A DNA stretch of 64,000 bases, taken from the NCBI GenBank assembly GCA_020248265.1, contig JADCHX010000017.1, positions 1 through 64,000 on the forward strand, read 5' to 3'. The translations under genes were made by a program, and so were the position numbers. Under the pieces are notes generated by a model. The model saw only the letters and a program-made list of their open reading frames with translations. It did no database searches and was not told the DNA's origin. Positions 1-64,000 of the stretch are shown piece by piece (the first letter of the stretch is position 1; each line of letters begins with the position of its first letter). This stretch comes from Rhodocyclaceae bacterium (GTDB lineage: Bacteria > Pseudomonadota > Gammaproteobacteria > Burkholderiales > CAIKXV01).

Positions 1-188
1 GGTTCCTCTCTCACCACAGCACCTGCGCGGATCGAGGCGAGGGGCTACCTGGCGGAGCGAGGTAAAGGAGGAGCCTCCGGGCGCGGCAGCGCCCGGAGGC
101 GGGGGACACGAGCGGAGCCAGGTAGCCCCTCGCCTCGATCCTGCACAGGACAAAGAACCAGGTAGCCCCTCGCCTCGATCCTGCACAG
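1..188 (+). repeat. Structured dispersed repeat, copy A
   Basis: Near-identical (about 5 differences in 188 bases) to 7594-7781. It contains a long palindrome. The outer arms 29-53 and 117-141 are perfectly complementary over 25 bases. Inside them lie invariant block L (GGAGCGAGGTAAAGGAGGAG, 54-73), a perfect 11-bp GC hairpin with a 4-base loop (74-99) and invariant block R (CGGGGGACACGAGCGGA, 100-116). The right arm plus its tail (118-148) is repeated directly at 158-188, a 40-base period. The copy ends about 6 bases before the complement of the homospermidine synthase stop codon (195-197), so it forms that gene's immediate 3' flank. The left edge of homology lies at or beyond the window start. 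It could be a non-autonomous mobile element, a structured RNA or a terminator; no protein-coding potential is seen. Confidence 0.85.
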
Positions 189-194
189 CCCCCC

Positions 195-1619
195 TCACCC
201 CACGATGCGGAAGTTCATGAACTGCCACGGGTCGTTGCGGTCGATCGCCTCCGGATACAGCTCGCCGCGGTACGCCAGCGGCGTCCAGTCGGTGAACGTA
301 CCGCCGAGCCTGCCCAGGTACGGACGGGCGATCTCCATCAGCAACTGGTCGTCGAGGTGATCGGGCTCGACGATGCCGGCGGCCGGATTGCGGATCGTCC
401 AGATGATCGCGCCGACGAAACCGATGTTCACCTGCATGCCGGTCGCATTGTTGTACGGCGCCAGCCGGCGCGCTTCGGCTACCGACAGCTGCGAGCCGTA
501 CCAGTAGGCTCCGCGCTCGTGTCCGCACAGCAGCACGCCGAGTTCGTCGATGCCATCGGTCAGCTCGTCGCGCAGCAGCCGCTGGGACGGCTGCAGCCGG
601 TAGCTGCATTCGACGAACTGCTGCAGCGAAGCCACCGCGTCGTCGCACGGATGGTAGGCGTAGTAGCAGGTCGGCCGGTATTGCACGTCGGCGCCGTCCC
701 TGACCGTGAGGAAGTCGGCGATCGAGTGTGCCTCGCCGTGGGAGATCAGGTAGCCATGGAAAGGACCCGCCTGCGGCGCCCACGACCGTACCCGCGTCGT
801 GCAGCCGGTTCGATCGAGGAAGATGCTGCTGCCGCAGCCGAAGTCGAAGCGGCGGCCGTCGTGCGGGAAATGGTTCTCGTGCGTGCCCCAGCCCATCTCG
901 GCCGGCTGCAGGGATTCGCCGGCCAGTGCCTCCGAGGACCACGTGTTGCAGAATTCGTCGGCCTGCTTGCGCCGGTCGGTGGTCTGGTGGTCGCGCTCCG
1001 ACACCTGGATCACCTTGATGCCCAGGCGCCTGGCAAGTGCCGCCCAGCCATCACGGCTGGAAGGTCGCGATGGCAACCGCAGGTTGCCGAGTGATGCGAG
1101 TTCGACCAGGGCCTGCTTCACGAAGTGCGACACCAGGCCTGGATTCGCACCGTGCATCAGTACCGCTGTCGGAGCCGCCGGATCGCCGTTGCGCAGCGAC
1201 AGCGCATGCTCGCGGTGGGCGTAGTTGGTCCTGCGCTCGACGTCGATCGTCGTATCGGTATGGCCGCCGATCCAGGGTTCGATGCAGGCGTCGAGGTAGA
1301 GCACGCCGTGGTGCTGGCACCATTCGATCGAGTCGACCGAGCCGACGTCTACCGACGCATTGACCAGGAAATCGCCGCGCGACAGGTGTCGGGCATAGAT
1401 GGCCCGGTAGTTCTCGCGGGTGATCGGTTCGTTGATGAATCGGACGCCCAGACCCTCGGCGATCTCTCGACCGCTTTCGTTCGCCGTGACGATGGTTATC
1501 TGCTCGGGGGCGATGTCTACATGTCGCATCAACAAGGGAAGCGATCCCTGTCCGATGCTGCCGAAGCCCACGATCAGCATGCGGCCCTTGAACGCCGCGT
1601 ACCGGATGTATTCGCTCAT
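195..1619 (-). CDS. hss: Homospermidine synthase
   Basis: 474 aa, the usual length for bacterial homospermidine synthase. This saccharopine-dehydrogenase-like, NAD-dependent enzyme joins aminobutyl groups of putrescine and/or spermidine to make homospermidine in the cytosol. A Rossmann dinucleotide loop GFGSIGQ sits at residues 18-24, and the rest matches the family as I know it (NASVDVGS near residue 90, then DACIEPW). I chose the ATG at 1619 because a GGAG lies about 6 bases upstream; the reading frame stays open further upstream but that stretch looks non-coding. The gene is divergent from glpK and stands alone. Its stop codon directly abuts structured repeat copy A, which may serve as its transcript end. 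Confidence 0.88.
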   Translation of the reverse strand: MSEYIRYAAFKGRMLIVGFGSIGQGSLPLLMRHVDIAPEQITIVTANESGREIAEGLGVRFINEPITRENYRAIYARHLSRGDFLVNASVDVGSVDSIEWCQHHGVLYLDACIEPWIGGHTDTTIDVERRTNYAHREHALSLRNGDPAAPTAVLMHGANPGLVSHFVKQALVELASLGNLRLPSRPSSRDGWAALARRLGIKVIQVSERDHQTTDRRKQADEFCNTWSSEALAGESLQPAEMGWGTHENHFPHDGRRFDFGCGSSIFLDRTGCTTRVRSWAPQAGPFHGYLISHGEAHSIADFLTVRDGADVQYRPTCYYAYHPCDDAVASLQQFVECSYRLQPSQRLLRDELTDGIDELGVLLCGHERGAYWYGSQLSVAEARRLAPYNNATGMQVNIGFVGAIIWTIRNPAAGIVEPDHLDDQLLMEIARPYLGRLGGTFTDWTPLAYRGELYPEAIDRNDPWQFMNFRIVG

Positions 1620-1915
1620 TTCACTCCGTCGGTGAGTGTTGCATTGATCGATGATTGCCCGGCAGGCGCCGCGGGGCGCGTGCCGTACGAACGGGGTGTG
1701 CCGGCACCGGGACCTTGGCGGAAACAGGCCGGACGCGTATTTTACGGAATCGGCAGGTTGTTTTCGCGCTTTTGCGCGCAGCGTTCCCATTTACCGGTGC
1801 CAGTCATGCTCGTCCGTGCACGTCGCAGCCAACCCGCAGTCGTTCGTGGGCCGCGGTTCCCCGCGCCGATGCTGCCGTGCGTATCGATCGCATCGTGGCC
1901 GTGCGCGGCGGGCTG

Positions 1916-3403
1916 GTGAAGCGCTACATCCTCGCCCTCGACCAGGGGACCACGAGCTCGCGCGCGCTGGTGGTCGCCGACGACGGCACAGTGGTGGCGA
2001 GCGCGCAGCGCGAGATCACGCAGCACTATCCGCAGCCTGGTTGGGTCGAGCATGACGCCGAGGAGATCTGGGCCACCCAGCTCGCTACCGCCACCGAGGC
2101 GATGGCTCGCGCCGGCATCGCGCCGGACCAGGTCGCCGGACTCGGCCTGACCAATCAGCGCGAGACCGTCGTTCTCTGGGAACGCGCTACCGGCCGCCCG
2201 CTTGCGCCGGCGATCGTCTGGCAGGACCGCCGTACCAGCCACGACTGCGCCCGGCTGCGCGAAGCGGGCATGGAAGACCGCGTGCGTGCGCTGACCGGGC
2301 TGCTGCTCGATCCGTACTTCTCGGCGACCAAGCTCGCCTGGCTGCTCGACCACGTGCCGGGCGCGCGAGCCAGGGCCGCGGCAGGGGAACTCGCCTGCGG
2401 CACCATCGACAGCTGGCTGGCATGGAAGCTCACGCGTGGCGCGCTGCATGTCACCGACGCGGGCAATGCTTCGCGCACGCTGCTGTTCGACCTCGCGGCC
2501 GGTGCGTGGAGCGATGAGCTGTGCGCCCTGTTCGACGTGCCGCGTGCGCTCCTGCCGACGGTCGTCGACTCCACCGGCGTGATCGGCCATGCCGCAGCCG
2601 ACCTGCTCGGCGCGGCGATCCCGATCGCCGGCATCGCGGGCGACCAGCAGGCGGCGCTGTTCGGTCAGCGCTGCATCCGTGCCGGCATGGCGAAGAACAC
2701 CTACGGGACCGGTTGCTTCATGCTGATGCACACCGGCGATACGCCGGTTGCATCGTCGCACCGCCTGCTCTCGACCGTGGCATGGCGTACCGGCGCACGC
2801 CGCGAGTACGCGCTGGAGGGCAGCGTATTCGTGGCAGGGGCGGTCGTGCAGTGGTTGCGCGATGCGCTCGGCGTGATCCGCCACTCGAGGGATGTCGAGC
2901 CGCTGGCGGCCAGTGTCGAGGATGCTGGCGGCGTGGTGTTCGTGCCGGCGTTCACTGGACTGGGCGCACCGTACTGGGACCCTGACGCCCGCGGTGCGAT
3001 CCTCGGCCTGAGTCGTGGCACCGGTGCCGCGCACATCGCGCGCGCCGCAGTCGAGTCGATCGCCTTCCAGAGCGCCGAACTGCTGCTGGCGATGCAGGCC
3101 GATGCCGGCGTGCCGCTGGCCGAACTGCGCGTCGACGGCGGTGCGACCTCGAACGATGCGCTGATGCAGTTCCAGGCCGACCTGCTGGGCGTACCGGTAC
3201 TCCGGCCGTCGGTCACCGAATGCACTGCGATCGGTGCCGCTCTGCTCGCCGGACTCGGTACCGGCCTCTGGCCGGACGCAGCGGCCCTGGATGCGCACTG
3301 GAAGCTCGACCGGTGCTTCGAGCCGCAGATGTCGCGCGACGAGGCCGGTATGCGCCTCGAGCGCTGGCGGCGGGCCGTGGGCCGGGTGCGCGGGGGCGTC
3401 TGA
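1916..3403 (+). CDS. glpK: Glycerol kinase
   Basis: 495 aa (E. coli GlpK is 502). FGGY-family sugar kinase that phosphorylates glycerol to sn-glycerol 3-phosphate with ATP in the cytosol. The N-terminal phosphate-binding loop DQGTTSSR is at residues 9-16, followed by GLTNQRET (residues 77-84) and WQDRR (102-106); [11 protein letters not shown] in the second half carries the expected catalytic Asp. I place the start at GTG 1916, directly before the conserved [12 protein letters not shown]; the open frame extends to 1655 but that part has no family similarity. No glpF or glpD lies next to it, so it is an isolated glycerol gene here. Convergent with the AsmA-like gene. Confidence 0.92.
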
Positions 3404-3436
3404 CGGGGCGCGCGGCTATCGTCGGTCGACCCCGTC
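3402..3436 (+). terminator. Possible terminator hairpin after glpK
   Basis: A 7-bp stem, GACGGGG (3402-3408) with CCCCGTC (3430-3436), overlaps the glpK stop and lies between convergent genes. There is no T-run, so it is weak evidence for termination. Confidence 0.25.
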
Positions 3437-3482
3437 CGGCGAGCGACCGGATACGCACGCGGCAGGTGAACCGGCCCCGGGG

Positions 3483-6400
3483 TCAGTTACCGACTTCGAT
3501 CTTCTGCAGCGTGCCGCCGAGGCTGAAATTGGCGCGTATCGGGTTACTGTTTCCGGTGGTCAACTGGGCGTTGATGCGTCCGGTCAGCGCGCTCGTGGCA
3601 TCGATTTCGGCTGTACCGGTCGCGATCATCGGCCCCGAAGCCAGCCGCATCTGGCGCAGCGAATAGCTGCTGCCGGACATGGCGAACACCCCTGTCCACT
3701 CCTCGAAGGTGGTGCGACCGCCCCGGTTCGCCGGGTCGAGCAACAGCCGTGCGAGATCGATGCCGCCCAGCCAGCCGCGCCGGATGGTGAATGCGGTGGA
3801 GACCTGGGGCGAATCGAGGAGGCGGCGCAGCGCCGGGGCCTGCAGCGAGAACTTCATGTTCCCGTCCATCAGGCCGCTCGCGGTGGCGTTGACCGTCATC
3901 GCCGGCAGGAACTTCGCGGCATCGAGCCGGCGCAGGAGGAATTCGCCGCTGGCGGTGGCGACGGGTGCATCCGCACCCCAGGCGACCTTGAGCGAGCCCT
4001 GTGCCGTGCCGCCATACAGTTCGGCATCGACCTCGCTGGCGACCAGCCCGCTTCGCGTGACGATGCCGTTCACCTTCAACTGGTCGATGGTTGCCGAACT
4101 GCCCGGCAGCGGCTGCCAGTCGGTCGCCGACAGGCGCAAGGCGATGTCCTCCGTGGCACGTGTCAGGACGATCGATACCCTGCGGCTGTAGACGAGTATG
4201 CTGGCGCTGCTGAACCTGCCCGTGGCGTCCCACACGACCTCGACTTCGGCCTGTGGCAGTTCGATGTCGGGCATGGCCACGCGCAGGTTGCGGATCGAAA
4301 TGCGTTCGAAGCCGAGCGTATCCCTGCCGTCCATGCCGACGACATCGGGCAGTTTCGGCAGGAATTCCGGAGGCATCGTGACGGTACTGAGCTGCACCGA
4401 CTCGAACGTGAGCGGGCCCGCGAACAGCGACGACAGCGTCGGCACCGCATGTACCGACGCGATGGTCGCGCTGGCTGGACCGGTACCGACGACCACGTCG
4501 GTGAGCCGGATGTTGGGGCGTGGGATCAGCGACGCGTGCATCGACTTGATGGCCACCTTTTCCCCGAGTGCGGCACTCATCGCCTGTTCGACGCGCCCCA
4601 GGTAGGTGTTGAACGGAAGCACTTCGAACAGCCCGACTACGACCGCTGCCAGCAGTACCAGGGCTGTGGCATAGATCTTCCAGCGGGATTTCGATGGCTG
4701 TTCAGCGCGGGCTTTCGCTCGTGCCAGCGCCTGAGCTTCCGCCTCCGAGAGCTTGCGCTGACGCTCGCGCTCGCGTTCGAACTTCTCGCGCTCGGCGCGG
4801 GCCCGGTTGGCGATCTCGGCGGCTTCACGCACGCGGCGCTTCGATTCTTCTTCGGCAAGCAGCCGGCGCTGCTCTTCTTCCTTCGCGCGCTTCTCCTCCA
4901 TCTTGAGGATGTCGGTCATCTGCCGCCGGGCGAAGTCCTCGGCCCGATCGCGTGCTTCGGCGTCGCGGATCGAGCGCATCTGCTCTTCGGGCGTACTCGT
5001 CCCGCCACGCTCGCCGCCCGCGCCTCCGGAGGCCGGGGCCGCTGCCTGTTCGGCGGTGAGGCGGGCCATCTGATCTTCGAGTTCGCGGGTGAAGCGCTCC
5101 TGTTCGAGGCGCGACCGGGCCTCGGCATCCTCGATTGCCTGTCGCGCCGCACTGGCCAGCACGTCTGCATCGACCATCGGCGACGGAGCCGCTGCAGGCG
5201 GCGTGGCCGGGGGCGGTACATATGACGGTGCCGGTGCCGGTGCCGGTGCCGCCGTCGGTGTCGGCGTAGGCGTTGGCGTCGGTGTCGGTGTCGGTGTCGG
5301 CCGCGCAGTCGGTTTCAGTCCGGCGAGCGGCTGCCATTCGCTATCGGCCGGCGTCTGCGCCGCGACCTTTTCGCGGGGTTCGCGGTCGGTGGAAGACAGC
5401 GCGCGCATCCTCGCCTCGGCTTCTTCGCGCAGCGACCGTTCGGCTTCGATCAGCGCCTGTGTCTGTTCGCGCGCGCGCCTTTCCGCATCGGCGTGCGCCT
5501 GCGCACGTCGCTCGACTTCTTCGCGTGCGGTGCGTTCGGCGGCCGCCATCGCTTCGGCCTGTTCGCGGGCTCGGCGCTCGGCCTGCGCCTCCTCCCGTGC
5601 AGCCTGCTCGGCCAGCGCGCGCTCGCCGGCTTCCGCACGCAACCGGTCTTCCATTGCCTGCGCCTCGCGCGCCCGGGCGAGCGCATCCTGCCGGGCCTGC
5701 GCTTCCACGCTGGCCTTGGCTTCGACCTGCTGGCGCAGCTCGCGCTCGGCTTCCGCGCGCTGTTCGGCTGCTTCGCGGGCCCGGCGCTCGGCCTCCGCCT
5801 GCGCGAGGGCCCCGGCCCGGACGAGTGTGGTTGATTCGTCGCGCGCCTTTGCCTCTGCGATGGCCTTCTGCTTGCGTTCCGCGTCGAGCCGCGCGAGGGC
5901 GGCTATCCTGGCCTTCAGTCCGGCCTCCATCCGGCGCACGGCCGCGAGGCGAGCGGCCGCGTTGGTCTCGGCCTTGCGTACCGACTCGGCCCGTGCCCGT
6001 GCCTCGGCTTCAGCGCGCGCAAGCGCATCGGCCCGCGCACGCACCTCGGCCTCGGCGCGGTCGAGCGCACCCTGGCGCGCGACGATCTCCTCGTCGGACT
6101 GGTTTCGTACGACCTTCTCGGCCTTCAGGCGCGCCAGCGCCGCCGCGTTGACCTTGGCGTCGGCATCGGCGCGCGCCTTGGCCTCGGTTTCGGCGCGGAC
6201 CCTCGCTTCAGCCTGCACCTTGGCCTTGCGCTCGGCCTCCACCCGCTGGCGCGCTTCCTCCTCGGCCTGCTGTTCCTTCTTCGTCTCGGCACGCAGTTTG
6301 TCGAGGAGTTCCGGGGAGGTGAAATCGAGATCGAGCGGATCTGCGACCGGCACCACCTCGGCGATGATCAGGCCGCGTTCGACCAGTTCGCCCAGGGTTG

Positions 6401-6623
6401 CGCCGAGAGCGGCGTCGTCCATTCCGGCGGCCGTGCGCAGGTCGACGGCGCTGATCTGTTCGCCTGCCAACTCGTATACCTTGAGTACGACCGGGCTCAG
6501 GATGCCGGGGACGGGTCGCGCAGTGCCGTTGCGCCGAAGGACCGTTGCCTCGCCCAGCAGCGGGATTCCCGGGGCGATCGTCGGACCCGAAGGGGGCGCA
6601 GGCGGGGTTGTCGGGGTCGTCAT
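3483..6623 (-). CDS. AsmA-like protein with long N-terminal coiled coil
   Basis: 1046 aa. Residues about 10-95 look like a small helical, winged-helix-like segment. Residues 100-430 are an almost uninterrupted Ala/Glu/Arg heptad-like coiled coil. About 436-470 is a Pro-Thr dipeptide repeat followed by Ala-Pro. A second Arg/Glu-rich coiled coil runs from about 495 to 640. One transmembrane segment follows (about 648-668, ATALVLLAAVVVGLFEV). The C-terminal 375 residues resemble the AsmA/DUF3971 beta-strand fold of envelope lipid-transport proteins. AsmA relatives normally carry their TM at the extreme N-terminus with almost nothing in the cytoplasm, so a 640-residue cytoplasmic coiled coil is unusual. 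I chose ATG 6623, 8 bases after the upstream gene's stop, implying co-transcription with the carbonic anhydrase. The function of the coiled coil is unknown. Confidence 0.75.
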   Translation of the reverse strand: MTTPTTPPAPPSGPTIAPGIPLLGEATVLRRNGTARPVPGILSPVVLKVYELAGEQISAVDLRTAAGMDDAALGATLGELVERGLIIAEVVPVADPLDLDFTSPELLDKLRAETKKEQQAEEEARQRVEAERKAKVQAEARVRAETEAKARADADAKVNAAALARLKAEKVVRNQSDEEIVARQGALDRAEAEVRARADALARAEAEARARAESVRKAETNAAARLAAVRRMEAGLKARIAALARLDAERKQKAIAEAKARDESTTLVRAGALAQAEAERRAREAAEQRAEAERELRQQVEAKASVEAQARQDALARAREAQAMEDRLRAEAGERALAEQAAREEAQAERRAREQAEAMAAAERTAREEVERRAQAHADAERRAREQTQALIEAERSLREEAEARMRALSSTDREPREKVAAQTPADSEWQPLAGLKPTARPTPTPTPTPTPTPTPTAAPAPAPAPSYVPPPATPPAAAPSPMVDADVLASAARQAIEDAEARSRLEQERFTRELEDQMARLTAEQAAAPASGGAGGERGGTSTPEEQMRSIRDAEARDRAEDFARRQMTDILKMEEKRAKEEEQRRLLAEEESKRRVREAAEIANRARAEREKFERERERQRKLSEAEAQALARAKARAEQPSKSRWKIYATALVLLAAVVVGLFEVLPFNTYLGRVEQAMSAALGEKVAIKSMHASLIPRPNIRLTDVVVGTGPASATIASVHAVPTLSSLFAGPLTFESVQLSTVTMPPEFLPKLPDVVGMDGRDTLGFERISIRNLRVAMPDIELPQAEVEVVWDATGRFSSASILVYSRRVSIVLTRATEDIALRLSATDWQPLPGSSATIDQLKVNGIVTRSGLVASEVDAELYGGTAQGSLKVAWGADAPVATASGEFLLRRLDAAKFLPAMTVNATASGLMDGNMKFSLQAPALRRLLDSPQVSTAFTIRRGWLGGIDLARLLLDPANRGGRTTFEEWTGVFAMSGSSYSLRQMRLASGPMIATGTAEIDATSALTGRINAQLTTGNSNPIRANFSLGGTLQKIEVGN

Positions 6624-6631
6624 CGCGCGGC

Positions 6632-7162
6632 TCAGTCGGCGGTTCCGTCTGCGGCGAAGCCTGCACGGTACTGCCGCACACGCTCGACGTAATGATCCGC
6701 GTTGTGTCCGAGGTGCTCGATCTCCTCGGGCGTGAGGTGGCGGACGACCCGCCCTGGCGTTCCGAGGATGAGCACGCCGTCGGGGTAAGTCTTGCCCTCC
6801 GGGATCAGCGTGCCGGCACCCACCAGGCAGTTGCGCCCGATCACTGCATGGTTCATCACCACGCTTCGGATTCCTACGAGGCTGCCGTCGCCGATCGTGC
6901 ACCCGTGCAGCATCACCATGTGTCCGACGCTCACCCGCCGGCCGAGCGTGAGCCGGATGCCAGCATCGGTATGCAGCACGCAGCCGTCCTGCACGTTGGA
7001 GGCTTCGCCGATCGTGATGAGGTCGCTGTCGCCGCGCACGATCGAACCGAACCATACCGATGACTGGTCTTTCAGCACGACGCTGCCGATCACCGTCGCA
7101 TTGGCGGCGACGAAAGCGTTGCCTTCCAGCGTTACTTGGCGATCACCCAGGCGGTAGAGCAT
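6632..7162 (-). CDS. Gamma-class carbonic anhydrase family protein (YrdA-like)
   Basis: 176 aa, left-handed beta-helix protein built of hexapeptide repeats. The three likely metal-binding histidines of the family are visible: H64 (VLHTD), H81 and H86 (GHMVMLHG). RGDSD at about residues 43-47 is also typical. Relatives bind zinc or iron and are called gamma carbonic anhydrases, but many YrdA/PaaY-type members have weak or different activity, so the substrate is uncertain. The start ATG 7162 has a GAGGG about 7 bases upstream; an in-frame upstream start at 7198 is less likely. First gene of a probable two-gene unit with the AsmA-like gene. The repeat-rich region lies immediately upstream. Confidence 0.85.
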   Translation of the reverse strand: MLYRLGDRQVTLEGNAFVAANATVIGSVVLKDQSSVWFGSIVRGDSDLITIGEASNVQDGCVLHTDAGIRLTLGRRVSVGHMVMLHGCTIGDGSLVGIRSVVMNHAVIGRNCLVGAGTLIPEGKTYPDGVLILGTPGRVVRHLTPEEIEHLGHNADHYVERVRQYRAGFAADGTAD

Positions 7163-7305
7163 TTGACACCCTCTGACATCGGTGGAACGGGCGCCCACAG
7201 ACGGCCGGATGCAATCCCCTGGAGGTTGCGTCCGGCGTGCCGAAGGCTACCGGGCCATAGGATAACCCGAGCGAGACGGGCCCGACCATGGCGAATCGCA
7301 CGATG
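7163..7305. other. Gene-free stretch upstream of the carbonic anhydrase gene
   Basis: No credible coding frame. On the minus strand a TATCCT-like -10 lies about 90 bases before the ATG at 7162 and could promote it, with no convincing -35. The rest of the interval to 7787 is repeats, listed separately. Confidence 0.4.
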
Positions 7306-7423
7306 TGGTGCCTTGACACGCGTACCGGGCTGCCGGGCTGTCGTACGATGGTGCCTCGACACGCGCACCGGGCTGCCGGGATCTTCGACGATGGTGCCCG
7401 GACACACGCACCGGGCTGCCGGT
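7306..7423 (+). repeat. Tandem 43-base repeats, three units
   Basis: Units start at 7306, 7349 and 7392, each beginning TGGTGCC and sharing ACCGGGCTGCCGG. The first two are exactly 43 bases long. The third merges into the left outer arm of repeat copy C, so the tandem unit contains the arm sequence of the neighbouring structured element. No spacer-repeat regularity of the CRISPR kind is present. Confidence 0.85.
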
Positions 7424-7505
7424 TCCGCTCGTGTCCCCCGGCCCGGCCCTGCTGGCGCAGGCCCGGGCCTCCTCCTTTACCTCGCTCCACCGGCAGCCCG
7501 GTGCG
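7407..7505 (-). repeat. Structured dispersed repeat, copy C (inverted, different arms)
   Basis: Same architecture as copies A and B but on the opposite strand. Block R reads inverted at 7424-7440 and block L inverted at 7469-7488; both are identical to copies A and B. The central hairpin (7441-7468) and outer arms differ completely in sequence yet stay complementary. The arms 7407-7423 and 7489-7505 pair perfectly over 17 bases, and the central stem pairs over about 12 bases with one mismatch. The R-side arm is the one repeated in tandem upstream (7306-7423). Confidence 0.85.
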
Positions 7506-7593
7506 CGCGTCTTCTCCACCACCGTGCCCTGTTGAGAGTGGAGGATGGGCTGGTGCGAAGGCACTGCGGTCTGGTGCCGTCGGACGGTTGCAT
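7506..7593. other. Spacer between repeat copies C and B
   Basis: 88 bases with no gene. It includes short GGTGC/GGTGCG echoes but nothing I can assign. Confidence 0.4.
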
Positions 7594-7781
7594 GGTTCCT
7601 CTCTCACCACAGCACCTGCGCGGATCGAGGCGAGGGGCTACCTGGCGGAGCGAGGTAAAGGAGGAGCCTCCGGGCGCGGCAGCGCCCGGAGGCGGGGGAC
7701 ACGAGCGGAGCCAGGTGGCCCCTTGCCTCGATCCTGCACAGGACCAAGAGCCAGGTGGCCCCTCGCCTCGATCCTGCACAG
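7594..7781 (+). repeat. Structured dispersed repeat, copy B
   Basis: Second copy of the element at 1-188, same strand. Arms 7622-7646 and 7710-7734, block L 7647-7666, hairpin 7667-7692, block R 7693-7709. Relative to copy A the right arm has two substitutions (7717 A to G, 7724 C to T). Both keep G-U pairing if the plus strand is transcribed. The right arm is repeated directly at 7751-7781. The copy ends about 6 bases before the complement of the hppA stop codon (7788-7790), the same spacing as copy A to hss. Confidence 0.87.
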
Positions 7782-7787
7782 CAAGCA

Positions 7788-9911
7788 TCAACGCCCGACC
7801 GGCACCTCGGCCACCACCGTCGTCGCCGGCGCCGCCGCGATCGCTACCGCTGCCGGCGCTTCCACCTTCGCGGCAGGCTGCGTCACCGGCAGCAGCGGCA
7901 CGATCAGCAACGCGACGATGTTGATGATCTTGATCAGCGGATTGACCGCCGGGCCCGCCGTATCCTTGTACGGATCGCCCACCGTGTCGCCCGTGACAGC
8001 CGCCTTGTGCGCATCGGAGCCCTTGCCGCCGTGGTTGCCCTCTTCGATGAACTTCTTGGCGTTGTCCCAGGCCCCGCCGCCGGTGGTCATCGAGATCGCG
8101 ACGAACAGACCGGTGACGATGCAGCCCATCAGCAAGCCGCCGAGCGCGATCGGGCCTAGAAGGAAGCCGACGGCGATCGGCACCAGCACCGGCAGCAGCG
8201 ACGGCACCATCATCTCCTTGATGGCGGACCGGGTCAGCATGTCGACCGCGCGCGAATAGTCGGGCTTGGCCGTACCTTCCATGATGCCGGGGATTTCCTT
8301 GAACTGCCGCCGTACCTCGACCACCACCGAGCTCGCCGAGCGCCCGACCGCCTCCATCGCCATCGCGCCGAACAGGAACGGGATCAGGCCGCCGATGAAC
8401 AGGCCGATGATGACCATCGGGTCGGACAGACTGAACGTGAAGGTCACGCCCGGGTTGGTGCTCTCGAGCTTGTGCGTGTAGTCGGCGAACAGCACCAGCG
8501 CCGCCAGCCCGGCCGAGCCGATCGCATAGCCCTTGGTCACCGCCTTCGTGGTGTTGCCGACCGCGTCCAGCGGATCGGTGATCGCACGCACCGAGGCCGG
8601 CATCTCGGACATCTCGGCGATGCCGCCCGCGTTGTCGGTGATGGGGCCGTACGCATCGAGGGCGACGATCACACCGGTCATCGAGAGCATGGCGGTCGCG
8701 GAGATCGCGATGCCGTACAGACCACCCAGGGCGTAGGCACCCCAGATCGCCAGGCACACCGCCAGCACCGGGGCCGCGGTGGACTTCATCGAGATGCCGA
8801 TGCCGGCGATGATGTTGGTCGCATGCCCGGTGGTGCAGGCCTGGGCGACATGGCGCACCGGCGCATACTCGGTCGCCGTGTAGTACTCGGTGATCACTAC
8901 CATCGCCGCAGTGAGCGCGAGACCGATCAGCGCGCACAGGAACAGCGGCATCGCGCCACCCGCGGCCCCGGACATCATCGACGTGGTGATCGGGTAGAAG
9001 GCGATCGCCGACAGCAGGCCGGCGACGATCACGCCCTTGTACAGCGCGTTCATGATCTTGCCGCCGGGCGAGGCCTTCACGAAGAAGCAGCCGATGATCG
9101 ACGCAACGATCGATGCGCCGCCGAGCACCAGCGGGTAGAGCACCGCGTTCGGGCCGAGGTCGGCTGCGAACATCGCGCCGACCAGCATCGTCGCGATCAC
9201 TGTCACCGCGTAGGTCTCGAACAGGACGGCCGCCATGCCGGCGCAGTCGCCGACGTTGTCGCCGACGTTGTCCGCGATCACGGCGGGGTTGCGCGGATCG
9301 TCTTCGGGGATGCCGGCCTCGACCTTGCCCACGAGGTCGGCGCCGACGTCCGCGCCCTTGGTGAAGATGCCGCCACCGAGGCGTGCGAAGATCGATATGA
9401 GCGAACTGCCGAAGGCCAGCCCGATCATCGCGTTGAGCACCGTCGTGTTCACGTCGTAGCCCATGCCGACGAGGATCGCGAAGTACCCGGCCACCGACAG
9501 CAGGCCCAGCCCGACCACCAGCATGCCGGTGATCGCACCGCCGCGGAACGCCACCGCGAGCGCTTCATCGAGGCCGGTGCGTGCAGCCTCGGCGGTGCGC
9601 ACGTTCGCACGCACCGAGACGTTCATGCCGATGTATCCGGCGGCACCCGAGAACACCGCGCCCACCAGGAAGCCGAAGGCGGTGAGCCAGGACAGCGCCA
9701 GGCCGATCAGCACGAACAGTACCGCCCCGACCGCGGCGATCGTCGTGTACTGCCGGTTCAGGTAGGCTGCCGCCCCGGCCTGCACCGCGGCGGCAATCTC
9801 CCGCATTCGATCATTTCCGGTCGGCTGCTTGAGAATCCATTGGGTCGAAACGATCCCGTACAGGATCGCTGCGATCGAGCATGCCAGTGCAAACCACAAC
9901 GGTGCGGCCAT
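7788..9911 (-). CDS. hppA: Membrane-bound H+-translocating pyrophosphatase, K+-independent type
   Basis: 707 aa, about 16 transmembrane helices. It couples PPi hydrolysis to proton export across the inner membrane. The catalytic loops are present: [16 protein letters not shown] (about 183-198), DNVGDNVGD (214-222) and, near the C-terminus, [17 protein letters not shown] with Lys marks the K+-independent class (K+-dependent enzymes have Ala there). One key position is odd. Family members read CAGMAADLFETY, but here residue 229 is Val (GTC, complement of 9225-9227) in place of the near-invariant Asp that forms the ion gate. A 35-residue Ala/Pro-rich C-terminal tail is longer than usual. It follows pfp by 93 bases, pairing a PPi-driven pump with a PPi-dependent glycolytic enzyme. 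Confidence 0.95.
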
Positions 9912-10004
9912 GAGTCACTTCCCCCTCGTTTTCTCTCGGTTCGAACTGCCTGGAAAAACGCGTGTTGCGTACTGATTCCGACGATCCTGTCGTCCCGTGC
10001 TCGA

Positions 10005-11261
10005 TCAGGTCTTGAACGGCGCGAGCTTCTTCTTGATGGAAACATTCTTCAGCCGTACATACGCGGGCAGGCCGTTGCTGAACTTCAGCCCGGCTTGGCC
10101 GCGGATCAGCGGTTGCAGGTAGGCGCGTGCGCGCGCAGTGATGCCGAAGCCGTCCCGGCTGATGAAGCCGCGAGGCAGCATGTGTTCGCGGTTGACGACG
10201 CGCGAAAGCGGCACCAGCCTCAGCGACCATCGGTAGGGCTGCTGCGAGGTGCGCTCGATCGAGACCATCACGCCGCTCTCGCCGCGCAGCGCGGCCTGCA
10301 CCGCCGCTCGGCCGACGGCATAGGCCTGCTCGACGTCGGTCTTCGAGGCGATATGGCGTGCCGCGCGCTGCAGGTAGTCGGCCAGCGCGAAGTGGTACTT
10401 GTGCCCCAGCCGGTCGCGAATCAGGCGCGCGACCCGTTCGCCGGCGCCACCCAGTTGCGCGTTGCCGAACGAATCGCGCAGGCCCGATTCGGACAGGAAT
10501 TTCCCGTCGGTGCCGCGCAACCCTTCGGATACGCCGATGCAGCAGTAGCCGTGCGTCTTCACCAGACGCTCGACGCGGGCCAGCACGCGTGCCTCCTCGA
10601 ACGGGATCTCGGGGAAAAGCAGCACCAGCGGCAGTGGATGGTCGGCATCGTCGGCCAGGCCTACGGCAGCGGTGATCCAGCCGGCATGCCGCCCCATGAC
10701 CTCGAGCACGAACACGCGGGTCGAGTTGCTCGCCATCGACGCCACGTCGAACGCCGCTTCGCGCATCGAGGTCGCCACATATTTCGCGACCGAACCGAAG
10801 CCGGGGCAGTTGTCGGTGCCGGCGAGGTCGTTGTCGATGGTCTTCGGCACATGGATGCAGGCCAGCGGGTAGCCCATGGACGACGAGACCTGCGTCATCT
10901 TCAGGCAGGTGTCGGCCGAATCGTTGCCGCCGTTGTAGAAGAAGTAGCGGATGTCGTGGGCGCGGAACACCTCGATCAGCCGGTTGTACTGCGCGCGATG
11001 CTCTTCGATGCCCTTCAGCTTGTACCGGCACGAGCCGAAGGCGCCGCCGGGCGTGCGCACCAGGGCCGCGATCGCCGACGCGGTCTCGCGCCCGGTATCG
11101 ATCAGGTCTTCGTTCAGCGCGCCGACGATGCCGTCGCGCCCGGCAAACACCTTGCCGATCTTCCCGGGGTGACGGCGCGCGGTTTCGATCACGCCCGCAG
11201 CCGAGGCGTTTATGACGGCTGTCACGCCCCCGGACTGGGCGTAGAAAGCGTTAGCCGGCAT
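10005..11261 (-). CDS. pfp: Pyrophosphate-dependent 6-phosphofructokinase
   Basis: 418 aa. It interconverts fructose 6-phosphate and fructose 1,6-bisphosphate using PPi/Pi in the cytosol. PPi specificity is readable: GGNDS (111-115) has Asp where ATP enzymes have Gly, and PKTIDND (139-145) has Lys where ATP enzymes have Gly. MGRHAGW in the middle is the usual fructose-phosphate motif. The start is uncertain between ATG 11261, preceded by GGAGG only 2 bases away, and GTG 11276; both overlap the 3' end of adk (stop at 11251), implying translational coupling. It is a reversible enzyme, so flux direction depends on PPi. The neighbouring hppA supports a PPi-centred energy economy. Confidence 0.93.
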
Positions 11262-11925
11262 CGCCTCCGCCGGCACCCATCGCCGCGAGCATCCGCCGGC
11301 CGATCTCGTCGACCGCCCCGACGCCGGGGATGCAGGCGTAGCGCGGTGCCCCGCCTTCGCCGGACTGCGCCCAGCGCTGGTAGTAATCGACCAGTGGCCG
11401 GGTCTGCCGGCGATAGACGTCGAGCCGGTTGCGTACGGTCTCTTCGCGGTCGTCGTCGCGCTGGATCAGCGGTTCGCCGGTCGCGTCGTCCAGCCCCGCG
11501 ACCTTCGGCGGCGCGTAGACCTCATGGTAAGTGCGTCCCGATGCCGGGTGCACGCGCCGCCCGCTGACGCGGCTGATGATCTCTGCATCGTCGACCGCGA
11601 TCTCGAGCACCTGGTCGATCGCGACCGCCGCCGTGCGCATCGCGTCTGCCTGCGGAATGGTGCGCGGGAACCCGTCGAACAGGTAGCCGGCCTTGCAGTC
11701 GTCGGCGGACAGGCGATCCTTTACGAGGCCGATGATGATCTCGTCGGAGACGAGTTCGCCGGCATCCATCACCTTCTTGGCGGCCAGCCCGAGCGGACTG
11801 CCGGCCTTGACCGCAGCGCGCAGCATGTCGCCGGTGGAGATCTGGGGGATGTGGAACCGGTCGCGCAGGAACGCGGCCTGGGTTCCCTTGCCTGCCCCCG
11901 GGGGCCCTAGAAGCAGTATGCGCAT
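11251..11925 (-). CDS. adk: Adenylate kinase
   Basis: 224 aa (E. coli 214). Interconverts ATP + AMP and 2 ADP. P-loop GPPGAGKGT at residues 7-15, [10 protein letters not shown]-binding segment, GFPRT in the middle, and a LID region ([14 protein letters not shown]) without zinc cysteines. ATG 11925 is the only sensible start; no clear Shine-Dalgarno. It heads the block adk-pfp-hppA on the minus strand and overlaps pfp. Lipid A genes upstream (kdsB, lpxK) share the orientation, a common betaproteobacterial arrangement. Confidence 0.96.
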
Positions 11926-12083
11926 GATCGAAAAGCGCTGCGCCGGCGACGAACCCCGGACGGAGCGGCTCCTTTGGTCTGTGCCCGTGGAATGCTGCGG
12001 GCGGTGGTGCCGATGGGTCGACGTGTCTGCCAGATACGGCTTGATCGTCGATTCGTCTTTATGCAGTAGTCAGACTGCCGCGC

Positions 12084-12089
12084 ATTATA
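12084..12089 (-). promoter_or_regulatory. Possible -10 element upstream of adk
   Basis: The minus strand reads a perfect TATAAT about 160 bases upstream of the adk ATG, within the 215-base gap after kdsB. No good -35 at 16-18 bases, so the call rests on the -10 alone. Confidence 0.35.
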
Positions 12090-12140
12090 CGCAACGGCCC
12101 CCGACCCGGCGAGTCCGAGTCCAGCGGCAGCCGCGTGCAG

Positions 12141-12968
12141 TCAGCGGCTGCCGTCCCGCGCCAGGACCCGGCGCACCCGTTCGAGGTCGGCCGGCGTGTC
12201 CACGCCTGCAGCCGGAGCGTCGGGCGCGGCTTCGACCACGATCGATTCGCCATGCCAGAGCGCGCGCAACTGCTCCAGCGATTCGAACTGTTCCAGCGCG
12301 GTCGGTGGCAGGGCCGACAGACGGCGCAGGGCGGCTGCGCGATAGGCATACAGCCCGACATGCCGGTACACCGGCAGGCCCTCGGGCAGTGGCGCGCCAG
12401 CGCGGTCGTCCGCAACCGGACAGATCGCCGGCGCCGAGGCGGCGAACGCGTCGCGCGCATACGGGATCGGCGCGCGGCTGAAATAGAGTGCGAAGCCGCG
12501 CCGGTCCAGGACCACCTTCACGACATTGGGGTCGAACATCTCGCGGGTGGAATGCAGGGCGTGGCAGGCGGTGGCGATCGCCGCATCCGGCGTCTCGTGC
12601 AGCCGGCGTGCGACGGCCGCGATCAGCGCGGGGTCGATCAGCGGCTCGTCGCCCTGCACGTTGACCACGATCGTGTCGTCCGGCCATGCGCGCTGCACGC
12701 AAAGCTCGGCGATCCGGTCAGTGCCGGACGGATGGTCGCTGCGCGTCAGCGCGGCCTGCAACCCATGCGCCGCCGCGGCGGCCACGACCGACGGGTCGTC
12801 GGTGGCGATCCACACCTCGCTGGCACCGCTGGCTGCCGCGCGCTCGGCCACGCGAACCACCATCGGCCGCCCGGCGATGTCGGCGAGCGGCTTGCCGGGC
12901 AGCCGGGTCGAGGCAAGCCGGGCCGGGATCGCCGCGACGAACGCCATCACCTGCGGCGATGCAGTCAC
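12141..12968 (-). CDS. kdsB: 3-deoxy-manno-octulosonate cytidylyltransferase
   Basis: 275 aa if started at GTG 12968; an ATG at 12947 ([13 protein letters not shown]) is the alternative and fits family length better. Activates KDO as CMP-KDO for the lipopolysaccharide inner core. It carries the nucleotidyltransferase N-terminus [15 protein letters not shown] and [10 protein letters not shown] in the middle, the metal and CTP site. The GTG start overlaps the stop of the upstream Trm112-like gene by 4 bases. Part of the lpxK-Trm112-kdsB lipid A/KDO set. Confidence 0.94.
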
Positions 12969-13159
12969 CCTCGGCGCAGCGCTTCGAGCTCTTCCGGCGC
13001 CAGCCGGCGCGCCTCGTCCTCGAGCATGATCGGTATGCCGTCGCGGATCGGATAGGCGAGCCCTGCGCCCTGCGACAGCAACTCCTGCCGGCTGCGGTCG
13101 AACGTCAGGCTTCCCTTGGTGACCGGGCAGACCAGGATCTCCAGCAATTTTGCGTCCAT
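12965..13159 (-). CDS. Trm112-family small protein (UPF0434, YcaR-like)
   Basis: 64 aa. It begins [16 protein letters not shown] and continues with the family's [19 protein letters not shown]. Trm112-like proteins are small scaffolds or activators of methyltransferases in eukaryotes; the bacterial role is unsettled. The position between lpxK and kdsB is widespread in proteobacteria. I chose ATG 13159 because upstream residues match nothing; its stop overlaps the kdsB GTG by 4 bases. Confidence 0.88.
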
Positions 13160-13273
13160 GTCGTCGCTTTCAGCAGGCGTTGCGTGAGGAACGTGGAATC
13201 CGAGCGCGTCCGGGCATCCGGGCACGGAGGATACAGGTGCCCGGTGCAGGCCGCACCAGGCTGGTGCCGGCGA

Positions 13274-14284
13274 TCAGGGCCTGCCTTCAAGGCGGTGCAC
13301 CAGGTGTTCTCCGAACGCGGCATCGAGCTGCGCCTCGACCGGGAGTACCCAGTGGTGGGATGCACCGAACTGGATGCATTTTACGGCATCCTTTTCCGTG
13401 AGTATCACCGGCTCGTCGCCGAAGTCGAGGTCCGCCGGCTCGAAATGGTGATGGTCCGGGAAAGGGTGCTCGACGAAGGTCAGGCCGAGGGAGGACAGCA
13501 GGCTGAAGAAACGGTCCGGATAGCCGATCCCCGCGACCGCATGCAGCCGCTGGCCGCGCAGGGATTCGGGCGCGGCGGTGATCGACGGGTCGTCCAGCCG
13601 GTACATGCGCCCCGCTGCAATACGCATTTCGAACTGCGCGTCGCGCGGCACCGGCGCCGCCATCGATGCCGCGCCGTTGACCACCAGCGCGTCCACCGCG
13701 CTCAAGCGGTGCACCGGCTCGCGCAGCGGACCGGACGGCAGCATGTGCCCGTTGCCGAATCCGAGGCCAGCGTCCACCACCGCGACTTCGACATCGCGCT
13801 CGAGGCGGTAGTGCTGCAGGCCGTCGTCGGCGATCAGCACGTCGCACTCCGGATGTTCGCGCAGCAGCGCGCGCGCGGCGAACACCCGGTCGACGCCGAT
13901 CCATACGGGTGCCGGGGTACGCCGGGCGATCAGCACCGGCTCGTCGCCGACGCGCGACGGATCGCTGTGCGGGCCGACCGGTTCGCTGACGCGATCGTCG
14001 CTGGCGCTGCCGCCGTAGCCTCTGCTGACCACGCCGGGATGCCAGCCGCGGGTGATCAGGTAGAGCACCAGCCAGATGGTCAGCGGCGTCTTCCCGGTGC
14101 CGCCGACGGTGACATTGCCGACCACGATCACCGGTACGGATACGGCGTGGCGGCGCGCCCAGCCGATGCGGAAGGCGAGCCGGCGCAATTCGACGGCCAG
14201 CCGGAACAGCCAGGACACCGGCAGCAGCAGCGCGCTGCGCACGCTCAGCCTCGCCCAGTGGCGGTCGGTATCGAAGCGCGGCAT
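13274..14284 (-). CDS. lpxK: Tetraacyldisaccharide 4'-kinase
   Basis: 336 aa. Phosphorylates the 4' position of the lipid A disaccharide at the inner membrane. A hydrophobic N-terminal stretch at about residues 17-30 fits membrane association, and the Walker A motif GNVTVGGTGKTP is at 56-67. VSRGYGG, DDGLQHYRLERDVEV and LTEKDAVKC are all family signatures. It is 34 bases downstream of exbD. The 114 bases between lpxK and the Trm112-like gene show no feature. Confidence 0.95.
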   Translation of the reverse strand: MPRFDTDRHWARLSVRSALLLPVSWLFRLAVELRRLAFRIGWARRHAVSVPVIVVGNVTVGGTGKTPLTIWLVLYLITRGWHPGVVSRGYGGSASDDRVSEPVGPHSDPSRVGDEPVLIARRTPAPVWIGVDRVFAARALLREHPECDVLIADDGLQHYRLERDVEVAVVDAGLGFGNGHMLPSGPLREPVHRLSAVDALVVNGAASMAAPVPRDAQFEMRIAAGRMYRLDDPSITAAPESLRGQRLHAVAGIGYPDRFFSLLSSLGLTFVEHPFPDHHHFEPADLDFGDEPVILTEKDAVKCIQFGASHHWVLPVEAQLDAAFGEHLVHRLEGRP

Positions 14285-14318
14285 CGGCGGTCGGCGCGCG
14301 GAACGGACGCGGTGCCGT

Positions 14319-14741
14319 TCAGCGCGCGCCGGAGCCCTGGGTGGTGAACGTGATCTGCGGATAACCGGCGAGCCGCGCTGCTTCCATCACGTTGACCACG
14401 GCCTGGTGCGTGGCGGCAGCATCGGCGCTGATCACGATCACCGGTTCTTTCGCCTCGCCGCCCACCTTGCGCAGCGCCTGGCTGAACTGCTCGGGATTGC
14501 CGAACACCACCGGTTGGCGGTTGACCAGATAGCGTCCGGTCGCGTCGATCGCGACGTTGATCTGCACCGGCCGGTTCGGCGGCGATTCCGCCGAAGCCTG
14601 GGGCAGGTTGATCTGCAACTCGGAGAACCGGGTGAATGTGGTCGAGGTGACGAGGAAGATCAGCACCACCAGGAACACGTCGATCATCGGTACCAGGTTG
14701 ATCTCCGGCTCGTCGCGCGGGCGGCCGCGCCGGAAATTCAC
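14319..14741 (-). CDS. exbD: ExbD/TolR-family biopolymer transport protein
   Basis: 140 aa. One transmembrane helix at residues 17-35 with the conserved proton-path Asp at 21 (PMIDVFLVVLIFL), then a periplasmic domain. With ExbB it forms the proton-driven motor that energises TonB-type outer-membrane import. It sits 18 bases after exbB. No tonB is visible in the window. A TolR role is possible, but the position next to lpxK is the usual ExbD context in this group. Confidence 0.9.
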   Translation of the reverse strand: MNFRRGRPRDEPEINLVPMIDVFLVVLIFLVTSTTFTRFSELQINLPQASAESPPNRPVQINVAIDATGRYLVNRQPVVFGNPEQFSQALRKVGGEAKEPVIVISADAAATHQAVVNVMEAARLAGYPQITFTTQGSGAR

Positions 14742-14759
14742 GCGGCACCCCGCGCGCGG

Positions 14760-15365
14760 TCAGGCAAGGCGTTCACCGTGCACTACCTCGACCAGCTTTA
14801 CCGCCTGGAGTTCCATGTCGACCACGTAGCCGTCGACCTTGGCGCGATAGTGCCGGTAGGCGATCATGCTGGGGATCGCAACGATCAGGCCGAACGCGGT
14901 GTTGTAGAGCGCGATCGAGATGCCTTGCGCGAGTTGTGCGGGCGTGCCCGCAGCCGATTGCGCGCCGAAGATCTCGATCATGCCGATCACCGTGCCGAAC
15001 AGGCCAAGCAGCGGTGCCATGCCCGCGATCGTGCCGAGCGTGGTCAGGTAGCGCTCCAGCTGCATCGCGACGCCTCGACCGGTTTCCTCGATCGCCTCTT
15101 TCATGACCTCGCGCGGGCTGCGCACGTTGCGCAGGCCCGCGGCCAGCACTTCGCCCAGCGGCGAATGGGCAGCGACCCGCTCGACCATCTCGGGCGATGC
15201 GCCGTTCTGGCGGAACTCGGCCACCACATTCGGCAGCAGGTCGGCCGGAGCGACCAGCGTGCGCCGCAGGGTCCATCCACGTTCACCGATGATGGCCAAG
15301 GCAATGATCGAAGCGATGATCAGCGGCCAGATAGGCCAGCCGGCACCTTGGATGATTGCAAACAC
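14760..15365 (-). CDS. exbB: ExbB/MotA/TolQ-family proton channel protein
   Basis: 201 aa with the start taken at GTG 15365 (VFAIIQGAGWPIWPL), which matches how family members begin. An ATG at 15434 would add 23 residues without similarity. Three transmembrane helices: one N-terminal and two in the second half (GTIAGMAPLLGLFGTVIGMIEIF and a C-terminal one ending near IVAIPSMIAY), the MotA/TolQ/ExbB domain. Works with ExbD. First gene of the leftward block; its promoter must lie in the divergent region 15366-15833. Confidence 0.9.
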   Translation of the reverse strand: MFAIIQGAGWPIWPLIIASIIALAIIGERGWTLRRTLVAPADLLPNVVAEFRQNGASPEMVERVAAHSPLGEVLAAGLRNVRSPREVMKEAIEETGRGVAMQLERYLTTLGTIAGMAPLLGLFGTVIGMIEIFGAQSAAGTPAQLAQGISIALYNTAFGLIVAIPSMIAYRHYRAKVDGYVVDMELQAVKLVEVVHGERLA

Positions 15366-15833
15366 GGATAGGGGAGGAGTCTTGTTGGGAAGCGCCCCGA
15401 CTCTATCGACCGGCGCGGCCGAGGGCAAGCACAAGGCGCGGCCAAACGGGTGCAGGTGATGCTAAGCGCTTCACTCAACGGGAGATTTTTCATTTTCCAC
15501 ATGTTCTGTGGATAAGTTTGTGAATAGAGTGCCTGAAACGGGCTGAAACCGTTGTGCAGCCGTGTCCCCGTTTGGATTGCTGCTTTTTTGTGCAGAAAGT
15601 AAGTCATTATTAATCAATGTCTTGCATTACTCGCCCCAGGGGTGCGGTCGGTTTCGGCTGGTAAACCGGGGCATTTCCGGGATGCTGTGGAGAAGTGACG
15701 GCCTGTGCACGATTTCTCGCGGGTTCCAGGGCAGTTTCGTTCCTGCAGGCCGCGCCGTTCCGTGATTCGTCCCGAGTTCCCGATGCGCTGATCGATCGGC
15801 CCCGTGCCGCGCCGCCGACGCTAGAATCGCGGC
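15366..15833. promoter_or_regulatory. Divergent exbB/xseA intergenic region with DnaA-box cluster
   Basis: 468 bases without a gene, noticeably AT-richer than the surroundings between 15480 and 15635. Five 9-mers match the DnaA box TTATNCACA with at most one mismatch: 15493-15501 on the plus strand, and 15507-15515 (perfect TTATCCACA), 15519-15527, 15589-15597 and 15686-15694 on the minus strand. A full IHF consensus (AATCAATGTCTTG) lies at 15612-15624. Promoters for both flanking genes must be here, but I could not fix -35/-10 pairs. Confidence 0.6.
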
Positions 15834-17156
15834 ATGCGCGAACCAGCCTCCCGCCCCGAGATCCTGACCGTGGCGGCGCTCAACCGGGCGGCGCGAGAGG
15901 CAGTCGAACAAGCTCTGCCAGCGCTGTGGGTAGCCGGAGAGATATCGAATTTCCGCCGCTACGACTCCGGTCATTGCTACTTCGTGCTGAAGGACGCCCA
16001 GGCGCAGGTGCGCTGCGTGATGTTCCGCCACCGCGCCTCGCTGCTGGGCTGGCAGCCGAGCGACGGCAGCGAGGTCGAGTTGCGCGCCGTACCGTCGCTG
16101 TACGAGGCGCGCGGCGATTTCCAGCTCAATGTCGAGACGATGCGCCGTGCCGGCCTGGGCGCGCTGTTCGCTGCGTTCGAGCGGCTGAAGGCGAAGCTGT
16201 CGGCCGAGGGCCTGTTTGCCGCCGAGCGCAAGCGGCCGCTGCCGTCGTTCCCGCGCACCGTCGGCATCGTCACGTCGACCTCGGCCGCGGCCCTGCGCGA
16301 CATGCTCACCACGCTGCGCCGGCGCGCCCCGGGGGTGCACGTGATCGTCTACCCGGCGCTGGTGCAGGGCGAGGGCGCGGCACGCCAGATCGCGCGCGCG
16401 ATCGCGGTGGCCGGCGAACGGGCGGAATGCGACGTGCTGATCGTCGGGCGCGGCGGTGGCAGCATCGAGGACCTGTGGTCGTTCAACGAAGAAGTCGTCG
16501 CGCGCGCGATCGCCGACAGCCCGATCCCGACCGTCAGTGCGGTCGGGCATGAAACCGATTTCACCATCGCGGACTTCGTCGCCGACGCCCGCGCGACCAC
16601 GCCGACCGCCGCTGCCGTGATGGTGGTTCCGGACGCGGCGCAGCTGCACCAGCGGTTGCAGGCGCAGGCTGCGGTGCTCAGCCGCGCGCAGTGGCGCCTG
16701 CTGGAGCAGCGAATGCAGACCCTTGACCACCTGCAGCGCCGCCTGACGCATCCGGGTGCCCGTGCGCGCGACCAGGCGGTCGCGCTCGGCCATCTGCAGC
16801 GCCGGCTGTCGCAGGCGCAGGCCCGCCTGCTGGATGCTGCGGCCAGCCGCACCGGGCGCGTCGCCGCGCGGCTGGCGCAGGTGCGGCCGGACGCCGCCGC
16901 GAAGGCCGCCGATCTGGCGCGCCTGGGTGCGCGATTGTCGAGCGCCGGCAGCCGGTTGATCGAGCGCCGCCAGTCGAGACTCGATGCGTTGCGGGCGAGC
17001 CTCGTGCACCTGAACCCCGAGGCGGTGCTCGAGCGCGGCTACAGCATCACCCGACTGCCAGGGGGCAAGGTGCTGCAGGATGCCCGCGACGCCGTACCGG
17101 GCACCGCGCTCGAAACCATGCTGGCGCACGGCAGCGTGCGCTCCATCGTCGGCTGA
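15834..17156 (+). CDS. xseA: Exodeoxyribonuclease VII large subunit
   Basis: 440 aa. Nuclease subunit that, with XseB, degrades single-stranded DNA from both ends. N-terminal OB-fold (ALWVAGEISNFRRYDSGHCYFVLKD, about residues 30-55), catalytic core with PRTVGIVTS, DVLIVGRGGGSIEDLW and SAVGHETDFTIAD, then a long Ala/Leu/Arg-rich coiled coil and the C-terminal LERGYSI segment. The length is normal. xseB is unlinked at 26.3 kb, next to ispA-dxs. Convergent with miaA, 6 bases between stops. Confidence 0.96.
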   Translation: MREPASRPEILTVAALNRAAREAVEQALPALWVAGEISNFRRYDSGHCYFVLKDAQAQVRCVMFRHRASLLGWQPSDGSEVELRAVPSLYEARGDFQLNVETMRRAGLGALFAAFERLKAKLSAEGLFAAERKRPLPSFPRTVGIVTSTSAAALRDMLTTLRRRAPGVHVIVYPALVQGEGAARQIARAIAVAGERAECDVLIVGRGGGSIEDLWSFNEEVVARAIADSPIPTVSAVGHETDFTIADFVADARATTPTAAAVMVVPDAAQLHQRLQAQAAVLSRAQWRLLEQRMQTLDHLQRRLTHPGARARDQAVALGHLQRRLSQAQARLLDAAASRTGRVAARLAQVRPDAAAKAADLARLGARLSSAGSRLIERRQSRLDALRASLVHLNPEAVLERGYSITRLPGGKVLQDARDAVPGTALETMLAHGSVRSIVG

Positions 17157-17162
17157 TCCCGG

Positions 17163-18119
17163 TCAGTCGGCGAGCATGCCGCCGAAGAAGTCGAGTACCT
17201 GCCCCATGGGGTTGGGCGCCAGACAGTCGAAGGTTGCCACCTCCGGCATAGAGCGCAGCCAGGTGAGCTGGCGCTTGGCGAGCTGGCGGGTGGCTGCGAT
17301 GCCGGTGCTGCGCAGTTGCCCGAGCGAGGTGCGGCCGTCCAGGTAGGCCCAGGCCTGGCGGTAACCGACGCAGCGCATCGATGGCAGTTCCGGGTCCAGC
17401 GCATGCCGCTCGCGCAGCCGGCGCAGCTCGCCGATCAGCCCGAGTTCGAGCATCTCGTCGAAGCGCGTCTCGATGCGTGCGTGCAGCAGGCTGCGGTCCG
17501 AGGGTACCAGCGCCGCCTGGATCAGCCGGTAGGGCAGCGGCCGGGGTGGCCGCTCGCGCAGCAGTTTCGACATCGGTTCGCCGCTCAGGTAGTACACCTC
17601 GAGCGCGCGCTGGATGCGCTGTGCGTCGTTCGGGTCGAGCCGTGCCGCAGTATCGGGATCGCAGCGCGACAGTTCGTCGTGGAGCGCGGGCCAGCCGCTG
17701 CCGGCGGCCATCGTGTCGATCACGCTGCGGGTGGCTGCATCCGCCTGCGGCAGGTCGGCGATGCCCGAGGCGAGTGCCTTCAGGTAGAGCATGGTGCCGC
17801 CGGTGAGCAGCGGCAGGTTGCCGCGCGCGGTGATTGCGGCCATCGTCGACAGCGCATCCTCCACAAAGCGCGCTGCGCTGTAGCGCTCGGTCGGTTCAAG
17901 AAGGTCGACCAGGTGGTGCGGTACGCTGGCCAGCGTCGCCGCGTCGGGCTTCGCGGTGCCGATGTTCATGCCGCGGTAGACCAGCGCGGAGTCGACGCTG
18001 ACGATTTCGCACGGCAGGCAGCGGGCGAGTTCGACCGCGACCCCGCTCTTGCCGCTGGCGGTCGGTCCGGTGAGCACCAGCGCGGGTGGCAAGCCCTGCC
18101 TGTCGCGGTCGGCGTGCAT
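17163..18119 (-). CDS. miaA: tRNA dimethylallyltransferase
   Basis: 318 aa. Transfers a dimethylallyl group to A37 of tRNAs reading UNN codons. P-loop GPTASGKS at 18-25, then [17 protein letters not shown], the dimethylallyl-diphosphate region GTMLYLKAL, and CVGYRQAW near the C-terminus. The start ATG 18119 shares one base with the mutL stop (TGATG), the classic mutL-miaA coupling. The frame is open further upstream inside mutL, but that is a shadow. Confidence 0.96.
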
Positions 18120-20041
18120 CAACGGCCGCGCAGGAACATCCGGTCGAGTTCGGCCAGCGTGACCTGGCACCACGTCGGCCGGCCGTGGTTGCACTGGCCG
18201 GACCTTTCGGTCGCCTCCATCTCGCGCAGCAGCGCGTTCATTTCGGCCAGCGTCAGTGCCCGGTTGGCGCGCACCGCGCCATGGCAGGCCATCGTCGACA
18301 GCAGCTGGTCGCGCCGGGCCGCGACCGTATCCACCTCGCCCGACTCGTGCAGTTCGGCAAGCACGGATCGGGCAAGGTCGACCGGATCGGCACGCTCCAG
18401 CGTGGCTGGTACGGCACGCACCACGATCGCTCCCTGGGACAGCGGGGCCATGTCGAAGCCCAGCTGGTCGAGCGTGCCGCGGTGCTCGCCGATCGCGGCA
18501 ATGTCCAGTGCCGAAGCCGCGAACGAGACCGGCAGCAGCAGCGGCTGGCGCGGTACCGCCCCGGCATCGATGCTCTGCTTCAGGCGTTCGAACACAATGC
18601 GTTCGTGCGCTGCGTGCATGTCGACGACGATCAGTCCCTGTGCATTCTGGGCCAGCACGTAGATCCCGGCCAGCTGGCCGAGCGCGAAGCCCAGCGGCGG
18701 CGCGGCGCCGTCCGGGACAGCCATGCGGGCCTCGCCGGCCGTTGTGGTGCCGCGGACGGCATCGAGGGGTGCCCCGGTCCCGCCCGACCCCACCTGGCCG
18801 AACAGCGCGTCGTAGAGCGCCGACGGTTCGGACGAACGAAGCCCGAGCGGGGCCTGCGCCGGGCCCGCACCTCGGCTGGCCGGGTCGCGGCCCCAGCCTG
18901 CGGGCGCCTTCCACGACGGGCTGGCTGCGCCGCCGTCGCGGTCGCCGGGCACGTCCGCCGGCAGCGCATCCTGCCGGCTGGCGAGGCTGCCGCCGGTCGC
19001 GCCCGCCCGGGTCGAGGCGAGTGCCTTCTCGAGCGCATGCAGAACGAACTGGTGCACCGCCTGCGACTCGCGGAAGCGCACCTCGATCTTCGTCGGGTGC
19101 ACGTTCACGTCGACCGCGCGCGGGTCGATGGTGACGTAGAGCGCGAACGCGGGATGGCGCTGGTGGTGCAGCACGTCGCGGTAGGCGGCGCGCACCGCGT
19201 GCGAGAGGAGCTTGTCGCGCACGAACCGGCCGTTGACGAACAGATACTGTGCATCGCGCGAGGCCCGGGAGTAGGCGGGCTGTGCGATCGCGCCGCTGAT
19301 CGCCAGGTGCCCGATGTTCTCTTCGACCGGCAGTGCGGCATCGGCGAAATCGCTGCCCAGCAGCGCGACGATGCGCGCCGCGCGATCCTGGGGCGGCAGG
19401 CGCAGCACCGGCTTGCCGTTGTGGGACAGGCGGAAGCCGACCGCAGGGTGGGCGAGCGCGATGCGGTGCACTGCCTCTTCGCAGTGCGCGTACTCGGTCT
19501 GCTCCGACTTGAGGAAGCGCTTGCGGGCCGGCGTGTTGAAGAAAAGATCGAGCGCCTCGATGCGGGTGCCCGGCGCGATCGCGGCCGGGCCGATGCGGGC
19601 GCCGGCATCGCTGCCGGCACCGGTCGCACCCATGTGGCCGATGCGCCAGCCGTGGCGCGAATCAGCGGTGCGGCTGGCGAGGGTGAGGTCGGCCACCGAT
19701 GCGATCGAGGCCAGCGCCTCGCCGCGGAAGCCGAGGCTGGCGACCGATTCCAGGTCTTCGAGCGCCGCGATCTTGCTCGTCGCATGGCGGGTCAGTGCCA
19801 GCGCGAGGTCGTCCCTGTCGATGCCGTGGCCATTGTCGGTCACCGCGATCCGGCGCGTGCCGCCGGCGTCCAGTTCGATCGCCAGTTCGGTCGCCCCGGC
19901 ATCGATCGCGTTCTCGAGCAGTTCCTTCAGCGCCGAGGCCGGGCGCTCGATCACCTCGCCGGCCGCGATCTGGCTGATCAGCAGGTCGGGCAGCGCGTGG
20001 ATGCGCACCACGGGTTTTGCCGCTGGATCCGTCGGGGACAT
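18119..20041 (-). CDS. mutL: DNA mismatch repair protein MutL
   Basis: 640 aa. GHKL ATPase with [25 protein letters not shown] and SLGFRGEAL in the first 110 residues, a Pro/Gly-rich linker from about 340 to 440, and a C-terminal dimerisation domain. Around residues 473-484 it reads [12 protein letters not shown], matching the MutL endonuclease metal motif DQHA-x2-E-x4-E except for Met in place of Gln. A nicking MutL would fit a lineage without MutH. Coupled to miaA. The 168-base gap to pntAA holds the promoters of both. Confidence 0.96.
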
Positions 20042-20132
20042 GGGGCGGGATTATAGGGGTGCGGCCACCCGATCCGGGCCCCGCCGACCCCGTCAGGCAT
20101 CAAGAAGGTCTGGCTTGCCCGCGAGTTTTGAA

Positions 20133-20138
20133 TATAAT
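20133..20138 (+). promoter_or_regulatory. Candidate -10 element for the pnt operon
   Basis: A perfect TATAAT lies 72 bases before the pntAA start in the divergent gap after mutL. The best -35 at 17 bases spacing (CTGGCT, 20110-20115) is poor. TTGAA just upstream may help as an extended element. Confidence 0.4.
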
Positions 20139-20209
20139 CCGAGGCTTTTTGGTCGGCGTCGGCCATCACCACCATAACCGCTGCCTGGCGTGGAGAAGGA
20201 CCTCTTGAA

Positions 20210-21340
20210 ATGAAGATCGGCATTCCCACTGAAGTTCGACCCGGCGAGACGCGGGTTGCGGCGACTCCCGAGACAGTGAAGAAGTATTGCGCGGGCGGCC
20301 AGAACGCCGTGTTCGTGCAGGCTGGCGCCGGGGCCGGTGCCAATTTTCCCGACGCCGACTACGCTGCCGCGGGTGCCACGGTCGTGGCCGATGCCGCCTC
20401 CGTCTACGGCCAGTGCGATCTGGTCCTGAAGGTACGCTCGCCACTGCCGGAAGAAGTCTCCGCGATGAAGTCCGGCACGGTGCTGATCGGCCTGCTGGCA
20501 CCGTACGACGCGGCCGGCATCGAGGCGCTCGCGAGCAAGGGCCTGACCGCCTTCGCGATGGAGCTGCTGCCGCGCACCTCGCGTGCGCAGTCGATGGACG
20601 TGCTCTCCTCCCAGGCCAACATTGCCGGCTACAAGGCGGTGGTGCTGGGCGCCGACACCTACGGCCGCATCATGCCGATGCTGATGACCGCCGCCGGTAC
20701 GGTAAAGGCCGCGCGCATGGTGATCCTGGGCGCGGGCGTGGCCGGCCTGCAGGCCATCGCGACCGCGAAGCGGCTGGGTGCGGTGATCGAGGCGTCCGAC
20801 GTGCGCCCGGCGGTGAAGGAGCAGATCGAGTCGCTCGGCGCGAAATTCATCGACGTGCCGTACGAGACCGACGAAGAGCGCGAGATCGCCCAAGGTGCAG
20901 GCGGCTACGCGCGGCCGATGCCGGCCTCGTGGATGGGGCGCCAGGCGGCCGAAGTCGCCAAGCGTATCGCGCTGGCCGACATCGTGATCACCACGGCGCT
21001 GATCCCCGGCCGCAAGGCGCCGGTGCTGGTCACCGACGACATGGTCAGGTCGATGAAGCCCGGCTCGGTGATCGTCGACATGGCGGTCGAGCAGGGCGGC
21101 AACGTCGAGGGATCGAAGGCAGGCGAGACCGTGGTCTCGCATGGCGTGAAGCTGGTCGGGCAGACCAACCTGCCGGCCCTGGTCCCCACCGATTCCAGCG
21201 CGCTGTACGCCCGCAACCTGATGACCTTCCTGGCGCTGATGCTCGACAACAAGACCGGGCAGTTCAACCTCAACCGCGAAGACGACCTCGTCGCCGGCAC
21301 CCTCGTGTGCCACGGCGGCGAACTCGTGCGCAAGCAATAA
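20210..21340 (+). CDS. pntAA: NAD(P) transhydrogenase subunit alpha, part 1
   Basis: 376 aa. NAD(H)-binding domain I of the proton-translocating transhydrogenase. It begins MKIGIPTEVRPGETRVA and has the Rossmann loop GAGVAGLQAIATAKRLGA and the RQD-loop-like QSMDVLSSQAN. The alpha subunit is split in this organism, with the membrane part encoded separately by pntAB. GGAGAAGGA precedes the ATG. First gene of pntAA-pntAB-pntB; exchanges hydride between NADH and NADPH, driven by the proton gradient. Confidence 0.95.
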   Translation: MKIGIPTEVRPGETRVAATPETVKKYCAGGQNAVFVQAGAGAGANFPDADYAAAGATVVADAASVYGQCDLVLKVRSPLPEEVSAMKSGTVLIGLLAPYDAAGIEALASKGLTAFAMELLPRTSRAQSMDVLSSQANIAGYKAVVLGADTYGRIMPMLMTAAGTVKAARMVILGAGVAGLQAIATAKRLGAVIEASDVRPAVKEQIESLGAKFIDVPYETDEEREIAQGAGGYARPMPASWMGRQAAEVAKRIALADIVITTALIPGRKAPVLVTDDMVRSMKPGSVIVDMAVEQGGNVEGSKAGETVVSHGVKLVGQTNLPALVPTDSSALYARNLMTFLALMLDNKTGQFNLNREDDLVAGTLVCHGGELVRKQ

Positions 21341-21360
21341 CCTCGAAAGAGAGAGCGGCC

Positions 21361-21678
21361 ATGGAACTCGTTGACCCGACCATCACAAACCTGATCATCT
21401 TCGTGCTCGCCATCTACGTCGGCTTCCACGTGGTGTGGAACGTGACCCCCGCGCTGCATACGCCGCTGATGGCGGTGACCAACGCGATCTCCGCGATCGT
21501 CATCGTCGGCGCGATGCTCGCCGCCGCGCTGACCGAGACCCCGCTGGGCAAGACGATGGGCGTGCTCGCCGTCGCACTGGCCGCAGTGAACGTGTTCGGT
21601 GGCTTCCTCGTCACGCGCCGGATGCTCGAGATGTTCAAGAAGAAAGAGCCCCGGAAAGCCGCGGGAGACCACGCATGA
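21361..21678 (+). CDS. pntAB: NAD(P) transhydrogenase subunit alpha, part 2
   Basis: 105 aa, three predicted transmembrane helices (LIIFVLAIYVGFHVVW, AISAIVIVGAMLAAAL, MGVLAVALAAVNVFGGFLV). The membrane segment of the split alpha subunit. It starts 20 bases after pntAA with GAAAGAGAG upstream; its stop overlaps the pntB start by 4 bases (ATGA). A short Lys-rich tail ends the protein. Confidence 0.93.
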   Translation: MELVDPTITNLIIFVLAIYVGFHVVWNVTPALHTPLMAVTNAISAIVIVGAMLAAALTETPLGKTMGVLAVALAAVNVFGGFLVTRRMLEMFKKKEPRKAAGDHA

Positions 21679-23099
21679 GCATGAATCTCGTCGTTCTGCT
21701 GTACCTGATCGCCTCGGTCTGCTTCATCCAGGCGCTCAAGGGCCTCTCCCATCCGACGACGTCGCGGCTGGGCAATCTGTTCGGCATGGTCGGCATGGCC
21801 ATCGCCGCGCTGACCACCGTCGGGCTGATCTACAAGCTCGCCGGGCAGTCGGCGACCACCGGCATGCTGTACGTGATCGGCGGCGTCGCGGTCGGCGGCA
21901 CGCTCGGCGCGGTGATGGCCAAGCGCGTCGAGATGACCAAGATGCCGGAGCTGGTCGCGTTCATGCACTCGATGATCGGCCTGGCAGCCGTGTTCATCGC
22001 CGTGGCGACGGTCGCCGAGCCCTGGGCGCTCGGCCTCGTCAACCGTGGCGAGCCGATCCCGATCGGCAACCGGATCGAACTGTTCATCGGCGCATTCGTC
22101 GGTGCGATCACCTTCTCCGGTTCGGTGATCGCGTTCGGCAAGCTGTCGGGCAAGTACAAGTTCCGGCTGTTCCAGGGTGCGCCCGTTCAGTTCAAGGGCC
22201 AGCACATGCTCAACCTGGTGCTGGCGATCGCCATGCTCGGTTTCGGCATCGCGTTCGTGGTGACCCAGGACTGGACGCCGTTCTGGGCGATGCTGGCGAT
22301 CGCCTTCGTACTCGGCGTGCTGATCATCATCCCGATCGGCGGCGCTGACATGCCGGTGGTGGTGTCGATGCTCAACAGCTACTCCGGTTGGGCGGCGGCG
22401 GGCATCGGCTTCTCGTTGAACAACTCGATGCTGATCATCGCCGGGTCGCTGGTCGGATCGAGCGGGGCAATCCTGTCCTACATCATGTGCAAGGCGATGA
22501 ACCGGTCGTTCTTCAACGTGATCCTGGGCGGGTTCGGCCAGGAGGGCGGTGCCGCTGCGGGTACGGCCGAGCAGCGCTCCGTGAAGAGCGGCAGCGCGGA
22601 CGACGTGGCGTTCATGCTGTCGAACGCCGACAGCGTGATCATCGTTCCGGGCTACGGGCTGGCGGTGGCACGGGCGCAGCATGCGGTGAAGGAAATGGCG
22701 CACAAGCTGCAGGCCAAGGGTATCCAGGTGCGCTACGCGATCCATCCGGTCGCGGGTCGCATGCCTGGGCACATGAACGTGCTGCTGGCCGAAGCCGAGG
22801 TGCCGTACGACCAGGTCGTCGAGATGGAGGACATCAACAGCGATTTCGGGCAGACCGACGTGGTGATGGTGCTCGGCGCCAACGACGTGGTGAACCCGGC
22901 CGCGCTGGTGAAGGGCACGCCGATCTACGGCATGCCGATCCTCGATGCCTACAAGGCGCGTACCATCATCGTGAACAAGCGGTCGATGGCCGCCGGTTAT
23001 GCCGGCCTCGACAACGAGCTGTTCTACATGGACAAGACGATGATGGTCTTCGGCGACGCGAAGAAGGTCGTCGAGGATATCGTCAAGGCGATCGAGTAG
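21675..23099 (+). CDS. pntB: NAD(P) transhydrogenase subunit beta
   Basis: 474 aa. The N-terminal two thirds is a bundle of hydrophobic helices forming the proton channel. From about residue 310 the NADP(H)-binding domain III follows, with VPGYGLAVARAQH, HPVAGRMPGHMNVLLAEA, NDVVNPAA and a final VVNKRSM/GYAG region typical of PntB. Start ATG 21675 overlaps pntAB. Convergent with the sulfurtransferase gene. Confidence 0.96.
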   Translation: MSMNLVVLLYLIASVCFIQALKGLSHPTTSRLGNLFGMVGMAIAALTTVGLIYKLAGQSATTGMLYVIGGVAVGGTLGAVMAKRVEMTKMPELVAFMHSMIGLAAVFIAVATVAEPWALGLVNRGEPIPIGNRIELFIGAFVGAITFSGSVIAFGKLSGKYKFRLFQGAPVQFKGQHMLNLVLAIAMLGFGIAFVVTQDWTPFWAMLAIAFVLGVLIIIPIGGADMPVVVSMLNSYSGWAAAGIGFSLNNSMLIIAGSLVGSSGAILSYIMCKAMNRSFFNVILGGFGQEGGAAAGTAEQRSVKSGSADDVAFMLSNADSVIIVPGYGLAVARAQHAVKEMAHKLQAKGIQVRYAIHPVAGRMPGHMNVLLAEAEVPYDQVVEMEDINSDFGQTDVVMVLGANDVVNPAALVKGTPIYGMPILDAYKARTIIVNKRSMAAGYAGLDNELFYMDKTMMVFGDAKKVVEDIVKAIE

Positions 23100-23142
23100 T
23101 AATCGCCGGGCCCACGGAGCTTCCCGCCCCGTACGGCCCTTG

Positions 23143-23164
23143 GCCCGCCTGCGTCTAGGCGGGC
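23143..23164. terminator. Possible bidirectional terminator hairpin
   Basis: GCCCGCCT and AGGCGGGC pair over 8 bp around a 6-base loop between convergent pntB and the sulfurtransferase gene, overlapping the latter's stop codon. No T-tract, so moderate at best. Confidence 0.35.
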
Positions 23165-24021
23165 GATGCCTTCGCCGGCTGCGGCTCCATCGGCCGCGCC
23201 GGGTCGGCGCACCACTCGCTCCACGATCCGGGGTAGAGCCGCGAGCCGCCGAGCCCGGCCACTTCCATCGCCAGCACGTTGTGGCAGGCGGTCACGCCGG
23301 ATCCGCACTGGTGGACGACCTGCCCGGCTGTGTGCCCGGTCATCAGGTCGATGAATTCGCGGCGCAGGGTGCCGGCCGGCTTGAACGTGCCGTCGCTCTC
23401 GAGGTTGGACTGGAAGAAACGGTTGACCGCGCCGGGGATATGCCCGCCGACCGGATCCATCGTCTCGTTCAGGCCGGCAAACCGTTCCGGCGTGCGGGCA
23501 TCGACGATCAGCATGTCCGGTGAGCGCAGGTTCTCCAGTACGGTCGATACATCGACCCGCAGCGCATCGCGCTGCCGCGGCGTGAACGTTGCGGGCTGGC
23601 CGTTCGGCGCGGCCTGCGTCAGCGGCCGGCCCTCGAGTTTCCACTTTGGCAGTCCACCGTCGAGTACGGCAACCGTATCGTGGCCCAGCCAGCGCAGCAT
23701 CCACCACAGGCGGGCTGCGAAGAAACCGCCGCTCGCGTCGTAGGTGACGACCTGTCTGCCCGCGGCGACGCCTTGCTGGCCCAGCCAGTTCGACAGGGCA
23801 ACGACATCCGGCAGCGGATGGCGGCCGGAGCGCCCGGTCTTGGGGCCGGACAGGTTCTCGTCGAGGTGGGCGAAACGTGCACCGGGAATGTGGTCGGCGG
23901 CATAGGCGTTGCGGCCGGCTTCGACGTTCATCAGGTCATGCCGGCAGTCGAAGACGACGAGATCGGGATCGGACAGGTTCGCGGCGAGCGCCTCGGTGCT
24001 GATCAGGGTGTGGTGGTTCAT
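23155..24021 (-). CDS. sseA: 3-mercaptopyruvate/thiosulfate sulfurtransferase (two rhodanese domains)
   Basis: 288 aa. Two rhodanese modules, the N-terminal one inactive and the C-terminal one with the catalytic loop CGSGVTA (Cys239). CGSGVTA is the loop of 3-mercaptopyruvate sulfurtransferases (SseA), whereas thiosulfate enzymes usually have CRKGVT. Likely cytosolic sulfur transfer to cyanide or thiol acceptors. ATG 24021 starts the conserved HHTLISTEALAANL. The gene lies 57 bases downstream of the DMT transporter gene in the same direction. Confidence 0.9.
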   Translation of the reverse strand: MNHHTLISTEALAANLSDPDLVVFDCRHDLMNVEAGRNAYAADHIPGARFAHLDENLSGPKTGRSGRHPLPDVVALSNWLGQQGVAAGRQVVTYDASGGFFAARLWWMLRWLGHDTVAVLDGGLPKWKLEGRPLTQAAPNGQPATFTPRQRDALRVDVSTVLENLRSPDMLIVDARTPERFAGLNETMDPVGGHIPGAVNRFFQSNLESDGTFKPAGTLRREFIDLMTGHTAGQVVHQCGSGVTACHNVLAMEVAGLGGSRLYPGSWSEWCADPARPMEPQPAKASPA

Positions 24022-24078
24022 CTGGGTGTGTCGTTCTCGAGCCTGGGGAGCGGCTCTGCGCCGCGGGAAGCCGGCTGG

Positions 24079-24948
24079 TCACCGGTGCCCCGAGTGTATA
24101 GCCCTCGGCGGCGGTGCGCGCCGTGCAACGACCGACAGCACGCCGGCGCTGGCGATCAGCGACATGCCCAGCCAGCCTGCGGCCGTCGGTGCCTCGCCTG
24201 TCGCGAACAGGTCGTACAGGCCGGCAAACAGCACGCCGCAGTAGGACAGCGTCGCCACGACCAGGGTCGCGCCCCGCGAGTAGGCGCAGGTCATCGCCAG
24301 CTGCGAGGCGAGTGCAAAGGCGCCGATGGCCGCCAGCAGCGGCAGGTCGGACGCGCGTACCGGCGTCGCGCCGGTGAACGGCAGCGCCACAACACCGGCC
24401 ACGAGTCCGAGCAGCGCGAAATAGAACACGGTCCGCCACTCCGGTTCACCGGCCGCGCCGAGCTGCCGTACGCCGAGATAGGCGACAGCCGCCACCGCCC
24501 CGCCGGCCAGGCCGAGCAGGCCCGGTATGAGCGGCGAACCTTCCGTCCAGGGTTGCAGCAGTGCAAGCACGCCGGCGAAGCCGGTCGCGATCGCCACGAC
24601 GGCGGGCAGCGACAGTCGTTCCCGCAGCAACAGGCCGGTGATCAGCGCGAGGAACAGGGGCGAGGTGTAATTGAGCGTGACTGCGGTGGCAAGCGGTGCA
24701 TGCGCCAGGCAGGCGAAGAACAGCAGCATCGAGACCACGCCCGCGATGCTGCGCACCAGATGCCCACGCCAGTGCGGTGTGCGCAGCGGCCACCCGGCCA
24801 GGCGGGTGAACAGCACGATCGCGACCACGATGAACAGGCTGCGGTAGAGCATCAGCTCGCCCAGCCCGAAGCGGCCGGCAGCCAGCTTGACGAACACCCC
24901 ATGGGCGGTGAAGAACAGCCCGGAGACGACCATCCACAGGGCTGCCAC
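24079..24948 (-). CDS. DMT-superfamily (EamA) transporter
   Basis: 289 aa, about ten hydrophobic helices in two EamA repeats (each with the YTSPLFLALITG / YCGVLFAGLYDL type ending). Inner-membrane exporter of metabolites or amino acids; the substrate cannot be read from sequence. The start is GTG 24948 (an ATG at 24933 is possible), 15 bases after the Rieske oxygenase stop, so the two are probably co-transcribed. Confidence 0.85.
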   Translation of the reverse strand: MAALWMVVSGLFFTAHGVFVKLAAGRFGLGELMLYRSLFIVVAIVLFTRLAGWPLRTPHWRGHLVRSIAGVVSMLLFFACLAHAPLATAVTLNYTSPLFLALITGLLLRERLSLPAVVAIATGFAGVLALLQPWTEGSPLIPGLLGLAGGAVAAVAYLGVRQLGAAGEPEWRTVFYFALLGLVAGVVALPFTGATPVRASDLPLLAAIGAFALASQLAMTCAYSRGATLVVATLSYCGVLFAGLYDLFATGEAPTAAGWLGMSLIASAGVLSVVARRAPPPRAIHSGHR

Positions 24949-24963
24949 GCGGGTGGCGGCCTG

Positions 24964-26067
24964 CTAGCTGCCGTGCAGCTGGCGCTGCACGAACTCGTGG
25001 AAGTGCTGCATGCCGTCCTCGTAAGGAGAGTGGTACGGGCCGACATCGTCGCGGCCCTGGCGCCAGAGGATCCTGCGCCCCGCCTGCATGCGTTCGCAGA
25101 TCTCGCGGTCCTCGGCGGCGGTCTCGATGTAGGCGGCGCGCTGCGCCTCGACGAACTCGCGCTCGAAACAGGCGATCTCCTCCGGGTAATAGAACTCGAC
25201 GATGTTGGTGCATCGCTCCGGGCCGTCTGGCCTGACCGAGCTGACCACCAGCACGCCCGGGTACCACTCCACCATCACGTTCGGATAGTAGGTCAGCCAG
25301 ATCGCGCCCAATTGCGGCGGCTTGCCGCCGCGCTGCTTCAGCACCTGCTCGTGCCAGCGCGAATAGACCGGTGAGCCGGCGGCGCGCGCCAGCCGGCTGT
25401 TGACCCCGACCCGCTGCACCGAATACCAGTCTCCGAATTCCCAGTCGAGGTTGTCGCAGTCGACGAATCGGCCAAGCCCGGGATGGAACGGGTCGACGTG
25501 ATAGTCCTCGAGGTACACCTCGATGAAGGTCTTCCAGTTCACGTCGTAGTGCTCGACCAGCTGGTGGTCGAAACGGTAGCCATCGAAGTCGATCTCCTCG
25601 ACCCGGGAGAGTTGCGCGAGGTCGTGCGCGATGTCGCGCCGCGCATCGAACAGCAGCCCGTTCCAGCGGGTGAGCGCCGTGCGCTGCAGATCGAGGCAGG
25701 GCGATGCGCCGAACTTCGGCGCCCCGAGCAGGCGCCCGGACAGATCGTAGGTCCAGCGATGCAGCGGACACACGATCTGTTCCGAATGGCCGGCACCCTG
25801 CAGCATCTGCGCCTGGCGATGCCGGCAGACGTTGGACAGCAGTTCTATGCCCCCGGCGTTGCGTACGAGAACATCGGCGCCGCGAGTGGTCTCCGGCACG
25901 CGGTAGTCTCCGGGCTCCGGCACCATCAGCTCATGGCCGATATAGCGCGGGCCGGCATCGAAGATCAGGCGTTCCTCCATCGCCCATATGGCCGGGTCGA
26001 TGTACCAGCCGACCGGCAGCTGTGAGGCTGCCGGTCGGAGCCGCTGGACGCCTGCAAAATCCGTCAC
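24964..26067 (-). CDS. Rieske-type aromatic ring-hydroxylating oxygenase, alpha-like subunit
   Basis: 367 aa. Rieske [2Fe-2S] motif CRH (81-83) with CPLH (100-103), then a catalytic domain carrying the mononuclear-iron facial triad region EVYLEDYHVDPFHPGL. Such proteins oxygenate or demethylate aromatic or quaternary-amine substrates in the cytosol with an external reductase, and none is encoded nearby. The substrate is unknown. GTG 26067 is chosen because a strong AGGAGG lies 6 bases upstream; the open frame further upstream (to 26298) has no family similarity. Divergent from xseB across 264 bases. Confidence 0.88.
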   Translation of the reverse strand: MTDFAGVQRLRPAASQLPVGWYIDPAIWAMEERLIFDAGPRYIGHELMVPEPGDYRVPETTRGADVLVRNAGGIELLSNVCRHRQAQMLQGAGHSEQIVCPLHRWTYDLSGRLLGAPKFGASPCLDLQRTALTRWNGLLFDARRDIAHDLAQLSRVEEIDFDGYRFDHQLVEHYDVNWKTFIEVYLEDYHVDPFHPGLGRFVDCDNLDWEFGDWYSVQRVGVNSRLARAAGSPVYSRWHEQVLKQRGGKPPQLGAIWLTYYPNVMVEWYPGVLVVSSVRPDGPERCTNIVEFYYPEEIACFEREFVEAQRAAYIETAAEDREICERMQAGRRILWRQGRDDVGPYHSPYEDGMQHFHEFVQRQLHGS

Positions 26068-26238
26068 TGAGTCCTCCTGACGCGCGTGCGAACGAACCAC
26101 TTCCACATGAGTGCTGCGAGCCCCAGCCCTCCGTCCGAAAAGGCCGGGGATTGTCCCCTGAATCAGTGGGGCGGGCAACGAACGCCCCCGCAGCGAAGCC
26201 TGCCGGGATCGGTCTGCGCACCTGCGCTGTCGCCGCGG

Positions 26239-26268
26239 TTGACCCGGGCGGCCCGGCTCGGCTAGCCT
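26239..26268 (+). promoter_or_regulatory. Candidate promoter for xseB-ispA-dxs
   Basis: TTGACC at 26239-26244 and TAGCCT at 26263-26268, 18-base spacer, about 64 bases before the xseB start. The -35 is good, the -10 weak. The rest of the 264-base gap has no other recognisable feature. Confidence 0.3.
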
Positions 26269-26331
26269 CTGCGCCCCATGGTCGTCGTGCCGCTGCAACG
26301 GCGGCGCCAGGCCCGCACCTTCAAGGAACCG

Positions 26332-26652
26332 ATGGCCAAGCCCTCTGCAAAGGATTCCGCCGCCCCCGCCCGGTTCGAGACCGCGATGTCGGAACTCGAG
26401 AAGATCGTCGCCGCTATGGAAGCCGGGCAGCTTTCGCTGGAGGAATCGCTCGAAAACTATCGGCGCGGCGCCGAACTGCTGACCTGGTGCCAGGGGCAGT
26501 TGCAGGCGGTCCAGGCACAGGTGAAGGTCCTCGAGGACGGCCTGTTGAAGGACTTCACGCTGGATGCCGCGGGCGCGCGCGTGGGCCCGGGTGCCCGCGC
26601 CGCCGGTGGCGCCGATCCCGATGACGCCGATGCCGGCGACGAGCGCGATTGA
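26332..26652 (+). CDS. xseB: Exodeoxyribonuclease VII small subunit
   Basis: 106 aa, longer than the usual 70-80. The family core FETAMSELEKIVAAMEAGQ and LSLEESLENYRRGAELL occupies residues about 13-55. An acidic, Ala/Gly-rich tail of 30 residues follows. ATG 26332 has AAGGA upstream; an in-frame ATG at 26278 is less likely. Partner of xseA at 15.8 kb. First gene of the xseB-ispA-dxs cluster known from many proteobacteria. Confidence 0.92.
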   Translation: MAKPSAKDSAAPARFETAMSELEKIVAAMEAGQLSLEESLENYRRGAELLTWCQGQLQAVQAQVKVLEDGLLKDFTLDAAGARVGPGARAAGGADPDDADAGDERD

Positions 26653-26751
26653 ACCTGCAGGGCCGACCCGGCAGGTCGTTTGCCGCTAGGGGCGCGCTCA
26701 GGTATCTTCGGCGGATGTACCTGTCAGCCTGCGCATGAGGTAACCGAGCCG

Positions 26752-27654
26752 ATGTCTGCCGATGCGGCGGGTTTCGAGGCGTGGATGCGCGCCCATCAGG
26801 CGCTCGCAGAGCGGGCGCTGGATCGGGTGCTGCCCGACGCCGGGCATGCGCCTGCAAGGCTGCATGCTGCGATGCGCTATGCCGCATCGGGCGGTGGCAA
26901 GCGCGTGCGGCCACTGCTTGCCTTTGCCGCAGCAGACGTGGTGCAGGCACCGGTCGAGCGCGTCGCCCTGGCCGGGGCTGCGGTCGAACTGATCCATGCT
27001 TACTCGCTGGTGCACGATGACATGCCCTGCATGGACGACGACACGCTGCGGCGCGGCAAGCCGACCGTCCATGTGCAGTACGACGAGGCAACGGCACTGC
27101 TGGTCGGCGATGCCCTGCAGAGCCTGGCGTTCCAGGTGCTCTCCGAACAGCCGCTCGCAGACGATCCGGCCCGCCAGCTCGAAATGGTCCGGCTGCTGGC
27201 ACAGGCGTCCGGTTCGCGCGGCATGGCCGGGGGGCAGGCAATCGATCTGGCAGCGGTCGGTGGAACGCTCGACGTCGCCGAACTCGAATTCATGCATGTC
27301 CACAAGACCGGTGCGCTGATACGATGTGCGACACTGTTGGGGGCGCTGTGCGGACGTCCGCTGGACGAGGCAGAGCGCGCTCATCTCGATCGTTTCGCGA
27401 AGGCGATCGGGCTCGCTTTCCAGGTGGTCGATGACCTGCTCGATGCCGAAGCAAGCACGGCCACCCTGGGCAAGACGGCGGGCAAGGACGCCGAAGCGAA
27501 CAAGCCGACCTACGTCACCGTACTCGGCCTGCGCGCTGCGAAGGAATGGGCGCGCGACCTGCGCGCACAGGCGGATGACGCGCTTGCTCCGCTCGGTCCG
27601 GGCGCTGCCCGACTCGGCCAGCTGGCCGATTTCATCGTGAAGAGACAATTTTGA
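26752..27654 (+). CDS. ispA: Farnesyl/geranyl diphosphate synthase
   Basis: 300 aa. Condenses isopentenyl diphosphate with DMAPP/GPP to farnesyl diphosphate. First aspartate-rich motif DDMPCMDDD (89-97), [10 protein letters not shown] (47-56) upstream, second motif DDLLD in the C-terminal third. Start ATG 26752; the frame upstream is open but unlike the family. It overlaps the dxs start by 4 bases, so the isoprenoid steps are coupled in translation. Confidence 0.94.
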
Positions 27655-29519
27655 ACAAGCCGCACGAAGTCTTCGAACTGCTCGGCCGGATCGAAAGCCC
27701 GGCAGACCTGCGCACGCTCGATCGCCGCCAGTTGCCGCAACTCTGCAACGAGCTGCGCGAGTTCCTGCTGCAGTCGGTGTCGCGCACCGGGGGCCACCTG
27801 TCCTCTAACCTCGGTACGGTCGAGCTCACGGTCGCGCTGCACTATGTGTTCAATACCCCCGACGACCGGCTGGTGTGGGACGTGGGGCACCAGACCTACG
27901 CGCACAAGGTGCTGACCGGCCGGCGTGCGGGCATGGATCGGCTGCGCATGCGTGGCGGCATCGCCGGATTCCCGCGTCGGGACGAGAGCGAGTACGACAC
28001 GTTCGGCGTCGCGCATTCGTCTACCTCGATCAGTGCCGCGCTCGGCATGGCCGTGGCGGCACGCCGCATGAACGAACCGCGGCGGGTGGTGGCGATCATC
28101 GGCGATGGTGCGATGTCCGCCGGCCTCGCTTTCGAGGCGCTGAACAACGCCGAGTCGGCCGAATGCGACCTGCTGGTGATCCTGAACGACAACGACATGT
28201 CGATCTCGCAGCCGGTCGGGGCCCTGCACAACTACCTGGCGCGGCTGATGTCCGGGCGCTTCTACACCGCGGCGCGCCGTGCCGGCGAGAAAGTGCTGTC
28301 GGCCGCACCGGGCATGCTTGAACTGGCCAAGCGCGCAGAGGAGCACGTGAAGGGCATGCTCCTGCCGGGCACGCTGTTCGAGGAGTTCGGCTTCAACTAC
28401 CTCGGTCCGGTCGACGGGCATGACGTCGACACGCTCACGAGCACGCTGCACAACCTGCGCAACCTGCGCGGCCTGCAGTTCCTGCACGTGGTGACGCGCA
28501 AGGGCAAGGGATACTCTCCGGCCGAGGTCGACCCGATCCAGTATCACGGGGTGTCGAAGTTCGACCCGGTGGCCGGCATCGTCGCGAAGGCGGCTCCGGT
28601 CCCGGCACCGGTCCCGGGCTACACGCAGGTGTTCGGCGACTGGCTGTGCGACATGGCCGCCACCGACCCACGTCTGGTCGGCATCACGCCGGCGATGCGT
28701 GAAGGCTCCGGCCTGGTGCGCTTCTCGCGCGAGTACCCCGACCGTTATTTCGACGTGGGGATCGCGGAGCAGCACGCAGTGACCTTCGGAGCTGGCCTGG
28801 CCTGCGACGGCATGAAGCCGGTAGTTGCGATCTACTCGACCTTCCTGCAGCGCGGCTACGATCAGCTGGTGCATGACGTGGCCATCCAGAACCTCCCGGT
28901 GCTGTTCGCGATCGACCGGGGCGGCCTGGTCGGGGCCGATGGCCCGACCCACCACGGTTCGTTCGACCTGTCGTTCCTGCGCTGCGTGCCGAACCTCACC
29001 GTGATGGTGCCCTCGGACGAAAACGAGACGCGGCAGATGCTGTACACCGCCTGGACCCTCGATACGCCGACGGCGGTACGCTATCCGCGCGGCAACGGCC
29101 CCGGTGTCCCGGTCGAGTCGAAGATGGCCGCGCTCCCGGTCGGCAAGGGCGAGGTGCGGCGCCGCGGCAGCGACGTGGCCTTCCTGGCCTTCGGCTCCAT
29201 GGTAGCGCCCTGCCTGAAGGCGGCCGAGGTGCTCGACGCCACCGTGGCGAACATGCGCTACGTGAAGCCGCTCGACGTCGAACTGGTGCGCGAGCTCGCC
29301 GCCAGCCATCGCGTGCTGGTCACGGTGGAAGAGAATGTCGTGATGGGAGGCGCTGGCAGTGCAGTGCTCGAGGCTCTCGCCGCCATCGGATGGTCGGGCA
29401 AGACGATCCAGCTCGGCCTTCCTGACAGCTTCGTCGAGCACGGAGACCCGGCCGGCCTCCTCAAGGAGTGCGGGTTGGACAGCGAGGGCATCCTTGGGCA
29501 GGTCCGGGCGCGCATGTAG
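27651..29519 (+). CDS. dxs: 1-deoxy-D-xylulose-5-phosphate synthase
   Basis: 622 aa. Thiamine-diphosphate enzyme making DXP from pyruvate and glyceraldehyde 3-phosphate, the entry of the MEP pathway. [19 protein letters not shown] and the ThDP motif [18 protein letters not shown] are present, and the transketolase-like second half has [12 protein letters not shown]. The start is TTG at 27651, overlapping the ispA stop (TTGA), a rare start consistent with coupling. Normal length. Confidence 0.96.
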
Positions 29520-29569
29520 CCTCGCGCTCCTTGCGACGTTCCAACGCGAAACATTCCGATCGGGCCGAA

Positions 29570-30220
29570 ATGAACGACCACCTGCCGAAGACGCCGAGCC
29601 TCACCGCCGAGGCGGATTCCGAAGTCGAGGGCGGCTACGAGAAGGTCGATCGTTACGATGCGACGACCACTGCCGAGCTTGCGAAGCATTTCGGCAAGGC
29701 GCTGGGCCTGATCGGTGAGGATCCCCAGCGCGAAGGGCTCTTGAAGACGCCCGAGCGCGCGGGCAAGGCGCTGCAGTTCCTCACCCATGGCTATGGACTG
29801 GATGCCACCACCATCCTGCGCTCGGCGATGTTCAAGGAAGACTATCGCGAGATGCTGATCGTCAAGGACATCGAGTTGTACTCGCTGTGCGAGCACCACA
29901 TGCTGCCGTTCTTCGGCAAGGCGCACATCGCCTACATCCCGAACGGCTACATCGTCGGCTTGTCGAAGCTGCCGCGCGTGGTCGATGTGTTCGCCCGCCG
30001 CCTGCAGGTGCAGGAGCGGCTCACCGTCCAGATCCGCGACTCGATCCAGTCGACGCTGAACCCCGCGGGCGTCGCGGTGGTGATCGAGGCCACGCACATG
30101 TGCATGGTGATGCGCGGCGTACAGAAGCAGAATTCCACCACCACGAGTTCCGCCTTTACCGGCGCCTTCGAGCAGGACACCACCCGCGCGGAGTTCCTGC
30201 GCCTGGTGATGTCGCGCTGA
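29570..30220 (+). CDS. folE: GTP cyclohydrolase I
   Basis: 216 aa. Converts GTP to dihydroneopterin triphosphate for folate. Zinc ligands are visible in LCEHHMLPF (Cys, His) and again in [34 protein letters not shown] is the family core. Start ATG 29570 (MNDHLPK). Lies 50 bases after dxs and 29 bases before ribBA, so the two GTP-consuming first steps of folate and riboflavin synthesis sit in one run. Confidence 0.94.
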
Positions 30221-30249
30221 CTGGGTCCCAGCGGCCCGACCGAGAGACA

Positions 30250-31527
30250 ATGAAACAGACTGAACGGGCTGTACCGACGATTGCCCAGCGCATCGTCAAC
30301 GAAATCATCCCTGCCGTACGCGACGGGAAGATGGTGATACTGGTCGACGACGAAGACCGCGAGAATGAAGGCGACCTGTATGTCGCGGCGAGCCATGCGA
30401 CGCCCGAGGCCATCAGCTTCATGGCCTGCGAGGCACGCGGGCTCGTGTCTCTGGCGCTGACCGAAGACAGACTGCGCGAGCTGGGGCTGGCGCTGATCAC
30501 CGCCGACGAGGCGAACACCACGAAGTTCCGCACCGCGTTCGCGACGCCGATCGATGCGCGCGAGGGCGTCGGGTCCGGCATGTCGGCCCATGACCGTGCG
30601 CACACCATCAAGGTCGCACTCGACCCGGCGAGCGGTCCGTCCGACCTGATCCGCCCCGGCCGGCTGCAGACGCTGCGTGCGCAGACCGGCGGCGTACTCG
30701 CGCGTGCAGGGCACACCGAGGCCGCCGTCGACCTCGCGCGGCTGGCCGGCCTGCCGCCGGCAGGCGTGATCTGCGAGATCATGAATGAAGATGGAACGAT
30801 GGCGCGTACGCCGCAGCTCGAGGCGTTCTCGCAGCAGCACGGCATCCCGATCCTGCGCATCAGCGACCTGGCTGTCTGGCGGCGCTCGCAGCGCCAGATC
30901 CGGCGCAAGTCGCAGACGGTGCTGCCGACGCGCTACTTCGGCGAGTTCGAACTGATGGTGTACACCGACGAGCTCGAGACCAGCCTCTATGTCGTGATGA
31001 AGAAGGGCGAAGTGGCGACCGAAGAGCCGGTGCTCGTGCGGCTGCATTCGCAGTGCCTGACCGGCGACGTGTTCGGTTCGACCCGCTGCGACTGCGGCGA
31101 GCAGCTCGAACTGGCGATGCAGGAGATCGACCGTGAAGGGCGCGGCGCGATCGTTTACATGTTCGACGAGGGGCGTGGCATCGGCCTTGCGAACAAGATC
31201 CTCGCCTATGCGCTGCAGGACCAGGGCTACGACACGGTCGAGGCGAACCACAAGCTCGGTTTCGCGGCCGACCTGCGCGATTACACCGTCGGTGCACGCA
31301 TCCTGTTCGATCTCGGCGTACGCCGCCTGAAGCTGATGACGAACAATCCCGACAAGGTGCGCTCGGCCGAAGAGCAGGGTCTGATCGTCACCGAGCGCCG
31401 CCAGCTCGAAGTGCCGCCGCGGCCGGCCAACCGCCGGTACATGGAGACCAAGCAGACCAAGTTCGGCCACCTGCTGTCGATGGTCGGCGAGGCGCGCGAT
31501 CCCGAAGGCACCCCGGGCGGGCAGTGA
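30250..31527 (+). CDS. ribBA: Bifunctional 3,4-dihydroxy-2-butanone-4-phosphate synthase / GTP cyclohydrolase II family protein
   Basis: 425 aa. The RibB half spans residues 1 to about 210 (VDDEDRENEGDLY, MNEDGTMARTP). The RibA-like half starts near 215 and contains the zinc cysteine set GDVFGSTRCDCGEQL and EGRGIGL. Both early riboflavin-pathway activities look intact. Start ATG 30250. No FMN riboswitch is possible in the 29-base leader, so control is likely from an upstream promoter. Some betaproteobacterial RibBA proteins have a degraded RibA half, but the Cys motif here is complete. Confidence 0.93.
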   Translation: MKQTERAVPTIAQRIVNEIIPAVRDGKMVILVDDEDRENEGDLYVAASHATPEAISFMACEARGLVSLALTEDRLRELGLALITADEANTTKFRTAFATPIDAREGVGSGMSAHDRAHTIKVALDPASGPSDLIRPGRLQTLRAQTGGVLARAGHTEAAVDLARLAGLPPAGVICEIMNEDGTMARTPQLEAFSQQHGIPILRISDLAVWRRSQRQIRRKSQTVLPTRYFGEFELMVYTDELETSLYVVMKKGEVATEEPVLVRLHSQCLTGDVFGSTRCDCGEQLELAMQEIDREGRGAIVYMFDEGRGIGLANKILAYALQDQGYDTVEANHKLGFAADLRDYTVGARILFDLGVRRLKLMTNNPDKVRSAEEQGLIVTERRQLEVPPRPANRRYMETKQTKFGHLLSMVGEARDPEGTPGGQ

Positions 31528-31530
31528 GTC

Positions 31531-31553
31531 CCGGCCGCGTCGGTCGCGGCCGG
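31531..31553 (+). terminator. Hairpin after ribBA
   Basis: CCGGCCGCG and CGCGGCCGG form a perfect 9-bp stem with a 5-base loop, 4 bases after the ribBA stop. It lacks a T-run; a plausible pause or termination structure. Confidence 0.4.
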
Positions 31554-31605
31554 ATGCTGACGGAATCCTCATGTATCGAGCGGCCGTCGCTCGCCCGGCA
31601 GTGGC

Positions 31606-31611
31606 TATAAT
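31606..31611 (+). promoter_or_regulatory. Candidate -10 element for the CBS-domain gene
   Basis: Perfect TATAAT 69 bases before the CBS-protein ATG in an otherwise non-coding gap after the ribBA hairpin. No clear -35. Confidence 0.4.
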
Positions 31612-31679
31612 TTGCGCTTCTGCGCCCGGGCGCAGCTTGCGAATCGCGGACGGCCACGGCGGCCTGGAGGGATGTGGCG

Positions 31680-32129
31680 ATGATCACCATCAAGCAGTTG
31701 CTGGCCTCGAAGTCATCCGAGCTTTTCACCATCTCGGCCGACGACACGGTGACCACGGCACTGGCGATCCTCTCGGCCCGGCGCATCGGCGCCCTGATGG
31801 TGATGGAAGGTACATCGCTGGTGGGCATCCTGTCGGAACGCGACTGTGCGCTGAAGGTGGCGCTGCCCGGCCGTCGTGCAGAAGAGACGCGCGTGAGCGA
31901 GATCATGACGCGTACCGTGATCACGGTGGGGCCGACGCAGCCCCTGGAAGACTGCATGCAGCAGATGACCGAACGCGACATCCGCCATCTGCCAGTGATC
32001 GATGACGGACGGGTAGTCGGGATGATCTCGATCGGCGACGTGGTGAAAGAGACGCTGAAGCAGCAGCGTTACCTGATCCAGCAGCTCGAGTCGTACATCC
32101 GTGGTGCGTACACGGGCGGGCTGCGCTGA
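31680..32129 (+). CDS. CBS-domain pair protein
   Basis: 149 aa consisting of two CBS motifs (residues about 5-60 and 72-125) and a short helical tail. Such stand-alone CBS pairs bind adenine nucleotides or similar ligands and act as regulatory modules; the partner is unknown. Signatures are LVGILSERDCALKVA and RHLPVIDDGRVVGMISIGDVVK. ATG 31680 is 8 bases after GGAGGG; a GTG at 31674 is in frame but too close to it. Convergent with the efflux operon. Confidence 0.88.
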   Translation: MITIKQLLASKSSELFTISADDTVTTALAILSARRIGALMVMEGTSLVGILSERDCALKVALPGRRAEETRVSEIMTRTVITVGPTQPLEDCMQQMTERDIRHLPVIDDGRVVGMISIGDVVKETLKQQRYLIQQLESYIRGAYTGGLR

Positions 32130-32177
32130 GGCAAGCCGCTGCGGCGGCGGCCCGGTATTGCCCGGTCCCGCCGAGGG

Positions 32178-35100
32178 TCACGGCACGGCGGCCGGCGCAT
32201 CCTGTGGCCTGCCGCCGGCTGGCGACGCGCTCCTGCCACGCCACAGCCGGGACATCCACTGCACCGCGTCGTCGACGTAGGTGAACACCACCGGGATAAC
32301 CAGCAGCGACAGCAGCGTGCCGGTGACCAGTCCGCCGATCACTGCGATCGCCATCGGCGAGCGGAAGCTCGGGTCCACGCCCATGCCGATCGCGATCGGC
32401 AGCATGCCCGCACCCATCGCGATCGTGGTCATGACGATCGGCCGCGCACGCTTGCGGCACGCGTCCATCAGCGCTTCGAAGCGGCCGAGGCCGTGCTCCC
32501 TGCGCGCGATGATCGCGTAGTCGATCAGCAGGATCGAGTTCTTCGTCGTGATGCCCATCAGCATTACCAGCCCGATCAGGCTCGGCATCGAGAAGCTGCT
32601 GTTGGCTGCGAGCAGGGCGATGAACGCGCCGCCGATGGACAGCGGCAGCGCCGCCAGGATCGTCACCGGCTGGAAGAAATCCTTGAACAGCAGGACCAGC
32701 ACGATGTAGATGCACAGCACCCCGGTGAGCATCGCCAGGCCGAAGCTGGCGAACAGTTCGGCCATCACCTCCGCGTCGCCGATACTCGCCTGCGTCACCC
32801 CGGGCGGCAGCGCAGCCAGGCTGGGCAGCTTCTCCACTGCGGCCACCACGTCGCCGAGCGGCACGTTGTTCAATTCGATCGACAGGTTGATGTTGCGCAG
32901 GCGGTCGTAGCGGTTGATGATCGCCGGGCCACTCTCCAGGACGAGATCGGCGATGGCATCGATGCGTACCGGGCCGTCGCGGCCGGGCACGGTCAGCTGC
33001 GACAGCAGCGCAAGGTCCTGGCGCGCTGTATCCGGCAGCCGCACCACGATCGGGACCTGCCGCTGCGCCAGGTTCATCTTCGGCAGCGCGAGGTCATAGT
33101 CGCCGAGCGTGGCGATGCGCAGCGTGTCGGCGATCGTGGTCGAGTCGACGCCGGCATCGGCCGCGCGTGCGAAGTCCGGCCGCACCACGAGCTCCGGGCG
33201 GATCAGGCTGGAACTGGAGGTGACGCCGCCTATACCCGGGATGGAGCGGATGTCGCGCTCGACCTCGCGCGCCGCGGCCAGCAGCGCGGCGCCGTCGTCG
33301 CCCGCCAGCACCAGCACGTACTTCTCGCCGGATCCGCCCAGGCCGACGGTCACCCGCGCGCCCGGCAGTGCCGACAGCCGGTCGCGCAGGTCGGCCTCGA
33401 TGGCCTGCTTGCTGGTGCCGCTGCGCTCCTGCCGCGGCGTGACGTTGATGTTCAGCGTCGCCTTGCGCGCCTCGGCCGCGCCGCCCGGCGCGAACGGGTC
33501 GGAGCCGGCGCTGCCGCCGCCGATCGTGGTGTAGACGAGCTTCACATGCGTATTGCCGCTGACCAGCAGGCGTGCTCGCTCGGCCGTGGCGAACGTGTCC
33601 TCGAAGCGCGAACCGGGCGGAAGCTCGACCTGCACCTGCGTCTGCGACAGGTCGTCCGGCGGGATGAAGCCGGTGGGCAGCAGCGGGATCAGCGCGATCG
33701 AGCCGGCGAAGAACAGCGCGGCGGCGACGGTCGTCGCCAGCCGGTGGCGCACGCACCAGGCCGTCGCGCGCAGGTAGACACGCATCAGGCGGCCTTCCGG
33801 ATGCGCCTTGTCCGGCGTACGCAGCATGTAGGCGGCCATCATCGGCGTGAGCATGCGCGCGACGACCAGCGAGGCGAACACCGCCAGCACGGCGGTCCAG
33901 CCGAACTGCTTGAAGAACTTGCCGGCGACGCCGCTCATGAAGGCGGTCGGCAGGAACACCGCGATCAGCGTGAAGGTGGTCGCGATCACCGCGAGGCCGA
34001 TCTCGTCGGCGGCTTCCATCGCGGCCTGGTAAGGCGTCTTGCCCATGCGCAGGTGGCGCATGATGTTCTCGATCTCGACGATGGCATCGTCGACCAGCAC
34101 GCCCACCACCAGCGACAGGCTGAGCAGGGTGACGGTGTTGATCGTGAAGCCCAGCCACCACATGCCGAGGAAGGTCGGGATGGCCGACATCGGCAGCGCC
34201 ACCGCCGAGACGAAGGTGGCCCGCCAGTCGCGCAGGAACAGCCAGACCACGATGACCGCGAGCAGGGCGCCCTCCATCAGAAGCCACATCGAGCCTTCGT
34301 AGCTCTCCTGCACGAAGTCGACGAAGTTGAACGACTCGGTGACGGTGATGTCCGGGTGGACTGCCTTGAGCTGTTCGATGCGTTCGCGCACGCCACGCGC
34401 GACCCCTACCTCGCTCTCGCCGCGCGCCTTCGTCACCTCGAAGCCGACCACCGGACGGCCGTCCAGCAGCGCGGCCGAGCGGCGTTCGCCGATCGTGTCG
34501 CTGACCTTCGCCAACTGGTCCAGACGCACCCGGCGCCCGCCCGCCAGCGAGATCTCGATCGCCGCGAGTTCCTCCGCCGAGCGTACGGTTGCCAGCGTGC
34601 GCACCGCCTGTTCGCCGCCGCCCAGGTCGATGCGCCCGCCCGAGAGCTCGCGCTGCAGCTGGCGCAGGCCGCGCGACACTTCCGCCGCCGTCGCGTTCAG
34701 CGCGAGCAGCCGAGCGGGGTCGAGCTCGACCCGCACTTCCCGCGACACGCCGCCGACCCGTGCGACGCCGCCGACGCCCCGTACCGCCAGCAGGGCCTTG
34801 GACGCCTCGTTGTCGACGAACCAGGAGAGCGCCTCCTCGTCCATGCGCGATGACGCAACCGTGTAGGTGAGGATCGGCACGCCGGAGATGTTCAGCTTGG
34901 AGATCACCGGGTCGCGCAGGTCGGCCGGCAGCTCCGCACGGATCCGGTTCACCGCGTCGCGCGTCTCGTCGAGCGCCTCCTGCACCGGCTTCTCGAGGCG
35001 GAACTCGACGCTGATGGTGACGGCGCCATCCTGCAGCGTCGAATAGATGTGCTTCACGCCCTGCACGCTGGCGACCGAGTTCTCGATCTTGCGCGCGACC

Positions 35101-35285
35101 TCGGTCTCGAGCTGGCCGGGGCCTGCACCGGGCAGCGAGGCGGTGACGATGATCGTCGGCAGCTCGATGTCCGGGAAGTTCTGGATCTTCATCGCCTTGA
35201 AGCCGGCGAGCCCGGCGAGGGTGAGCAGCACGAACAGCATCACCGTCGGGATGGGATTGCGGATCGACCATGCGGACACGTTCAT
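32178..35285 (-). CDS. RND-family efflux transporter permease subunit
   Basis: 1035 aa, the usual size for AcrB/MexB-type permeases. Twelve transmembrane helices with two large periplasmic loops. The proton-relay aspartates are in helix 4 (VGVLVDDAIVEIENIMRH). N-terminal SIRNPIPTVMLFVLL is typical of the HAE-1/MdtB-like group. Exports toxic compounds or metabolites driven by the proton gradient. It is the last gene of tetR-omp-mfp-rnd; its ATG overlaps the adaptor stop by 4 bases. The substrate is unknown. Confidence 0.95.
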   Translation of the reverse strand: MNVSAWSIRNPIPTVMLFVLLTLAGLAGFKAMKIQNFPDIELPTIIVTASLPGAGPGQLETEVARKIENSVASVQGVKHIYSTLQDGAVTISVEFRLEKPVQEALDETRDAVNRIRAELPADLRDPVISKLNISGVPILTYTVASSRMDEEALSWFVDNEASKALLAVRGVGGVARVGGVSREVRVELDPARLLALNATAAEVSRGLRQLQRELSGGRIDLGGGEQAVRTLATVRSAEELAAIEISLAGGRRVRLDQLAKVSDTIGERRSAALLDGRPVVGFEVTKARGESEVGVARGVRERIEQLKAVHPDITVTESFNFVDFVQESYEGSMWLLMEGALLAVIVVWLFLRDWRATFVSAVALPMSAIPTFLGMWWLGFTINTVTLLSLSLVVGVLVDDAIVEIENIMRHLRMGKTPYQAAMEAADEIGLAVIATTFTLIAVFLPTAFMSGVAGKFFKQFGWTAVLAVFASLVVARMLTPMMAAYMLRTPDKAHPEGRLMRVYLRATAWCVRHRLATTVAAALFFAGSIALIPLLPTGFIPPDDLSQTQVQVELPPGSRFEDTFATAERARLLVSGNTHVKLVYTTIGGGSAGSDPFAPGGAAEARKATLNINVTPRQERSGTSKQAIEADLRDRLSALPGARVTVGLGGSGEKYVLVLAGDDGAALLAAAREVERDIRSIPGIGGVTSSSSLIRPELVVRPDFARAADAGVDSTTIADTLRIATLGDYDLALPKMNLAQRQVPIVVRLPDTARQDLALLSQLTVPGRDGPVRIDAIADLVLESGPAIINRYDRLRNINLSIELNNVPLGDVVAAVEKLPSLAALPPGVTQASIGDAEVMAELFASFGLAMLTGVLCIYIVLVLLFKDFFQPVTILAALPLSIGGAFIALLAANSSFSMPSLIGLVMLMGITTKNSILLIDYAIIARREHGLGRFEALMDACRKRARPIVMTTIAMGAGMLPIAIGMGVDPSFRSPMAIAVIGGLVTGTLLSLLVIPVVFTYVDDAVQWMSRLWRGRSASPAGGRPQDAPAAVP

Positions 35286-36493
35286 TTCGGCGCTCCGGCC
35301 GCGGCACCTGCCTTCGCGGCATCCTTCGCCGGCGTGTCGACGATGCGTACCAGGTCGCCGTCGGCGAGGAACGCCACGCCGTTGCGCACGACGCGCACAC
35401 CCTCGGCAAGGCCGCGCAGCACTTCGACCCGGTCGCCTTCGCGCCGCCCGGTGTCGATCTTCAGCTGCACCACCCGGCCGTCGTCGCCGACGCGGTAGGC
35501 ATAGGTGAAGCCTTCGCGCAGCAGCACCGCCGACTGCGGCAGGGTCAGCGCGCGGCTCGCGCCCATGTCGATCTCGCCGCGCACGAACATCCCCGGCCGC
35601 AGCAGCGTCGGCGCGGGCTTCAGGTCGACGTAGACCAACGCGTTGCGCGAGGTGCCGTCGACCGTCGGGCCGACCATGCGTACCCGGCCCTCCACCGTGT
35701 CGCCCGCTGGCGTCACCACCCTAACCGCCTGGCCCGTGCGTACCCGGTGCAGTTGCGCGGCCGGCACCTCGCCGCGCCATTCCAGGCGGCCCTGGCGTAT
35801 CAGCCGGAACAGTTCCTGCCCCGGGGCTGCGACAGCCCCGACCGTGGCGGTGCGCGAGGAGACGATGCCGTCGTCCGGGGCCTCGACGCGCGTGTGCCTC
35901 AGCCGCAACTCCTGCGACTGCACCTGGGCGCGGGCTGCGTCCACCCGTGCCTTTGCGGTCGCCTCGGCGGTCAGGAACTGGCCGACCTGCTGGCTCGAGA
36001 GGGCACCGCTCGCCTGCACCTGGCGTGCGCGGTCGGCATTGGCCTTTGCTTCCGCAAAGGAGGCCTCTGCCTCGGCCAGCGTCGCGCGCTGCAGCGCGAG
36101 TTCCGCCTGTACCGTCTCGGCGGAGAACACCGCGAGCAGCGCGCCGCGGCGCACGGCATCGCCGACGTTGACCTGCACCTCGGTCAACCGCAGCCCGCTC
36201 ACTTCGCTGCCGATCACCGCTTCCTGCCAGGCTGCGACGTTGCCGTTGGCACCGATGCGCATCTGCAGTTCGCGCACCTCGGGCAGCACCGTCTCGACGG
36301 TCAGCGACGGGCGCTGGCCGGTTGTCTTGCCCGGCGTCTTCTCGGCGGCTTCGCCCGGAGCCACGGTCGATGCCGCAAGGACGGCCGCGCACAGTGCGAA
36401 AAGCGTACCGGCGATGCGTGGCAACCAGCTGCGCTCGGGTGATCGCGCCCGGATGCCGGGGACGGTGCCTGGGACGGGGAGAGGGCTGCTCAT
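35282..36493 (-). CDS. RND efflux periplasmic adaptor subunit
   Basis: 403 aa, membrane-fusion protein. N-terminal signal or anchor at about residues 23-45, then beta-barrel/lipoyl/alpha-hairpin order with the coiled-coil arm (AELALQRATLAEAEASFAEAKANADRAR) and the returning lipoyl half (LRHTRVEAPDDGIVSSRTATVGAV). It bridges the inner-membrane pump and the outer-membrane channel. Start ATG 36493, overlapping the stop of the outer-membrane gene by 4 bases. Confidence 0.92.
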   Translation of the reverse strand: MSSPLPVPGTVPGIRARSPERSWLPRIAGTLFALCAAVLAASTVAPGEAAEKTPGKTTGQRPSLTVETVLPEVRELQMRIGANGNVAAWQEAVIGSEVSGLRLTEVQVNVGDAVRRGALLAVFSAETVQAELALQRATLAEAEASFAEAKANADRARQVQASGALSSQQVGQFLTAEATAKARVDAARAQVQSQELRLRHTRVEAPDDGIVSSRTATVGAVAAPGQELFRLIRQGRLEWRGEVPAAQLHRVRTGQAVRVVTPAGDTVEGRVRMVGPTVDGTSRNALVYVDLKPAPTLLRPGMFVRGEIDMGASRALTLPQSAVLLREGFTYAYRVGDDGRVVQLKIDTGRREGDRVEVLRGLAEGVRVVRNGVAFLADGDLVRIVDTPAKDAAKAGAAAGAPK

Positions 36494-38010
36494 CGCGAAG
36501 CTCCGGAGGACGGGCGCACTGGCGACGACGGGGATTCCCAGCCGCCACCTGCCGCCCGATAAAGGGAAATCCATGCCAGCAGACGGTCGCGGCGCACCTC
36601 GGCGAGCGCGGTGTCTGCCTGCACGGCAGTGCGGCGCGCATCCTCGAGGTCGACCAGGTTGCCCAGGCCGGCCCGGTAGCGCACGCCGGCCGCATCGAAC
36701 GCCTGCCGGTAGCCGGCCGAAGCGATCAGCGCCGACTGTTCCTGTTCGTCTGCATCGGCAAGCCGGAGCAGCGCTTCTTCGACCTCGCGCACCGCAGTGC
36801 GGACCCGCTCGCGGTAGGCGGCTTCGGCGGCGGTGTATGCCGCGCGTGCTGCCGCGACGTTCGCCGCGCGCCGGCCTGCATCGAACAACGGGATGCTCAG
36901 CGTCGGGCCGATCGACCAGGTGGTTGCGTTGATGGTCACGCCGCCGGCCTCCGCGCGCAGCGGGCCGATGCTGCCGGCGAGCGACAGGCTCGGGTAGCGC
37001 GCGGCCTCGGCCTTGCCGATGTCGGCGCTGGCGGCTGCGAGCTCGCGCTCCAGTGCGGCCAGGTCAGGACGCTGGCGCAGTACCTCGGCCGGCAGGCGGT
37101 CCACCTGGAAGCGCTGCGGTTGCGGCAGGCGCGCGCTCGCCTGGGCGAGCCGCGTGCGCAGCGCGGGCTCGTCGCGTGCGGTCAGCACGACCAGTGACTT
37201 CAGCAGCACCTCGCATTCGGTACGCTGCCGCGACAGCCGGGTCGCGGCATCGGCCGCGCTCGCGCGCGCCAGCGCAACGGTCGAGGGTGCCTGCAGTCCG
37301 GCGCTGCCGGTGATCGCGGTGAGCCGGGCGGTCTCGGCACGCGAACGCGCATCGTCTTCGGTGAGTTCCAGCTGGCGTTCGCAGTGGCGCAGCCCGACAT
37401 AGGCATTACCCACTTCGGCGGCGAGGGCGACCTGCGCATCCTGCCACTGCGCTTCCCGGGCGAGCAGGCGCGCCACCGCGCCTTCCCGGCTGCGTCCGAT
37501 CGCACCGAACAGGTCGATCTCCCAGCTCGACTGTGCCTGTGCCTGCGCCAGCGTGCGCAGGATCACCGGCCCACCGAAGCTGACTGCGCCGCGGCTCGCC
37601 GCGACGCTGGCGTCGAGGTCTGGCAGCAGCCTTGCCTGTGCCGACGACAGGTCGCTGCGCGCCTGCGCGATGCGCAGTGCGGCCTGGGCGAGTGTGCTGC
37701 TTGCGTCCTGGGCAGAACCGATCAGTTCCGCCAGCAGCGGGTCGTCGAACTGCTGCCACCAGCCACGCAGCAGTTCGCCGCTCGCCGCGCGGATCTCGGC
37801 CTGCGGCGCCGACGCGCCCGGCAGGGACGGAACATCAGCGGCAGCCGGTGCAGGCTTCGGCAGCCCGCGCACCTGCCAGCGCGCTGGCGGGGCGGCCTCG
37901 CTCGACGGACCCCGGTAGTCTGGGCCGACCGGAAAGGGTGCTGCGCATCCAGCCACCAGGACCGCCAGCGGCAGCAGCGTCGCATACGATCGACGCGCGC
38001 CCACCTTCAT
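36490..38010 (-). CDS. NodT/OprM-family outer-membrane efflux lipoprotein
   Basis: 506 aa. The signal sequence ends in the lipobox LVAGC (Cys22). GPDY and GWWQQFDDPLL follow as in OprM, then two long TolC-type coiled-coil repeats. Outer-membrane exit duct of the tripartite pump. Its start codon overlaps the repressor gene's stop by 4 bases, so all four genes are translationally linked. Confidence 0.93.
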   Translation of the reverse strand: MKVGARRSYATLLPLAVLVAGCAAPFPVGPDYRGPSSEAAPPARWQVRGLPKPAPAAADVPSLPGASAPQAEIRAASGELLRGWWQQFDDPLLAELIGSAQDASSTLAQAALRIAQARSDLSSAQARLLPDLDASVAASRGAVSFGGPVILRTLAQAQAQSSWEIDLFGAIGRSREGAVARLLAREAQWQDAQVALAAEVGNAYVGLRHCERQLELTEDDARSRAETARLTAITGSAGLQAPSTVALARASAADAATRLSRQRTECEVLLKSLVVLTARDEPALRTRLAQASARLPQPQRFQVDRLPAEVLRQRPDLAALERELAAASADIGKAEAARYPSLSLAGSIGPLRAEAGGVTINATTWSIGPTLSIPLFDAGRRAANVAAARAAYTAAEAAYRERVRTAVREVEEALLRLADADEQEQSALIASAGYRQAFDAAGVRYRAGLGNLVDLEDARRTAVQADTALAEVRRDRLLAWISLYRAAGGGWESPSSPVRPSSGASR

Positions 38011-38690
38011 CGCGCACCCCGGCGCTGCGCAGGACGTGGCTGCGCGGCGCGCCGCCGGCGCTCGGCTTCGATCATGGCCAGGGCGCTTTCGGCGAGCGAA
38101 TCGGCGAGCGCATCGATCGCATCGGGCCCGTCCATCACCTCCGGCGCGAGCGCCTGCACGATGTCCTGTGCCACGAAGAAATGGATGCCCATGCCGATGA
38201 TCGCGAACACCAGCCGCTGCAGTTCCAGGTCGGGCTCGCGCAGGCCGAACTCGGCGCACAGGACGCGCAGCACGCCCTCGTGCTGGGGCCGCAGTTCGTT
38301 CTCGATCATCTCCGCCCAGAGCCCGGTCGGCTCGACGATCTCGCGGAAATGCAGGCGGATCACCTGCTGCGTCGCTTCACCCTGCTTCAACGGGGTGAGC
38401 AACTCCCGGAAGAAGCCGTGCATCAGCTCCGGCAGCGGCACCGTGCCTGGCTCGGGCATCGCGCCCTGGCACTGTTCGCCCAGTGGTTCGAAGAAGGCCG
38501 CACGGTACAGGCCGGCCTTGTCGCCGAAGTAGTAGCCGACGGCGGAGACGTTGGCACCGGCCGCCTGGGCGATGTCGCGCACGCTGGTGCGTTCGAAGCC
38601 GCTGGCGGCGAACAGGCGCAGCGCGGCGTACAGCAGCCTTTCGCGGGCCTGTGCGCCGTCGGAACGGGCGGCCACGGTCGGTGGGGACAC
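38007..38690 (-). CDS. TetR/AcrR-family repressor, CecR-like
   Basis: 227 aa. N-terminal helix-turn-helix RLFAASGFERTSVRDIAQAAG and NVSAVGYYFGDKAGLYRAAF at about residues 25-65. The C-terminal ligand domain resembles the DUF1956 (CecR/YbiH) type. GTG start at 38690. It precedes and overlaps the pump genes, and a strong palindromic operator lies 19 bases upstream, so it most likely represses its own operon until an inducer binds. Confidence 0.92.
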   Translation of the reverse strand: MSPPTVAARSDGAQARERLLYAALRLFAASGFERTSVRDIAQAAGANVSAVGYYFGDKAGLYRAAFFEPLGEQCQGAMPEPGTVPLPELMHGFFRELLTPLKQGEATQQVIRLHFREIVEPTGLWAEMIENELRPQHEGVLRVLCAEFGLREPDLELQRLVFAIIGMGIHFFVAQDIVQALAPEVMDGPDAIDALADSLAESALAMIEAERRRRAAQPRPAQRRGAR

Positions 38691-38708
38691 GATCGACTCC
38701 GGATCTAG

Positions 38709-38749
38709 TTGAAACAGTTGTTTGAACTCTATTCAAACAACTGTTTGAA
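38709..38749. promoter_or_regulatory. Double palindromic operator for the TetR-type repressor
   Basis: Two 18-base arms (38709-38726 and 38732-38749) are inverted copies of each other with one mismatch, separated by 5 bases. Each arm is itself a palindrome of the form AAACA-NN-TGTTT. Its AT-richness contrasts with the surroundings. It sits immediately upstream of the repressor start and probably overlaps the operon promoter. Confidence 0.8.
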
Positions 38750-38830
38750 GTCAATCGATCGCATCTGACCGGCGGGCGGCGATCGACCGCGTACCCTGCC
38801 TGCTGCAGCCCGGGAGACGGGGGACGCCGC

Positions 38831-39532
38831 TCAGAACCGCCGGATCAGCGTCATGCGTTCGCCGTCGCGCTGCATCTCGACGCGGTTGAGGAAGCTCATC
38901 CCGAGCAGGATCACCGGCAGGTTGTCGCCTTCGTGCACCGAGGCATCTACGTTCGACAGCGTGATCTCGCCGACACGTACGCTGGCCAGGGTCACCCGGT
39001 ACACCGGTACCGTGCCGTTGGCGGTCGAGGTCAAGCCACGCTGGCCCTGCATGAAGTTGATGCCGAGCCGCCGCGCGGTGGCGTTCGACATCGAGATGAA
39101 GCTCGCGCCGGTGTCGACCAGCACCTTCACCGTCGAGCCGTTGATCTCGGCATTTGCCCAGAAATGTCCGCGGCCGTCCGAGAGGAGGACGGCCTGCTGC
39201 CGGCCGGCGGTGGAGCGCTGTGCAGCGATCGATTGCCCGATCGACAGGGTCTCGAGCCGGCCGTTGACCTCGACCACCGCCTGCTGGCTGTTCGCCGAGA
39301 CCAGACGTACGCCCTCCGGCGTCGCCTGCCCTGCTTTCAGCGTGCGCGGATTGCCGCCGTTGATCACCAGCACCGCGCTGTCGGAGAACAGGCCGATCAC
39401 GTTCACGTCGACGCGCGCCGGCTGTGCCGCTGCCAGACCGCAGACCCCGGCCAGAAGCGGCAGCAACAAGGACGGCAGCATCGCCCGCCACGCGCGGTGC
39501 AGCCGGCGGCGCACCGGTGAGACGGCGGGCAT
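38831..39532 (-). CDS. Retropepsin-like aspartic protease (clan AA, TIGR02281-like)
   Basis: 233 aa from ATG 39532 (or 185 residues from the methionine at 39481). Arg-rich N-terminus followed by the hydrophobic stretch MLPSLLLPLLAGVCGLAAAQ, a signal peptide or membrane anchor. The catalytic half-site VLVDTGASFISMS lies in the C-terminal third and ILLGMSFLNR closes the fold. Members act as homodimers, probably in the periplasm; substrate unknown. The start is uncertain because neither site has a clear Shine-Dalgarno. Divergent from the amidotransferase gene. Confidence 0.85.
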   Translation of the reverse strand: MPAVSPVRRRLHRAWRAMLPSLLLPLLAGVCGLAAAQPARVDVNVIGLFSDSAVLVINGGNPRTLKAGQATPEGVRLVSANSQQAVVEVNGRLETLSIGQSIAAQRSTAGRQQAVLLSDGRGHFWANAEINGSTVKVLVDTGASFISMSNATARRLGINFMQGQRGLTSTANGTVPVYRVTLASVRVGEITLSNVDASVHEGDNLPVILLGMSFLNRVEMQRDGERMTLIRRF

Positions 39533-39623
39533 CCGTGACCCGCACAGGCCAGGCCTGTCTGCGAGCAGGTGCACGATGCCTCGGGACCGATCGGCTACCA
39601 TGGTGTTCCTGGAGGACAGTTGC

Positions 39624-40328
39624 ATGAAAGCGGTTGCGATTTTCCGTCATGCCCGTACCGAGGGGCCGGGGCATTTTGCCACGTTCCTCGATGCCCGCCG
39701 GATTCCCTGGACAATCATCGCCATCGACCAGGCGCAGACGGTCCCGGTCGACCCCTCGGCGTTCTGCGGGCTCGCCTTCATGGGCGGTCCGATGAGCGTC
39801 AACGATCCACTGCCCTGGATCCCGCCCGCGCTGGAACTGATCCGCCGGGCGGTTGCCGCCGACATCCCGGTGATCGGCCATTGCCTGGGCGGCCAGTTGA
39901 TTTCGCGCGCCCTCGGCGGCGTGGTCAGCCGTAATCCGGTGAAGGAGATCGGCTGGGGCGAGGTGGCCATCGAACCGACGCCGGCGGCAGCGCACTGGTT
40001 CGGCAAGCGCAGCGCGTTCCGCTCCTTCCACTGGCACGGCGAGACCTTCACCATCCCGCCCGGTGCGACCCGGCTGGCCTCCAGCCAGTGGTGCCTCAAC
40101 CAGGTCTATGCGCTCGGCCCCCATCTGGGCATGCAGTGCCATGTCGAGATGACCGAACAGATGGTGCGTGTCTGGGCGCGTGGCGGCTGGCGCGAGATCG
40201 CCGACAACCCGGTGCCCTCGGTGATGTCGGCCGAGGCCATGCAGGATGACCTGCAGGCAAGGGTCGAGGCGCTGCACGAGGTGGCCGATGGCCTCTACAG
40301 CCGCTGGATCACCGGCCTGAAGCCATAG
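39624..40328 (+). CDS. Class I glutamine amidotransferase-like protein
   Basis: 234 aa, GMP-synthase-like GATase1 fold. Catalytic nucleophile in IGHCLGGQLISRALGG, and partners His/Glu in MQCHVEMTEQM. Stand-alone members of this family often act on gamma-glutamyl compounds or are of unknown substrate. GGAGGA lies 8 bases before ATG 39624. No synthetase partner is adjacent. Convergent with yajQ. Confidence 0.87.
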   Translation: MKAVAIFRHARTEGPGHFATFLDARRIPWTIIAIDQAQTVPVDPSAFCGLAFMGGPMSVNDPLPWIPPALELIRRAVAADIPVIGHCLGGQLISRALGGVVSRNPVKEIGWGEVAIEPTPAAAHWFGKRSAFRSFHWHGETFTIPPGATRLASSQWCLNQVYALGPHLGMQCHVEMTEQMVRVWARGGWREIADNPVPSVMSAEAMQDDLQARVEALHEVADGLYSRWITGLKP

Positions 40329-40349
40329 CGGGCGCGGCGCCGCGCCCGC
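40328..40349. terminator. Perfect GC palindrome between convergent genes
   Basis: A 22-base perfect palindrome of GCGGGCGCGGC and its complement starts at the last base of the amidotransferase stop codon and ends 6 bases before the yajQ stop. Likely a shared two-way transcription stop, although no T-run follows. Confidence 0.45.
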
Positions 40350-40355
40350 CGCGGC

Positions 40356-40847
40356 TCAGTCGCGGAAGTTCTCGAACTGCACCGGATAGTCGGTGATGCT
40401 CTTCTTCACCAGTGCGATCGCCTCCTGCAGGGTGTCGCGCTTGGCACCGGAGACCCGTACTGCATCGCCCTGGATGCTGCCCTGGACCTTCATCTTGCTG
40501 TCCTTGAGCAGCTTCACGATCTCCTTGGCACGCGGCGCTTCGATGCCGGTGCGCACCTTGACCACCTGCCTGGCCTTGTTGCCGCCCACCTTCTGCAGAT
40601 CGCCGTTCTCGAGGCAGCGGATATCGACGCCGCGCTTCGTGAGCTTGCCGATGAGGACATCGCGCACCTGCTCGACCTTGAACTCGTCATCGGCGAACAG
40701 CGTGAGCGTCTTCTCTTTCTCGTTCCACTCGACGCGCGCGTCGGAGCCCTTGAAGTCGAAGCGGTTGGTGATTTCCTTGTTGGCCTGGTCGAGTGCGTTG
40801 TTCACCTCGACCTGGTTCACTTCCGAGACGATGTCGAACGAGGGCAT
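40356..40847 (-). CDS. yajQ: YajQ-family nucleotide-binding protein
   Basis: 163 aa, family-typical. It begins [21 protein letters not shown] and has [13 protein letters not shown] and [18 protein letters not shown]. Homologues bind tRNA/nucleotides, and in Xanthomonas a YajQ protein binds cyclic di-GMP. The window also encodes a GGDEF-EAL protein at 61.7 kb, so a c-di-GMP link is possible but only by inference. Confidence 0.94.
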
Positions 40848-40891
40848 GGCGGCAAGGGGTATCTTCGGGTGAGGATGACCGCATTGTAGCG

Positions 40892-41815
40892 TCAGGGCCG
40901 GCCCGTCGCGGCCGGCTCGAGGGCGCGGCCCTGCGCCGGTACGACCGCGATCGCGATGACCGGTTCGCCGAGGGCAATGACGCCGAGCGGCTCGATCGCC
41001 GCCGTGCCGAGGTCGAGTCGATAGAGTTCGCTGCGGCTACCCCGCGCCACACAGAGCAGCGCCAGCCGCGTGCCGACCGCGCCGAGGGACAGAGGGCCGC
41101 TGCCGAGGTCGATCGTCAGCGCGCCTACCGCGTAGACGTCCCCGCTTTCCGGGGGCGCAGCTTCGGAGGCGCGCCGCGGTGAACCCTGTGTGACCAGCGT
41201 GCGTGTGTCCCGGTCGATCGCATATTGCGTCGTGCTGGCTGGGCGCCGGCCGCTGCCCGGCGTGTACACGATCGCAGCCGCAGCCAGGCGCGGCACCCGT
41301 CCCTGCTCGAATTCACCTTCCGCATAGCCGAGTGTGCGGTCTGACTGCACCCCGGCAGCAGCGGGGTCTCCATCCACTGCCAGGCCGGTGTCCGGGTCCA
41401 GGCGAAGGTTGTAGCCGCCGGTGGTGACCAGCCGGATGCGATCGGTGCCCGGATCGAGTGCGAAACCGATGTCGTCCAGCACGAGGGCGCTCATGCCGCC
41501 TGGCCCCACGCGGGTGGCTACCGCTGTTGCCGGGTCGATCCGGTAGAGCTGACCCGCGGTGCCGAGCGCATAGAGTCTGCCGTCCGCCGGACGGAAATCG
41601 AGCCCTGCGATCTGTTCACCCTGGTGCATCCCGACGATCTGGCGCTCGCTGGCAACACGGGAGGGCGACGCCGGATCGAGGCGGAGCAGCCGGTTCGACT
41701 GCGTTGCAGCGAACACCGTCTCGCGCGCCCCCCCCTCGATCGGCAGGCCTGCACAGCCTGACAGCAGGGCGCACAGCAGTGCGGCATGCAGCGCGCAGCG
41801 TACGACGGATACCAT
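40892..41815 (-). CDS. DUF4394-domain lipoprotein
   Basis: 307 aa. Signal peptide with lipobox LLSGC (Cys21), then a beta-propeller-like repeat domain: [41 protein letters not shown], and further blocks ending [15 protein letters not shown]. This matches DUF4394, for which no function is established. Probably anchored in the outer membrane facing the periplasm. Lies between yajQ and dinB, all leftward but with gaps of 44 and 94 bases. Confidence 0.85.
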
Positions 41816-41909
41816 GGAATCTCCCGGACGGAAACGACGCGCAAAGATACGCCGAGTTCACGGGGCAGGTACGGCGATCGCTGCGTCGCCGGATCCTGTG
41901 GCCCTGCGG

Positions 41910-43139
41910 TCAGTCGAACAGCGTGCGATTGAGGCCGACGCTGCTGTCGGCGGTGCCGGTACCGGCCAGGTTGGCTGCAGTGGCGGGTACCAGGCCACCG
42001 ATACGCACGCCGAGCAGGCGCAGGCGCCGCTCCAGCGGCACGCGCCTCAGACATTCGCCGGCGGCACGCCGGATCATCCGCGCATCCTGTGTCGGACGGT
42101 CGATCGTGCGGTCGCGGGTGACCTGGGTGAAGTCGTCGTAACGCAGCTTCAGGCCGATCGTGCGCCCGGCGTACCCTTTGCGCGCAAGGTCGCCGGCCAG
42201 CCGCTCGCACAGTTCGGTGAACAGGGACGACAGCTGCGCGCGGTCGCGCACCGGATGCAGGTCGCGCTCGAAGGTGGTTTCACGGCTGATCGACTTCGGT
42301 TCGCTGAAGGTGACTACTGGACGATCGTCGCGCCCGTGCGCGGCCTCGTGCATCCAGAGGCCGAAGCTGCGGCCGAAGTGTTCGACCAGCCATCCCGGGT
42401 CGGCGGCCGCGAGTTCGCCGATGGTGCGGATGCCGAGGGCCTCCAGCTTCGCGCCAGCCTTCGGCCCGATGCCGTTCACCTTGCGTACCGCCAGCGGCCA
42501 GATGCGGGACGGCACCTCGTCTGCGGTGATCACGGTGATGCCCCCGGGCTTGTCGAGGTCCGAGGCGATCTTCGCCAGGAGCTTGTTCGGCGTCACGCCG
42601 ACCGAGCAGGACAGTCCGGTCGCCGCGCGCACCGCGGCCTGTATCTCTACGGCCAGAGCCCGGGCGGCGCGCCACGGATCCGGCCGCCCCGCGAGCTGCG
42701 CGGTGAAGTCGATGTAGATCTCGTCGATGCCCCGGTCCTCGATCTGGGGTGCCAGCAGGCGTACCGCGTCCTTGAAGCGGCGCGAGTACATCCGGTAGCG
42801 CTCGAAGTCCGCCGGCAGCAGCAACGCGTCCGGTGCCAGTCGTGCGGCCTTCATCAGCCCCATGCCCGAGTGCACGCCCAGTGCCCGTGCTTCGTAGGTC
42901 GCGGTGGTGATCACGCCGCGCCCGGCGTAGTCGCGCAGGACGGGGACGGTACCGGCATCCACGGGATCGTCCGGGCCGGACCCGGGGGCGGCAGCGATGC
43001 GACGGCGGCCGCCGATCACCACCGGTCGTCCGCGCAGCGCGGGATGGCGCAGCAGTTCCACCGACGCGTAGAACGCGTCCATGTCGAGGTGCGCGACCAT
43101 GCGGCCGGCTCCGTCCGGGCTGCCGGCCGCCTCAGGCAT
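41910..43139 (-). CDS. dinB: DNA polymerase IV (Y-family)
   Basis: 409 aa, error-prone translesion polymerase. Metal-binding acids are in HLDMDAFYASVE (first 30 residues) and DRGIDEIYIDFT (SIDE-type motif). Little-finger domain at the C-terminus, ending LNRTLFD, a possible clamp-binding tail. An insertion of about 24 residues (Gly/Pro/Asp-rich, residues about 47-72) separates the fingers strands before GVITTATYEAR; E. coli DinB lacks it. ATG 43139 overlaps the upstream transporter stop by 8 bases. No LexA box recognised. Confidence 0.93.
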   Translation of the reverse strand: MPEAAGSPDGAGRMVAHLDMDAFYASVELLRHPALRGRPVVIGGRRRIAAAPGSGPDDPVDAGTVPVLRDYAGRGVITTATYEARALGVHSGMGLMKAARLAPDALLLPADFERYRMYSRRFKDAVRLLAPQIEDRGIDEIYIDFTAQLAGRPDPWRAARALAVEIQAAVRAATGLSCSVGVTPNKLLAKIASDLDKPGGITVITADEVPSRIWPLAVRKVNGIGPKAGAKLEALGIRTIGELAAADPGWLVEHFGRSFGLWMHEAAHGRDDRPVVTFSEPKSISRETTFERDLHPVRDRAQLSSLFTELCERLAGDLARKGYAGRTIGLKLRYDDFTQVTRDRTIDRPTQDARMIRRAAGECLRRVPLERRLRLLGVRIGGLVPATAANLAGTGTADSSVGLNRTLFD

Positions 43140-44049
43140 CCTGCCTGCCGGCGGGCGTACCTGCCGGTGCGCCAGATCCGGAACGCCGGTCGGCGAACAC
43201 CCAGGGCGCAGCGAGGATCAGCACGCCGCCGAGCAGGTCGGGTGCGCGCAGTTCCGCCGCGCCGGCGAGCCAGGACGACCCCGATGCCACGAGCACTTCG
43301 GTGAGCATGATCACCGCCGTCACGTTCGCAGGCAGGCGCGCGGCCCCGTACTGCAGCCCTAGGTTGGCGAGCAGGAACAGCGCGGACCACAGCGCGAGCG
43401 TGGCCAGTGCGCCGCCCGTGCCCAGTACTGGCCAGGCGATGGCGCCGCCCGCCGACAGCAGCGCGGCTGCGGCAACGGGCAGCAACACTGCGCCGCACAG
43501 CATCGACAGCGTGCGCGCGGCTTCGCCGTTCGAGGCGAGCTTGCGCAGCACGACGTTGTTGAGCGCGAAGGCCGCGCCGCCGGCGATCGCCATCCAGTCG
43601 GCCAGGCTGCGCGGCACCGGCAGGCCCATGCCGGGTTCGTACAGCACCAGCATCGCACCCACGAAGCCGGTGGCGATGCGCGCCATCGCGCGTCCGGTGA
43701 ACGGCTCTCCGAGCAGCCAGCGCGCGAGCAGCACCGCCCAGATCGGCATCAGGTAAAACAGCAGCACGACGCGCACCACGTCGCCGATCGCCACTGCGCT
43801 GTTGAACAGCGCATTGGTGAGGCCGGAGGCCAGCGCCAGCCAGAGCAGACCGCCGCCCTGCAGGCATTCGCGAAGCGCAGCCGGGCGTGCCGCCGCCAGC
43901 GCGATGGCAGCCACCGCGTAGATGGCACCGGTCGCCCAGAGCGGATGGATGCCGTCGCCGGACAGCGACCGGAAGGGGATCCAGGACAGGCCCCAGACCG
44001 TGGCGTTGGCGAGCAGGCCGGCAACGGCGAGCCAGAGTGCGGACTTCAT
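43132..44049 (-). CDS. DMT-superfamily (EamA) transporter
   Basis: 305 aa with ten hydrophobic helices in two EamA halves (ATVWGLSWIPFRSL at the start; TAVIMLTEVLVASGSSWL near the end). Inner-membrane exporter of unknown substrate. Start ATG 44049 (MKSALWL). A tail rich in Gly/Ala/Pro ends the protein. Overlaps dinB, so transport and polymerase genes share a transcript for no evident functional reason. Divergent from the AEC transporter gene. Confidence 0.87.
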   Translation of the reverse strand: MKSALWLAVAGLLANATVWGLSWIPFRSLSGDGIHPLWATGAIYAVAAIALAAARPAALRECLQGGGLLWLALASGLTNALFNSAVAIGDVVRVVLLFYLMPIWAVLLARWLLGEPFTGRAMARIATGFVGAMLVLYEPGMGLPVPRSLADWMAIAGGAAFALNNVVLRKLASNGEAARTLSMLCGAVLLPVAAAALLSAGGAIAWPVLGTGGALATLALWSALFLLANLGLQYGAARLPANVTAVIMLTEVLVASGSSWLAGAAELRAPDLLGGVLILAAPWVFADRRSGSGAPAGTPAGRQDA

Positions 44050-44147
44050 GGTGCGAGGGTACCGCGCCGGGCACCTGCTGCAGCCGTTTCGGCTACAGTC
44101 CGCGTCACGATGTTTCAGACGATACGCCTGCAGCAGCAACGGCCGCG

Positions 44148-45131
44148 ATGATCGACCTCGCCCGGATCGGCTCGCTGGCGGTCGAGGTGATGCTGCCCCT
44201 GTCGCTGCTCGTCGCGGCCGGCGGCCTGTGGCCGCGCTGGTTCCCGGACACCCCGGTCGAATGGCTGCGTAACCAGTTGTCGCGGCTGACGATGTACCTG
44301 TTCTACCCGGCGATCCTGTTCTCGGTGGCGATGGTCACGCCGATCAGCCGTGAACTGCTCGCGGTCCCGCTGGTGACCGCGCTCGCTGCCGGGGTCGGCG
44401 GGCTGTGCGCCTGGGCGCTGCTCTATCGCACCCGGTTCGGCGCACGGCTGCCGCGGCGCACGCGCGCGGTGCTGGTGATCGGCGCGATGTTCGGAAACAC
44501 CTTCAACATCGGCGTGCCGGTGCTGCTGTTCCTGCATGGCGAGGGCGCGCTTCGCTACGCAGTGTTCAACGACATGCTGATGGTGATGCCGCTGGTATGG
44601 AGCCTCGGCGTCTGGATCTGCACCCGGCTGGGCGTCGACCGGCCCGAAGCGGCACCCGCCCAGGGCCATGCACCGCGCCCGAACGTGTTCACCGTGATGA
44701 TGTCGATGCCGCCGATCTGGGCATTCATCGCCGGTGCCACGCTGCAGCAGACCGGGCTGGTCTACGAGCCGGTGGTCAGCGCCGCGCGCATGATCGGCCA
44801 GCCGACGATCCCGGTGATGCTGTTCGTGCTCGGCCTGACCATCCCGTGGCATGCGCTGACCCCGAAGCGCGAAGTGCTGGCAGCCACCGCGATCAAGCTG
44901 CTGGTGGTGCCGGTCGTGGCGTGGGCGCTCGGGCCGCTGTTCTTCGCGGCGCCGGGCGATGCCCAGTACTCGGCGACCGTACTGGCTGCCGTGCCGGGCA
45001 TGCTGACCCTGCTGATGCTGGCCGACCGCTTCGACCTCGATGCGCCCGAGGCTGCGCTGTTCATCGGCTGGAGCACCATCGTGTTCTGGCTCACGCTGCC
45101 GGTGCTGCTGGGGCTGGGCGTCGTGCGTTGA
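44148..45131 (+). CDS. AEC-family (auxin efflux carrier) permease
   Basis: 327 aa, about ten transmembrane helices with the central hydrophilic loop typical of AEC/MdcF-like carriers. GAMFGNTFNIGVPVLLF and GQPTIPVMLFVLGL are the family's N-G-P motifs. Bacterial members move malonate, malate or other organic acids. Start ATG 44148. Its 3' end overlaps the convergent decarboxylase-like gene by 41 bases. Confidence 0.85.
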   Translation: MIDLARIGSLAVEVMLPLSLLVAAGGLWPRWFPDTPVEWLRNQLSRLTMYLFYPAILFSVAMVTPISRELLAVPLVTALAAGVGGLCAWALLYRTRFGARLPRRTRAVLVIGAMFGNTFNIGVPVLLFLHGEGALRYAVFNDMLMVMPLVWSLGVWICTRLGVDRPEAAPAQGHAPRPNVFTVMMSMPPIWAFIAGATLQQTGLVYEPVVSAARMIGQPTIPVMLFVLGLTIPWHALTPKREVLAATAIKLLVVPVVAWALGPLFFAAPGDAQYSATVLAAVPGMLTLLMLADRFDLDAPEAALFIGWSTIVFWLTLPVLLGLGVVR

Positions 45132-45492
45132 TCACCTCCAGCGCTGCCTTGTGCGCATCGATGCCGGTCGGCAGCCCCGCATAGAGTGTGACCATCAGCA
45201 GCACCTCGCGTACTTCCTCAGCGGTCGCGCCATTGTTCAGCGCGCCGTTCACATGCACCTTGAGCTCGTTCGGCTTGTTCAGCGTTGCAGTGATGCCGAC
45301 CATCGCCAGGCTGCGTGCCTTCATGTCGAGCTGCGGCCTGCTCCAGATGTCGCCGTACGAATAGGCGTTGATGATGTGCTGCAGCGGCTCGCCGAACTCG
45401 CCGAGCTCGCCCATGCGTCGCGCGACGGTCTCGGCGCCGAAGAGCTTTTGCCGAAGCGCGAGCCCGCGCTGGTAGAGGTCGTCAAGGGTCAT
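45091..45492 (-). CDS. Carboxymuconolactone-decarboxylase-family protein
   Basis: 133 aa. Resembles PcaC-type proteins rather than peroxidase AhpD, since no CxxC is present. Core: RPQLDMKARSLAMVGI, HVNGALNNGATAEEVREVLLMVTLYAGLP. PcaC decarboxylates 4-carboxymuconolactone in the protocatechuate branch of beta-ketoadipate metabolism, but many homologues have other or unknown roles. Divergent from the binding-protein gene, with which it shares a 160-base upstream region. Start ATG 45492. Confidence 0.85.
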   Translation of the reverse strand: MTLDDLYQRGLALRQKLFGAETVARRMGELGEFGEPLQHIINAYSYGDIWSRPQLDMKARSLAMVGITATLNKPNELKVHVNGALNNGATAEEVREVLLMVTLYAGLPTGIDAHKAALEVINARRPAPAAPAA

Positions 45493-45652
45493 TGCCTGTC
45501 TCCGTCTCTTTGGGGTGTCGTGTCCCTGCAGTTGCCCCGGGCGCGGTCGCCGGGCCCGCCAGCCTGCCTTGCACCGGGCGCCGCGGGCAGCGTAGGATGC
45601 AGCAAAAGGCAGTAAACAACTACAAGCCCGATTTCCCCAGGAGGATGTCAGC

Positions 45653-46645
45653 ATGGTGCGTACGTCCCTGTCCACTGCAGGCGTTGCGCTTGTCGGCACG
45701 GCTGTGGCCGCCTGCGTGACGCTGGCCGGCGCTGCGGGAAGCGCTGGCGCGCAGTCGTTCCCGACCAGGCCGATCCGCGTGGTGGTGCCGTTCCCGCCCG
45801 GCGCGGGGCCTGACCAGCTGGCACGGCTGTTGTCCGTTCCGATGCAGGAGGTACTTGGCCAGCCGCTGGTGGTCGAGAACCGCGCCGGCGCACAGGGCAC
45901 GATCGCGGCCACGGACGTCGCGCGTGCGAACCCGGACGGCCACACGCTCCTGATGGGCACCAACACCACGCAGGCGGCCAACGTCGGGCTCTTCAAGAAG
46001 CTGGCCTACGACCCGCTGAAGGATTTCGCCTATGTCGCGCGGCTCGCGCAGACCTCGCTGATCCTCGCGGTACGATCGGACTTTCCCGCTACCACTGCGA
46101 AGGAGTTCATCGCGGTGGCGAAGGCGAAGCGGGGCGAACTCTCCGGCGGCTTCGGCTCCGGCGGTGCGCAGGTTTCGCTCGGGCTGCTGCGTTCGCTCGG
46201 TGGCATCGAGTTCGTCGAGGTGCCGTACAAGGGAATCCCGATCGCCGTCGGCGAAGTGGTCGGCGGGCAGATCGCGTTCACCTTCACCGACTTCACCGCC
46301 GGCATCGGTCAGTGGAAAGCCGGCCGGCTCAAGCTGCTCGGCGTGACCTCACGCAACCGCTCGGCACTGGCGCCCGAAGTGCCGGCGCTCGCGGAGGATC
46401 TGCCCGGCTTCGAGATCACCATCTGGTGGGGTCTGATGGCGCCCGCTGGCACGCCGCGCGATACCGTGCAGCGGCTGTCCGACGCGGCGATCAGCGCGCT
46501 CAACCGGCCGGACGTACGGCAGCGGCTTGCAGGCCTCAGCGTCGATCCGGCCGCCATGGGGCCGGACGAATTCACGAAGTTCGTCTCGGTCGAGGTGCCG
46601 CGCTGGGTGAAGCAGATCCGGGATGCGGGGATACTGCCGGAGTAA
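45653..46645 (+). CDS. Bug-family tripartite tricarboxylate transporter substrate-binding protein
   Basis: 330 aa. Signal peptide with cleavage near residue 33 (AGAQ-SFPTRPIR). The mature part starts with the diagnostic FPTRPIRVVVPFPPGAGPD and has PYKGIPIAVGEVVGGQI. Periplasmic receptor for carboxylated compounds, a family hugely expanded in Burkholderiales. No membrane subunits (TctA/TctB) lie nearby. AGGAGG 8 bases before ATG. First gene of a likely operon with amidohydrolase, Gfo/Idh and cupin, suggesting that its ligand is their substrate. Confidence 0.92.
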   Translation: MVRTSLSTAGVALVGTAVAACVTLAGAAGSAGAQSFPTRPIRVVVPFPPGAGPDQLARLLSVPMQEVLGQPLVVENRAGAQGTIAATDVARANPDGHTLLMGTNTTQAANVGLFKKLAYDPLKDFAYVARLAQTSLILAVRSDFPATTAKEFIAVAKAKRGELSGGFGSGGAQVSLGLLRSLGGIEFVEVPYKGIPIAVGEVVGGQIAFTFTDFTAGIGQWKAGRLKLLGVTSRNRSALAPEVPALAEDLPGFEITIWWGLMAPAGTPRDTVQRLSDAAISALNRPDVRQRLAGLSVDPAAMGPDEFTKFVSVEVPRWVKQIRDAGILPE

Positions 46646-46708
46646 TCTGTCCTGGCCGCCGTTCCCGGCATCCCCGCCGCGAGCGGCCAGGCATTCGACC
46701 GAGCGCCC

Positions 46709-47590
46709 ATGACCATCATCGATGCACACCACCATATCTGGCGCCATGCCCATACGCCGTGGCTGAACGGGCCTGCCCTGCCGCGCATCTTCGGCGACTA
46801 CGAAGCGCTGCGGCGCGACTATCTGGCGCAGGACTTCATCGACGACGTGGTTCCGCTGGGCGTCGTCTCCTCGGTCTACATCCAGGTCAATGTCGGGCCG
46901 GGCGACGAGGTGGCCGAGATCGAATGGGTCGCATCGGTCGCGCGCGAGCACGGGTTTCCGCAGGCAAGCGTCGGCTACGCCGACCTGGCGGACGCGCAGG
47001 TCGGCGCCACGCTCGACCGGCTGCAGGCGGCAGGCAACCTGCGCGGCATCCGCCAGCAGTTGCACTGGCACGAAAACGCGGCCTATCGCTTCGCGGCGCG
47101 GCCCGACCTGATGAACGACCCCGCGTGGCGTACCGGCCTGCGCGAGGTCGAGGCGCGCGGCCTGCTGTTCGAACTTCAGGTGTTTTCCTCGCAGATGGCA
47201 GATGCCGCCGCACTCGCGCGCGAGTTCCCCGCCATGACGTTCGTGCTGCTGCACGCGGGGATGCTCGAAGATCGCTCGTTGGCCGGCATGGCTGCCTGGC
47301 GCAGCGGCATGGCGGCGCTCGCCGCCTGCCCGAACGTGCATGTGAAGCTGTCCGGCCTGGGCACCTTCGAGCGTGCCTGCTCGAAGGCGCTCTGGCGGCC
47401 GGTGGTGGAGGAGACCGTCGCGCTGTTCGGCGCGCGACGCTGCCTGTACGGCAGCAATTTCCCGATCGAGCGCATGTGGACCACCTATGACCGGCTGGTC
47501 GGCGTGATGGACGAATGCCTTGCGCCGCTCGACGCGCTGGAGCGGCAGGCGATCTTCCACGACAATGCGCAACGACTCTATCGCCTGTGA
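46709..47590 (+). CDS. Amidohydrolase-superfamily TIM-barrel hydrolase (COG3618-like)
   Basis: 293 aa. Metal-binding DAHHHIW at residues 5-11, then RGIRQQLHWHENA, HAGML and YGSNFPIE as in the COG3618 group (L-fuconolactonase and 2-pyrone-4,6-dicarboxylate lactonase relatives). Likely opens a lactone ring in the cytosol. Substrate unknown; the binding protein upstream and Gfo/Idh enzyme downstream (17 bases) point to a carboxylate or sugar-lactone route. Confidence 0.87.
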   Translation: MTIIDAHHHIWRHAHTPWLNGPALPRIFGDYEALRRDYLAQDFIDDVVPLGVVSSVYIQVNVGPGDEVAEIEWVASVAREHGFPQASVGYADLADAQVGATLDRLQAAGNLRGIRQQLHWHENAAYRFAARPDLMNDPAWRTGLREVEARGLLFELQVFSSQMADAAALAREFPAMTFVLLHAGMLEDRSLAGMAAWRSGMAALAACPNVHVKLSGLGTFERACSKALWRPVVEETVALFGARRCLYGSNFPIERMWTTYDRLVGVMDECLAPLDALERQAIFHDNAQRLYRL

Positions 47591-47607
47591 CAGAAAGGTC
47601 CGATGCA

Positions 47608-48603
47608 ATGATCGACTCGGCCATCGTGGGCCTCGGCCGCTGGGGACGCGGCCATGTGAGATCGATGCAGCTGGCTGGCGATGCCAGGCCGCTGCGTTTC
47701 GTGCGCGCGATCGACCCGGTGCTCGATGCGCACCGCGCGTTCGCCGACGAACACGGCATGCAGCTGTCGGCCAGCCTCGACGACGCGCTGGCCGACCCGA
47801 AGATCCGTGCGATCGTGCTGTGCACGCCGCACTCGCTGCACCGGCCTCAGGTTGAAGCCTGCGCGCGCGCCGGCAAGGCGGTGTTCTGCGAGAAGCCGCT
47901 GGCGCTGAACCTCGACGATGCACGCGCGATGATCGATGCCTGCCGGCAGGCGAAGGTGCCGATGGGCGTCGGCCACCTGCGCCGGTTCTGGCCGTCGACC
48001 GAGGCGGTGAAGCAGGCGATCGTCGCCGGCGACATCGGCGAGCTGCTGCATGTCGAAGGCCACTTCAGCAACGAGCATTCGAACAACGTGGTCGGCGGCT
48101 GGCGCGAGTCGCCCGCCGAGTCTCCCGCTGCCGGCCTGACCGGCGCCGGGCTGCATATCGTCGACGCGTTCACGCTGCTGGTCGGTCCGGCGCTGTCGGT
48201 GCATGCGCACGTGGTCGAACGCAAGCCGCCGCCGGCACCGCTCGACACCATCGCCGCGTTGTACCGGCTCGACGCCGGCGGCGGCCGCCAGGTCAGCGGC
48301 ATGTTCGCCAGCGTGCGCGCCTCGCCGCTCTACTGGCGCATCCATGCATTCGGCTCGCGCGGCTCGATCGAGGCGCTGGGCGAACATGAAGTGGTGCGTC
48401 ATGCGAGCGGTGTCGCGCCAGCTCGCACCACGCTGCCGCCGCGTGAAGCGATGCGCCATCAGCTCGAGGCGTTCGCGCGCGCGGTCCGCGGCGAGGCCGA
48501 GTATCCGATCCCGTTCTCCGACCTGCTTGCCACGGTCGCCTCGTTCGAGGCGACCGTGAAGTCGGTCGAGACATCCCGGACGATCGAAGTCACCCGCACC
48601 TGA
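47608..48603 (+). CDS. Gfo/Idh/MocA-family NAD(P)-dependent oxidoreductase
   Basis: 331 aa. Rossmann loop GLGRWGRGH at residues 8-16 and the signature FCEKPLALN near residue 95, then a C-terminal alpha/beta substrate domain. Oxidises or reduces sugar-like or semialdehyde compounds. Because LigC of the protocatechuate 4,5-cleavage route is also in this family, pairing with a lactonase-like amidohydrolase is suggestive, not proof. Start ATG 47608. Confidence 0.9.
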   Translation: MIDSAIVGLGRWGRGHVRSMQLAGDARPLRFVRAIDPVLDAHRAFADEHGMQLSASLDDALADPKIRAIVLCTPHSLHRPQVEACARAGKAVFCEKPLALNLDDARAMIDACRQAKVPMGVGHLRRFWPSTEAVKQAIVAGDIGELLHVEGHFSNEHSNNVVGGWRESPAESPAAGLTGAGLHIVDAFTLLVGPALSVHAHVVERKPPPAPLDTIAALYRLDAGGGRQVSGMFASVRASPLYWRIHAFGSRGSIEALGEHEVVRHASGVAPARTTLPPREAMRHQLEAFARAVRGEAEYPIPFSDLLATVASFEATVKSVETSRTIEVTRT

Positions 48604-48612
48604 GGAAACACC

Positions 48613-49068
48613 ATGGTCCCGTTCAGCCGCCAGATGCCCACCGTCATCCGTCCCTCGCAGATCGGCACCGACGTCACCTACGAGCCGCCGCTGCGCATCG
48701 GCTTCGGCATCAGCGACAAGACCGTCGAGGGGTCGAATGCGACCATGGGCCGCACGATCCTGCCCGCCGGCGCGAAGCCGAACCCCACCCACTACCACTC
48801 GGTCAACGACGTCTGCTGGTACATCCTGCACGGGCGTATCCGCGCGTACTTCTCGCGCAGCGACGGCACCGACCGCAAGGAAGTCATCCTCGAAGGCGGC
48901 GACTTCGTCTACATCCCCAGCGGCGCGATCCACGTGATCTCGAATGCCTCCGAGACCGAGGATGCCGGGCTGATCTTCTGCTACATCGGTGTCGGCAACA
49001 CCGATGCGGCGGAGACGGTGTGGATCGAGCGCCAGTCGGAGGTGGGGCGGCGAGTGGCTGGGGAGTAG
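48613..49068 (+). CDS. Cupin-domain protein
   Basis: 151 aa, single beta-barrel cupin. Metal-type motif 1 PNPTHYHSVNDVCWYILHG and motif 2 GDFVYIPSGAIHVISN. Could be an isomerase, a dioxygenase or a ligand-binding protein; the sequence alone does not tell. GAGG 7 bases upstream of ATG 48613, 9 bases after the Gfo/Idh stop, so it is the last gene of that operon. Convergent with the SDR. Confidence 0.88.
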   Translation: MVPFSRQMPTVIRPSQIGTDVTYEPPLRIGFGISDKTVEGSNATMGRTILPAGAKPNPTHYHSVNDVCWYILHGRIRAYFSRSDGTDRKEVILEGGDFVYIPSGAIHVISNASETEDAGLIFCYIGVGNTDAAETVWIERQSEVGRRVAGE

Positions 49069-49113
49069 ATCCCGCCGCCTCCCGGGCCGCAAGCGGCCAG
49101 CGCGGCCGCCGTG

Positions 49114-49881
49114 CTACGGCATGATCTCGCCACCGTTCGGGTGCAGCAGCTGCCCGCAGTAGTAGCGCGCCTCTTCGCTCGCCAGGAACACGAACGCCGG
49201 GGTCATGTCCTCCGGCGTGCCCAGCCGCTTGAGCGGCAGGCTGGCGGCATGCGCGGCCTTCACGTCCTCGGACAGAGGGTCGAAACCGGTGTCCACCAGC
49301 CCGGGCGACACGCCGTTGACCAGGATGCCGTGCGGCGCGAGCTCCTTCGCCAGGGCGCGGGTGAACGCGATCACGCCGCCCTTCGCGGTGGAGTAGGCGG
49401 TGTAGTTCTCGCGGCCGATGTAGCCGAGCTGGGAGCAGACGGTGATTATCCGCCCCTGCTTCGCCGGGATCATGTGGCGCGCCGCCTCGCGGCCGACCAG
49501 GAAGCTGCCGCGCAGGTGCACGCTCATCATCCGGCCCCAGTCGTCCAGCGTCATTTCCGTGATCGGCTGCGGACGCTGGATGCCAGCATTGGATACCACG
49601 ATGTCGATGCCGCCCCATGAGGTAGCCACTGCGCCGAACGCGGCCACCACGTCTGCCTCGACGGTGACGTCGCAGCGCAGAGCCAGCGCGCGCCGGCCGA
49701 GTGCTTCGACCTCGGCCACCAGCGATCGCGCCTCGGGCTCGCGGTCGATCCAGGCGATGGCGACATCCGCGCCCTCGGTGGCGTAGGCCAGCGCCACTGC
49801 CCGCCCGATGCCGGTGTTGCCACCGGTGATCAGCGCGCGCTTGCCGTTCAGTCGTTGCAATCCGGTCTGCATGGTGGACAT
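49114..49881 (-). CDS. Short-chain dehydrogenase/reductase
   Basis: 255 aa classical SDR. Cofactor loop TGGNTGIG near residues 20-27, NAG (SNAGIQ), catalytic Tyr/Lys in AYSTAKGG. Oxidises or reduces an alcohol/ketone with NAD(P). Similar proteins include glucose and 3-ketoacyl reductases; the substrate is not assignable. ATG 49881 lies 5 bases beyond the nitroreductase stop, so the coding regions overlap head to tail by a few bases. Confidence 0.88.
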   Translation of the reverse strand: MSTMQTGLQRLNGKRALITGGNTGIGRAVALAYATEGADVAIAWIDREPEARSLVAEVEALGRRALALRCDVTVEADVVAAFGAVATSWGGIDIVVSNAGIQRPQPITEMTLDDWGRMMSVHLRGSFLVGREAARHMIPAKQGRIITVCSQLGYIGRENYTAYSTAKGGVIAFTRALAKELAPHGILVNGVSPGLVDTGFDPLSEDVKAAHAASLPLKRLGTPEDMTPAFVFLASEEARYYCGQLLHPNGGEIMP

Positions 49882-49885
49882 CGGC

Positions 49886-50473
49886 TCAGAGTACGAGGCA
49901 GGCGTCCTCGAACTGGAACCGCGGGTTTCGCGGGAACAGTTTCGACGGGTCGCCATGCCCGAGGTTGCACAGGAAGTTCGATCGCCAGGCGGTGCCGGCG
50001 AAGAACTCGGCGTCGACCTTCGCGCTGTCGAAGCCGGACATCGGCCCGCAGTCGAGCCCGACCGCGCGTGCCGCCAGCATCATGTAGGCACCCTGCAGCG
50101 TGCCGTTGCGGAATGCGGTCTGGCGGATCAGTTCATCGTTTCCGGCGAACCAGCTGCGTGCATCGGCGTTCGGAAACAGCCGGGGCAACTGCTCGTGGAA
50201 CGACAGGTCGTGGGCGACGATCACGGTCACCGGTGCGCTCATCGTCTTGTCGAGGTTGCCCGGCAGCAGTGCAGGCGCCAGCCGCAGGCGCGACTGCGGC
50301 GAGCGCAGGAACACGAACCGCGCCGGGCTGCAGTTGGCGCTGGTCGGTGCCATCTTCAGCAGGTCGAACATCTCGCGCAGCGTAGTGTCCGACACCTGCC
50401 GGTCGGTCCAGCCGTTGTGGGTGCGAGCGTCGTTGAACAGCAGGTCTCGGCCTGCCGGATCGAGCGTGGTCAT
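49886..50473 (-). CDS. Nitroreductase-family flavoprotein (RutE/HadB-like)
   Basis: 195 aa. FMN-binding region [26 protein letters not shown] and the C-terminal [13 protein letters not shown] typical of the malonic-semialdehyde-reductase RutE group. Reduces small carbonyls or nitro groups with NAD(P)H. No other rut genes are nearby, so pyrimidine catabolism is not indicated. Start ATG 50473; followed immediately by the SDR. Confidence 0.87.
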
Positions 50474-50552
50474 CGGTTCGAGATTCTTCGTTCGGATGGC
50501 CTTCGAGACTAGCAGGAAGCCGGCCTGCACGGCGCCGGCCGGACTGCCGCCG

Positions 50553-51794
50553 CTACTGCATGGACAGGAGGTCGAGGCCGCGTGCGAGGTCGTCGATCAG
50601 GTCCTGCGGGTGCTCCAGACCGACATGGATGCGCACCATCGGCCCTTCGGGGTTCCAGGGCGTCGCGGTGCGCGTGATCATCTTCGCGCGGATCGCCAGG
50701 CTTTCGTAGCCGCCCCAGCTCGAGCCGATGCCGAACAGTTGCAGCGAATCGATCATGGCCGCGACCGACTCGTCGGTCGCCGGCTTCAGGACCACGCCGA
50801 ACAGCGAGGCCGCACCGTCGAAGTCGCGCTTCCAGAGCGCATGCCCGGGGTCGCTCTCGAGCGCCGGGAACAGCACGCGCGACACCCGCGGATGCGCATC
50901 CAGGAAACGCGCGACGGCGATCGCGCTCTCCATCTGGTGCCGCATGCGCACGCCGATGGTGCGCAGGCCGCGCAGCGCGAGCCAGCAGTCGTCCGGGCTC
51001 ACGCACATGCCGAAGTCGGCCACGCTGCGGCGTACCGGCAGCCAGTGCGCCGCGTTGGTGACGATCGCCCCGATCAGGGTGTCGGAGTGGCCGGATATGT
51101 ACTTGGTGCCGGCGTGGATCGAGACGTCCACGCCGTGGTCGAATGCGCGGAAGAAGTACGGCGTTCCCCAGGTGTTGTCCGCCAGCACCGGCAGCCCCTT
51201 CTCATGGGCGGCGGCAGCGATCGCGGGTATGTCCTGCATCTCGAACGTCATCGAACCCGGCGCCTCGCAGTAGACCGCGCAGGTATCGGGCCGGATCAGC
51301 GCGCCGATGCCGCTGCCGATGGCCGGGTCGTAGTACTCGACATCGACGCCCCAGGACGCCAGTCGCCTGTCGCAGAAGTTGCGCGCCGGGCCGTAGGCGC
51401 TGTCGGTGACCAGCAGGTGGCTGCCTTTCTTCGCGTAGGCCGACAGCGCCGCGGTGATCGCGGCGAGGCCGGAGGGCACCGCGACGGCTGCATGGCCGCC
51501 CTCCAGTTCCGCGACCGCCGCCTCGAATGCGAAGGTGGTGGGCGTACCGTGCACGCCGTAGCGCATCACCTTGTAGTCGTCGGGGTCGCGCCCTTCGTAG
51601 GTGGCGGTGTCCTCGAACAGTACCGTGGAGCCGCGGAACACCGGCGGGTTCACCATGCCGGAGAAGCGCACCGGGTCGCGTGCCGCATGGCCCACCAGCG
51701 TGTCCTTGTGGCGGCTGCCGCGCAGGTCGCGCGCGGGGCTGGAAGGGTTGCTGCTGTCGCTCATGGTGCTGTCGCTACTGGTGCTGTCGCTCAT
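50553..51794 (-). CDS. metC: Cystathionine beta-lyase-type PLP enzyme
   Basis: 413 aa, Cys/Met-metabolism PLP family. PLP lysine in [14 protein letters not shown], upstream [22 protein letters not shown], and [12 protein letters not shown] where lyases bind the cofactor. Best fits cystathionine beta-lyase, making homocysteine. The N-terminal 20 residues are a Ser/Asp/Thr repeat containing two in-frame ATGs (51794 and 51764), so the start is uncertain. Divergent from the rhodanese gene, both in sulfur metabolism. Confidence 0.88.
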
Positions 51795-51979
51795 GGATGC
51801 ACTCGCACAAAAGAGACAAGCCTACGCTGGCGCCCCCGCTGCCTCAAGCGAGCCGTCCTGCGCGTGCGATCCGCGAAACGAAGATTCAGGCAGACTATCG
51901 TGCCCGTCGCGCCGCGTTCGCCGGCCACCGCATCCAGTTCTTCTCGCTCCTGCTGATCTCTCCTTTCCTTTCCGGCTGA

Positions 51980-53548
51980 ATGACCATGACCCGTACCGTC
52001 GATCCGAAGACCCTCAAGAGCTGGTTGCATGATGGCGCCGAGATCGCCTTCTTCGATGTGCGCGAGCATGGTCAGTATGGCGAAGGCCATCCGTTCTACG
52101 CGGTGCCGCTGCCCTACAGCCGGTTCGAGCTCGATCTTGAGCGGCTGGCGCCGCGACCGGGCGTGCGCATGGTGCTGCTCGACGACGGCGACGGGGTGGC
52201 GCAGCGCGCCGCGGCCCGCGCGGAGGCGCTCGGCTATTCGAACGTGCAGGTGCTCGACGGCGGCGCGCCGGCCTGGCAGCAGGCGGGATTCCAGCTGTTC
52301 GCCGGCGTCAACGTGCCGAGCAAGACCTTCGGCGAGCTGGTCGAACATGCCTGCGATACGCCGCGCATCACCGCGGAGGAGCTGGTGGCGATGAAGCAGC
52401 GCGGCGACGATTTCGTGATCGTCGACGGCCGGCCGTGGAGCGAGTACCGCAAGATGAACATTCCCGGTGGCATCTGCTGCCCCAACGGCGAGCTGGCACT
52501 GCGCATCGGCCAGCTTGCGCCGGATCCGTCGACCACCGTGGTGGTCAACTGTGCGGGGCGCACCCGTTCGATCATCGGTGCCCAGACGCTGCGCCACTTC
52601 GGCATCGCCAACCGCGTCGTCGCGCTGAAGGACGGCACCCAGGGCTGGTTCCTGTCCGGGCTTGAACTCGAGCGCGGTGCCGACCGCCGCTACCCGGCAG
52701 CGCCGGCCGACCTCGCGCCGCTGCGCGCGCAGGCGGCGAAGCTGATGGAACGGTTCGCCGTGCCGTCGATCGATGCCGCGCAAGCCGATCGACAGCTGGC
52801 GGATGGGGCACGCTGCACCTTCCTGCTCGACGTGCGCACCGAGGACGAGTTCGCCGCCGGCAGCCTGCCCGGCGCGGTGCATGCGCCGGGCGGCCAGCTG
52901 ATCCAGTCGACCGACCAGTGGGTGGGGGTGAAAGGCGCGCGGGTGATCCTCGTCGATGGCGATGGCGTGCGTGCACCGGTGGTGGCGATGTGGCTGCGTC
53001 AGCTCGGCCACGATGCACAGGTGCTGCGCGAGGGCGTGGCGGCGAAGCTCGCTGCGCGGCCGGCACCGGCGCAGGCTCCGGCCGCGCTGCCCCGGCTCGG
53101 CGCGGTTACGCCCTCCGAGGTCGGCACTGCGCTGCTGGTCGACCTTCGGCCGGGCATGGCGCACCGCAAGGGCCATCCGCGCGGCGCCGTATGGGCGATC
53201 CGGCCGCGGCTCGATGCCGTGGTGAAGGCGGCTGGCGGACGGCCGATCGTCCTGCTCGCCGACGAAGAGGACGTGGCACGTGCGGCTTCGCTCGACCTCG
53301 CGGCAGCGGGTGAGGCAGAAGTGTCGCTGCTGGCTGGCGGCTTCGCGGCCTGGCAGGCGGCCGGCCTGCCGGTTGAGTCGACGCCGGACCTGCCGTCCAA
53401 CGCCGACTGCATCGACTACCTGTTCTTCGTGCACGACCGGCACGAGGGCAACCGCGAGGCTGCGATGCAGTACCTCGCGTGGGAGACACACCTGATCGAA
53501 CAGCTCGACCCGCAGGAACTCGCGGGCTTCAGGGTCAGCGCGGGCTGA
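51980..53548 (+). CDS. Multidomain rhodanese-like sulfurtransferase
   Basis: 522 aa that I read as four rhodanese modules (about residues 5-110, 130-235, 260-355, 375-470). Only the second carries an active-site cysteine (NCAGRTRS, near residue 190); in the first the loop position is Asp-rich and in the third DGDG. A C-terminal segment with NADCIDYLFFVHDRHEGN is common in this class. Probably moves sulfane sulfur, one catalytic and three structural domains. ATG 51980 (MTMTR) is weakly supported by sequence upstream. Next to metC-like gene, divergent. Confidence 0.87.
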   Translation: MTMTRTVDPKTLKSWLHDGAEIAFFDVREHGQYGEGHPFYAVPLPYSRFELDLERLAPRPGVRMVLLDDGDGVAQRAAARAEALGYSNVQVLDGGAPAWQQAGFQLFAGVNVPSKTFGELVEHACDTPRITAEELVAMKQRGDDFVIVDGRPWSEYRKMNIPGGICCPNGELALRIGQLAPDPSTTVVVNCAGRTRSIIGAQTLRHFGIANRVVALKDGTQGWFLSGLELERGADRRYPAAPADLAPLRAQAAKLMERFAVPSIDAAQADRQLADGARCTFLLDVRTEDEFAAGSLPGAVHAPGGQLIQSTDQWVGVKGARVILVDGDGVRAPVVAMWLRQLGHDAQVLREGVAAKLAARPAPAQAPAALPRLGAVTPSEVGTALLVDLRPGMAHRKGHPRGAVWAIRPRLDAVVKAAGGRPIVLLADEEDVARAASLDLAAAGEAEVSLLAGGFAAWQAAGLPVESTPDLPSNADCIDYLFFVHDRHEGNREAAMQYLAWETHLIEQLDPQELAGFRVSAG

Positions 53549-53554
53549 AGCCGC

Positions 53555-53574
53555 GCCCGGGCAGGTGCCCGGGC
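53555..53574. terminator. Bidirectional terminator hairpin
   Basis: GCCCGGGCA and TGCCCGGGC pair perfectly over 9 bp with a 2-base loop, 7 bases after the rhodanese stop and 10 before the complement of the LLM gene stop. Two short TT pairs follow on the plus strand. Confidence 0.5.
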
Positions 53575-53583
53575 TGCCTTCGT

Positions 53584-54720
53584 TCAGGCCGCCTTTGCGG
53601 AAGTCGTCGAACCGGTGATCGCCGCATTCACCCGTGGCATCACTTCGGTGGCCATCAGTTCGATCGAACGCCGCGCGAGCTTCTCGTCCACCCAGTCCAT
53701 GTTGGCGTAGACGATCTCGCCGAACGGACCGGCTTCCTCGCGCAGCTCGAGGATGCGTTCGGCGACGCGGTCGGGCGTGCCCCAGAGCACCAGCTTGTCG
53801 AGCATGTACTCGATGGTGAGCTCGGCGTCCGACTGTGCCTCGCTATCCTTGAAGATCGCGTGCCGCTTCGACAGCATCATCTTCTTCAGCAGCAGCTTCC
53901 AGTAGTAGCGGTAGGGGCTGTCGGGCGATTCGATCGCGTAGCGGCGTGCGGTCGCTTCGTCGTCGGCCACGAAGATCGTCCGTGCGATGCGCCAGTCGGC
54001 GATGTCGGCGACCTGCCCGACGTTGCGCTTGCCCTGCTCGTAGTTCGTCCAGTGGCTCTTCAGGTACTTCGACAGAAGGAAGTTGGCCGACATCGGATGG
54101 AAGTCGCGCTGGCCCATCGCGATCACGCCCTTCGAGAACGGCGCGACGACGGTGCCGACGATCTCCGGCCGCGGCAACTGGTACGGCTTGTACATCTCGC
54201 CGCGCTCGATCTCGGCCACCGAGGTCTTCGCGGTCGACACCTTGAACCGGTTGTCGGGCAGGTCGATCTCGTAGGGCGCGTTGCGTTTCCAGATCTCGAG
54301 GATCACGTCGATCGATTCGGCGAACAGCTTGTTGCGGTCTTCCGACAGCATGCCGAGCGCTTCGGCATCCGACGACAGGGCGCCGGGCGAGATGCCGAAG
54401 ATGAACCGGCCGCGCGCCATGTGGTCGAACATCGCCGCATGCGAGGCGATCAGCGTCGGGTGGCTGTGCGACAGGTTGGAGGTGCCGGTGCCCAGGCGGA
54501 TCTGCCGTGTCGAATGGATCAGCGTGGCCAGGAAGATGAAGCTGTTGGTGACGTTTTCGCTCTTCTCGGTCAGGTGCTCGCCCACGAATGCATCGTGGAA
54601 GCCGAGCCGGTCGGCCAGCATCACCGCTTCGCGGTCTTCTTCCAGGGTGACGGAAGGCGCGCGATGGGCGGGGTGGAGCGGCATCATGAACATGCCGAGA
54701 CGCATGGGTTTCGCGGACAT
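53584..54720 (-). CDS. LLM-class flavin-dependent oxidoreductase
   Basis: 378 aa, bacterial luciferase-like TIM barrel. RLGMFMMPLHPAHRAPS and AVMLADRLGFHDAFVGEHLTE at the N-terminus, IRLGTGTSNLSHSHPTLIASHAAMFDHMARGR in the core. Uses FMNH2 and O2 from a separate reductase to oxidise an organic substrate, unknown here. AAGGA precedes ATG 54720. Stands alone between convergent and tandem neighbours. Confidence 0.9.
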   Translation of the reverse strand: MSAKPMRLGMFMMPLHPAHRAPSVTLEEDREAVMLADRLGFHDAFVGEHLTEKSENVTNSFIFLATLIHSTRQIRLGTGTSNLSHSHPTLIASHAAMFDHMARGRFIFGISPGALSSDAEALGMLSEDRNKLFAESIDVILEIWKRNAPYEIDLPDNRFKVSTAKTSVAEIERGEMYKPYQLPRPEIVGTVVAPFSKGVIAMGQRDFHPMSANFLLSKYLKSHWTNYEQGKRNVGQVADIADWRIARTIFVADDEATARRYAIESPDSPYRYYWKLLLKKMMLSKRHAIFKDSEAQSDAELTIEYMLDKLVLWGTPDRVAERILELREEAGPFGEIVYANMDWVDEKLARRSIELMATEVMPRVNAAITGSTTSAKAA

Positions 54721-54824
54721 CGTGAATCCTTCGGTTCGTGCAGGTGATGGACGGCAGGGCAGCCGACCGCGGCGCGGCGTATTCTGCGCGCACGGCGCCA
54801 CGGGCGCCACCGCAGGCGCTGCGT

Positions 54825-56240
54825 TCAGCGCAGCAGCGCGTTGATCGGTTGCAGGTCGTCGTCCTGGAGGTCGCCGACCGCCGCCTGCAGCCGCAGGCCG
54901 GACAGCAGCGTCGAGTAGCGTGCGAGCACCAGGTCGCGCCGTGCGTTGAAGAACGCCTGCTGGGCGTTGAGGACATCGACCTGGGTGCGCACGCCGACCT
55001 TCAGGCCCAGTTGCGTCGATTCGAGGGAGATGCCCGCCGATTCCATCGCCGCCTGCAGCGCGTTCACCTGGCTGATGCCGCTGGTGACGCCCAGATACGC
55101 CTGGCGTGCCGCCAGCACCGCGGCGCGGCGCGCCGTCTCGACATCCAGCAGCGCGCGCTCCCGGTTGGCGACGGCCTCGCGTACCCGTGAATCGATCGCG
55201 CCGCCCTGGTACAGCGGGACGCTCAGCTGCAGGCCGAGCACGACCTGGGTCACGTCGGTGCCGATGGAGGAGGTCGGGCTGGCGCCAGCCCGACTGTTGC
55301 CCGCGGAGCCGACCGCATCCAGGGTCGGCAGATGCCCGGCGCGCTGACGATCGATTTCGCGGCGCGCCAGTTCGACCGAGGCCTGCTGGATGCGCACCGT
55401 CAGCGCGTTGTCTCGCGCCTGACCAGACCACTGTTCGATGTCATTCGGTGCCGGGGGCGCCAGTACCGCAGTGTCGCGCAACGGCCTCAGGTCGGTCGGC
55501 GGCAGCCGCCCGATCACCTGCTGCAGGGCCTGCCGGCGTACTTCCAGGTCGTTGCGCCCGGCGATTTCCTGTGACGAAGCCAGGTCGAAGCGCGCCTTCG
55601 CTTCGTTGTAGTCGACGATGGTGGCCGTGCCGACCTCGAAGTTCGCCTTGGCCTGAGCGAGCTGTTCGCCGATCGCGCGCTTCTGCGACTCGACCACCGC
55701 CAGCGCTTCCTGGGCGGACAGCACGTCGAAGAAAGCCTGTGCGGCGCGCAGCGTGAGGTCCTGGCTTGCGAGCAGCAGTTGCAGGTCCGCCTGTTCGAGC
55801 TGGATGCCGGCCTGGTCGTACTGCACGCGGGTGGCCGGGCGGAATACCGGCTGGATCACCTGCAGGTTCAATGACGTCGTGTCGAATCGGCGCCCGCCCG
55901 GCTGGAAGAACGGATTGCCGGCGCCGAGCAGCGTTGCGTTGGTGTCGTTCCGGTTTGCGCTGCCCGACAGCGAAAGCGACGGCAGCAACCCGGAGCGCGC
56001 CTGCGGCAATCGTTCGCGGCTGGCGATCCAGCCGGCTCGGGCCGCGGCGAACTGCGGATCGTTCTCGCGGGCGAGCCGCTGGATCTCGATCAGGTCGGCG
56101 GCCACTGCACCCGGTGGCAGCGCGATCGCCCCGAGCGTGCCGAACGCGAGCGCCGCGGCCAGCGCAGCCACCCCTGGCATGCGCCGGACGAGGGCAGCGC
56201 GCAAGAACGATTCTGAGCGTTGCAGGTGGGGCAGGGGCAT
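54825..56240 (-). CDS. TolC-family outer-membrane channel protein
   Basis: 471 aa. Signal sequence near residues 20-48 (MPGVAALAAALAFGTLGAIALPPGAVAAD), then two OEP repeats with long helices, GTATIVDYNEAKARFDLA and GVRTQVDVLNAQQAFFNARRDL. Outer-membrane tunnel for type I secretion or efflux. No inner-membrane partner is adjacent. Start ATG 56240 (alternative 56180). Unlike the OprM-like gene at 36.5 kb it lacks a lipobox. Confidence 0.92.
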   Translation of the reverse strand: MPLPHLQRSESFLRAALVRRMPGVAALAAALAFGTLGAIALPPGAVAADLIEIQRLARENDPQFAAARAGWIASRERLPQARSGLLPSLSLSGSANRNDTNATLLGAGNPFFQPGGRRFDTTSLNLQVIQPVFRPATRVQYDQAGIQLEQADLQLLLASQDLTLRAAQAFFDVLSAQEALAVVESQKRAIGEQLAQAKANFEVGTATIVDYNEAKARFDLASSQEIAGRNDLEVRRQALQQVIGRLPPTDLRPLRDTAVLAPPAPNDIEQWSGQARDNALTVRIQQASVELARREIDRQRAGHLPTLDAVGSAGNSRAGASPTSSIGTDVTQVVLGLQLSVPLYQGGAIDSRVREAVANRERALLDVETARRAAVLAARQAYLGVTSGISQVNALQAAMESAGISLESTQLGLKVGVRTQVDVLNAQQAFFNARRDLVLARYSTLLSGLRLQAAVGDLQDDDLQPINALLR

Positions 56241-56380
56241 CTGGCGGTGACCTCGGCAGGCAGCGCAGCCGGTCGTCGGAGCACTCGTGTCGGAATTATG
56301 CAACGCATGCGGGCAGGCTGCGTACCGCGATGTCGCGCGGGTAGACTGCGCATCGCCGGCTCGTCCGGCCCTTGCCGCGA

Positions 56381-56408
56381 CCACAACCACAACCGCAACC
56401 GCAACCGC
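56381..56408 (+). repeat. Hexanucleotide tandem repeat in the MmgE/PrpD leader
   Basis: Four and a half units of CCRCAA (CCACAA twice, CCGCAA twice, then CCGCC) end 13 bases before the MmgE/PrpD ATG. The frame upstream is open, so in-frame copy changes would alter an N-terminal Thr/Ala run if translation began earlier. Confidence 0.6.
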
Positions 56409-56421
56409 CGGAGCGTCGATC

Positions 56422-57846
56422 ATGTCCGCTGCACCCCATACACAGGCCTCCGGGCCGCTCCGTGCCACAGCGGGCGATACCGGTGGCGCCGCCGCACCCG
56501 GCCCGACTGCGGTGCTGGCCGCGTTTACCGCCGGCCTGCAGGCCGACGCGATCCCTGTGCGCGTGCGCGAGCGGGTTAAGGATATCCTGCTCGATTCGCT
56601 CGCCAGTGCGATCGCCGGGCGCGCCGGGGACGAGACCGCCCAGATCGGCGCACTGGCCGGTGCGCTCGGCCGCTCCGACGAAGCCACGCTGCTCACCGGT
56701 GGCGGCAGTTCCCTGGCCGGTGCCGTGCTGACCAACGGCTATCTCGTCACCGCGGTCACGGTCTGCGACGTGCACCGCCCGACGCTGTTCCACACGACGC
56801 CGCAGGTCGTGCCGCCCGCGCTGGCGATCGCCGAACGCGAGGGTCGCAGCGGCAAGGCCCTGCTCACCGCGATCGCTGCCGGGCTCGAAGTGTCGGTGCG
56901 AGTCGCCCGCGCGATGGACTACCCCGAGTTCCGCCGGCGCGGCTGGCATTCGCCCGGGGTGGTCGGCCCGTTCGGGGCTGCAGCCGCGGCCGGCAGCCTG
57001 CTCGGGCTGGATGCAGGGCGACAGTGCCATGCGTTCGCGCTCGCTGGCAGCCAGTCCGCCGGCACCTTCGCGCACTGGGGTACGCCGACCATCAAGTTCC
57101 ATCAGGCACGCGGCAGCCTGTCCGGCCTGATGGCGGCACTGCTGGCGACCGAAGGGTTCCGCGCCAGCGCCGAGATCCTCGCGCACCCGGATGGTGGCCT
57201 GTTCAATGCCTATGCGAACGGCGGCCTGCCCGGCGAGGTCACCGGCGGCCTGGGCGAGGCCTGGAAGCTGGAAGAACTGGCACTGCGCCGCTGGCCGGCG
57301 GGCAGTTCGCTGCAGGCGATGATCACCGCGCTGTTTGCGCTGGTCGAAGGGCAGGGCGTGCAGGCGGCCGACGTGGCGCGCGTGCGCATCGGGCTGTCGA
57401 AAGCGGTATTCGACATGCACGGTACCTTGCCCTGGAGCGACAAGTTCAAGGCACTGCTGTCGGCACCGTACATCGCGGCGATCATCCTCCACGACCGCTG
57501 CTGCTGGCTCGACCAGTTCCTCCCGGCGCGCTACGCGGACCCGGCGGTCGATGCGTTCACGCGCGACCGGGTACAGGTCGAGGCCGATGCGGCGCTGGCC
57601 GGCAACGCGGCATCGGTCGAGATCACGATGGCCGACGGACGGGTCCTGCGCGAGGCGCGCAGCGAAGCGCTGGGAGACCCGGGCAATCCGCTCGACCGCG
57701 CGCAGATCGTCGGCAAGCTGCAGGAGGCGGCGGCGGGGTGGTTCGAGCCGGCCACCACCGCCCGCGTGGCCGCACTGGTCGACCGGCTGGAGGACCTTGG
57801 CGACCTGCGCGAGCTGATGGCGATCTTCCGCGCGGGGCGGCGCTGA
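56422..57846 (+). CDS. MmgE/PrpD-family protein
   Basis: 474 aa, family of 2-methylcitrate dehydratase (PrpD) and immune-responsive gene 1 relatives. It contains DSLASAIAGRAGDETA, HSPGVVGPFGAAAAAG, HWGTPTIKFHQARGSL and PWSDKFKALLSAPYIAA. Dehydrates or decarboxylates small carboxylates, but the substrate is not readable. GGAG 8 bases before ATG 56422. The next three genes encode a molybdenum hydroxylase in the same direction, so it may process that enzyme's product. Confidence 0.88.
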   Translation: MSAAPHTQASGPLRATAGDTGGAAAPGPTAVLAAFTAGLQADAIPVRVRERVKDILLDSLASAIAGRAGDETAQIGALAGALGRSDEATLLTGGGSSLAGAVLTNGYLVTAVTVCDVHRPTLFHTTPQVVPPALAIAEREGRSGKALLTAIAAGLEVSVRVARAMDYPEFRRRGWHSPGVVGPFGAAAAAGSLLGLDAGRQCHAFALAGSQSAGTFAHWGTPTIKFHQARGSLSGLMAALLATEGFRASAEILAHPDGGLFNAYANGGLPGEVTGGLGEAWKLEELALRRWPAGSSLQAMITALFALVEGQGVQAADVARVRIGLSKAVFDMHGTLPWSDKFKALLSAPYIAAIILHDRCCWLDQFLPARYADPAVDAFTRDRVQVEADAALAGNAASVEITMADGRVLREARSEALGDPGNPLDRAQIVGKLQEAAAGWFEPATTARVAALVDRLEDLGDLRELMAIFRAGRR

Positions 57847-57933
57847 ACCGCCGCCGCGGGAGAGCGGGCAACGCTCGAATCGGCCGGACTGGGTGATAAT
57901 CCGGGTCCCAGTCGACTCCGGACGAGCACGCTC

Positions 57934-60240
57934 ATGCCCGATCACGCGCACACGCCCCACGCCCCGTTCCAGCGCAAGGAAGACCGCCGGCTGGTGACCG
58001 GCCACGGCCTCTACACATCAGATCGCACGTTCGCCGGCGAGCTGCATGCCGTGTTCCTGCGCAGCGATCGCGCGCATGCCGAGATCGTTTCCCTGAACAC
58101 CGAGGCGGCGAAGGCGATGCCCGGCGTGCACGGGGTATTCACCGCCGCCGACAGCACGGCCGCCGGCATGGTGAAGGTGATGTGCATGCTCGCGCTCAAG
58201 GGCACCGACGGCGAGCCGCCGCGCGTGCCGGCGCGCAGCGCGTTCGCCGACGGGCGGGTGCGTTTCGTCGGCGAGACGGTGGCGATGGTGGTGGCCGATT
58301 CGGTCGCCGCCGGCATGGACGCGCTGGAGGCGATCGAGGTCGAGTACCGTGACCTTCCGCATGTGGTCGATGCCGGCCGGGCGCTCGATGGCGGTGCTCC
58401 GGTTATCCATGAAACCGCGCCGGGCAACCTGTGCTGGGTCGGCGAGGCTGGCGACCGCGCCGCCGTCGATGCGGCGATGGCTTCTGCCGCCACCGTCGTT
58501 GAACTGGCGGTCGAGAGCACGCGGGTGATTCCCAGCCCGATGGAGCCGCGCTGCTGCGCGGCCACCTACGATGCCGCGAACGACCACTACCATCTGTATT
58601 CGGTTACCCAGGGCGTGAATGCGATGCGCCTGCAGGTCTCGTTTGCCGCCGGCATTCCCGAGAGCAAGCTGACCATCCATGCGCAGGATGTCGGCGGCAG
58701 CTTCGGCAATCGCAGCCCGCACTATCCCGAACACTGCGCGGTGATGCTGGCCGCGAAGACGCTCGGCCGGCCGGTACGCTGGGCCGGCACGCGTTCCGAA
58801 TGCCTGGCCAGCGACTACCATGGCCGCAGCAACCAGATCGCCGGCAAGCTGGCGGTCGACAAGGACGGCCGCTTCACCGCGATCCAGCTCGACTGGGTCG
58901 CCGACATGGGCGCCTTCATCACCCCGGCCGGCATCGCCAGCCACACGCGCAACCCGGTGGTGCTGCTGTCGGGCGTCTACCGCATCCCGGCGATGCATGG
59001 CCGCTGGCGCGCGGTGTTCACCAACACCTCGCCGATCGCCCCTTACCGTGGCGCGGGTCGGCCCGACGTGAACTACATGATCGAGCGCCTGGTCGACGAG
59101 GCTGCGGCGAAGCTGGGCGTCGATCCGGCCGACCTGCGCCGGCGCAACGCCATCGGCCTCGACCAGTTCCCGTACAAGACGCCGACCGGCACGACGTATG
59201 AAGCGACCGACGTTCCGGGCTCGCTCGAGAAGGCGGTGCTGCTCGCCGACTGGAAGGGCTTCCCCGCTCGCCGCGCAGCGGCGAAGGCGCGCGGCATGCT
59301 GCGCGGCATCGGCATGGCCACTTTCATCGAGAACACCGGCGCCGGCGTGTTCCCGAAGGATCAGGTCGACATCGAGGTCGACGCCAACGGCGTGGTACAT
59401 GCCTACACCGTTGCCCATGCGCAGGGGCAGGGGCACGAAACCACGTTCACGCAGGTGATCGCCGATGCGATGGGTATCGATACTGCGAACGTGCTGCTGC
59501 ATGAAGGCTCGCCCGACCATGTGCTGATCGGCAACCATACCGGCGGCTCGCGCTCGCTTGTCGGCGCCGGCAGCGTGTGCAAGCTCGCCGGACTCAAACT
59601 GGTGGAGGTCGCGAAATCGGCGGCCGCCGCGATGTTCGATACCGAGCCGTCGCAGATCGACTACGCAGCCGGCACCCTGACCGATCGGGTGAGCGGCAAG
59701 TCGACCACGCTGGTCGAACTGGCGCGGCGTCCGGAAGGTCTGAAGACACAGGCCGAGGCGACCATCGGTTCCACCTTCCCGACCGGCTGCCATATCGCCG
59801 AGGTCGAGATCGACCCGCTCACCGGCACCACCGAGATCGTGTCCTATGTCGCGGTGGACGACTGCGGCCATGCGGTCGACCACACGATCGTCGAAGGGCA
59901 GGTGCATGGCGGCGTGCTGCAGGGCGTGGGACAGGTGTTCTGCGAGAAGGCGATCTACGACGAACAGACCGGCCAGCTGATGACCGGCAGTTTCATGGAC
60001 TACACGATGCCGCGCGTCGGCATGCTCAAGCACATCGTGATCGACGAGAACTGCATCCCGAGCAAGATCAACTCGCTCGGGGCCAAGGGCGTCGGCGAGT
60101 CGGGCTGCACCGGTTCGATTTCCGCGATGTCCAATGCGATGGCCGACGCACTGCGCCCGCTCGGCGTGCCGCCGATGGACATGCCGTTCACGTCCAGCCG
60201 CGTCTGGCATGCGATCGTCGCCGCCGGCGGGCTGAAATGA
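57934..60240 (+). CDS. Molybdopterin-binding large subunit of a xanthine-dehydrogenase/CO-dehydrogenase-like hydroxylase
   Basis: 768 aa. Molybdenum cofactor-binding regions GQGHETTFTQVIADAMG, GGSRSLVGAG and the catalytic Glu region KGVGESGCTGS. The active-site loop reads PYRGAGRPD, the form typical of the broader hydroxylase group rather than the AYxCSFR loop of true form I CO dehydrogenase, so CO is unlikely. Probably hydroxylates an N-heterocycle or aldehyde. Gene order is large, FAD, Fe-S. ATG 57934, 87 bases after PrpD. Confidence 0.9.
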   Translation: MPDHAHTPHAPFQRKEDRRLVTGHGLYTSDRTFAGELHAVFLRSDRAHAEIVSLNTEAAKAMPGVHGVFTAADSTAAGMVKVMCMLALKGTDGEPPRVPARSAFADGRVRFVGETVAMVVADSVAAGMDALEAIEVEYRDLPHVVDAGRALDGGAPVIHETAPGNLCWVGEAGDRAAVDAAMASAATVVELAVESTRVIPSPMEPRCCAATYDAANDHYHLYSVTQGVNAMRLQVSFAAGIPESKLTIHAQDVGGSFGNRSPHYPEHCAVMLAAKTLGRPVRWAGTRSECLASDYHGRSNQIAGKLAVDKDGRFTAIQLDWVADMGAFITPAGIASHTRNPVVLLSGVYRIPAMHGRWRAVFTNTSPIAPYRGAGRPDVNYMIERLVDEAAAKLGVDPADLRRRNAIGLDQFPYKTPTGTTYEATDVPGSLEKAVLLADWKGFPARRAAAKARGMLRGIGMATFIENTGAGVFPKDQVDIEVDANGVVHAYTVAHAQGQGHETTFTQVIADAMGIDTANVLLHEGSPDHVLIGNHTGGSRSLVGAGSVCKLAGLKLVEVAKSAAAAMFDTEPSQIDYAAGTLTDRVSGKSTTLVELARRPEGLKTQAEATIGSTFPTGCHIAEVEIDPLTGTTEIVSYVAVDDCGHAVDHTIVEGQVHGGVLQGVGQVFCEKAIYDEQTGQLMTGSFMDYTMPRVGMLKHIVIDENCIPSKINSLGAKGVGESGCTGSISAMSNAMADALRPLGVPPMDMPFTSSRVWHAIVAAGGLK

Positions 60241-60278
60241 CCCTCCGTACACCGACCGTCGCACACAAGGAGTACTGA

Positions 60279-61076
60279 ATGTACGAGTTCGAATACGTGC
60301 GGCCGAAGTCGGTCGCTGAAGCGGCCGGTTTCCTCGCGGCCAATGGCGATGCGCGGCTGATGTCGGGTGGCATGACCCTGCTGCCGACCATGAAGCAGCG
60401 GCTGGCACAGGCCTCGCACCTGGTGCATGTCGGTCCGCTCGGCGAGCTGAAGTCGATCGCGCGCGAGGGCGACACGCTGGTCGTCGGTTCGGCCGCCACG
60501 CATGACCAGGTCCAGGAATCCGAGGTCGTGCGTGCGGCCATACCGGCGCTGGCGAAGCTTGCGCGCGGCATCGGTGATCCGCAGGTGCGCTACATGGGTA
60601 CCATTGGCGGTTCGATCGCCAACAACGATCCGGCCGCCGACTACCCGGCGGGCGTGCTGGGCCTGGGCGCCACCGTAGTCACCCACCTGCGGCAGATCGC
60701 GGCGGACGACTACTTCCAGGGCCTGTTCACCACCGCGCTGGCCGAAGGCGAGATCGTCACCGCGGTGCGTTTCCCGGTGCCGCGTCGTGCGGGCTACGTG
60801 AAGTTCGCGCATCCGGCCACCGGCTATGCGATGTCCGGCGTGTTCGTGGTCGAGACCGGCAGTGGCGTGCGCGTCGCGGTGACCGGCGCCGGCAATGGCG
60901 TGTTCCGCTGGGCCGAGGCCGAGGCAGCGCTGGCGAAGTCGATGTCGCCGAAGGCGCTCGACGGCCTGGCGCTCGATGCGTCGCATTTCTCCGAAGACAT
61001 CCATGCCACCCGCGAGTACCGGGCACAGCTGTGCCGGGTGATGGCGGCGCGCGCGGTCAACGAACTGCTGGGCTGA
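60279..61076 (+). CDS. FAD-binding medium subunit of the molybdenum hydroxylase
   Basis: 265 aa. CoxM/CutM type: FAD loops LMSGGMTLLPTMKQRLA and TIGGSIANNDPAADYPA. Passes electrons from the Fe-S subunit to the acceptor. AGGAG 6 bases upstream of ATG 60279; 38 bases after the large-subunit stop and 6 before the Fe-S gene. Confidence 0.94.
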   Translation: MYEFEYVRPKSVAEAAGFLAANGDARLMSGGMTLLPTMKQRLAQASHLVHVGPLGELKSIAREGDTLVVGSAATHDQVQESEVVRAAIPALAKLARGIGDPQVRYMGTIGGSIANNDPAADYPAGVLGLGATVVTHLRQIAADDYFQGLFTTALAEGEIVTAVRFPVPRRAGYVKFAHPATGYAMSGVFVVETGSGVRVAVTGAGNGVFRWAEAEAALAKSMSPKALDGLALDASHFSEDIHATREYRAQLCRVMAARAVNELLG

Positions 61077-61082
61077 ACGAAC

Positions 61083-61553
61083 ATGAGCCGAATCGAACTC
61101 ACCCTGAACGGCAAGGCGGTCTCCGCCGACGTCGAAGACCGCACGTTGCTGGTGAACTTCCTGCGCGATGCACAGCAACTCACCGGCACCCATGTCGGAT
61201 GCGACACGACCCAGTGCGGTGCCTGCACCGTGCTGGTCGATGGCCGCGCGTTGAAATCCTGCACGCTGCTCGCGGTGCAGGTCAGCGGCGCGAAGATCAC
61301 TACGATCGAGGGCATGGCCAATGGCGAGGCGCTGCATCCGGTGCAGCAGGCCTTCTCGGAGTGCCATGGGCTGCAGTGCGGCTACTGCACCCCCGGCATG
61401 GTGATGGCGGTGACCGACCTGCTGCGCCGGTATCCGAAACCGACCGACGAGCAGATCCTGCACGGGCTCGAGGGCAACATCTGCCGCTGCACCGGCTACG
61501 TCAACATCGTGAAGTCTGTGAAGCGGGCGTCGGAGCTGATGACCGCTGGCTGA
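61083..61553 (+). CDS. Two-[2Fe-2S] small subunit of the molybdenum hydroxylase
   Basis: 156 aa. Plant-type ferredoxin cluster in HVGCDTTQCGACTVLVDG plus a later Cys, and the second cluster in LQCGYCTPGM and GNICRCTGY. Relays electrons from molybdenum to FAD. ATG 61083. Last gene of the hydroxylase operon, followed by 152 bases without a gene. Confidence 0.95.
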   Translation: MSRIELTLNGKAVSADVEDRTLLVNFLRDAQQLTGTHVGCDTTQCGACTVLVDGRALKSCTLLAVQVSGAKITTIEGMANGEALHPVQQAFSECHGLQCGYCTPGMVMAVTDLLRRYPKPTDEQILHGLEGNICRCTGYVNIVKSVKRASELMTAG

Positions 61554-61705
61554 TCGGCGGCATTCGCCACGCTTCCAGTAACTGCCGGCGCGGCAGCGCC
61601 CGCACACCCTTGAATCTCATCGACCAGGTGCTGGCAGGCGCGATCGTCGACGGTGTTGCCAGCGCGCGCGACATGCCAAAACGTGGAGTCTCTGGAACTC
61701 AAGCC

Positions 61706-63571
61706 ATGGGGTCCCTCCGATCGGAGTTGCTGTCACTGATCGCCAGCACAGCCAGGGATTTCATTTCTGAACCGAGCAGTTCCCTCGACGCCAACATCAA
61801 CCGCACCCTGGCGGCCATTGGTGAACTTTTCGACGTCGACCGGGCCTACGTCTTTGAGTACCGCGCCGCGCAGGGTGTGGTGTGCAATACCCATGAGTGG
61901 TGTGCCCCCGGGGTGGAGCCGCAGATCGAGCACCTCCAGGAGCTGCCTGTCGACCTGGTCCCATGGTGGATGGATGAGATGCGGGCCGGACGGGCCATCA
62001 ACCTCTCCAGCCTCGACGACCTGCCGCCAGAGGGCGAGAGCACGCGACAACTGCTCGAGGCCCAGGGCATTCACTCGCTGCTGGTGCTGCCACTGGTCCG
62101 TCGTGGCCAGCTCGATGGCTTCGCCGGCTTCGACCACGTGCGCGGCAGCCGCTCCTGGAGCGAGGAAGAGGTGGCGGTGCTGCGGATCGTGGTAAGCAGT
62201 TTCGCCCAGGGCTTCGAGCGAAGGCAGATCGATCAGCGCCTCGAGCAGATGGCCTTTGAGGATCCGCTCACCGGTCTGCCCAATCGCGCCCTGCTCGGCC
62301 GGCGCCTGGAGGAAGCCCTGGCGAAAGCGCGCCTGAGCGGCCGACTCCTGGCCGTGGGCTACTTCGACCTTGACGCCTTCAAGCGAATCAACGACCGCTA
62401 TGGCCACGCCGTCGGCGACGAGCTGCTGGCCGTGATGGCCACGCGCCTGCGCCAGAGCATGCATCCCGGCGAGACAGTGGCCCGTCTGGGTGGTGATGAA
62501 TTCGTGGTGGTGCTGCCTGAACTGGAAAGCCAGCAGCGGCTGCTTGAGCGCGCCGAAGCTCTCCTGGGCCTGGTCGCCGAGCCCTGCATGATGAGCGACG
62601 GCTATTGCGTGGCGATGGGCACCAGCCTCGGCCTGCGCCTCGTGCCCCCGGACGACGCCGATCCGGACCTGCTGCTGCGCCAGGCTGATCAGGCCATGTA
62701 CGCCGCCAAGCGCGCGGGTGGCAGCCGGATTCACATCTTCGATGCCAGCTTCGAACAACGTGAGCATCTGCGCCATGCCCGCATCCTTGCCATCCGCTCT
62801 GCCATCGGCAAGGGTGAACTGCGCCTGTTCGTGCAGCCAATGGTCAACCTCGCCACCGGCAGGGTGTTCGCGGTAGAGGCTCTCGTGCGCTGGGCCACCG
62901 TCGACCAGGGCCTGCTGCTGCCGGGGGAGTGGCTACCCCTGATCGAGCACGATCCCGCCATCCTCGAGCTCGGCGACTGGGTGATGGAGCAGGCGCTCCA
63001 CTGGGGCTCCCGATGGCTGAATGACGGCCTGTGCGAAGGGATCAGCGTGAACGTATCGGCCCGCGAACTGCGCGATCCAGCCTTCAGCACGCGTCTCTGT
63101 ACCCGCCTGCGCAGTTATCCCCAGTTGCCGACCGGAGCTCTGCGGCTGGAGGTGCTGGAGTCTGCGGCCATGCATGACCTCGACCAGGTGAAAGCCACGA
63201 TGCGCGCCTGCCGCGAAGCGGGGGTGAGCTTCGCCCTCGACGATTTCGGCACTGGTTACTCGTCGCTCGCCTACCTGCGCCAGCTGCCGGTTTCGTTGCT
63301 CAAGATCGATCGTTCCTTCGTGCAGCAGATGCTGACGGAGCCGGGTGACGCCCTGATCGTGCGCGGCGTGATCGATCTGGCCCATGCCTTGGGGCTGCGC
63401 TGTGTTGCCGAGGGCGTGCAGACTGCGGGCCATCAAGCGCTGCTCCAGGAGATGGGATGCGAGTTCGCTCAGGGTTTCGGCATTGCCAGGCCGATGCCTG
63501 CGCAGCAATTTCCGGCCTGGGTGAAACGCTACTCGGATGGCGGAGGGGCGCCGATCCGTTCAACCCCGTAG
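61706..63571 (+). CDS. GAF-GGDEF-EAL cyclic di-GMP signalling protein
   Basis: 621 aa from ATG 61706 (an upstream in-frame ATG at 61673 is possible). Residues about 25-175 form a GAF-like sensor (DVDRAYVFEYRAAQG). The diguanylate cyclase domain at about 195-360 has RLGGDEFVVVLPE intact. The EAL domain from about 375 has VEALVRW, DDFGTGYSSL, LKIDRSFV and AEGVQT, so it is probably an active phosphodiesterase or a switchable bifunctional enzyme. No transmembrane helix, so it is cytoplasmic. Codon use looks less GC3-extreme than in the neighbours. Confidence 0.93.
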   Translation: MGSLRSELLSLIASTARDFISEPSSSLDANINRTLAAIGELFDVDRAYVFEYRAAQGVVCNTHEWCAPGVEPQIEHLQELPVDLVPWWMDEMRAGRAINLSSLDDLPPEGESTRQLLEAQGIHSLLVLPLVRRGQLDGFAGFDHVRGSRSWSEEEVAVLRIVVSSFAQGFERRQIDQRLEQMAFEDPLTGLPNRALLGRRLEEALAKARLSGRLLAVGYFDLDAFKRINDRYGHAVGDELLAVMATRLRQSMHPGETVARLGGDEFVVVLPELESQQRLLERAEALLGLVAEPCMMSDGYCVAMGTSLGLRLVPPDDADPDLLLRQADQAMYAAKRAGGSRIHIFDASFEQREHLRHARILAIRSAIGKGELRLFVQPMVNLATGRVFAVEALVRWATVDQGLLLPGEWLPLIEHDPAILELGDWVMEQALHWGSRWLNDGLCEGISVNVSARELRDPAFSTRLCTRLRSYPQLPTGALRLEVLESAAMHDLDQVKATMRACREAGVSFALDDFGTGYSSLAYLRQLPVSLLKIDRSFVQQMLTEPGDALIVRGVIDLAHALGLRCVAEGVQTAGHQALLQEMGCEFAQGFGIARPMPAQQFPAWVKRYSDGGGAPIRSTP

Positions 63572-63629
63572 CCGGAGCCGCACTGATCGGGCGGGACCAG
63601 ACATCCCGAGCGGGTATCGATCGGCTCCA

Positions 63630-64000
63630 TCATCGCTGGGCAAACACCCAGGTCACCAGCGAACGCAGTTCGGCGTCGTTGATCGCCGGATGGGGCGGCA
63701 TCGGGATCGCTCCCCAGTCTCCGGCACCCCCTTCGCGGATGCGCCGCGCAACCCGCGCATCGCCACCCGTCTCGCTGCCGAATCGGTGGGCCACCTCCCG
63801 GAAGCTCGGGCCCACCATCTTGCGATCGACTGCGTGACATCCGGTGCAGCCGTAGGTGGCGAGCAGCGTCTGGACATCGCGCGATCCGCTTGCCGACGGC
63901 GCGGCGCCGGAAGCTGCAGCGGCTCCGCCCGCTGGCCGCGGGCGCGCACTGCCGTCGTCGTTGCGCCCGTAAAAGGCAAAAAGGTAGTCCACGATCGGCG
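63630..64000 (-). CDS. c-type cytochrome, C-terminal part (partial)
   Basis: Frame open to the window edge, so the N-terminus is missing. Reads on as PIVDYLFAFYGRNDDGS, then a Gly/Ala linker and a single class I cytochrome c domain: heme motif CTGCH, axial Met in IPMPPHP, C-terminal LRSLVTWVF. The IVDYLFAFYG segment looks like the end of a preceding heme domain, so the full protein may be a two-heme or fused dehydrogenase-cytochrome. Periplasmic electron carrier. Convergent with the GGDEF-EAL gene. Confidence 0.8.
   Translation of the reverse strand, partial: PIVDYLFAFYGRNDDGSARPRPAGGAAAASGAAPSASGSRDVQTLLATYGCTGCHAVDRKMVGPSFREVAHRFGSETGGDARVARRIREGGAGDWGAIPMPPHPAINDAELRSLVTWVFAQR

What the first reader, a model, noticed from the sequence alone, without database searches (positions are those of the whole stretch)
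7407..7781. Family of structured repeats with invariant inner blocks and interchangeable self-complementary arms
Copies at 1-188, 7407-7505 (opposite strand) and 7594-7781 all contain block L (20 bases, GGAGCGAGGTAAAGGAGGAG) and block R (17 bases) flanking a GC hairpin. In copy C, the central hairpin and outer arms have wholly different sequences from A/B, yet both stay complementary (17 bp perfect outer, about 12 bp inner; A has 25 bp outer and 11 bp inner). Conserved loops with covarying helices are what selection on a fold looks like. L and R can also be aligned as tandem G-A pairs with G-C pairs between, resembling a structured internal loop. It could be a non-autonomous mobile RNA or DNA element, a regulatory RNA, or a recombination site. 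I do not recognise it as REP, BOX, ERIC, attC or a known riboswitch, but I could not search.
Basis: partly seen in the sequence, partly recalled or inferred. Interest (0 to 1): 0.88.

Follow-up and report, generated by a model that had tools for sequence, protein, structure and literature searches.

The report
Widespread self-complementary intergenic hairpin repeat
A roughly 104-base DNA repeat whose two ends match each other but differ from copy to copy lies between genes in many bacteria of one large group, often as back-to-back pairs; it looks like a scattered mobile hairpin handled by an unknown protein, and it is a natural test of how long hairpins keep their ends matching.

Summary
Each unit is a hairpin of about 104 nt: 24-bp outer stem, conserved internal loop (blocks L and R), inner hairpin. 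I parsed 216 distinct copies. Covariation is extreme and reaches into L and R: C-G/T-A, A-T/G-C, and a non-Watson-Crick A/G to G/A swap in which both bases are never G (0 of 216, 24 expected). G-T outnumbers A-C 388 to 63 (327 to 14 in well-paired copies), so one strand is the folded one. Close neighbours are divergent pairs in 55 of 61 cases. A covariance model finds units in 183 of 399 sampled genomes of one Burkholderiales family, up to 112 copies per genome; some Lysobacterales have it too. No Rfam match.

In one genome, arms of copies with identical cores differ by 292 double and 7 single changes, which suggests hairpin template switching. Best reading: a BIME/REPIN-like, non-autonomous interspersed element. 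REP-associated transposases fail the tests made, though the 90-copy genome does have one weak Y1 gene. A Bordetella repeat catalogued earlier (BRE or Bor-1) may be the same family; I could not test that.

The parts
30..140 (+). Unit A (type 1): 5' arm 30-53, L 54-73, inner hairpin 74-99, R 100-116, 3' arm 117-140; an extra copy of the 3' arm at about 158-181. It lies at the contig edge, so any divergent partner would be off the contig.
7400..7512 (-). Unit B (type 2): 5' arm 7489-7512, L 7469-7488, inner hairpin 7441-7468, R 7424-7440, 3' arm 7400-7423.
7306..7399 (-). Two further direct copies of unit B's 3' arm in 43-bp steps (arm parts 7358-7379 and 7315-7336).
7513..7622 (.). Centre between the divergent units B and C.
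7623..7733 (+). Unit C (type 1): 5' arm 7623-7646, L 7647-7666, inner hairpin 7667-7692, R 7693-7709, 3' arm 7710-7733.
7748..7781 (+). Extra copy of unit C's 3' arm, 40 bp downstream.
7788..9911 (-). Neighbouring gene: H+-pyrophosphatase (PF03030); its 3' end faces unit C.
6632..7198 (-). Neighbouring ORF with hexapeptide repeats (PF00132); its 5' end faces the pair.

Best explanation
A family of non-autonomous interspersed DNA elements that works like BIMEs/REPINs. SHOWN: each unit has a fold on one strand (outer stem, conserved internal loop with tandem G-A and GGNGG facing GGNGG, inner hairpin); units occur singly or as divergent doublets of two unlike units; copies are scattered, mainly next to gene 3' ends; sites differ between species of one genus, with whole, half-deleted and absent states. 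INFERRED: an unidentified protein, not a REP-associated Y1 transposase, recognises the single-stranded core and disperses the units. INFERRED with support: the outer-arm match is largely kept by replication template switching. The conserved inner 11 bp of the 3' arm anneals to the 5' arm and is extended outward, so an arm change is copied to the other side, while core and inner stem are held by selection.
For: Fold: 34 of 38 pairs show double changes, 93.7% of cells paired, covariation 0.749 against 0.191 shuffled and at most 0.139 when slid (73 rows, 72 of them drawn from copies that passed a pairing filter). Without that filter, 192 of 216 copies have at least 15 of 20 arm pairs, against 13% of shuffled pairings; one random copy per title (60) gives 19.3 of 22 against 11.6, maximum 12.6 in 2000 permutations. 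Strand: G-T 388, A-C 63 in all 216; 327 and 14 in the 192 with at least 14 of 20 Watson-Crick arm pairs. Doublets: 55 of 61 neighbours divergent, 0 of 55 with the same inner hairpin, mean arm identity 0.41, as in REP doublets (PMC3116915, abstract and first part of section 10 read). Dispersal: 112, 90 and 88 copies in three genomes. Turnover: at the L071 site, of 9 genomes read one has the pair, one a fused remnant and 7 no unit; at the H+-PPase site pair, half-deleted, remnant and absent states. Template switching: 292 double against 7 single changes over 75 copy pairs (37 copies) with identical L, R and inner 12 bp; inner arm nearly fixed, with G-T at position 2 in 60 of 60 true copies. No net strand bias in one genome (11 with, 13 against, one of the 13 a false match).
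Against: No transposition event, target duplication or precise junction was seen; flanks at empty sites are too diverged. No recurrent helper gene stood out beside 155 units. 0 matches to the pattern in viral contigs and no plasmid match for the window copy. Wobble tolerance this strong is also what RNA would show. Single units outside the 90-copy genome lean to sense orientation (17 against 6, p = 0.035). Template switching does not itself explain the strand asymmetry. The two genus members without units also lack Y1 genes, which a RAYT model would predict.
Confidence: 0.5

Rival explanations
1. A structured RNA element at mRNA 3' ends (protein-binding, stabilising or processing signal) acting in sense transcripts; copies spread by ordinary duplication and are kept by selection on the RNA.
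For: G-T far above A-C; RNA energy rules predict the covarying L/R pairs in the three window copies, whereas DNA rules recover only the outermost two pairs in the two copies folded; 3' ends face units 150 times against 85 for 5' ends, about 30 bp away on both sides in 34 convergent placements of one genome; single units outside that genome co-oriented with genes 17 to 6. Hot et al. saw transcripts from a BRE locus (PMC3110155).
Against: No sense bias in the 90-copy genome (11 with, 13 against), and pooled 28 to 19, p = 0.24; divergent doublets put one copy antisense to any reading; loss at orthologous sites; outer arms there change by double steps with few wobbles (5 of 720 cells at positions 13-24).
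Confidence: 0.25
2. It is the family already catalogued in Bordetella as BRE (about 90 bp, 2011) or Bor-1 (93-117 bp, 2008): same thing, function unknown.
For: Hot et al. list overlapping host groups (Comamonadaceae, Rhodocyclaceae) and describe a chromosomal, usually intergenic repeat with 69% GC in Bordetella (PMC3110155: outline with abstract, section 14 and passages read). PMC2267715 (passages read) lists Bor-1 as an intergenic stem-loop family of 117 and 93 bp in two Bordetella species. Units here have 70% GC, median length 104 and a similar host range.
Against: BRE is described as 75-91 bp full length and in tandem with few bases between repeats; here neighbours in direct orientation are 2 of 61. 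The published sequences were not seen.
Confidence: 0.4
3. Classical REP/REPIN moved by a REP-associated Y1 transposase (RAYT).
For: Y1_Tnp genes occur in 14 of 17 positive genomes of the first set and in neither of the two negative genus members; weak single ones also in the 90-copy genome G405 and in G400, and one in G399.
Against: No unit below E = 1 in any of the 23 Y1 neighbourhoods (best 12.1 bits, E 1.4). Y1 not found in genomes with 112, 88, 30, 21 and 20 copies. In the window's own genome one of two Y1 genes is flanked by a different repeat, GGGGTCAGGTCTTG.
Confidence: 0.05
4. Arm covariation is only a mutational footprint: quasipalindromes kept perfect by template switching, with no function of the fold.
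For: 292 double against 7 single arm changes; template switching can create and maintain hairpin stems (PMC8794818, abstract and start of the introduction read).
Against: Template switching restores Watson-Crick pairs and is strand-neutral, yet G-T exceeds A-C 6-fold in all copies and 23-fold in well-paired ones, a wobble at arm position 2 is fixed in one genome, and L/R show non-Watson-Crick reciprocity.
Confidence: 0.15

Closest known systems
REP doublets: BIMEs and REPINs
   Same: Intergenic, many copies, inverted doublets, compensatory changes (PMC3116915, abstract and first part of section 10). Preference for gene 3' ends is recalled for REPs.
   Different: Unit about 104 bp rather than 20-40 bp (PMC3733652, abstract in a search listing); conserved internal loop instead of a conserved GT(A/G)G head (PMC2817692, passages); variable arms; no RAYT partner found.
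BRE, Betaproteobacterial repeat element (Hot et al. 2011, PMC3110155)
   Same: Host groups, mostly intergenic, GC-rich, about 90 bp, mobile-like; its founding locus was an RNAz candidate.
   Different: Reported as direct tandem arrays; no fold, core or doublets described in the parts read; sequence identity not testable here.
Bor-1 stem-loop family (PMC2267715)
   Same: Intergenic, 93-117 bp, predicted stem-loop, many copies.
   Different: Seen only as table rows for two Bordetella species; sequence not seen.
Template-switch-maintained RNA hairpins (PMC8794818)
   Same: Stem changes appear as simultaneous double substitutions.
   Different: That work concerns RNA genes; here sister copies in one genome show it, beside a protected inner segment that could serve as primer.

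Membership tests
REP/REPIN (RAYT-associated) | Inverted doublets of palindromic units in intergenic space | tested here: met
   55 of 61 neighbour pairs divergent; 18 of 155 units inside an ORF called by my heuristic
REP/REPIN (RAYT-associated) | rayt gene flanked by the repeat | tested here: not met
   23 Y1 neighbourhoods, no unit below E = 1; one own-genome gene is flanked by another repeat
REP/REPIN (RAYT-associated) | Presence of a Y1 transposase goes with repeat abundance | tested here: not met
   not found in genomes with 112, 88, 30, 21 and 20 copies; found, weakly, in the one with 90, and in one with 25
REP/REPIN (RAYT-associated) | Conserved GT(A/G)G head at the hairpin foot | tested here: not met
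   positions beyond the arm carry at most 0.28 bit in the 169 copies outside the genus
BRE / Bor-1 | Sequence of the published repeat | not testable with these tools
   no named Bordetella genome or supplement reachable; text seen
BRE / Bor-1 | Direct tandem arrays with few bases between repeats (BRE) | tested here: not met
   direct neighbours 2 of 61 pairs; not tested in Bordetella itself
Rfam families (release 15) | Score above a family's gathering threshold | tested here: not met
   0 in the window and 0 in 18 loci, 138,856 bases
Intrinsic terminator | GC hairpin followed by a run of T on the transcribed strand | tested here: not met
   no T-rich positions after the 3' arm in 169 copies
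Integron attC site | R box core and an integron integrase | not tested
   considered from recall only

The most novel reading that the evidence does not exclude
A new class of strand-specific mobile hairpin, independent of RAYT enzymes. An unknown factor reads a purine-rich internal loop (tandem G-A plus GGNGG facing GGNGG, possibly a two-tetrad G-quadruplex or a run of purine pairs), and the outer arms of each copy are rewritten by self-primed snap-back copying, so the element carries a fixed core on arms that are individual to each copy yet self-complementary.
Probability: 0.3. Interest if true: 0.85.

Novelty: new variant of a known kind. Interest (0 to 1): 0.66.

Why it matters
A structured repeat found in nearly half of the sampled genomes of one large Burkholderiales family, without an Rfam match, implies a common but unnamed binding or mobilising factor. 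It also gives many sister hairpins inside one genome in which double arm substitutions outnumber single ones about 40 to 1, so it can be measured directly whether long stems are kept by selection or by template switching. The A/G to G/A exchange points to a specific non-canonical contact that structure work could resolve.

Tried and rejected
Rfam at gathering and, for 801 bases, at permissive threshold: only below-threshold miRNA matches. Shine-Dalgarno mimicry of AAAGGAGGAG: disfavoured because 46 of 216 copies have GGGGG or GGCGG there. Intrinsic terminator: no T-run. RAYT link: see the membership test. Helper gene beside units: blastp clusters of 259 neighbouring ORFs gave only what I took, by eye, for housekeeping or orthologous genes. 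Replication-strand bias: GC skew on the element strand -0.013 (s.e. 0.005, 61 rows, one false), too weak to use. Insertion ends or target duplications: not recoverable. Chance hits set aside after reading: L014, L024, L044. Arm-swapped copies L057, L064 and L068 lie near contig starts and are probably assembly chimeras; they were not removed from the counts on that ground. Papers: sequence-string searches found only unrelated papers; wording searches.

Selection of rows: of 242 copies found by pattern (up to 3 mismatches each in L and R), 20 were dropped for more than two further core mismatches and 6 as duplicates; copies within 30 nt of a locus end were never counted. The pattern fixes L3, L4, L6, L7, L9, L11, L13-L15, L17-L20, R2, R3 and R5-R9 and limits L8, L10 and L12 to two bases each, so conservation there is partly by construction; L5, L16, R4, R10 and R13 were free. 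72 alignment rows were drawn from 170 of 216 copies that passed a pairing filter. In CAVE-383 I read 60 regions for 90 model matches. One search has 63 matches, two of them false (in L264 and L293); one search dropped one false and one misregistered true copy (L285) and kept the other false one; one search recounts with 60 true copies and changes no conclusion. score at most 9 candidates per genome (lower bounds); one search scores 150. Gene calls are my own GC-position heuristic. The 17-to-6 orientation count is one of several such tests; pooled it is 28 to 19, p = 0.24.

Full report
WHAT IS THERE. A covariance model places them at 30-140 (+), 7400-7512 (-) and 7623-7733 (+) and finds 12 units in the whole 4.55-Mb genome; a search for L alone, up to 3 mismatches, found 13 L blocks, among them five divergent pairs. 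The copies at 1-188 and 7594-7781 are near-identical (type 1); the minus-strand copy has different arms and inner hairpin (type 2). The pair at 7400-7733 lies between the 3' end of an H+-pyrophosphatase gene and the 5' end of a hexapeptide-repeat ORF.

THE FAMILY. Within the genus, 9 of 11 genomes (own included) carry L; the other two, G001 and G005, have none with the model either. Of these, 93 have a Betaproteobacteria order in the lineage table (Burkholderiales 84, Nitrosomonadales 6, Rhodocyclales 3), 3 are Lysobacterales and 24 have no lineage. The model then found units in 17 of 399 genomes drawn across the order, in three families, and in 183 of 399 genomes and 80 of 141 genera of one of those families; both are lower bounds. 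Of 17 genomes scored more deeply, 15 have units, the most being 112 (G192), 90 (Oxalobacteraceae CAVE-383), 88 (Luteimonas terricola) and 30 (Lysobacter A03). No viral contig has the pattern, and the window copy has no plasmid match. Rfam gives nothing.

THE FOLD. From 216 distinct copies (filters are told under Tried and rejected), L and R pair internally: L5-R13 is C-G 160, T-A 43; L8-R10 is A-T 136, G-C 70; L6-L7 with R11-R12 is tandem G-A, replaced in a few copies by Watson-Crick pairs (for example L114 and L139). On 73 aligned rows, 93.7% of cells pair, 34 of 38 pairs have double changes, and the covariation score is 0.749 against 0.191 shuffled and 0.139 at best when slid. These rows were mostly chosen for pairing; without that filter the arms pair in 192 of 216 copies (at least 15 of 20) against 13% of shuffled pairings, and one random copy per title gives 19.3 of 22 against 11.6 permuted. 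The stem fades beyond position 24 and no flank is conserved. Units average 70% GC, with a median length of 104.

ONE STRAND. In the outer arm, G-T outnumbers A-C 388 to 63 in all copies and 327 to 14 in the 192 copies with at least 14 of 20 Watson-Crick pairs. As A-C on one strand is G-T on the other, this shows that the strand carrying L and R is the one whose fold matters. It does not by itself tell RNA from single-stranded DNA.

A NON-CANONICAL CONTACT. L14-15, L17-18, R2-3 and R5-6 are almost always G (209 to 214 of 216 each, partly by construction), giving GGNGG on both sides. The middle bases L16 and R4, left free in every pattern that gathered the 216 copies' loci by L and R together, are A/G in 157 copies and G/A in 29, and never both G (0 of 216, 24.3 expected, Fisher p about 7e-25, which ignores relatedness). 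Both states occur under 10 organism labels, one of them a lumped label, and in CAVE-383 they are 28 and 31 of 60. A purine-purine pair or a two-tetrad G-quadruplex with one-base loops would both fit; which of them is not shown.

DOUBLETS. Of 61 neighbours within 420 bp, 55 are divergent, 4 convergent and 2 direct. In 0 of 55 do the two units share an inner hairpin, and their arms are only 41% identical. Outside the genus the spacing is tight (L to L, middle half 91-98). In the 60 CAVE-383 regions read, only L255 holds two units. The outward repetition of the 3' arm occurs in 13 of 47 genus copies and in 0 of 169 others.

CONTEXT AND TURNOVER. Gene 3' ends face units 150 times, 5' ends 85 times; 18 of 155 units fall inside a called ORF (own gene caller). 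In CAVE-383, 34 of 62 placements are between convergent genes, with medians about 30 bp from both genes; parallel placements are 11 with and 13 against the unit's strand (two of the 62 are false matches, one of them among the 13). Outside CAVE-383, single units lean to the sense direction, 17 to 6; pooled, 28 to 19, p = 0.24. The H+-PPase site has the pair in the window genome and G010, a half-deleted pair in G007, a remnant in G004, and none in G009, G008 and G001; four genomes were not readable there. The L071 site has the pair in G010, a fused remnant in G002, and no unit in the seven others read (G000, G001, G003, G004, G006, G007, G008); G005 and G009 were not read. The L065 site has a pair in G010, a single in G009 and none in G006. 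So sites turn over; gains rather than losses are inferred.

ARMS THAT COPY EACH OTHER. In CAVE-383 the inner arm (1-11) is nearly fixed, with a G-T wobble at position 2 in 60 of 60 copies, while positions 12 to 30 vary from copy to copy (commonest pair in 20 to 52 of 60) and are still Watson-Crick in 1103 of 1140 cells. Palindromic arms run 25-53 bp. Over 75 pairs of copies with identical L, R and inner 12 bp, positions 13-24 differ by 292 double and 7 single changes; the pairs share 37 copies, so these are not independent events. Slow compensatory drift should leave more single-change intermediates. Template switching, in which the 3' arm's inner part anneals to the 5' arm and is extended, predicts a protected inner segment with its old mismatch, near-perfect outer arms and decay at the far end, which is what is seen. 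Template switching is proposed for RNA genes (PMC8794818, abstract and start of the introduction read) and known for quasipalindromes in E. coli (PMC7202029, search listing only).

WHAT MOVES IT. RAYT genes are described as always flanked by two inverted REPs (PMC2817692, passages read). Y1 genes occur in 14 of 17 positive genomes and in neither negative genus member, and, weakly, in the 90-copy genome; but none was found in genomes with 112, 88, 30, 21 and 20 copies, and none of the 23 Y1 neighbourhoods holds a unit below E = 1. One of the two Y1 genes of this genome is flanked by another repeat. No other gene stood out beside units. The mobiliser, if there is one, is unknown.

PRIOR REPORTS. 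BRE (PMC3110155; outline, section 14 and passages read) and Bor-1 (PMC2267715; passages read) are intergenic repeats of similar length from Bordetella, BRE also from Comamonadaceae. I could not see their sequences. If BRE is this family, the element itself is known, while the fold, core covariation, doublets, strand asymmetry and arm copying described here are not in the parts I read.

Noticed in passing
L214 (G000:C24) 1805 and 2862; also L213 and L207: GGGGTCAGGTCTTG repeats lie on both sides of a Y1 transposase gene in the window's own genome: a separate REP-like family with a probable cognate transposase.
   Followed up: partly
L011 about 1370-1420; L313 about 170-270: Further hairpins with GGTCAGGTCTTG...CAAGACCTGACC, one right beside a degenerate copy of the described unit, one at the L071 site of a species without the unit.
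   Followed up: no
L166, L139, L114, L123: Copies in which the tandem G-A of the core is replaced by Watson-Crick pairs (for example GCGAAAT facing ACATTCGC).
   Followed up: partly
L057, L064, L068 near contig starts: Units with one type 1 and one type 2 arm: assembly chimeras or real inversions between the two units of a pair.
   Followed up: no
L160 about 6327-6569: A convergent instead of divergent pair.
   Followed up: no
window 3483-7055 (-): An ORF of 1190 aa without a Pfam match at 1e-10, overlapped by long ORFs on the + strand; the coding strand is unclear.
   Followed up: no
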